A DNA stretch of 22,777 bases, from positions 1-22,777 of IMG/VR virus record IMGVR_UViG_3300043570_001584; one strand, 5' to 3'. Shown here one piece after another: positions 1 to 22,777 of the stretch. Every line of letters starts with the position of its first letter. The stretch's first letter is position 1. Source of the stretch: a virus. The notes under the pieces are model-generated. The model had not been told where the DNA came from, ran no database searches, and saw nothing but the letters and a program-made list of their open reading frames with translations. A program made the translations under genes and the position numbers.

Positions 1-833
1 AACGGTAAATTCATGCGAATCCCAGCATCATCTGTATTTGCTAAAACATTTGATGTTGTTCCAATTGTGGCTACCAAAGCATTGACTGCATCTTGAGCAT
101 TATTAATAGCAACATTTGCCTGAGTTAACTGAGTCTGCGCCTCTGTAGTTGCAGTCACTACTGCTGCTACCGCCGTGGTTGCTGTGGATACTGCTGTTGT
201 TGCGGTGGCTACTACTGTACTTGCGGTTTGCACTGCAGTAGATGCGGTGGCTGCTTGTGCAACTTCTGTTGCTACCGTTGCTGCGACTTCTGCAACTGTA
301 GTAAGTGGGGTTGCTGACAAAGTATTTGACGTTGATACAACTGTTTCTGCCGCCGCTACTATAACTGGAGTTGCAGCGGTAACTGCTGCTTGTGCAACGA
401 CAACTTCTGGAGTTGCTGTTGTTGCAGTTACTGGTATTGCTGCAACTGCTGTGGTTACCGCAGTTACTGCGGTAGTAACGTCTTGCGTTACTACTGTTGC
501 TGTTGCAACTGCTGGTGCTGTATTAGCAACCTCGGCTACCGCTGCAACCGCTGTAGTTACTGCGGTGTTTGCTTGAGCAACTTCTGTATTGGAGGTTGCA
601 ACTGCAGTTGCGGCAGTAGCAACTGTAACTGATGCTGTATCTGATGCTTGTGCTGCTTGTGTGACTTCAACCACTGCTGTAGCAAGTGCTGTGTTAACTG
701 CTGCTTGGGCAGGACTAACAACCACCTGTTCTGGCGCAGGCGGAACTACGTCTTCTGCGTACGCGGTTGATTGACCTAATAAATAAAGGAGTGCTGTAAG
801 AAATAGTGTTGCGAATAGACGCACTGCTTTCAA
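1..833 (-). CDS. Secreted Ala/Val/Thr-rich repetitive protein, C-terminus beyond window
   Basis: The frame is open on the minus strand from a TTG at 833 to the window edge, about 277 codons. The TTG is chosen because GAGGGG lies 6 nt upstream and the first ~26 residues form a clear signal peptide: K2 and R5, a Leu/Phe/Ala/Thr core, and an A-Y-A cleavage site before E-D. The next ~220 residues are almost only Ala, Val, Thr and Gln with imperfect A-V-T units, suggesting an extended helical stalk or low-complexity linker. The last visible residues (N-T-D-D-A-G-I-R-M-N-L-P-F) look like the start of a folded domain. A signal peptide is unusual for a phage virion protein, so the product may be exported during infection or be a surface adhesin-like protein. 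The function is unknown. Confidence 0.75.
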   Translation of the reverse strand, partial: MKAVRLFATLFLTALLYLLGQSTAYAEDVVPPAPEQVVVSPAQAAVNTALATAVVEVTQAAQASDTASVTVATAATAVATSNTEVAQANTAVTTAVAAVAEVANTAPAVATATVVTQDVTTAVTAVTTAVAAIPVTATTATPEVVVAQAAVTAATPVIVAAAETVVSTSNTLSATPLTTVAEVAATVATEVAQAATASTAVQTASTVVATATTAVSTATTAVAAVVTATTEAQTQLTQANVAINNAQDAVNALVATIGTTSNVLANTDDAGIRMNLP

Positions 834-870
834 GTTTTCCCCTCGGAATACTTACTTTCCTCTTAGAGAA

Positions 871-1098
871 TTATAGCGCTTTGCCTGCTTTACGAATGAC
901 AAACTTTGACGCAACATTTTGTGAATTTACAGATTCACCTTGTACACCTTTACCACGGTTAGCCCATGAAACAACACTTGGTTCTGCTTTTGACTTGTAA
1001 CCAAGATTTGAATTAAAACCAAACTCTTGTTTACGTTGTTTTCTATTTGGATTAACAGTTAATGCTTGTCGGTTTAGTTGTGGGACTCTTTCTGTCAT
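871..1098 (-). CDS. Small basic protein of unknown function
   Basis: This is a 75-residue protein, rich in Asn, Gln, Lys and Arg and probably partly disordered. ATG at 1098 overlaps the TGA of the upstream gene by 4 bp (ATGA), and GGAGG lies about 9 nt before it, so the two are translationally coupled. The basic stretch near residues 18-24 could bind nucleic acid, but no family is recognised. It ends 38 bp before the start of the secreted Ala/Val/Thr protein. Confidence 0.7.
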   Translation of the reverse strand: MTERVPQLNRQALTVNPNRKQRKQEFGFNSNLGYKSKAEPSVVSWANRGKGVQGESVNSQNVASKFVIRKAGKAL

Positions 1099-1475
1099 GT
1101 TCCTAGTCCTCCAATAAATCCTGCAGCAGTTCCACCGTTTCCTGCTCCATTAGTAGCCTCGGCAGACTTAGTCCCACGCTTCTTTGGTTGTTCTAACTTT
1201 CTACCTGTTGCGTGTGGATCAGTTCCTGCAGTCAATGTTCCAACTCTGTTTGGATACCCCTGGAACCAGTAACCTTCACCAGTGTAGCCAGGCTCACGAC
1301 GTCGGTTAAAACGACGTCGTTGTTTTTCTTCAGTTTTTTCTGACTTACCAAACTGTGTAGATAAATTTCTCAAGTTCTTTCCTTCTGCCGTAACACGACT
1401 TCCCACAGAGTAACGACCATAAGTACCGCCAGGACCACCAAAAAGTCCTTTGCCAGTTTCATATCTATCTTCCAT
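1095..1475 (-). CDS. Gly/Arg-rich phage protein with internal LSTQFG motif
   Basis: The product is 126 residues from the ATG at 1475, which has GAAGGTG 9 nt upstream. An in-frame ATG 30 nt further upstream has no comparable ribosome binding site. Residues 10-20 are Gly-rich, residues 51-61 are strongly basic (E-K-Q-R-R-R-F-N-R-R-R), and the C-terminus is Gly/Ala-rich, so much of it may be disordered. Residues 38-43 read L-S-T-Q-F-G, close to the L-S-x-x-Q-F motif found near the N-terminus of many proteins further right. It overlaps the upstream zinc-ribbon gene by 11 bp and the downstream gene by 4 bp. The family is not recognised. Confidence 0.72.
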   Translation of the reverse strand: MEDRYETGKGLFGGPGGTYGRYSVGSRVTAEGKNLRNLSTQFGKSEKTEEKQRRRFNRRREPGYTGEGYWFQGYPNRVGTLTAGTDPHATGRKLEQPKKRGTKSAEATNGAGNGGTAAGFIGGLGT

Positions 1476-1665
1476 AATTAAACACACCTTCTGGATCGTA
1501 AACAACTAACGATGATGCAACTAGTTTAGCGCTCATCTCTCGACCGTGGTGGCCGCAAAAATAAAGTTCACCATTAGCAAGAGTCGCTCTGACTAACGCT
1601 TGTGCTCCACACTTGTCACAACGATCAAGTGCTGACATAGCCTCATGCGTAGCGGTAGTTGTCAT
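1465..1665 (-). CDS. DUF7455-like zinc-ribbon protein
   Basis: This 66-residue protein has D-R-C-D-K-C-G-A-Q-A-L-V-R followed by L-Y-F-C-G-H-H-G-R-E. That is the signature of the small actinobacterial zinc-binding proteins classed as DUF7455, with C-x2-C and C-x-H-H as likely metal ligands. The function of the family is unknown; it is common in actinobacteria and their phages, which supports the host assignment. Its ATG overlaps the TAA of the preceding tagged miniprotein by one base (TAATG), and its end overlaps the next gene by 11 bp, so it sits inside a coupled operon. Confidence 0.82.
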   Translation of the reverse strand: MTTTATHEAMSALDRCDKCGAQALVRATLANGELYFCGHHGREMSAKLVASSLVVYDPEGVFNYGR

Positions 1666-1838
1666 TAGAAGAACCCTGGCTTTGCTACGGGAGTGTTTGC
1701 TCCAGGAGCATACTTGTTCTGTTCACCAGAAATCTTTGGAAGTTGCTTTTCATCAAACGTTGAACTTCTAGGCATTGCACCAGCCATAGTGATGCTTCTC
1801 TGTGGTGAGAACTGCCCCATAGAAAGGTTCTGGTTCAT
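1665..1838 (-). CDS. 57-residue miniprotein with N-terminal LSMGQF tag
   Basis: The frame runs from ATG at 1838 to TAA at 1667-1665, sharing one base with the next ATG. The N-terminus reads M-N-Q-N-L-S-M-G-Q-F, giving L-S-x-x-Q-F at residues 5-10, the motif shared by several proteins of the 5758-12025 cassette. The rest is polar, rich in Pro, Gly, Ser and Lys, and ends in G-F-F; it looks disordered. An AGGA lies 3 nt before the start and a stronger GGGG run further upstream. It is the first gene of the minus-strand run down to 871, and divergent from the plus-strand pair at 1888. Confidence 0.72.
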   Translation of the reverse strand: MNQNLSMGQFSPQRSITMAGAMPRSSTFDEKQLPKISGEQNKYAPGANTPVAKPGFF

Positions 1839-1852
1839 GTTCCTATTTTGCC

Positions 1853-1888
1853 CCTTTTATCTCGTGGTGTAAGGCCATAATAGCAGTA
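1853..1888 (+). promoter_or_regulatory. Candidate promoter for a leaderless plus-strand transcript
   Basis: CATAAT at 1876-1881 is a good -10 hexamer and lies exactly 6 nt before the ATG at 1888, so transcription would start at or next to the start codon. No Shine-Dalgarno sequence precedes that ATG. Leaderless mRNAs are common in actinobacteria. No convincing -35 box is visible. Confidence 0.5.
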
Positions 1889-1998
1889 TGGATGACGCAG
1901 CCTATATTGCAAAGTTTTCTTGTAGTATATGCGGCAAACGATACGTTGTTATGATTCTTGCAAGAGATTGCGAAGAAAAACATTTGGAGGAAGATTAG
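1888..1998 (+). CDS. 36-residue zinc-finger-like miniprotein
   Basis: This short plus-strand gene lies between minus-strand operons. The product contains F-S-C-S-I-C-G-K-R-Y at residues 10-19 and then C-E-E-K-H at 28-32, a C-x2-C...C-x3-H arrangement that could bind one zinc ion. It appears to be leaderless (see the promoter entry). Its TAG stop overlaps by one base the GTG start of the FmdB-like gene (TAGTG), so the two are probably translated together. Its small size limits confidence. Confidence 0.55.
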   Translation: MDDAAYIAKFSCSICGKRYVVMILARDCEEKHLEED

Positions 1999-2174
1999 TG
2001 CCGTCATACGAATACTCATGCATTCAGTGCGATTTAGATTACGAGAAAGAGCGTAGCATCACTGATGCAGATCCTGGTTATCACTGCGACAAGTGTGGCT
2101 ACGCTCTTCAGCGTGTCTTTAATACTTTTGGCCTTGCCTTTAGAGGCGGAGGCTTCTACTCAACTAGAGACTAG
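1998..2174 (+). CDS. FmdB-family zinc-ribbon protein
   Basis: The product is 58 residues from GTG at 1998, preceded by GGAGG at 7 nt. Starting there gives the classic family N-terminus M-P-S-Y-E-Y-S-C-I-Q-C. A second knuckle (Y-H-C-D-K-C-G) and the ending G-L-A-F-R-G-G-G-F-Y-S-T-R-D match the 'xGFYxTD' end of FmdB-like regulators. An upstream in-frame ATG at 1929 would add an unrelated basic leader and is rejected. The family is named for a regulator of formamidase, but most members, including phage ones, have no proven role. Its TAG stop and the TAG of the convergent gene share the palindrome CTAG at 2171-2174. Confidence 0.85.
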   Translation: MPSYEYSCIQCDLDYEKERSITDADPGYHCDKCGYALQRVFNTFGLAFRGGGFYSTRD

Positions 2175-2512
2175 TTGTAGTTTGGGTCTTCTTCTTTAGC
2201 AGCAGCACTTTTAGTCTTCTTGTCTGCTGCTTGACGAGTCTCGACTTCTGCGTCTGCAACTGTCTTTGCACCTTTATCAACTGTTGAGAAGGCTGCGTTG
2301 ATTTCGTCTAGAGTTAGTTTTCCATCGTCCATAAAAGCACGTGCTAACTTTTCAACGACTGCAGCAACTGCAGTAAGACCTGCGACTGTTACCGCCTTGA
2401 TAGTTGAGATACCAGCGATAGCACCAGCACCAATAACTGAAAGACCGCTTGCTGCAAATACTGCAACAATACGCATCAATACATTGTTTAGACTCTTCAT
2501 GAGATTTTTCAT
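2171..2512 (-). CDS. Putative holin-like membrane protein with EF-hand-like segment
   Basis: In this 113-residue protein, residues 11-52 are hydrophobic (Ala/Val/Ile/Gly-rich) and can form one or two membrane segments. Then comes F-M-D-D-G-K-L-T-L-D-E at 60-70, an EF-hand-like acidic turn also seen in some actinophage membrane proteins, and a charged Lys/Ala/Glu tail. Its position three genes after the endolysin and its shape fit a holin or a lysis-associated membrane protein, but no family signature settles this. A second ATG (residue 5) could also be the start. It converges on the FmdB-like gene. Confidence 0.6.
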   Translation of the reverse strand: MKNLMKSLNNVLMRIVAVFAASGLSVIGAGAIAGISTIKAVTVAGLTAVAAVVEKLARAFMDDGKLTLDEINAAFSTVDKGAKTVADAEVETRQAADKKTKSAAAKEEDPNYN

Positions 2513-2551
2513 ACCCGTTCTCGTTTCCCCCTCAGGATGTAAGTCTTATTA

Positions 2552-2815
2552 TCAGTCTTGCTGGATGCCCATACGTTCTAAATACAGTTCTTTTTCACTC
2601 ATTAGGTACTCTTCAATGCGCTTGTACTGTATTTCTGTCTGTTCTTGGGTTTCTTTAACTTGTTCTTGTGTCATTTCTTTATTTAAATCCTTAAAAGTTT
2701 CTACGGCTAAATCCAGATTGGTCTTAGCCAGTGCTGCCTTGAGTTGGGCTTGTTTCCACATAAACTCGGCATGGTCTTGTTTTCTTTGTAAACGCTTATC
2801 TTGTGTTTTTGACAT
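2552..2815 (-). CDS. Coiled-coil protein of unknown function
   Basis: The product is 87 residues, almost entirely Lys, Glu, Gln, Ala and Leu, with heptad-like spacing from about residue 8 to 80, so a long coiled coil is likely. It has no membrane segment and no cysteine. The ATG at 2815 has no Shine-Dalgarno sequence. Instead TAAGAT at 2822-2827 lies 6 nt upstream on the minus strand, suggesting a leaderless transcript. In other phages, coiled-coil proteins beside lysis genes include spanin-like and scaffold-like ones, but nothing here identifies either. Confidence 0.65.
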   Translation of the reverse strand: MSKTQDKRLQRKQDHAEFMWKQAQLKAALAKTNLDLAVETFKDLNKEMTQEQVKETQEQTEIQYKRIEEYLMSEKELYLERMGIQQD

Positions 2816-2929
2816 TCCAAAATCTTAACATAATAAAGGAGCCGTTTTTGCGTGCTCTTGCTCAGGAGCCACTTATTCAGTTGTGTGACTAATCTAACTC
2901 ACAACTGCTGTGATCCGCATCACAAACAG
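2816..2929 (-). promoter_or_regulatory. Intergenic region: shared element, two hairpins, candidate promoter
   Basis: Three things are visible. A possible -10 (TAAGAT, 2822-2827) stands 6 nt before the gene starting at 2815. An element at 2838-2870 resembles one at 9682-9717 (GAGCCGTTT, then CGTG, then TGCTCAGGA). Two inverted repeats lie at 2879-2908 (CAGTTGTG with CACAACTG) and 2910-2925 (TGTGAT with ATCACA, loop of 4); these follow the stop of the Ntn-hydrolase gene and may end its transcript. No T-tract follows on the minus strand. Confidence 0.4.
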
Positions 2930-3478
2930 TTACTTATATTGCTCCTTGACTAAGAACGGCCCTGAGGTGTTCATGTCTAATTTCTCAGCAACGGCTAGAG
3001 CCTTGAGAGGCTTTGCTCCTGCATGGAGTGCCCCAATCGCATAACTAGCGCCAGAACCTACTCCGTAGATCCCGTCATCACTCATACAGATAGAGCAGTC
3101 ATCGGCAACATCAAATACCTCACCACCAACTGCAACTAGGAAGTTAAAGCGAGAATCATTACCTTTTCCATCGCCTTTGCCCTCACTGAAGTCATGGCCG
3201 TTCTCTATAAGGCATTTTCTGAGAGAAGGCATCACTTTAACAATCATGAAGTGATAAATGTCTTGGAGATCTTTTGCAGTTGGTTTTGGCGGATTCCACA
3301 AGTGCTGTGCAATATCGCAAGGTGCAACTTCTCCAGAACCAGCAATTAAGTAACCATTGCGTTCTGTAATCTTTTCCATTCGAGGATGGTGGTAAATACG
3401 ACCGTCATCACCAGTCACCTGGTTATCGGCAGCAAAAACAACTTTGTCCTCATACTGCACCGCTACGATCGTTGTCAT
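2930..3478 (-). CDS. Proteasome/HslV-like Ntn-hydrolase
   Basis: This 182-residue protein begins M-T-T-I-V-A-V. After loss of Met, the Thr would be the N-terminal nucleophile of a proteasome-beta or HslV-like peptidase. D18 (A-A-D-N-Q) and K36 (M-E-K-I) match the conserved Asp17 and Lys33 of that family. Residues near 137-148 (G-V-G-S-G-A-S-Y-A-I-G-A) match the Gly-Ser-Gly/Ala segment. The length is near the family norm of ~175. GAGGGAGAG precedes the start. No unfoldase partner of the HslU or Mpa type is in the window. It sits just after the endolysin gene. A role in processing phage or host proteins is inference. Confidence 0.8.
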   Translation of the reverse strand: MTTIVAVQYEDKVVFAADNQVTGDDGRIYHHPRMEKITERNGYLIAGSGEVAPCDIAQHLWNPPKPTAKDLQDIYHFMIVKVMPSLRKCLIENGHDFSEGKGDGKGNDSRFNFLVAVGGEVFDVADDCSICMSDDGIYGVGSGASYAIGALHAGAKPLKALAVAEKLDMNTSGPFLVKEQYK

Positions 3479-3554
3479 TACTCTCCCTCATTAGAAACGC
3501 CCCCCAAGGATACCATTACTGGAACCCTGGAGGGCTAGAGTCTAAATTGTCCGA

Positions 3555-4298
3555 TTAGAGTAGTTTGACCAGTTCTGCCCATGTCTTAGGGCCGATAACG
3601 CCATTTGAGTCTACTAAGTCGTTATTGTCTTGGAATGCGATGACTGCCTTCTTGGTTGTTGGGCCGTAATCGCCGTCTGTAGCCAATCCTAGGGCTTCCT
3701 GGACAATCTTGACAGATTCTCCCTTGGCACCTGGCTTGATCTGTCCTGGGAAGGCTGGAGCCTGTGCAACAGGCACGTCTACGTTTACCTCGTTGCCCTT
3801 GTAGTTAGGGCGACCCCAACCAACGATTGAGACAAGAACCTTCTTCTTGTTGGTCTTGTATGCACGGATCTGGTTGCAGACCTCTCCGCCATTTCGCTGA
3901 TCTCCCTTTTTCTTCCCGCTAGTGTTTCCTTCGATAGTCAAAACGACTCCATCAGAATCAATGCCTGTGCAGATACCTACGTGAGAAATTCGATTGACCC
4001 CATCTCCTGGGAAATCAAAATACAGAATATCTCCTGGTTGTGGTGATTGCCCGCAATCTGCCTCAAACCATGTACCCATCTTCTTAAATGATGCTGCTCC
4101 TGCAACTGTAGAGACAGTATTAGGAATCTTTACGCCAGCCTGATTTGCCACCCACATACAGAAACTTCCGCACCATGCTAAGTAGTTGGCCTTGGTAAAG
4201 GCGCCGTACTTGGTCTCGTTATCTTTAGGGCCTTCAATAATCCCTACTTCTTTCTTTGCAACTTCAATCATTGCCGCTACTGTGCCTTTGTCAGCCAT
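3555..4298 (-). CDS. Endolysin: CHAP domain plus PG_binding_1
   Basis: This 247-residue lysin degrades peptidoglycan. The CHAP domain covers about residues 8-165, with C43 in A-W-C-G-S-F-C, H106 in S-H-V-G-I, and E123/N125 in I-E-G-N-T as likely catalytic residues (amidase or endopeptidase). A Pro/Ala linker (175-185) leads to a C-terminal peptidoglycan-binding domain (about 187-247) with the typical G-D-Y-G-P-T-T...A-V-I-A-F-Q and G-V-I-G-P-K-T-W pattern. It has no signal peptide, so it should need a holin. The gene is 8 bp downstream of the nuclease-like gene and 76 bp upstream of the Ntn-hydrolase gene. Confidence 0.92.
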   Translation of the reverse strand: MADKGTVAAMIEVAKKEVGIIEGPKDNETKYGAFTKANYLAWCGSFCMWVANQAGVKIPNTVSTVAGAASFKKMGTWFEADCGQSPQPGDILYFDFPGDGVNRISHVGICTGIDSDGVVLTIEGNTSGKKKGDQRNGGEVCNQIRAYKTNKKKVLVSIVGWGRPNYKGNEVNVDVPVAQAPAFPGQIKPGAKGESVKIVQEALGLATDGDYGPTTKKAVIAFQDNNDLVDSNGVIGPKTWAELVKLL

Positions 4299-4306
4299 TA
4301 CGTCTC

Positions 4307-4816
4307 CTAGCCTGGAATAGTGTCGTTAAATTTGTCTATAGGAATTCGCCAAGAATTCTCTGGAGGGTAATGATACTCGTCCTTGGTGCACTCTTCAGTA
4401 GGAAGCCAGCCATAAACCTCAACTTCTGAGTAGTAATCACGGTCTAGAACTCGTGCCCCTACCAAGATCACCCCAGGCCTGATGTCCTTAGGAAAGACTG
4501 GAATCTCATCCTTAGTCCGTACCGACTTGACCTCATAGCAGGGCATTACATCAGGAAAGTCTTTTCTGAAATAATGTTCCTCGTTTGTATAAAAAGGAAA
4601 TGTGAAAGGCTGCTTGTATAACTTAGCAACTGCGTACTCTGCAACGATAGTTCGTACATTTGCTGCAATCTCTGGCTCTAGGTACTTCTTATTCTCACCT
4701 GCGTAGTTAGGGCGATCAACACTGCCAAACTTTATCATCCATCGGTTCAATGCAATATCTGCACATGCACGTACCTCTTCTTTGGAAAGAGTAACAATCA
4801 CTTCTTGTATTTCCAA
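4307..4816 (-). CDS. PD-(D/E)XK-like nuclease fold protein
   Basis: In this 169-residue protein, residues 85-97 read K-D-F-P-D-V-M-P-C-Y-E-V-K. D89 and E95-x-K97 give the P-D...E-x-K core of restriction-like nucleases, and E60 on a preceding helix (I-V-A-E-Y-A-V-A-K-L) could be the extra acidic ligand. A following basic segment (S-V-R-T-K-D) is also usual. The assignment rests on this motif and helix order, not on full-length similarity. It overlaps the upstream 28-residue gene by 19 bp. The role may be DNA processing or host DNA degradation. Confidence 0.6.
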   Translation of the reverse strand: MEIQEVIVTLSKEEVRACADIALNRWMIKFGSVDRPNYAGENKKYLEPEIAANVRTIVAEYAVAKLYKQPFTFPFYTNEEHYFRKDFPDVMPCYEVKSVRTKDEIPVFPKDIRPGVILVGARVLDRDYYSEVEVYGWLPTEECTKDEYHYPPENSWRIPIDKFNDTIPG

Positions 4817-4884
4817 TCAACCCACACATCAAAGGCTCTGCCAATGACAAGACCAACCATTAGTCCAATAAGAAATAGTTCCAT
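4798..4884 (-). CDS. 28-residue single-span membrane miniprotein
   Basis: ATG at 4884 has GAGGG 7 nt upstream. Residues 1-16 are hydrophobic (M-E-L-F-L-I-G-L-M-V-G-L-V-I-G-R), followed by a charged tail ending W-K-Y-K-K. It is probably a one-pass membrane peptide. A longer frame reading from 5058 overlaps two real genes and is not used. The neighbours (membrane protein upstream, nuclease and endolysin downstream) suggest a small lysis or membrane role, but this is not proven. Confidence 0.6.
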   Translation of the reverse strand: MELFLIGLMVGLVIGRAFDVWVDWKYKK

Positions 4885-4894
4885 TAGTAATCCC

Positions 4895-5113
4895 TCATGC
4901 GTCTTGTCTCCAATGTAAATAAGACTTAACATAAACTGCTGCATACGCAAGAGCAGAGAAGATAAACCCATATTGTTTGGTTGTAACAGCATACGCAATC
5001 CATAGACACTCGTTAATGCATAAAATATGCCATCCCCATATAGTCTTGCGACCAACAAAGAATATTCCAGTTACACCTATTACCGCTAATACCCATGACC
5101 AATACTGCATCAT
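4895..5113 (-). CDS. Small multi-span membrane protein
   Basis: The product is 72 residues with three likely membrane segments (about 4-20, 27-44 and 48-64). The pattern G-R-K-T-I-W-G-W-H-I-L, W-I-A-Y-A-V-T-T-K-Q-Y-G-F-I and Y-V-K-S-Y-L-H-W-R resembles a recurrent family of small actinophage membrane proteins. These look like a half-size PnuC-type fold and have no established role. GAGGG lies 7 nt before the first of two adjacent ATGs. It overlaps the stop of the upstream gene by 4 bp (ATGA). Confidence 0.72.
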   Translation of the reverse strand: MMQYWSWVLAVIGVTGIFFVGRKTIWGWHILCINECLWIAYAVTTKQYGFIFSALAYAAVYVKSYLHWRQDA

Positions 5114-5250
5114 TTATAATCCCTCTCAATGATTAAGTACCAATGTATAAAACTAATAGTTAGTGACGGCTCTTGCGGATAAACCTCAATTGCAAAGCCC
5201 CAACCATCAGAAGTACCAAATGTAAACCAGCCTCTTTTAAAGTGCCTCAT
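5110..5250 (-). CDS. 46-residue protein of unknown function
   Basis: The frame runs from ATG at 5250 to TGA at 5112-5110. It starts inside the preceding gene (14-bp overlap), with GGGG about 6 nt upstream, and its stop overlaps the next start as ATGA. The sequence has many aromatic residues (Trp and Phe at 8, 9, 11, 17, 19) with alternating polar residues, suggesting a small beta structure. No motif is recognised. The tight coupling on both sides is the main evidence that it is real. Confidence 0.6.
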   Translation of the reverse strand: MRHFKRGWFTFGTSDGWGFAIEVYPQEPSLTISFIHWYLIIERDYK

Positions 5251-5407
5251 TATTGCCCCGTGCTACACCTGCTGCCCACGTAAGTGTGTGATAGACAGCA
5301 ATGTCTACTTCATCAACAGGAGGCATCATATTTTCAATTTGATCTTCAATTGCTTGAGCAATATCTTCACGTATCTCTTTTTCTTTAACTTCCCAAGTCT
5401 TTTCCAT
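5237..5407 (-). CDS. 56-residue acidic helical protein of unknown function
   Basis: ATG at 5407 shares one base with the TAA of the cupin gene (TAATG). The first 28 residues are charged and helical (K-E-K-E-I-R-E-D-I-A-Q-A-I-E-D), and the second half is less charged and contains W44. It has no cysteine and no membrane segment. The product may be a small helical adaptor. Evidence rests on coupling with both neighbours and on the uninterrupted frame. Confidence 0.6.
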   Translation of the reverse strand: MEKTWEVKEKEIREDIAQAIEDQIENMMPPVDEVDIAVYHTLTWAAGVARGNNEAL

Positions 5408-5745
5408 TATGCACGTCCAAAGTCATCTTCAAGACGCACGATGTCATCTTCGCCAAAGTAGAGACCTAATTGCGTCTCAATAAAGATAAGATCTTCTTCT
5501 CCAGTATTAGCAATACGGTGAGCAATACCTTGTTCAATAATAAAGGCGTCTCCACCTAATGCCATAGATTGAATGTCATCTAGTGTGACTGTGCCAGTTC
5601 CAGAAACAATTACCCAGTATTCAGAGCGTTGTTCATGTGTCTGGTATGAGAGGCGCTTACCAGGGTGCACAACAATGCGCTTTACCTGATGAGTCTCAGA
5701 TGCTGTTAGTACTTCGTATGTTCCCCATGGGCGGTCTGTAATCAT
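5407..5745 (-). CDS. Cupin of the type II phosphomannose isomerase family
   Basis: This 112-residue protein matches the C-terminal domain of bifunctional mannose-6-phosphate isomerase/GDP-mannose pyrophosphorylase almost end to end. It has R-P-W-G-T-Y-E-V, the metal-binding cupin motif H-P-G-K-R-L-S-Y-Q-T-H-E-Q-R-S-E-Y-W, V-S-G-T-G-T-V, and the ending E-D-D-I-V-R-L-E-D-D-F-G-R. The family interconverts mannose-6-phosphate and fructose-6-phosphate. Here it stands alone without the nucleotidyltransferase half. In a phage it could feed glycan or capsule chemistry, or act on a sugar on DNA or virion; both are inference. It precedes a run of unrelated small genes. Confidence 0.85.
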   Translation of the reverse strand: MITDRPWGTYEVLTASETHQVKRIVVHPGKRLSYQTHEQRSEYWVIVSGTGTVTLDDIQSMALGGDAFIIEQGIAHRIANTGEEDLIFIETQLGLYFGEDDIVRLEDDFGRA

Positions 5746-5757
5746 GCACAGACCCTA

Positions 5758-6111
5758 TCACGACTTTTGAGTGCGCTCCATTAAGGTCTTTGCACGTTTT
5801 GATGGCTCTTTAGTAAGGAAGCCTCTACCTCGTGCCTTGTCATAGGGCACAGGTGTCTTAAACTGATCTGCTGTCGGATCAATGATCTTACCTGACTCAT
5901 GCTTAAGGAACCAGTGATTGGTGCCTTCGTGGTTTACCTGCATAGGTTTGTAACCTGCAGCCTTGCCACCTAGCATGTGATAAGTCGCCTCACTTGCTAC
6001 ATAGCAGTGTCCTCTTGTTGGGCACTCATGTCCTTGGAACTCTGGCTTACGTAAATCATCTGTCAGATTATTACGAACTCCAGTTACGATCTGATGGTCG
6101 TAGTTGTTCAT
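5758..6111 (-). CDS. C-H-D cysteine hydrolase-like protein (papain-like fold suspected)
   Basis: This is a 117-residue protein. C36 in G-H-C-Y-V-A-S, H66 in N-H-W-F-L and D78 in I-I-D-P-T-A-D-Q-F give an ordered Cys-His-Asp triad like that of papain-fold or transglutaminase-like enzymes. The protein at 6494-6958 has the same skeleton (G-x-C-x2-A, N-H-[WF], D-[PY]-T-x2-Q-F), so the two are divergent relatives. It ends with a basic tail. It has no N-terminal LSxxQF tag. It is the last gene of the effector-like cassette, overlapping the GNAT gene by 4 bp. Protease, deamidase or amidase activity cannot be told apart from sequence. Confidence 0.65.
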   Translation of the reverse strand: MNNYDHQIVTGVRNNLTDDLRKPEFQGHECPTRGHCYVASEATYHMLGGKAAGYKPMQVNHEGTNHWFLKHESGKIIDPTADQFKTPVPYDKARGRGFLTKEPSKRAKTLMERTQKS

Positions 6112-6494
6112 TCTTCGTCTTCTGGCTCTGCCTTACGAGGTGGGACGTTGCCACCTACTTTGCGTGCCCACGCATCTCCCTTATCCGTTCTAAAGGTTGA
6201 GTGTTGTGGCGCTTTAATGCCAGTGTCAGATGCAAGTTTAGTTGCCTTCTCGTACATAGAGGTTGCAACACCTAGACCTTGCACACGGCCGATCACGTTG
6301 ATGTTGTCAATTTGACCACTTCGCTTGTTCCAGTCCAAATGACCTAAGTAAGAACCCGATGAGTCACGAGCCTCCATAGTATGAATCTTAGGGTGATGCT
6401 TAGGGGCACCAGGATGGATGTACTGGAATTGAACTCCAGATAAGTTTCTTGGCTCTTGTGGATCGTGCCACTCGTCTCTAGGTGTCTGCTTCAT
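6108..6494 (-). CDS. GNAT-family acetyltransferase with LSGVQF segment
   Basis: This 128-residue protein has the acetyl-CoA pyrophosphate loop at 70-77 as R-V-Q-G-L-G-V-A (R-x-x-G-x-G/A). The loop follows a beta strand (I-D-N-I-N-V) and precedes a helix (S-M-Y-E-K-A-T-K-L-A). The fold is short but complete in its central part. L-S-G-V-Q-F lies at residues 18-23, before the domain, in a short leader rich in Pro. The C-terminus is acidic. The substrate is unknown. It starts on the last base of the upstream stop region and overlaps the downstream hydrolase by 4 bp. Confidence 0.72.
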   Translation of the reverse strand: MKQTPRDEWHDPQEPRNLSGVQFQYIHPGAPKHHPKIHTMEARDSSGSYLGHLDWNKRSGQIDNINVIGRVQGLGVATSMYEKATKLASDTGIKAPQHSTFRTDKGDAWARKVGGNVPPRKAEPEDEE

Positions 6495-6958
6495 TAAAGC
6501 ACCCTTGAATCTACATCACGCTTTTTTGTATATGGCTTCATTGACTGACGTGTTTCAAACTTCTCAGTTGGTTCTACTACTGGGAACTTGGCGTTGTCGT
6601 TAAATTGGCGTTGTGTGTAGTCGACGGTGTACATGCCTGAAGTCGTAGGGATCTGGTGAACAAAGTGATTAGTGAAGCGATCTGGATGCGTAGTGCCTCG
6701 ACGATACTCGACAACGTGTGAGCCATGAGGTAGATGGTCGTGGGCTATACGGCACGCCTTGTCGCACTCACCTGCAGCACTTTCTTTGTTCTCTCCTCTA
6801 TAGCGCAAGTCGTTGCCACTGCCATCTGCGTACATACCACCTATGTGAGGATGGTCATCACGCAATAAGCCATGTGCAATTCCATGAATTTCTTTAGGTG
6901 TGTGAATGAGAGGTATCTGTTCCCACTGACCTTTAGACAAGTTATTCTCTGCAGCCAT
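6494..6958 (-). CDS. C-H-D cysteine hydrolase-like protein with N-terminal LSKGQW tag
   Basis: This is a 154-residue protein. The tag L-S-K-G-Q-W is at residues 7-12. C65 in G-E-C-D-K-A-C, H98 in N-H-F-V-H-Q and D113 in Y-T-V-D-Y-T-Q-R-Q-F mirror the triad and local pattern of the product of 5758-6111, so a papain-like cysteine hydrolase is suspected. A second Cys (C69) and several His residues (72, 74, 78, 81) lie near the active site. The last 20 residues are basic. Its start shares a base with the stop of the preceding gene. The substrate is unknown. Confidence 0.62.
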   Translation of the reverse strand: MAAENNLSKGQWEQIPLIHTPKEIHGIAHGLLRDDHPHIGGMYADGSGNDLRYRGENKESAAGECDKACRIAHDHLPHGSHVVEYRRGTTHPDRFTNHFVHQIPTTSGMYTVDYTQRQFNDNAKFPVVEPTEKFETRQSMKPYTKKRDVDSRVL

Positions 6959-7221
6959 TACTTGCCCTTCTTAGGAGTGAAATGCTCATGCTCGTGCCCG
7001 ACCTCAAATTTTCCATCTTCATGCATACGCATGTGCATCTTGTGGTGCTGCTCATAATCATAAGTAGAAACGCCATCACCGCCGAATGATTTTCCTGCTT
7101 TGTTGCCTCGTTGTACGTGCCACTTGAGTACGTGCCATCCGATTGCGTGACCCTCTTGATCAGGTACCCATCGCTTCTTAGGAGCATCACCAAACTGTGC
7201 ATTGTTAAGATTCTCTGGCAT
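6958..7221 (-). CDS. His-rich protein with N-terminal LNNAQFG tag
   Basis: This 87-residue protein reads M-P-E-N-L-N-N-A-Q-F-G at its start, placing the tag variant L-N-x-x-Q-F at residues 5-10. The middle and end contain many His residues in pairs (H-H-K-M-H-M-R-M-H, then G-H-E-H-E-H-F), which could bind metal, and the C-terminus is K-K-G-K. No enzyme family is recognised. It lies between the 33-residue Cys-rich gene and the tagged hydrolase. Confidence 0.65.
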   Translation of the reverse strand: MPENLNNAQFGDAPKKRWVPDQEGHAIGWHVLKWHVQRGNKAGKSFGGDGVSTYDYEQHHKMHMRMHEDGKFEVGHEHEHFTPKKGK

Positions 7222-7223
7222 GA

Positions 7224-7325
7224 CTACCCCTCTTCACAGATGCACTTGCAGGTGTCAATGATACAGCAGCCGTACGCGATTTCATGGTCACATAGACGAC
7301 AATACTGTTTCGGTTTCTCAATCAT
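7224..7325 (-). CDS. 33-residue Cys-rich zinc-binding miniprotein
   Basis: ATG at 7325 overlaps the upstream TGA by 4 bp (ATGA), and the stop is 2 bp before the next ATG. The product has seven Cys and one His in 33 residues: Y-C-R-L-C-D-H, G-C-C, then C-K-C-I-C. The C-x2-C followed by further Cys residues suggests a zinc ribbon or knuckle. Small size is the main uncertainty; gene packing and cysteine pattern are the evidence. Confidence 0.6.
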   Translation of the reverse strand: MIEKPKQYCRLCDHEIAYGCCIIDTCKCICEEG

Positions 7326-7771
7326 GCCTTCATATCCCTGGGCTTCTTGTATGTGCGAGTTCTTGCACTAGGGTAGGTACGAGTTGGTGAGAACTCGCCA
7401 TCATTGCTTAGGCCGTTCCATGCACCCGTCTTTGGATCTGCTAGAGGTCCAGTCATACCAGTGACCTTCACAGGCTTTCCAATTGTTGCAGATACTTCTT
7501 TCTCTGCCTTAGTTGGATCAATAAAGTCAGCATCTTTGATAACACGTTCACGACTAAGAGTATGAGGATCTGTCTCTACAGAACTCATCGGTATCTCACC
7601 ATGGATGACGTGACCGAATGGTCCAGCAAATCTTCTTGCTACCTTTATATCTGCAGACCAGTGCATACCTAGCCATCTACCTTTTTGGGGTTTACGAGTT
7701 ATACCGCGATGTACTGGGAAAGATAGTTCTGGCTGTTGCCATTGACGTCCTAGATGATCTTGGGCGCTCAT
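7322..7771 (-). CDS. R-S-E type ADP-ribosyltransferase-like protein with LGRQW tag
   Basis: In this 149-residue protein the tag variant L-G-R-Q-W is at residues 7-11. R22 (P-V-H-R-G), S39 (M-H-W-S-A-D) and the pair E90-K-E92 are ordered as in arginine-type mono-ADP-ribosyltransferases (R, S-T/S, E-x-E). A helix with A-R-R-F-A follows the Ser strand, also typical. The C-terminal 40 residues are basic and probably disordered. T4-like phages inject such enzymes to modify host RNA polymerase, so a host-takeover role is plausible but unproven. It overlaps both neighbours by 4 bp. Confidence 0.62.
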   Translation of the reverse strand: MSAQDHLGRQWQQPELSFPVHRGITRKPQKGRWLGMHWSADIKVARRFAGPFGHVIHGEIPMSSVETDPHTLSRERVIKDADFIDPTKAEKEVSATIGKPVKVTGMTGPLADPKTGAWNGLSNDGEFSPTRTYPSARTRTYKKPRDMKA

Positions 7772-7893
7772 GCTTTTGTACTACTTGCTGTATTGGATGC
7801 ATCTGATGGTGGGACCATCTGCATCGCTACATTAACGTATCTATCGCTAGGCATTATCTTGGCGCCAAATTGTTCTTGGGATAAGTTACTCAT
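7768..7893 (-). CDS. 41-residue miniprotein that is mostly tag: LSQEQFG
   Basis: ATG at 7893 to TGA at 7770-7768 gives a protein beginning M-S-N-L-S-Q-E-Q-F-G, with the full L-S-x-x-Q-F-G motif at residues 4-10. After that comes only a short Met/Val-rich stretch and a Ser/Thr/Ala-rich tail. It has no room for an enzyme domain. Both ends overlap neighbours by 4 bp, which is strong evidence that it is translated. A protein made of little more than the tag argues that the tag has its own function, or that this is a remnant of a lost effector. Confidence 0.62.
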   Translation of the reverse strand: MSNLSQEQFGAKIMPSDRYVNVAMQMVPPSDASNTASSTKA

Positions 7894-8435
7894 TGACTCT
7901 CCAGATCAAGCATGCCCATCATCTGACGAGGACTAAGGAGAGATCCTCCTGTTGGGGCCTTGCCACCAAGTTTCTTTGCCGCAGCCTTCTGGAACTTATC
8001 ACCTTGTGCTGTTCTGGTACTTGAGAGTTTAGGTGTTGGAACTCCTGGTGTACTTTCTGAATGCTCTTTGGCCGCATTGAGTAACTCTGTTGCGTGGCCT
8101 TCACGACGATGCTTGGAGTGCGTGTTAATTGCATCTAATTCGCCTTCGTGTCCTATAGCAAGTTGAGATAGATGCTTTCCTTCACTCTCACCAGATAAGA
8201 CGTACAAGTGAGCGGTGTGACGATTAAAGTTAGGGACGTAGGTGACTGTGTGGCCTGGTGATGATTCCCATGACTCTCGTACGGGTTTATCGGGATGACG
8301 CTCTACCTGGTGTTTTTCATGGTTCTCATTGCTAAAAAAAGCAGCAGGACAGTGATTGCAACCTAGAGCGGGATAGTAAGACATATTGCCTTCTTCTCTA
8401 GGAACATCTCCACCGTGTTCGTCTTGGGCGCTCAT
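7890..8435 (-). CDS. Zinc finger plus GNAT acetyltransferase
   Basis: This is a 181-residue protein. An N-terminal C2H2-like finger has C26-x2-C29-x9-H39-x2-H42 with a further H47. The GNAT part spans about 60-160, with the acetyl-CoA loop R110-R-E-G-H-A115 followed by a helix (T-E-L-L-N-A-A-K-E-H). There is no tag at the N-terminus, which starts M-S-A-Q-D as in the ART gene at 7322, but the C-terminus has L-S-P-R-Q-M at 167-172, a possible relocated tag. The finger may direct the enzyme to nucleic acid or protein targets. Confidence 0.68.
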   Translation of the reverse strand: MSAQDEHGGDVPREEGNMSYYPALGCNHCPAAFFSNENHEKHQVERHPDKPVRESWESSPGHTVTYVPNFNRHTAHLYVLSGESEGKHLSQLAIGHEGELDAINTHSKHRREGHATELLNAAKEHSESTPGVPTPKLSSTRTAQGDKFQKAAAKKLGGKAPTGGSLLSPRQMMGMLDLESQ

Positions 8436-8764
8436 CCGTGCTCCACAGGAATTAACATATTAGGATCAATGTCATGAGCGGCTGCGATGCGATGATGACC
8501 ATCTCCGACTGTCTGACCAAATTTCTCATTGTGAGTTACATATACAGGTGATGAGACGCCTTGGGCCTTTATTGAGTCATAGAGCCCAGTGACACGAGAC
8601 TCACCTAACTTCTGGTCCATGATGGTCTTATCAACTTCATGAGCAGGAGTTCTTCCTGCATCCCATACCTTTGCACCTTCTACATCTAGCAAGGTGGAAC
8701 CTCGTAACTCTTTAGCAGTCTTGTACATGTCTAACTGCTTCCATTGACGACCTAGCATGCTCAT
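8432..8764 (-). CDS. ParB-like domain protein with LGRQW tag
   Basis: This is a 110-residue protein. L-G-R-Q-W is at residues 4-8. The ParB/sulfiredoxin-like core has L-Y-D-S-I-K-A-Q-G-V-S-S-P-V-Y-V (61-76) and the nucleotide-contacting G-D-G-H-H-R at 87-92. Members bind CTP or ATP, and some act as nucleases or kinases. There is no helix-turn-helix for a classical ParB, so a role in partitioning is unlikely. It overlaps both neighbours by 4 bp. Confidence 0.75.
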   Translation of the reverse strand: MSMLGRQWKQLDMYKTAKELRGSTLLDVEGAKVWDAGRTPAHEVDKTIMDQKLGESRVTGLYDSIKAQGVSSPVYVTHNEKFGQTVGDGHHRIAAAHDIDPNMLIPVEHG

Positions 8765-9258
8765 TGGTAACCTCTCTCTAACTTAGCGTCAGGAAGAGAT
8801 TTGAAATACTTGATGGGGAAGATGTGATCTTTGAATTGCTCTGCAGATAATGCAACACGGTGGTGACCACCTAGTACGCTGCCCATGCCCCAACTGCCAC
8901 TCTGTAATGAGATGTGACCAGGCATGCCAGATTGTTTTGCTACTGATGCTAGAGTTGTATCTGGGCCAATTCCTTGGCGAGCAAGACTGGGACCGTTAAG
9001 ACTTCTCCAGTGACCTTCACGAGTTCGTGCAAAGGCATCCTTGCCATAACGCTGCTTACCAGTGTACTTTGATTCTTTTAACTTACGATCCCATAGTTCG
9101 CTATTAGTTTCTGTTCGAGTTTCTGTCTCAGTTGTTATGGGTTTCTTATCACCCTCAAGAGGGGGAAAGTGCTCTTTGATCTCTGGTCCAGTCATGAACA
9201 TAGGTTGATAGCCTGACTTGATGGCTTTACCTAAATCTTTTGGTGGACGCTTCATCAT
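8761..9258 (-). CDS. ParB-like domain protein, first gene of its operon
   Basis: In this 165-residue protein, residues 127-136 (S-V-L-G-G-H-H-R-V-A) carry the ParB-type G-x-H-R motif, preceded by G-H-I-S-L-Q and followed by a strand (I-F-P-I-K-Y-F). The N-terminal half is polar and Thr/Glu/Lys-rich. Residues 138-143 read L-S-A-E-Q-F, matching the tag but inside the domain, so this may be chance. It has no Shine-Dalgarno sequence; AACAAT at 9265-9270 lies 6 nt before the ATG on the minus strand, suggesting a leaderless start. It heads the run down to 5758. Confidence 0.7.
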   Translation of the reverse strand: MMKRPPKDLGKAIKSGYQPMFMTGPEIKEHFPPLEGDKKPITTETETRTETNSELWDRKLKESKYTGKQRYGKDAFARTREGHWRSLNGPSLARQGIGPDTTLASVAKQSGMPGHISLQSGSWGMGSVLGGHHRVALSAEQFKDHIFPIKYFKSLPDAKLERGYQ

Positions 9259-9337
9259 GAGCCTATTGTTGCATCTTGGCTACTGCCTTGAGTTGTTACT
9301 GTGAAAAAATTTTAAACGGGGGTAGTATGCTTACTCT
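9259..9337. promoter_or_regulatory. Divergent promoter region with 13-bp motif shared with 12045
   Basis: This lies between the minus-strand gene starting at 9258 and the plus-strand gene at 9338. On the minus strand, AACAAT (9265-9270) stands 6 nt before the ATG. The 13-mer at 9276-9288 (TTGGCTACTGCCT on the plus strand) is repeated exactly at 12045-12057 before the other minus-strand operon. On the plus strand, TAGTAT at 9323-9328 stands 9 nt before the ATG at 9338. Confidence 0.5.
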
Positions 9338-9592
9338 ATGAATGGGCAATTTACAATCTTAGCCAATAAGAGAAGTGGTGGAGTATGGCATTGGGCAATC
9401 CGCACAGATTGTTGGCACGAGTACCCTGACAAACCAGAATTACAGCAGCCTCACATATACTGTAGAGGAAAGGCAAGAACATCGGATGAGGCGCTAAGTA
9501 AGGCTCTCTTATGGATGTATGATTATAAAAGTATAAAAAAGATTAAGAACACCGTGGACCACGTAGCGTGGGTCATTGACGAGGGGCATTAG
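9338..9592 (+). CDS. Plus-strand protein of unknown function
   Basis: The product has 84 residues, with several Trp (17, 19, 26) and Cys at 25 and 42, but no recognised motif. The pattern of strands followed by a helix (T-S-D-E-A-L-S-K-A-L-L-W-M-Y) and a final strand (V-D-H-V-A-W-V-I-D) suggests a small alpha/beta fold. No Shine-Dalgarno sequence is seen; TAGTAT lies 9 nt upstream, consistent with a leaderless or near-leaderless transcript. It is the only plus-strand gene between the two effector operons, so it may be expressed at a different time. Confidence 0.68.
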   Translation: MNGQFTILANKRSGGVWHWAIRTDCWHEYPDKPELQQPHIYCRGKARTSDEALSKALLWMYDYKSIKKIKNTVDHVAWVIDEGH

Positions 9593-9660
9593 AGGGCATC
9601 TGATGCCCATAAAATAAGGATTACAACGATCGTCGCAATAATGACAAATGCAAGTCCCAC
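9589..9660 (-). CDS. 23-residue membrane peptide
   Basis: A GTG at 9660 follows AAGGAG by 5 nt. The product is almost wholly hydrophobic (M-G-L-A-F-V-I-I-A-T-I-V-V-I-L-I-L-W) with a short polar end, a single membrane span. It converges on the plus-strand gene, overlapping its stop by 4 bp. An ATG 5 nt upstream in another frame gives a 14-residue polar peptide instead, so start choice is uncertain. Possibly a holin-like or membrane-regulating peptide. Confidence 0.45.
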   Translation of the reverse strand: MGLAFVIIATIVVILILWASDAL

Positions 9661-9751
9661 GTCATCTCCTTACAAAGAAAAGTGAGCCGTTTACGTGGTC
9701 AATGCTCAGGACCCTCACCTCGGTAGCGATCCGTAGGCAAGAGAAACTATA
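9661..9751 (-). promoter_or_regulatory. Leader region with element resembling 2838-2870
   Basis: It holds the ribosome binding site for the 23-residue peptide and an element at 9682-9717 (GAGCCGTTT, CGTG, TGCTCAGGA, CC) that resembles 2838-2870 before another minus-strand gene. On the minus strand a TTGACC lies in the element and could be a -35 box. No gene is seen here. Confidence 0.35.
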
Positions 9752-10123
9752 TCACTTGTCTGGAAAAATTTTCTTGTACCGCTCTACTACCTTGTCAGGT
9801 ATCTGACGCTTTATTTCAAAACCTTCTGGATGACCATAAACCTCGGAGCCGTGGTATTCCAAGGAATCGTCATTCTCATCGCCCCTTACTTCGTAAACAT
9901 TTTTTCCATATTGGGAAGCATCATGGAGGCTACTACTAGCAAAGGCAAGGTCTTCACCATAACGTGAGCGAGGGGTATCAAAGACGTGCTTGCCTGACTC
10001 TTCGTCTATCTCGTCGTTCTCTGAGGCATCTCCAGGGTAGATGTGCTGACCCTTGGGGATATCCACATTAGTACCATGGAATAGACGGAACTGATTCTTT
10101 GATAGATGATCTGATGCGCTCAT
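9752..10123 (-). CDS. Arr-like ADP-ribosyltransferase with N-terminal LSKNQF tag
   Basis: In this 123-residue protein the tag L-S-K-N-Q-F (7-12) runs directly into R-L-F-H-G-T (H16). H16 begins the NAD-binding core of H-Y-E-type ADP-ribosyltransferases such as rifampin transferase Arr. Next come I-Y-P-G (28-31), then L-A-F-A-S-S-S-L-H-D-A-S-Q-Y-G (59-73) and N-V-Y-E-V (75-79), in the same order as Arr ('YFT..L..A...A..G...VY.V'). The length is close to Arr (~140). Small-molecule or protein targets are both possible. It starts on the last base of the preceding stop. Confidence 0.72.
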   Translation of the reverse strand: MSASDHLSKNQFRLFHGTNVDIPKGQHIYPGDASENDEIDEESGKHVFDTPRSRYGEDLAFASSSLHDASQYGKNVYEVRGDENDDSLEYHGSEVYGHPEGFEIKRQIPDKVVERYKKIFPDK

Positions 10124-10158
10124 TATTTCCTACTCTCGTCATGTCCTAAAGAGAAATG
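10121..10158 (-). repeat. 38-bp direct repeat, copy 1
   Basis: Identical to 10723-10760. It covers the last codons of the ADP-ribosyltransferase gene, its stop and the following ATG. It marks a tandem duplication of about 602 bp. Confidence 0.9.
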
Positions 10159-10725
10159 GTTTTGACGTGGAAGGTTATGTCCTGGGAAGCCCACCTCTTG
10201 CTTGATAGGCATTTCTCCTTCAAAGTGGTAGTAACCAGAATCACCTCGTAGATTAAGTTGACTATGATCTATTTCGTAGATGTGGCCACCAACACCAGCA
10301 TGACTAGCGGCATCATGTAGGTCTTCAGTAGCAAAGGCTGCCTCTGGACCAGCACCGCCCCATTCTTCACCACGCTGCTTGGTGGGTTTAATGACGCCAT
10401 CTTTAATTGTCTTAGGAGTTCCATGGAATAGTCGAACCTTCTCCATTGGCTTTTTCTCTTGTGGGTAAGTAGGTGGCTTCATCTTCTCACGCTTACGAAC
10501 CGTTGGGTCTATCTTCTCTTCCCAAGCACGGACGTCATTCATGTGCCCATGGTGAAAAGTTCTTGGACCACCACGATGATCCACGGACCAAGAGGAAGTA
10601 CCTCCTGCGCTCTGGTGTATCTGCTTTAAACCTGCAGTAAATTTTTCATAATCTGTAATATCGGCATTTGCAGGACAACTAGCATCAGTGCACTCTGGCT
10701 TAGGGTCTCTCTTTGGTTTTGCCAT
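10123..10725 (-). CDS. ADP-ribosyltransferase-like protein with extra N-terminal region
   Basis: In this 200-residue protein, residues 1-95 are polar with C12 and C17 and no tag. The ADP-ribosyltransferase part begins at V-R-L-F-H-G-T (H101), continues with A-A-F-A-T-E-D-L-H-D-A-A-S-H-A-G (129-144) and H-I-Y-E-I-D (148-153), and ends F-S-L-G-H-D-E-S-R-K. That ending is identical in the next paralogue (10725-11132) and the DNA over the last 38 bp is identical too, so one arose by recent tandem duplication or conversion. Its stop shares a base with the next ATG (TAATG). Confidence 0.7.
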   Translation of the reverse strand: MAKPKRDPKPECTDASCPANADITDYEKFTAGLKQIHQSAGGTSSWSVDHRGGPRTFHHGHMNDVRAWEEKIDPTVRKREKMKPPTYPQEKKPMEKVRLFHGTPKTIKDGVIKPTKQRGEEWGGAGPEAAFATEDLHDAASHAGVGGHIYEIDHSQLNLRGDSGYYHFEGEMPIKQEVGFPGHNLPRQNHFSLGHDESRK

Positions 10726-10760
10726 TATTTCCTACTCTCGTCATGTCCTAAAGAGAAATG
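10723..10760 (-). repeat. 38-bp direct repeat, copy 2
   Basis: Identical to 10121-10158, at the same place in the upstream paralogue. Confidence 0.9.
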
Positions 10761-11132
10761 CTTAAGTCTAGCAAGGTTTAACCCTGGACGACCGACTTCC
10801 TGCTTGATAGTCAGCGGGCCACCCTCGTTGAAGGCGTTATCGTGTGAGTACTTACTAAAACCTGTATCGAGGTCATCGGGCTTCTCGTGCACCTCGTAGA
10901 TGTGGCCTGAGTCTCCTGCAAACTTTGCTGCCTGGTGTATGTCCGATGTGGCCCAGGTACCCTTGATCCCACCCTCTTCGAAGCCGAGGCGGTCTGCACT
11001 CACATAGTGAGGGTCGATCTTATCTCCCGTGATCTTCTTGGGACTGCCGTGAAAGAGGCGAACCTTGCTATCAGGCTTCTTGATCTGAGGTACTACCTCA
11101 CCTTCGAGACCTCTACTCACCTCCTGAGCCAC
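10725..11132 (-). CDS. ADP-ribosyltransferase-like protein, start or frameshift uncertain
   Basis: The domain has V-R-L-F-H-G-S, W-A-T-S-D-I-H-Q-A-A-K-F-A-G and H-I-Y-E-V, the Arr-like order, and ends like its neighbour (F-S-L-G-H-D-E-S-R-K). The start is unclear. GTG at 11132, with GGAG 6 nt upstream, gives 135 residues. A GTG at 11189 has no ribosome binding site and adds an Ala/Val/Gln leader read from DNA that codes Gly/Ser in another frame. The tag-plus-linker gene at 11113-11358 ends in this region one frame away, so a +1 shift would fuse tag, linker and enzyme. Confidence 0.62.
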   Translation of the reverse strand: MAQEVSRGLEGEVVPQIKKPDSKVRLFHGSPKKITGDKIDPHYVSADRLGFEEGGIKGTWATSDIHQAAKFAGDSGHIYEVHEKPDDLDTGFSKYSHDNAFNEGGPLTIKQEVGRPGLNLARLKHFSLGHDESRK

Positions 11133-11358
11133 CGCTATCTCCGCCTGAACTGCCACTGTCTCCGCCTGAACTGCCGCTGCCCTGATCACCAGAGCCTGTA
11201 ACTGTCAAGCCATTGCCGTAACCGTAGCCATAGCCGCTCCCATAGAAGCCTGAATAGAGGCCGTAGTAGCCTCCGCTAACTAGGTAGCCTCGATCTCGGC
11301 GCAAGCGCTCCGCTTCGCGGATTGCCCTATCGAACTGCTTACGGCTCAAATTGCTCAT
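11113..11358 (-). CDS. LSRKQF-tagged protein with Gly/Tyr and Gly/Ser low-complexity tail
   Basis: The 81 residues are: tag L-S-R-K-Q-F at 4-9, a charged helix (A-I-R-E-A-E-R-L-R-R-D-R), a Gly/Tyr-rich part (G-F-Y-G-S-G-Y-G-Y-G-Y-G), and a Gly/Ser/Asp linker to the stop. There is no folded enzyme domain. The Gly/Ser linker ends at TAG (11115-11113) directly after AGGAGGTGA, a full match to the 16S anti-Shine-Dalgarno sequence, and the ADP-ribosyltransferase continues in the +1 frame. So this may be the front half of a fusion, made by programmed frameshift or broken by an indel, or a separate small protein. Confidence 0.6.
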   Translation of the reverse strand: MSNLSRKQFDRAIREAERLRRDRGYLVSGGYYGLYSGFYGSGYGYGYGNGLTVTGSGDQGSGSSGGDSGSSGGDSGGSGGE

Positions 11359-11576
11359 TTGACACCTCCATGGTGTTGTTCAGCCATCCACTTAGCGTCT
11401 TGGATAGTGTTAACCGCCTCATCTGGATGTGACTCTCCAGGCATAGTTAGTACCCACCCACCAAAAGCACTTCTGTCTATCTGCATACCGCAGCAAGACT
11501 TATAACTACCAGGAAAATCTCTTTTTACGCCAAATTTGTGCTCTGTGCCGTGGCTAAACTCATCATTCTTGCTCAT
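11355..11576 (-). CDS. 73-residue protein of unknown function
   Basis: The protein contains K-S-C-C-G-M-Q-I-D and G-G-W-V-L-T-M-P-G-E, and ends in H-H-G-G-V-K. It may be a small alpha/beta protein: a predicted strand (W-V-L-T-M) is followed by a helix (D-E-A-V-N-T-I-Q-D-A-K-W-M-A-E-Q). No family or tag is recognised. It overlaps both neighbours by 4 bp, inside the operon that starts at 12025. Confidence 0.65.
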   Translation of the reverse strand: MSKNDEFSHGTEHKFGVKRDFPGSYKSCCGMQIDRSAFGGWVLTMPGESHPDEAVNTIQDAKWMAEQHHGGVK

Positions 11577-12025
11577 GTGGACTCCCCGTACTTCTTTATC
11601 ATGTCCTTGGACTGGACATCGGCGTTTAATTCGTAATGCTCTTGTTCAAACTTGTCTTTCTTGGAGTTTGCGGCTTGGCGCCAGCAGTCTGGACACTTCG
11701 TTGGGAGAGCCTGGTCTCTTACTCCGCCTTTGTACCCCTCCTGCATCTTGACCTGGTGGAGTTTGCACTCCCCGTGCTCGCATCCAGTTGTTGTCAGGGT
11801 ACTGATGTGGAGGCCCTTCTTGGCTAGGGCCGAAGAATTTTGAATAATTGCCTGTGTGTGCTCTGGTTTTAGGGCCGCTGTAGCCAATTCTGCATCTGTA
11901 TTGATGTGATGACCATAAAACATGATGTTCTTGTGAGGAATCCCAATTCCTGAGAGAGCGCTACGCACAGTCTGCTCACGTACTTCTGGCGAAGTTGGGA
12001 ACTGCTGCTCGTTAATGTTGCTCAT
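11573..12025 (-). CDS. Cys/His protein with tag-like INEQQF N-terminus, first gene of operon
   Basis: This 150-residue protein begins M-S-N-I-N-E-Q-Q-F-P, a variant of the tag with Ile and Asn at the first two places. Residues near 85-115 carry G-C-E-H-G-E-C-K-L-H and K-C-P-D-C-W, which could form a zinc site (C-x4-C-x2-H, C-x2-C). The rest is helical and charged. There is no Shine-Dalgarno sequence; AATAAT at 12032-12037 is 6 nt upstream of ATG on the minus strand, a leaderless arrangement. The family is unknown. Confidence 0.65.
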   Translation of the reverse strand: MSNINEQQFPTSPEVREQTVRSALSGIGIPHKNIMFYGHHINTDAELATAALKPEHTQAIIQNSSALAKKGLHISTLTTTGCEHGECKLHQVKMQEGYKGGVRDQALPTKCPDCWRQAANSKKDKFEQEHYELNADVQSKDMIKKYGEST

Positions 12026-12060
12026 GTGGCGATTATTGCCTATTTTGGCTACTGCCTCAG
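12026..12060 (-). promoter_or_regulatory. Promoter region of minus-strand operon
   Basis: AATAAT (12032-12037) lies 6 nt before the ATG at 12025. The 13-mer at 12045-12057 is identical to 9276-9288 before the other operon. The distance from the 13-mer to the ATG is 19 bp here and 17 bp there. No standard -35 box is obvious, so the motif may be a phage-specific promoter or activator site. Confidence 0.5.
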
Positions 12061-12485
12061 CCTAAAAGTCAATTCTTGGGTCTCCGACCTGGCCGACCCA
12101 TCACGCATACTCGCTTAATGGTGGGGGGGTCAACTTATTTTTACAATGTTTACATCATCACCTGACTACTAATCAGGTGCGATGTTGTTAACACACGCTT
12201 TGTTATCAGGTTGTACCAGTTACTTGGTGACAATCTTGGTGACGATGCAACGATGTAACTTCGGCTACTGCTATCTGAATCAGATCGCCTGTGTTTGCAC
12301 AACCAGCCTGTCAGTCATCTCGACCACTTGTTATCAGGTACTAATCACATCAATCATGTTGCTACCTGTTGTTATGTGTATCAGGTGATCGATCTCTATC
12401 TACATGGTGTACCACTACTTGGTACTAGATCACTCACCTAGCAATCAATGAATCTATCTATCTCTCTCTTCTTATCTAGTAATCA
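12061..12485. other. Non-coding stretch with inverted and direct repeats
   Basis: No credible gene is present. Visible structure: inverted repeats 12159-12179 (CACCTGA with TCAGGTG, loop 7) and 12409-12425 (GTACCA with TGGTAC, loop 5). ATCAGGT occurs at 12172-12178, 12205-12211, 12333-12339 and 12380-12386, and TTGGTGAC occurs twice at 12224-12244. GGTGTACCA at 12406-12414 recurs at 13309 and 13484. This is likely a binding-site-rich control region. Confidence 0.6.
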
Positions 12486-12905
12486 CTATCGCTCTTCTTG
12501 ATCAGGGGTGCTATCGCCCCCCTGTGACCCCCCATACTGGAATGAACTGCGCTCTAGGTATTCGATCGCATTACGCAATACATTCGGATCATCTTTCAAC
12601 AAACCAATTCCACGATTACAGTTATTACATAAATACCCACGCACTAATCCTGTTGCGTGATCGTGATCAATCGCTAACGATTTAGTTATGTTCTCTTCAT
12701 GTATTCCACAGATCGCACACTTGTAATCTTGATCCTCTTTGATCATTAATAAATCTTGGTAACTCATTCCAAACTGTCTTGGGATTCTTCTTGTGCGCTT
12801 TCTTGCTGATCGACAACTCATGCAAATCTTTCTGAAATATCCATGACCAGTTTTCTCGTACCGATCTAACGGCTTCTCAACTCGGCACTCTCGGCATTCA
12901 CGCAT
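12486..12905 (-). CDS. Endonuclease VII-like (T4 gp49 family) nuclease
   Basis: In this 139-residue protein, residues 60-117 match the recombination endonuclease VII family. C63-x2-C66 and C93-x2-C96 bind the structural zinc, and L-A-I-D-H-D-H-A-T-G-L-V-R-G-Y-L (78-93) carries the catalytic D-H-D-H, followed by N97 and the helix (V-L-R-N-A-I-E-Y-L). An N-terminal zinc part has C4, C7, C28 and C31. The family resolves branched DNA before packaging; stand-alone copies can also be homing enzymes. It lies alone inside the non-coding middle region. TACATT at 12912-12917 is 6 nt before the ATG. Confidence 0.88.
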   Translation of the reverse strand: MRECRECRVEKPLDRYEKTGHGYFRKICMSCRSARKRTRRIPRQFGMSYQDLLMIKEDQDYKCAICGIHEENITKSLAIDHDHATGLVRGYLCNNCNRGIGLLKDDPNVLRNAIEYLERSSFQYGGSQGGDSTPDQEER

Positions 12906-13371
12906 CGGACTAATGTAATTGAACTTTCAACTATTCGCTCGGACTTACTTACTCGGCGGAACTGGGCGGTATTGCGAGTTACTTCTGATCGCTGGACTTA
13001 TGCTGACTAGCGATCTTGGCGAGTTACTTCCCCCGATCAAACTAACTCTGATCCGTCTAGACAGTCGGGATCGATGTTAAAAGCGATGTGACCCACGACA
13101 CATCTCACGCTCAACCTCACACAATCTGTCTCACGCTCAATAGTCCTAATACGGCTTCTATGGGCTCTCTCAGGGCTTTACCCCCATTACTGGAATAAGA
13201 ACCCTATTCAGGGGGCGTTCGTTGATCTGCGCTGATCCTGTGAGGGGCAATTTCTTGATCCTGATCCTTACATTTAGATCGGCAAGCGTGAGTAAGACTT
13301 GTGAGCAGGGTGTACCAAGATGTCGTACAGGTATGCCATACTTGACCCCAGTAGCGCACTCGATGTGTGAC

Positions 13372-13406
13372 TTCTGATCTCAGAATCCTCTAGGGGCAGA
13401 TCAGAA
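13372..13406. repeat. 9-bp-arm inverted repeat
   Basis: TTCTGATCT pairs with AGATCAGAA around a 17-nt loop. Both arms contain GATC. No T-tract follows, so a terminator role is uncertain. Confidence 0.6.
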
Positions 13407-13466
13407 AATCATTCAAAGTGAAAAAAGCGAATCGTTAAAACTGGCAACAGGCTTTAACAATAATTT

Positions 13467-13556
13467 AATAATAAATAAAAATCGGTGTACCAACCTGCGA
13501 GAGATTTCCCTTAGTGGACAGTACTTGGGTGACGATCAATTTATTTATTTATTATT
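13467..13556. repeat. 13-bp AT-only inverted repeat
   Basis: AATAATAAATAAA at 13467-13479 is the exact reverse complement of 13544-13556. One GGTGTACCA lies between the arms. Possible DNA unwinding element. Confidence 0.6.
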
Positions 13557-13794
13557 CATAGTGACTAAGAAACTGCGATTTATTTATTCGGTAATAGTTA
13601 TCACTAATAACTAGTTATCAAGGCAGAAATTGTGCGGTCGAATTATCCGATGCAATAACACCGAAATAAATAATTGATCCGATCATGCTTGCTACGGCGA
13701 TGCGAATGTAATTAGTAAATACATTCAAGCGGTATATCAAGGGTACGGATTAACGATTAAGAAATTAATTGTGGATAGCAGTAGGGCTTAGGGA

Positions 13795-13986
13795 ATGAAG
13801 TGTGGAGATCGTTATGTAATTAGTGACGGAATGTCTCTACTAGTGAGTGCAGGTGGTAATCAATCCAACCGAATGCACATTGAAACTAGTTACAACAAAA
13901 ACAATCAGCACTTCTGCTTATGTGTTAATAGTGATCGATCGCTGATAAATGATCTGCGAATCATCTTTGGCGATCGATCGCTATGA
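13795..13986 (+). CDS. 63-residue protein, possibly first early gene
   Basis: The product is 63 residues with C3, C42 and C44 and no recognised motif. TAGGG lies 8 nt before the ATG. The gene is rich in GATC (several copies near 13935-13980, including GATCGATCGC twice), which may be regulatory as well as coding. It is followed by an 8-bp-arm inverted repeat at 13985-14005. Coding status is likely but not certain: the nearby region is non-coding and the gene is not coupled to neighbours. Confidence 0.5.
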   Translation: MKCGDRYVISDGMSLLVSAGGNQSNRMHIETSYNKNNQHFCLCVNSDRSLINDLRIIFGDRSL

Positions 13987-14005
13987 ATACATAATCGATG
14001 TATTC
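13985..14005. repeat. Inverted repeat GAATACAT/ATGTATTC
   Basis: Perfect 8-bp arms with a 5-nt spacer, overlapping the stop of the preceding gene and 39 bp before the next ATG. It resembles the GAATGTA/TACATTC repeat at 13704-13726. Possible operator pair or weak hairpin. Confidence 0.5.
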
Positions 14006-14043
14006 AATTCCACTAGTAACTACAAAAGGAAACGGAAAACAAA

Positions 14044-14217
14044 ATGAAACAACAAACCTTCATCGATAGCAACGGCAACATCGTTGCTCGTGGTCGTATT
14101 ACAGAGATCGCTATTGATCTCTTCTTGAATGACGGCACTCGCTTCTACTCAACTAAGTCTGATAACTACACATTGGACTTCATTAAAACACTAGACATCG
14201 TAAAGGTGGCTAAATAA
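14044..14217 (+). CDS. 57-residue protein of unknown function
   Basis: The ATG at 14044 is preceded by AAAGGAAACGG. The product starts M-K-Q-Q-T-F-I-D-S-N-G-N-I and has alternating hydrophobic and polar residues, probably a small beta-rich fold. It has no cysteine. The stop shares one base with the next ATG (TAATG). It opens a tightly packed rightward operon that runs to about 14989 and perhaps to 17926. Confidence 0.7.
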   Translation: MKQQTFIDSNGNIVARGRITEIAIDLFLNDGTRFYSTKSDNYTLDFIKTLDIVKVAK

Positions 14218-14330
14218 TGACTACAACTCTTGACTGCGCGATCTGCGCTAAACCTTCAACTGATCTTTGGTTCGTAAAACTAAACGATCAACCTGCCGTT
14301 ATCTGCCGATCCTGCAAAGGGGTTAAATAA
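14217..14330 (+). CDS. 37-residue zinc ribbon miniprotein
   Basis: Two knuckles are visible, C7-A-I-C10 and C30-R-S-C33, separated by a strand-rich part (L-W-F-V-K-L), so this is a classic four-Cys zinc ribbon. It shares one base with the preceding stop and abuts the next ATG directly (TAA then ATG). Several such ribbons occur in this plus-strand half, and their partners are unknown. Confidence 0.7.
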   Translation: MTTTLDCAICAKPSTDLWFVKLNDQPAVICRSCKGVK

Positions 14331-14627
14331 ATGACAACTACACGCACCTCTAATCAAAAGGCTGGCGATCTAATTAATAATCGGATCGGGTTTACTGGTA
14401 ACAATCTCTACGGAATTGTTACTACATTCAATTCAGTTATCTATGAGTACGGCAGACTTCCACAAGATTTCTGCGATCAATTAAAATCAGATCAACCTGA
14501 TTACATCGTGTACTCATACGGAACACCAATCGCTTGGCACACCAATACAGGTTGGTTCATTCCTGATCTTAAATACTCAGTTACAACATCGAAACATCAA
14601 GGCTATGTAAGGAGAGCAATCGCATGA
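14331..14627 (+). CDS. 98-residue phage/plasmid-type protein of unknown function
   Basis: The C-terminal part reads I-V-Y-S-Y-G-T-P-I-A-W-H and then W-F-I-P-D-L-K-Y-S-V-T-T-S-K-H-Q, a pattern I associate with small conserved mobile-element proteins of actinobacteria without a known role. K-Y-S and T-T-S-K-H-Q look like conserved functional residues. No metal site or membrane span is present. Its TGA overlaps the next ATG by 4 bp. Confidence 0.72.
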   Translation: MTTTRTSNQKAGDLINNRIGFTGNNLYGIVTTFNSVIYEYGRLPQDFCDQLKSDQPDYIVYSYGTPIAWHTNTGWFIPDLKYSVTTSKHQGYVRRAIA

Positions 14628-14719
14628 TTATTTTTATTCTTGCAGTAATCGCTGGCATTGTCGGTGTACTGATCGAAAACTTATTTTACGAATTATCACA
14701 AAAGAATCGGGGAATATAA
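14624..14719 (+). CDS. 31-residue single-span membrane miniprotein
   Basis: The ATG at 14624 has GGAGA 8 nt upstream. Residues 1-17 are hydrophobic (M-I-I-F-I-L-A-V-I-A-G-I-V-G-V-L-I), followed by a polar tail (E-N-L-F-Y-E-L-S-Q-K-N-R-G-I). It overlaps the previous gene by 4 bp and abuts the next ATG. It is a likely membrane peptide of unknown role. Confidence 0.62.
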   Translation: MIIFILAVIAGIVGVLIENLFYELSQKNRGI

Positions 14720-14989
14720 ATGAACCCAAGATTTACACTCGATGAACTCGGACTCATGCACACCATGATCGGCGTATCACTAGAGAATGCAAATGAGAAT
14801 GATGCACCTGCAAAGATCATTCATACTTTGCAATCTCTTATGGAAAAACTTGAACCGCTAATTGAAGAAGAGTGCAACATCTTCAACGCCTTTCAAGATA
14901 TGACAACACAACTCGATGATCTGTACCTTGCATCAAAGATCATCGTTAAAAATCCTGATGCAGTTACAACCGACTACCAAACTAACTAA
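14720..14989 (+). CDS. Acidic helical protein of unknown function
   Basis: This 89-residue protein is Leu/Glu/Asp-rich with long predicted helices (T-L-Q-S-L-M-E-K-L-E-P-L-I-E-E-E) and one Cys at residue 53. No motif is recognised. Its start abuts the stop of the membrane peptide. It ends 22 bp before the ATPase gene. It may be an adaptor for the following ATPase, by position only. Confidence 0.7.
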   Translation: MNPRFTLDELGLMHTMIGVSLENANENDAPAKIIHTLQSLMEKLEPLIEEECNIFNAFQDMTTQLDDLYLASKIIVKNPDAVTTDYQTN

Positions 14990-15011
14990 TCACCTAGAGA
15001 AACGGAATACC

Positions 15012-15896
15012 ATGTCTACAACCGAAAACAAATCCCTGTTCGTTCCTACATTGGAAAAAACATCACACTACATACCACGCACCTTTACTGGTGGCGTTAC
15101 AGAAGATGCTATGTACGACTTCGCACTTGCTAACAACATGAACATCTTGATCGAAGGCGATGCTGGAACTGGTAAAACAACTTCGGCACTTGCTTACGCA
15201 TCGAAACGCCACATGAACTTCTTTGCAGTACCTTGCAACTCTGCGATCGACTTCACTCAGTTAATCGGTGGCTTGTTCCCTGATGCTGACGGCAAACTAA
15301 AGTGGGTTGACGGCGCGATCACAAAGATCGTTCGTGAAGGTGGCTTGTTACTTATCAACGAGTTAAACAACGCACCAAAGAACCTCTCCCAGTACCTCAT
15401 GTCACTACTCGATGATCGCCGATCAATTACTCTCATGTCACATGACAACGAAGTAATTACTGCTCACCCTGATCTTCTTGTGGTTGCGGATCAGAATCCA
15501 AACTATCGTGGCACTCAGTTACTTAATGAGGCGTGGAAAGATCGCTTTGAAATTAAATTGCGATTCGATTACGACAACACGATCGAGAAGAAGATCATCA
15601 CATCATCTTCACTACTGGAACTCGCAAATGGAATGCGATCAACATCTCGCAGAGAAGATCACGCATCAGATCGTGGCACTATCTTTGAGACACCAGTATC
15701 ACCACGCATTCTAAAAACCTTTGAAAAGGTTGCTAAGGGCTTGTCATTCGACTTTGCTTGCGATGTATTCGTAAACAACTTCTCTGATGAAGAGCGACCA
15801 GCAGTCAAGATGCTTCTTGAAGGAACTTCATACAACATTCGAGAAGAACTAGGGCTCGATGCTGAACCGATCACAACCGAATACGCACAGGCTTAA
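15012..15896 (+). CDS. MoxR/CobS-like AAA+ ATPase
   Basis: In this 294-residue protein, Walker A is G-D-A-G-T-G-K-T at 49-56 and Walker B is L-L-L-I-N-E at 112-117. Sensor 1 is A-D-Q-N-P-N-Y (N162) and the arginine finger lies near R178 in D-R-F-E. The Walker B form and the following Q-Y-L-M-S-L-L-D-D fit the MoxR/CobS/NorQ clade, which remodels or loads metal into partner proteins, usually with a VWA protein. The next gene codes just such a partner. The ATG at 15012 is preferred; an upstream ATG at 14916 would overlap the previous gene. Confidence 0.88.
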   Translation: MSTTENKSLFVPTLEKTSHYIPRTFTGGVTEDAMYDFALANNMNILIEGDAGTGKTTSALAYASKRHMNFFAVPCNSAIDFTQLIGGLFPDADGKLKWVDGAITKIVREGGLLLINELNNAPKNLSQYLMSLLDDRRSITLMSHDNEVITAHPDLLVVADQNPNYRGTQLLNEAWKDRFEIKLRFDYDNTIEKKIITSSSLLELANGMRSTSRREDHASDRGTIFETPVSPRILKTFEKVAKGLSFDFACDVFVNNFSDEERPAVKMLLEGTSYNIREELGLDAEPITTEYAQA

Positions 15897-15898
15897 CA

Positions 15899-17926
15899 AT
15901 GTGTGCCTGTGGTAAATGTCCGTCATGCAAACGACAGAATGGAGTAACTGTGAAATATCACGATGCTATTGAAGAGTGGGAATTAGATATTCTCGGTGAA
16001 ACTCGTGACTCTCTGCGTATTAAAGCGCAGAAAGAAGAAGAGAAGAAGCAACGATTAGAACGCTTCACGCAATTCTTCGGTCGTGTTAATTCTGCATTCA
16101 CCTTTCGCAAAGTGACTGTGAATGTTGAGAACTCAACTATGGAAGCACCTGCTTGGTCAGGTGCATCAACTGTCACATTCAACTCTCGTGTCATTGGTGA
16201 TCTAAATGATGCTAAATCAATCGCTGGTATCAAGGGGCTTGATCTTCACGAGATCAGTCACATTCTTTATACATCTCGTGAAGGATCAGAAATCTTTGAT
16301 TATGTACGAGATAACAATTACTTCATGGCATACAACGCACTTGAAGATCAGAGAATCGAAACCTTGTTTACTGCAAAGTATCCGTCAACGATTGATTGGT
16401 TTACTGCCACGATCTTGATTCACTTTGTAGATAATCCAAAGGCATTCACTAACTCTTATCCGTTACTGCGTGGTCGTAGGTATCTCTCTACTGAGTTACG
16501 GGCTCGATCTCGTAACGCATATCCTGAACAGGATCAGATCAATGAAATCTGTGCAGTAGTCGATGAATATCGCACTCTTCTCTTTCCTGCTGATACTGAA
16601 AAAGGGAAAGAATTAATTGCGCGATTTAATGACCTGCTACCTAAGGGTGACGGATCAGGTAATGGATCAGGTGACGGATCAGGTGAAGGTGGCTCTGTCA
16701 GCCCTGCAAAGGCTGGTGAAGAGGGTAACTGCGTGATCCGTATCAATGACCCATTCGGTCATGGATCACGACCACATGAGGGCTTGGAATCTTCTGCAAC
16801 ATCACGACCTGTACCGCCTAAGAAGCAAGAGAAAGATCGTGATCGATCTCAGCAATTAGACAAGGTTGATGATGCAGAGTTAGCCGATCAGTTAAAGAAT
16901 AAACCGATCATTGATGTTGATATTAACGACATTGATTTTGGTGATGATGATTCTGATCTTGGTGATGATTCTGATCTTGATTCTGATCTAAATGAAGATC
17001 AAGAATCTGATCACGATTCTGATTCTAATTCTGCTGGTGATTCTGCTGGCGATCTAATTGATACATTGATTACAGATTTATTAGAGAATCTTCTTGATGC
17101 TAATGAAACTGAAATCAATAACATCTTGCGACAAATTGGTGGCTTACCTTCTCTTGCTACTAACAATTCTAAAGAACCTGAGTTAGATCGCTTTCATGAT
17201 TTAACTCCTGATGCAAATACATTTCAGGCATCTCTTTCATTCGGTCGTGAGTTAGAACGATTGAAAGCATCATTCGATCCTGCATGGGATCGCTATGAAT
17301 CACAAGGTCGCTTGTCTGCACATCGCTACTTGCGTGGTGATGAACTCGATACTGTATTCGATCAATGGAATGAAGGTCGTGAAGATGCGACTGAGATCGA
17401 ATGCGTGATCTTGTTAGACAACTCAGGATCAATGTCAGGACACAAAGCCTCTAGTGCGTACAAAGCCATGTACGCGATTAAGAAGGCACTAGATCGTGTT
17501 AATGCAAATACAACTGTTATCACTTTCAATGATCGTGCTAACACCTTGTATCGTGCAACTGATCGCGTTGGTAACACAATTCGTGATGCTGGTACTGGTG
17601 GTGGAACTAATGCTACTGATGCAATTCAGTACGCCACTAAATTACTTGCTGAGACTGAGAAGCCTGTTCGTATCTTCTATGCAATTACTGACGGAGATTG
17701 GTCAGGCAATCAAGATGCTAATCACGAAACGATCAAGCGCATGGCTCGTGCTGGTGTGCTTACTGCATTCGCGTACATTCCTGAAAGCACCGAACCTGTG
17801 GAACTGAATGCAGATAAATCTCACTATTGCGAGATCGCTTCTGTAATTCGTAATCCATTCGATCTTGTTTACATGGCTAAATCGATCGTGAAGTACGCGA
17901 TCTCTCGCCGTCTAGTAAACAACTAA
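15899..17926 (+). CDS. CobT-like VWA protein with HExxH motif
   Basis: In this 675-residue protein, an N-terminal Cys cluster (C2, C4, C7, C10) is followed by a domain with H117-E-I-S-H121 and N-A-L-E-D at 146-150, the spacing of a zincin-like metal site. Next are a Gly/Ser linker (~245-265) and a very acidic Asp/Ser segment (~345-390). The C-terminal VWA domain has the MIDAS motif D507-N-S-G-S-M-S. Pairs of MoxR ATPase and VWA protein work together, the ATPase acting on a target held by the VWA. Similar pairs occur in phages without a known target. An internal GTG at 15950 (GGAG 5 nt before) is a possible alternative start. Confidence 0.85.
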   Translation: MCACGKCPSCKRQNGVTVKYHDAIEEWELDILGETRDSLRIKAQKEEEKKQRLERFTQFFGRVNSAFTFRKVTVNVENSTMEAPAWSGASTVTFNSRVIGDLNDAKSIAGIKGLDLHEISHILYTSREGSEIFDYVRDNNYFMAYNALEDQRIETLFTAKYPSTIDWFTATILIHFVDNPKAFTNSYPLLRGRRYLSTELRARSRNAYPEQDQINEICAVVDEYRTLLFPADTEKGKELIARFNDLLPKGDGSGNGSGDGSGEGGSVSPAKAGEEGNCVIRINDPFGHGSRPHEGLESSATSRPVPPKKQEKDRDRSQQLDKVDDAELADQLKNKPIIDVDINDIDFGDDDSDLGDDSDLDSDLNEDQESDHDSDSNSAGDSAGDLIDTLITDLLENLLDANETEINNILRQIGGLPSLATNNSKEPELDRFHDLTPDANTFQASLSFGRELERLKASFDPAWDRYESQGRLSAHRYLRGDELDTVFDQWNEGREDATEIECVILLDNSGSMSGHKASSAYKAMYAIKKALDRVNANTTVITFNDRANTLYRATDRVGNTIRDAGTGGGTNATDAIQYATKLLAETEKPVRIFYAITDGDWSGNQDANHETIKRMARAGVLTAFAYIPESTEPVELNADKSHYCEIASVIRNPFDLVYMAKSIVKYAISRRLVNN

Positions 17927-17987
17927 CTGTCACTCTCTAGGTGACTACATGAGATGCGCTATTCGTGGAAGGCTGGCGCAGATCATA

Positions 17988-18024
17988 AGTGAGTGGGGCT
18001 TGGTTTTGTCTTGCCCCACTCACT
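17988..18024 (+). terminator. Strong hairpin, possible terminator
   Basis: AGTGAGTGGGGC (17988-17999) pairs perfectly with 18013-18024 over 12 bp around a 13-nt loop. It follows the VWA gene by 61 bp and precedes the next ATG by 33 bp. No T-tract follows; actinobacterial terminators often lack one. It could instead stabilise or attenuate the mRNA. Confidence 0.55.
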
Positions 18025-18057
18025 ACTCAAACAATTACAACTAAGGAGAATAAGTAA

Positions 18058-18678
18058 ATGAAATCAGCAGAACTCAAAATAGGTATTAAGTACGGCGTTG
18101 TTCCCTCATGGGATTATTCATCAGCAGATAAAAAGAACCCTGACAAAGTGCAACGCAGAGCCGTTGCTAATGCAGAGTTAGTATCGCTAGAAAAGTACGA
18201 GTACAAAGTATTTCGATCAGATACTCCTGATGATGTGCAATTCACATCAGCACCAAAGGGAAGTAGATCAGTCGGTTACATTGTTAAATCTTCTGACTGG
18301 GCTGGTAGTGGCGCACAAGGCGATATTTACTGGGTCGCAAGAGCGCAGGACATTGTTGCTGAGTACGCAACTCTTGAAACTCGCTGGACTGCCGAAGAAG
18401 CCGAAGAGAAGATTCGTGAGGCTAAATGGAAGGCAGAGCGTGAAGCCAAAGAACTACAAGAGAAGATCGAACAAGAGACTGCTCAACGATCTATTGATGC
18501 AGTAAAAGAGTCTCTTAGATCAATCATCGGTTCTCGTGCAGACAAACTCGATTTCGAGATTCGTAATCGCCGTCAAGAAAACGGAGAGTACAAAGTAAGC
18601 GGTGCTTGCACTATTGATGTACGCACTCTTCAATCACTAATCGAGAAGGTTCTCGAAGCAAGGGATATGGTGGCTTAA
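18058..18678 (+). CDS. 206-residue protein with coiled coil, unknown function
   Basis: The N-terminal ~105 residues form a strand-rich part (G-I-K-Y-G-V-V-P-S-W, Y-K-V-F, V-G-Y-I-V-K). A coiled coil (~110-160, E-E-A-E-E-K-I-R-E-A-K-W-K-A-E-R) and a small C-terminal domain follow. GGAG lies about 10 nt before the ATG. It is unrelated in sequence to the AAA+/VWA pair upstream and separated from it by the hairpin. The next gene begins immediately after its stop. Confidence 0.75.
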   Translation: MKSAELKIGIKYGVVPSWDYSSADKKNPDKVQRRAVANAELVSLEKYEYKVFRSDTPDDVQFTSAPKGSRSVGYIVKSSDWAGSGAQGDIYWVARAQDIVAEYATLETRWTAEEAEEKIREAKWKAEREAKELQEKIEQETAQRSIDAVKESLRSIIGSRADKLDFEIRNRRQENGEYKVSGACTIDVRTLQSLIEKVLEARDMVA

Positions 18679-19383
18679 ATGAGTTACTTCTTAGATCGAT
18701 TCGTAGAGGTTCAAGATCGCTATCACAAAAATTATCGATCACAGACTCAGTACTCAACTTGGTTAGGTACAAAGAGATGTGAAAGCATGATCGAGATCAA
18801 TACTGTTCCTAATACTTACTATGAAGAAGAGTACAAAGGTCATGCGTTGATCATTCAAGGTTCACATTCTAAATGGAATACGATCCTTGATAAGAATGGA
18901 GTGCCATTCACTTGGACACCTGATAAAGCAGAGATCGCAACTCGTGGAGATGTAACTGAGCGAAATGTGTATCAGGCTTGGGCTTGGCGAATTGGTGATC
19001 CAACTGAGGGCTCTAATCTTGAATGGAATAGCCAGTACGCAATTATTGGTGGCAATTATCCCTCAGATAATCTTGCCAAGACGATCAAGAGTGCAAAGAA
19101 GCGCATTGATCTTGAAGCAAAGATCGTTGCAGTCAGGGATCAACTGATCTCGATTGCTAATGAACGAATGGCTTACTTCTCAAACATGAGTGATTTCACG
19201 CCATACAACGCAGTAATCAATGATCAGGTGTTCATTCAAGGTCATGGTCGATTGCGTAAGGGTATAGTCGTTGAGACAACTGGATCACGATTCATCGTTG
19301 CTTATGTAACTCCGTCTAATCACAATGATCTGAAATACAAGACACTTCCACTTAGTCGCTTATACAGAAAGGAGAATGCGTGA
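18679..19383 (+). CDS. 234-residue protein of unknown function
   Basis: The product has many Trp and Tyr residues (for example W28, W66, W79, W100, W102). A strand-rich end reads V-F-I-Q-G-H-G-R-L-R-K-G-I-V-V-E-T-T-G-S-R-F-I-V, which looks like a small beta-barrel (SH3- or KOW-like) that may bind nucleic acid or protein. The middle has a helix (I-K-S-A-K-K-R-I-D-L-E-A-K). No family is recognised. It starts right after the preceding stop and overlaps the HNH gene by 4 bp. Confidence 0.72.
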   Translation: MSYFLDRFVEVQDRYHKNYRSQTQYSTWLGTKRCESMIEINTVPNTYYEEEYKGHALIIQGSHSKWNTILDKNGVPFTWTPDKAEIATRGDVTERNVYQAWAWRIGDPTEGSNLEWNSQYAIIGGNYPSDNLAKTIKSAKKRIDLEAKIVAVRDQLISIANERMAYFSNMSDFTPYNAVINDQVFIQGHGRLRKGIVVETTGSRFIVAYVTPSNHNDLKYKTLPLSRLYRKENA

Positions 19384-19856
19384 TAACTAAAAGTAGAAAA
19401 TCACCTAAAACAATAGAGAGAGAAAATTATCTCGCTATTGGTATTAAGGCGTGCAATAAGTGTGACAACTTAAAAGAGTTAAATGAGTTTCGATCTGCTA
19501 AAACAAAGTCAGGTGTTGTCTCTTACTGCCGACCTTGTGAAGATGCCTATAAATTAGAGTGGCATATAAAGCGCAGGGCTGAGATCAAAGAATGGATTTA
19601 CGATTACTTAATGGCTAATCCATGTGTTGATTGCGGTGAAAAGAATGTACTTGCACTCGACTTTGATCACATCAGAGGCGCACGAAAGCGATACAACATC
19701 GCTCACGCATTCATGCTGACTGGCATGACTATTAAAAGGCTGGAGACGGAAGTAGCAAAGTGTGATGTCCGTTGCCGAAAGTGCCATGCGATCCGTACAC
19801 ATATCAATAGCAATTCTTGGAAATACAGAATGGCTAAAGAAAGAGGGGATATATGA
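19380..19856 (+). CDS. HNH endonuclease with two zinc sites
   Basis: In this 158-residue protein an N-terminal zinc ribbon has C25-x2-C28 and C50-x2-C53. The HNH core has C82-x2-C85, D96-H97 (L-D-F-D-H-I-R-G), and V-R-C-R-K-C-H-A-I-R-T-H (C132, C135, H136, H141). The order fits small phage HNH enzymes, which nick or cut DNA in homing or in packaging. It is located in an early-type operon away from any terminase, so homing or host DNA attack is more likely. It overlaps neighbours by 4 bp on both sides. Confidence 0.85.
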   Translation: MITKSRKSPKTIERENYLAIGIKACNKCDNLKELNEFRSAKTKSGVVSYCRPCEDAYKLEWHIKRRAEIKEWIYDYLMANPCVDCGEKNVLALDFDHIRGARKRYNIAHAFMLTGMTIKRLETEVAKCDVRCRKCHAIRTHINSNSWKYRMAKERGDI

Positions 19857-20023
19857 ACTTAACAACTAGAGGGTGGATCGTGCTGGTGATCGTGCCAGTA
19901 CTGATCCTGATCTCACTATTTACTTATGCAACTCGTGATCTTTGCTATGTAGGCAAGGGTGGCAACGCTTTGGGATACGGATCATGTACAAAGATGATCG
20001 ATGAAGTGATCGGAGATAACTAA
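19853..20023 (+). CDS. 56-residue membrane protein
   Basis: Residues 8-24 are hydrophobic (W-I-V-L-V-I-V-P-V-L-I-L-I-S-L-F-T), a single span or signal anchor. A short outside part follows with C31 and C45, possibly a disulfide. GAGGGG lies just upstream of the ATG. It overlaps the HNH gene by 4 bp (ATGA) and the next gene by one base (TAATG). The role is unknown. Confidence 0.65.
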   Translation: MNLTTRGWIVLVIVPVLILISLFTYATRDLCYVGKGGNALGYGSCTKMIDEVIGDN

Positions 20024-20172
20024 TGTGGACTGAAAGTGACAACACAGTACTAATGCGGTGTTGTGATGAAATACAGTTTGAGTACACCTGCTCAGATTGC
20101 GGTGAAAAAGGCGGTTGTATGTTCTGTGATTACAACCCCGATGAACCTTGCGAATGTAAGGAGACAAAATGA
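20023..20172 (+). CDS. 49-residue Cys-rich zinc-binding protein
   Basis: Eight Cys residues are spread through 49 residues (C13, C14, C23, C26, C32, C35, C43, C45), including two C-x2-C pairs, so one or two zinc sites are likely. The remainder is acidic. Coupled to both neighbours (TAATG before, ATGA after). Probably a zinc ribbon adaptor; no partner can be named. Confidence 0.65.
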   Translation: MWTESDNTVLMRCCDEIQFEYTCSDCGEKGGCMFCDYNPDEPCECKETK

Positions 20173-20366
20173 TCCAATCTGATCTAGAAATGTTACTTGC
20201 TGATGTCGTTCGATCTAAATGGGGCGATAAAGGTATTGAGTACTTAGTCGGTGCGATCTCTAGCATCACAACTTCTGATCAACTAACTGTTCTGATCAAT
20301 TCAAATCTTGATTCTCGTGTAGTGCGAACTGCACCTGACGGATCACTATTCTTAGGAGATAACTAA
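20169..20366 (+). CDS. 65-residue acidic protein of unknown function
   Basis: The first 45 residues are predicted helical (L-E-M-L-L-A-D-V-V-R, then I-E-Y-L-V-G-A-I-S-S), with a short C-terminal turn (A-P-D-G-S-L-F-L-G-D-N). It has no Cys and no motif. AAGGAG lies a few bases before the ATG. Both junctions with its neighbours are overlaps. Confidence 0.65.
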   Translation: MIQSDLEMLLADVVRSKWGDKGIEYLVGAISSITTSDQLTVLINSNLDSRVVRTAPDGSLFLGDN

Positions 20367-20584
20367 TGATTGCAACAGTAAAAGAAGCAATAGACATTCT
20401 TCAACGCACTTATGGGAATGCACTTGATGAACAACTCGTAATTACTTGGTGGGATTCAAAGGACTTTGATGAAATGACAGATGATGCAATTCAAATCTGT
20501 GATGATGCACTTGAAGTGTGCGTAAGCCATGTCAACGACACAGTATGGCAGAATGCAAAGATGTTAAATGAAGGAGAAGAATAA
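20366..20584 (+). CDS. 72-residue acidic protein of unknown function
   Basis: It begins M-I-A-T-V-K-E-A-I-D-I-L-Q-R-T-Y and has a strand (L-V-I-T-W-W) followed by a Asp/Glu-rich helix region. The pattern strand, 'W-W-D-S-K-D-F', then helix recurs in small phage proteins but its role is unknown. Its overall acidic charge could suggest DNA mimicry, but this is speculative. TAGGAG precedes the start, and it shares one base with the previous stop. Confidence 0.65.
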   Translation: MIATVKEAIDILQRTYGNALDEQLVITWWDSKDFDEMTDDAIQICDDALEVCVSHVNDTVWQNAKMLNEGEE

Positions 20585-20752
20585 ATGGGATATGCACAGA
20601 TCATTCGTAGGGTAGAAGCCCACGAACTAACTAATTGCGATGATTGCGGGAATGACGAACTTACTTCATCAGGCAGATTGATCTTGGATTCAAGAGATGA
20701 ACCTGTGATGTGGTTCTGCTTTAACTGCGTTCAGAAAATAACTACAAAGTAA
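20585..20752 (+). CDS. 55-residue zinc ribbon protein
   Basis: C18-x2-C21 and C45-x2-C48 enclose a strand-rich middle, a typical four-Cys zinc ribbon. A GGAG lies 8-11 nt before the ATG, inside the previous gene. It is the last gene before the structured non-coding stretch at 20757-21014; its stop is 4 bp before the first closing stem begins. Confidence 0.7.
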   Translation: MGYAQIIRRVEAHELTNCDDCGNDELTSSGRLILDSRDEPVMWFCFNCVQKITTK

Positions 20753-20756
20753 CTTT

Positions 20757-20878
20757 ATCGAGTAGGGGTCAACGCAGGGTTAACGACAGGGTTAATTCAT
20801 TTCCCTATCTCCTTACCTGCTAAGGGCGATCATGATCGGCTTCTATGATTGCCGTAGTCGTATCTGCCCCTACTCGAT
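20757..20878 (+). ncRNA. Structured element 1 with 12-bp perfect closing stem
   Basis: ATCGAGTAGGGG (20757-20768) pairs perfectly with 20867-20878 around a 98-nt interior. The interior holds CAGGGTTAA twice-like repeats, AGGG/CCCT and GCAGG/CCTGC pairings, and the palindrome CGATCATGATCG. T-rich sequence (20883-20887) follows the stem. It could be a structured RNA, a leader or terminator-like element, or a DNA cruciform. No open frame fits it. Confidence 0.5.
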
Positions 20879-20885
20879 TCTATTT

Positions 20886-21014
20886 TTGGTAGAGATCATT
20901 GACACCTAGCAGATCACGGCGATCTGTAAAGATGTTATGAAAATCTTGCAAGATCGCTGATCCGTTCTTAGATCAGCGCACGACATCGTTCTACTTCTTG
21001 ATGATCTCTACCAA
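20886..21014 (+). ncRNA. Structured element 2 with 14-bp perfect closing stem and three inner hairpins
   Basis: TTGGTAGAGATCAT (20886-20899) pairs perfectly with 21001-21014. Inside are CAGATC/GATCTG (20910-20926, loop 5), AAGAT/ATCTT (20929-20947) and CGCTGATC/GATCAGCG (20955-20978, loop 8). This makes a cloverleaf-like multi-branch shape. It is not a tRNA: the stem is too long and no T-loop is seen. A T-rich run follows. It lies just upstream of the helix-turn-helix gene. Confidence 0.5.
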
Positions 21015-21043
21015 TTTATTTATTACCTAGAGAGGAATAAAAT

Positions 21044-21217
21044 ATGGAAACTGCACGACTATTCACAATAGATGAAGTAAACCGAATACTTAATGCACGA
21101 TTTGTACATGGTGAATCGTTACAAAGTGTCGCTAATCAATTTGGTACAACTCGCGTTCTGATCCGTAAATTAGAAAGCAATTACTTAAAACGACTCAAAG
21201 GAGAAATACATGACTGA
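21044..21217 (+). CDS. Small helix-turn-helix protein
   Basis: In this 57-residue protein, residues 22-43 (H-G-E-S-L-Q-S-V-A-N-Q-F-G then T-T-R-V-L-I-R-K-L-E) fit a helix-turn-helix of the resolvase or sigma-4-like type, with the turn at F-G-T-T. GAGG lies about 8 nt before the ATG. It follows the structured element directly, so it may regulate, or be regulated by, that region. It overlaps the next gene by 8 bp. Confidence 0.65.
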   Translation: METARLFTIDEVNRILNARFVHGESLQSVANQFGTTRVLIRKLESNYLKRLKGEIHD

Positions 21218-21548
21218 ACTATCCGAACACCAAACTGATCTAATTAAATCAATCACGATCGCTAACGAGTTTCTAAAGATCGTTCGTGGATTCAAGGTTG
21301 ATTCAGATCGCACAGACAGTCTGCCTCAGGAGATCAAGGAGTATCTAGCCAATGAGCATCTCAATACGATCATGGAAGATAAAGAGATCGAACCTGAAAT
21401 GCTTATATGGGGAATGCTTCACATGATCGAGATTCTGTTGAAGTATTCTGATCTTAATCCTGAGGACTTAACAGAGGTAATGGATTCATTCGTTAAATAT
21501 GTTGTGGCAAATCCTGATCAATATACAGATAGGAGTAATGATGAATAG
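21210..21548 (+). CDS. 112-residue acidic helical protein of unknown function
   Basis: The protein is nearly all helical and strongly acidic (for example M-E-D-K-E-I-E-P-E, then L-N-P-E-D-L-T-E-V-M-D), with no Cys. AAAGGAG lies 7 nt before the ATG. The gene overlaps the helix-turn-helix gene and the WhiB gene. It may act as a small regulator or anti-host factor, but this is inferred only from its neighbours. Confidence 0.7.
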   Translation: MTELSEHQTDLIKSITIANEFLKIVRGFKVDSDRTDSLPQEIKEYLANEHLNTIMEDKEIEPEMLIWGMLHMIEILLKYSDLNPEDLTEVMDSFVKYVVANPDQYTDRSNDE

Positions 21549-21816
21549 ATTTGAGATCACGAATGCGCCATGTCAGAAGGGCGTTGATCCTGAAATCTTC
21601 TTTCCTGATCCAACAGAGACGGCAAAGATTCATGAAGCAAAATCGATCTGCGGTCAATGCGATCCAGTCACAAAGAATGAGTGCCTGACATTCGCACTCA
21701 CTAATGGTGTGCAGTACGGCATCTTTGGTGGGCTTACTGAACAAGAGCGTAGCAATTTACGCCGAAGAGAGAACCGAAAGTACAAGCAATATGTATCAGT
21801 AGTGGGGGAATACTAA
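21541..21816 (+). CDS. WhiB-family iron-sulfur transcription factor
   Basis: This is a 91-residue protein. C11, C37, C40 and C48 would bind a [4Fe-4S] cluster, and G-I-F-G-G at 60-64 is the WhiB turn before a basic helix (L-R-R-R-E-N-R-K). WhiB proteins bind the primary sigma factor and are confined to actinobacteria and their phages. Here the last pair is C-x2-C-x7-C rather than the usual C-x2-C-x5-C, an insertion of two residues. The second of two adjacent ATGs is chosen because AGGAG lies 5 nt before it. The phage copy may redirect host transcription. Confidence 0.88.
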   Translation: MNRFEITNAPCQKGVDPEIFFPDPTETAKIHEAKSICGQCDPVTKNECLTFALTNGVQYGIFGGLTEQERSNLRRRENRKYKQYVSVVGEY

Positions 21817-21944
21817 TGGAGTACGCAAAGAATCAGGTAGTAATAGAGGTCAATGGTGGCGTTGCAGAAGTAACTCGTTGCCCTAGTGAGATCGAAGTGA
21901 TCATTATTGATCACGATAACGACATGAATGGAGATCAAGAATGA
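21816..21944 (+). CDS. 42-residue conserved-type phage miniprotein
   Basis: The protein reads V-V-I-E-V-N-G-G-V-A-E-V-T and I-E-V-I-I-I-D-H-D-N-D, a two-strand pattern seen in very small proteins of many phages and bacteria, without known function. The stretch G-G-V-A-E-V and the D-H-D-N-D end would be the key residues. It shares one base with the WhiB stop (TAATG) and overlaps the next gene by 4 bp. Confidence 0.7.
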   Translation: MEYAKNQVVIEVNGGVAEVTRCPSEIEVIIIDHDNDMNGDQE

Positions 21945-22102
21945 AAACTCTTGAAGATATTGATTACGAGATCGCATTCATTGAGACTGAATTAGAAGCC
22001 AATGAGTTTGTTTATCTCAGTAAAGATCAACTAACTGGTTGGTTGTCGGCACTTAATTGGGTTAAGTCAAAGTGGGATTACGAAAGGAAAACTAATGGAT
22101 AA
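21941..22102 (+). CDS. 53-residue helical protein of unknown function
   Basis: The N-terminal 20 residues form an acidic helix (I-D-Y-E-I-A-F-I-E-T-E-L-E-A), followed by a Trp-containing helix (G-W-L-S-A-L-N-W-V-K-S-K-W). It has no Cys. GGAG lies about 9 nt before the ATG. Both ends overlap neighbouring genes (4 and 8 bp). Confidence 0.65.
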   Translation: MKTLEDIDYEIAFIETELEANEFVYLSKDQLTGWLSALNWVKSKWDYERKTNG

Positions 22103-22277
22103 CATTAACGAGATGATCTTGGTAGATCGTGAAGAGGTCGAGTTACTTGCAGAGCAAGACATCACCGATGATCAATGGCAGATGATCAAAGAACAGATCG
22201 CAACTGACGATAATATGTGGCAGGTTATCGATGAGTGCATCAGACATACTGTTGATCAGGTGATCATCAATGGTTAA
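22095..22277 (+). CDS. 60-residue acidic protein of unknown function
   Basis: An acidic, helical protein with a high Asp/Glu content (about a quarter of residues) and one Cys at 48. AAAGGA lies about 6 nt before the ATG. It overlaps both neighbours by 8 bp. Nothing in the sequence identifies its role. Confidence 0.65.
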   Translation: MDNINEMILVDREEVELLAEQDITDDQWQMIKEQIATDDNMWQVIDECIRHTVDQVIING

Positions 22278-22755
22278 TACATTCTTGCCATTCCCACAAT
22301 TTACTAAATCTGCTCAGGCACTTGATTACAGGCGATTAGGTAAGCAACGAGTAGAGGCGTGGCAGATACTTCAAGCCCTTAGGGGCGAGACTAAAGGCTG
22401 GACTAATCACCCTGCTACGAATATGTGGCGTGGTCATGAGAAAGCCTTGTGCGAATACGGAATTGCGATCTGCAAAGAATGGATCAGTCGTGGATACAAA
22501 GACACGATGCTCGATCGATTCGTTGCGGTGCATTCGTTATTACCTGATTGCGATATGCCTGTGTGGTTAGGTGATTCTTCATTTCACCAGTCGCATCAGA
22601 GCAACTTAAAACGCAAAGATGCGGATCATTACAACTTCAATGTTGAAGATGATCTTCCGTATCTTTGGTTTGATCGAATGCTCGGTGACTTCAAAGTATT
22701 TAAGATTGGAAAAAAACCTAATGAAACTAAATCGAAAACTGGTGCAACGCTATGA
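22270..22755 (+). CDS. MSMEG_6728-like protein (pyrimidine-dimer glycosylase-like)
   Basis: This 161-residue protein matches the actinobacterial MSMEG_6728-type family end to end. It has F-L-P-F-P-Q-F, L-D-Y-R-R-L-G-K-Q-R-V-E-A-W-Q-I-L, G-W-T-N-H-P-A-T-N-M-W-R-G, W-L-G-D-S-S-F-H-Q-S-H-Q-S-N-L, and D-L-P-Y-L-W-F. The family is linked to T4-type pyrimidine-dimer DNA glycosylases, with R-L-G-K-Q-R as the likely functional core; activity of this branch is not established to my knowledge. It would fit repair of UV damage in phage DNA. It overlaps the next gene by 4 bp. Confidence 0.83.
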   Translation: MVNTFLPFPQFTKSAQALDYRRLGKQRVEAWQILQALRGETKGWTNHPATNMWRGHEKALCEYGIAICKEWISRGYKDTMLDRFVAVHSLLPDCDMPVWLGDSSFHQSHQSNLKRKDADHYNFNVEDDLPYLWFDRMLGDFKVFKIGKKPNETKSKTGATL

Positions 22756-22777
22756 AGGACTGGCTCACTACTACCGA
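22752..22777 (+). CDS. Start of a gene cut by the window edge
   Basis: ATG at 22752 overlaps the preceding TGA as ATGA. Only eight full codons (M-K-D-W-L-T-T-T) are visible, so no function can be given. Confidence 0.5.

Follow-up and report, generated by a model that had tools for sequence, protein, structure and literature searches.

The gap between two genes at positions 20753-21043 (291 bp) of a 22,777-base virus record, IMG/VR IMGVR_UViG_3300043570_001584 (this whole stretch is referred to here as the window), raises the question of what two successive elements with long closing stems contribute to the virus. Since the window carries a WhiB gene (ORF 21499-21816), the virus is an actinophage. 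The original prediction described two tandem units in the gap, each closed by a perfect stem, and offered phage small RNAs, a regulated leader or a protein-bound DNA cruciform as explanations. The coordinates proved exact: unit 1 (U1) was closed by 12 bp (20757-20768/20867-20878) and unit 2 (U2) by 14 bp (20886-20899/21001-21014), with 7 nt between the units. On the RNA strand these stems reached 13 pairs, the last a U-G, and 17 pairs, including two G-U. The units were not copies of each other, as the word tandem might suggest, but unrelated RNAs. The helix-turn-helix gene expected downstream was also present, its Sigma70_r4 match lying just above the cut-off (Table 1).

Table 1. Positions in the window of the two structured RNAs, their parts and the flanking genes.
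Feature	Position	Strand	Evidence or remark
U1 RNA, three-way-junction ncRNA, new family	20757..20878	+	RNAalifold/MAFFT covariation, covariance-model (CM) matches in 37 loci, relatives
U1 P1, 5' strand (pairs with 20866-20878)	20757..20769	+	sequence variable, pairing kept
U1 P1, 3' strand	20866..20878	+	covariation
U1 P2, 5' strand GCAGG (pairs with 20816-20820)	20774..20778	+	double changes in 5/5 pairs
U1 P2a, inner hairpin AGGG...CCCT	20788..20806	+	window-type lineage only
U1 invariant core strand 1 (AAGGGCGATCATGA): P3 5' strand and internal-loop strand UCAUGA	20822..20835	+	alignment, partly selected by search pattern
U1 P4, variable hairpin CGGC...GCCG	20837..20854	+	aligned sequences read directly
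U1 invariant core strand 2 (TA-GTCGTATCT): internal-loop strand and P3 3' strand, bulged A20862	20855..20865	+	alignment
U2 RNA, second, unrelated structured RNA	20886..21014	+	8 phages, only directly after U1
U2 P1, 5' strand (17 bp with 20998-21014)	20886..20902	+	double changes in 4/17 pairs, 100% of cells paired
U2 inner domain, stem GAUGUU/GACAUC (20931-20936/20982-20987)	20931..20987	+	encloses hairpins 20943-20954 and 20955-20978
Upstream CxxC zinc-ribbon-like gene	20585..20752	+	U1 begins 4 nt past its stop codon
Downstream small helix-turn-helix gene (Sigma70_r4-like)	21044..21217	+	Sigma70_r4, 24.2 bits (cut-off 24.1)

The stems had been called unlikely to arise by chance. By length alone this did not hold, because the window held three more perfect stems (12-13 bp) with loops of up to 200 nt, the U2 stem being the longest under the same limit. 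It was upheld by the folding energies, with an MFE z of -6.1 for the 351-nt region, -5.1 for U1 alone and -5.6 for U2 alone, and decisively by covariation. The T-rich runs noticed after both stems were present in the window but not conserved among relatives.

Relatives of U1 were collected in two ways. With the neighbouring protein (21210-21548) as query, 40 viral loci were retrieved; in the loci read that reached far enough upstream, U1 lay between a CxxC gene and a helix-turn-helix gene, with a further gene inserted in L002. A pattern describing the core, with no P1 sequence in it, located U1 in 57 IMG/VR contigs, and a looser pattern for the inner core added no IMG/VR contig to these, so that the flanking core letters were truly fixed wherever the inner core existed. 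As the distant members were gathered with the core pattern, the invariance of the core is partly by construction; this affects neither the genomic context nor the conservation of P1, P2, P2a and P4.

The compensatory changes called for by the original prediction were found in these relatives. In a plain MAFFT alignment (n = 22), 17 of the 29 predicted pairs were doubly compensated and 98.9% of the cells were paired; none of 500 shuffles reached this count, and structures slid along the alignment gave 2-6 such pairs. In the alignment of 37 members, which was fitted to the covariance model itself, double changes were counted in 20/29 pairs (21/30 with one extra P2 pair) with 97.4% of the cells paired. 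Furthermore, the paired columns held 159 G-U cells vs 7 A-C, which assigns the RNA to the plus strand. U1 therefore has the conserved structure with compensatory changes by which a discrete ncRNA gene is recognized, and this comparative evidence showed it to be a plus-strand RNA structure under selection. Long perfect inverted repeats and one copy per genome would also suit a cruciform, an origin or a packaging site, but neither DNA pairing nor an element on the minus strand explains the G-U bias, and the structure always lies on the same strand with respect to the operon; a DNA element can be practically dismissed.

The alignments gave a fold in the order P1, a YAA joining strand (J1/2), P2, a single A, P3, an internal loop and P4. 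P1 showed double changes in 11/13 pairs of the 37-sequence alignment and 9/13 of the MAFFT alignment, and its sequence was replaced entirely among members, as in AUCGAGUAGGGG/CCCCUACUCGAU, GUUGAAUAGGCG/CGCCUAUUCAAC and, in L089, GGCACUGCGCG/CGCGCAGUGCC. P2 and P4 also varied freely. By contrast, P3, in which AGGGCGGU pairs with GCCGU-A-YCU and the A is bulged, was near-invariant together with the adjoining loop (AAGGGCGGUCAWGA / RGCCGUAYCUGC) across phages of 39-69% GC. The near-invariance of a base-paired P3 suggests that it is recognized by a partner and does not just stabilize the RNA.

The internal loop, UCAWGA / (G/U)A, resembles the kink-turn, an established RNA motif: between P3 and P4, one strand has a 3-nt bulge (CAW) and then G-A, and the other has GA or UA. 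The sequence consensus UCAWGA / (G/U)A was present in 37/37 rows, in columns partly fixed by the search pattern. The fit was best in members reading ...GAC / (C,A)GA..., with the 3-nt bulge and tandem G-A, whereas carriers with UA, or with GA and an unpaired U, matched the kink-turn less well. The loop is thus k-turn-like in the sense of a resemblance to the consensus. Additionally, a CCUU(U) in the P2 loop (window 20784-20823 and relatives) was conserved in low-GC members. It is complementary to the AAGG that opens the core, and a possible alternative hairpin between the two would break P2; these letters never vary. Reading AAGGGCGGTCATG as a Shine-Dalgarno sequence with a start codon was rejected, the ATG being AAG in many members and base-paired.

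Such a conserved core within arbitrary closing stems could also belong to a new small self-cleaving ribozyme, and phages carry several ribozyme classes. The compact junction, the invariant unpaired YAA, the bulged A and the internal loop would fit this. However, most invariant positions lie in base pairs, and a wide search of all Rfam families returned no ribozyme match, which makes a ribozyme very improbable.

The genomic context of U1 was then compared among carriers. In most of 23 representatives U1 began 2-12 nt past the upstream stop codon (25 nt in two), and in L083, L088 and L099 there was no near stop codon upstream. A separate intergenic promoter is unlikely because U1 starts right behind stop codons. 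The upstream genes were mutually unrelated, encoding zinc-ribbon, HNH, WhiB-like, helix-turn-helix and lipoprotein-like proteins. Downstream, two arrangements were found. In lineage A, that of the window, a helix-turn-helix or other co-directional gene followed about 20 nt past U1, or past U2 and about 30 nt, and no terminator was found after U1. In lineage B (L083, L084, L085, L090, L092, L095, L098 and L099) an intrinsic terminator hairpin came first and the next gene was convergent, typically the one for class II ribonucleotide reductase or one adjacent to that gene. Within 75 nt past U1, hairpins with a perfect stem of at least 8 bp stood in L084, L085, L090, L092, L095, L098 and L099 (8-14 bp in these seven), and also in L088 and L093, compared with 1.3% of random windows; the terminator was imperfect in L083, and there was none in L094. 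In lineage B the terminator would give U1 a 3' end of its own. In L084, L090 and their relatives the terminators directly after U1, which lie between convergent operons, were symmetric (A-tract, hairpin, T-tract) and so are probably bidirectional.

These two contexts bear on the regulated leader, in which a riboswitch or a protein-binding RNA would govern the helix-turn-helix gene by ligand sensing or autoregulation. In the window's lineage that gene begins 17-25 nt past U1, or past U2, and the conserved three-way junction with its invariant core would be in keeping with such a switch. This part of the prediction could thus stand only in the lineage where the helix-turn-helix gene follows. In lineage B a terminator and a convergent gene are found instead, so that U1 is not 5' of a regulated gene across the family and a pure leader function is excluded for the family as a whole. 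The gene inserted in L002 also speaks against a leader, which we consider quite unlikely; the alternative CCUUU/AAGG pairing is conserved but never varies.

U1 may alternatively act in cis, as a 3' UTR or intercistronic element that governs how the operon mRNA terminates, is processed by RNase or is stabilized, with no separate life of its own. In agreement with this, U1 follows immediately on a stop codon and, in lineage B, is itself immediately followed by a terminator, and there is no room for an intergenic promoter. Nevertheless, the flanking genes on both sides differ between the lineages, the near-invariant paired P3 exceeds what a stability stem needs, and there is one U1 per genome though phages have many operons. 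A purely cis-acting element thus appears rather unlikely. HK022 put RNAs, phage RNA stems inside an early operon that act by antitermination in cis, are likewise built of stems within an operon. U1 differs from them in its larger size and other topology, and its position directly before a terminator in lineage B makes little sense for an antiterminator.

A MoxR/VWA gene pair was found in 17 carriers, in each case a few kb upstream of U1 and in the same orientation. L097 had no such pair, and in most other carriers without it the contigs were truncated; the linkage is probably synteny. In the window, the MoxR ATPase (14916-15896) adjoins the VWA-domain protein (15899-17926). The latter was considered as a Ro60-like partner and rejected, since it has an HExxH (H117, E118, H121) invariant in 14 phage homologues, weak CobT/DUF2201-type matches and no TROVE domain. 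The two genes were read as a metallopeptidase-VWA pair.

A Ro60/TROVE protein (E = 1e-43) was encoded just upstream of U1 on one 69% GC contig (L089, 5867-7495), ending 247 nt before it. This neighbour, together with the closing stem, recalls the Y RNA/Ro60 ribonucleoprotein of actinophages, in which a phage-encoded ncRNA partners Ro60/TROVE proteins. However, TROVE was present in only 1/27 carriers and Ro60 was missing from the other 26. No U1 was found around the Ro60 genes of four cultured phages, nor did its model match any of ten complete genomes of cultured phages, a set that included eight Ro60-encoding actinophages. A Y RNA identity for U1 is thereby largely refuted.

WhiB was encoded in 24/26 carriers of U1, the two others being fragments of 6-9 kb, which identifies the carriers as actinophages. 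U1 was single-copy in 16/16 large phage contigs tested (41-141 kb). Searches for further core copies in the same genomes gave no second CM match and only isolated 12-mers with one mismatch, apart from one exact GGGCGGTCATGA at a second place in G001, also with no CM match. Rfam 15 (4227 families) gave no match at the gathering thresholds, and permissive searches gave chance-level matches only. The pattern, with an estimated chance rate of about one match per 257 Gb, had a single match in 84,980 prokaryote genomes (Paracoccus, L100); it was judged to be chance, lying inside a CDS and scoring 17 bits with no P1. A match in phage PBC5, inside a CDS and with no CM match, was also rejected. In INPHARED, blastn found no U1, although BLAST would miss such short cores, and two proteins encoded nearby in the window had no relatives there.

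No description of U1 was found in searches of the openly accessible literature, subscription papers and preprints being outside their scope. U1 is comparable to the structured ncRNA candidates obtained by comparative genomics, such as a set of 104 motifs (PMC2864571), in being intergenic, supported by covariation, present in metagenomic DNA and without known function. It differs in being restricted here to actinophages and in matching none of the Rfam 15 families. GOLLD and ROOL, large phage-associated RNAs (PMC12286853), are also conserved, ornate and phage-linked, but they measure several hundred nucleotides vs about 90-150 nt for U1, which has no Rfam match. It is well supported that U1 is a new family of structured noncoding RNA encoded by actinophages.

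U2 was found in 8 phages (the window, L003, L006, L007, L008, L009, L043 and L091). Compensation was seen in 5/40 pairs, four in P1 and one in an inner hairpin, with 96.3% of the cells paired; slid structures gave 0-1 doubly changed pairs, and 59 of 500 shuffles reached the observed count. Of the three inner hairpins originally described, the consensus retained two, enclosed by an additional stem, and the first was weak. A minus-strand U2 was considered, since the reverse complement folds better in nearly every relative, and was rejected because the plus-strand paired columns held 15 G-U vs 4 A-C. A mobile, MITE-like insert was rejected as well: empty and filled sites, when compared, resembled a short duplication in one clade but not in L043 or L091, and U2 only ever occurred after U1. 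The predicted U2 structure is well supported at a shallow depth of comparison, and we infer that in some phages U2 is a second, rarer structured RNA in the same transcript as U1.

Several other features of the window were recorded. Between the leftward and rightward operons, a cluster of inverted repeats (13457-13994; 25 nt at 88%, plus AT-rich TTTATTTATT repeats) is a candidate origin or divergent control region. A 12-bp perfect hairpin (AGTGAGTGGGGC/GCCCCACTCACT) lies in an intergenic position at 17988-18024. On the minus strand, several neighbouring genes (7322-7771, 9752-10123, 10123-10725 and 10725-11189) had an FHG-type motif in common (RLFHGSPK/RLFHGTPK, RLFHGTN and VHRGI); they had no Pfam match and are possibly a paralogue array. 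The minus-strand gene 2930-3478 encodes a protein with a weak match to a proteasome subunit N-terminus (E = 1.6e-5).

Taken as a whole, the phage small RNA option gained most for U1, from the compensatory changes in relatives and from the terminator of its own in one lineage. We propose, with a probability of about 0.6 and on comparative evidence, that U1 is a phage ncRNA that is either the 3'-terminal part of an operon transcript or processed from it, and that acts in trans, probably bound by a protein at P3 and the k-turn-like loop. With no intergenic promoter of its own, U1 would be made as the 3' end of the operon transcript or cut from it. The long P1 would protect it, a protein of the host or the phage would bind at the fixed P3/k-turn, and the resulting ribonucleoprotein would act in trans during infection. 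One point against action in trans is that U1 in the window's lineage always precedes a co-directional gene, as a cis element would. The wider proposal, that U1 is a new functional RNA class in many phages that infect freshwater and other actinobacteria, working in trans as a ribonucleoprotein (or as a catalyst) and using its invariant P3/k-turn core for a host-takeover function that no cultured phage is known to have, is put forward tentatively and is somewhat doubtful.

Few conserved phage RNAs that act in trans are known, and actinophages have hardly been explored for them. For U1, a precise covariance model and two genomic contexts for comparison are now available. Because it is single-copy in the large carrier contigs tested and its core is fixed over 39-69% GC, U1 probably has a general role in actinobacterial hosts.
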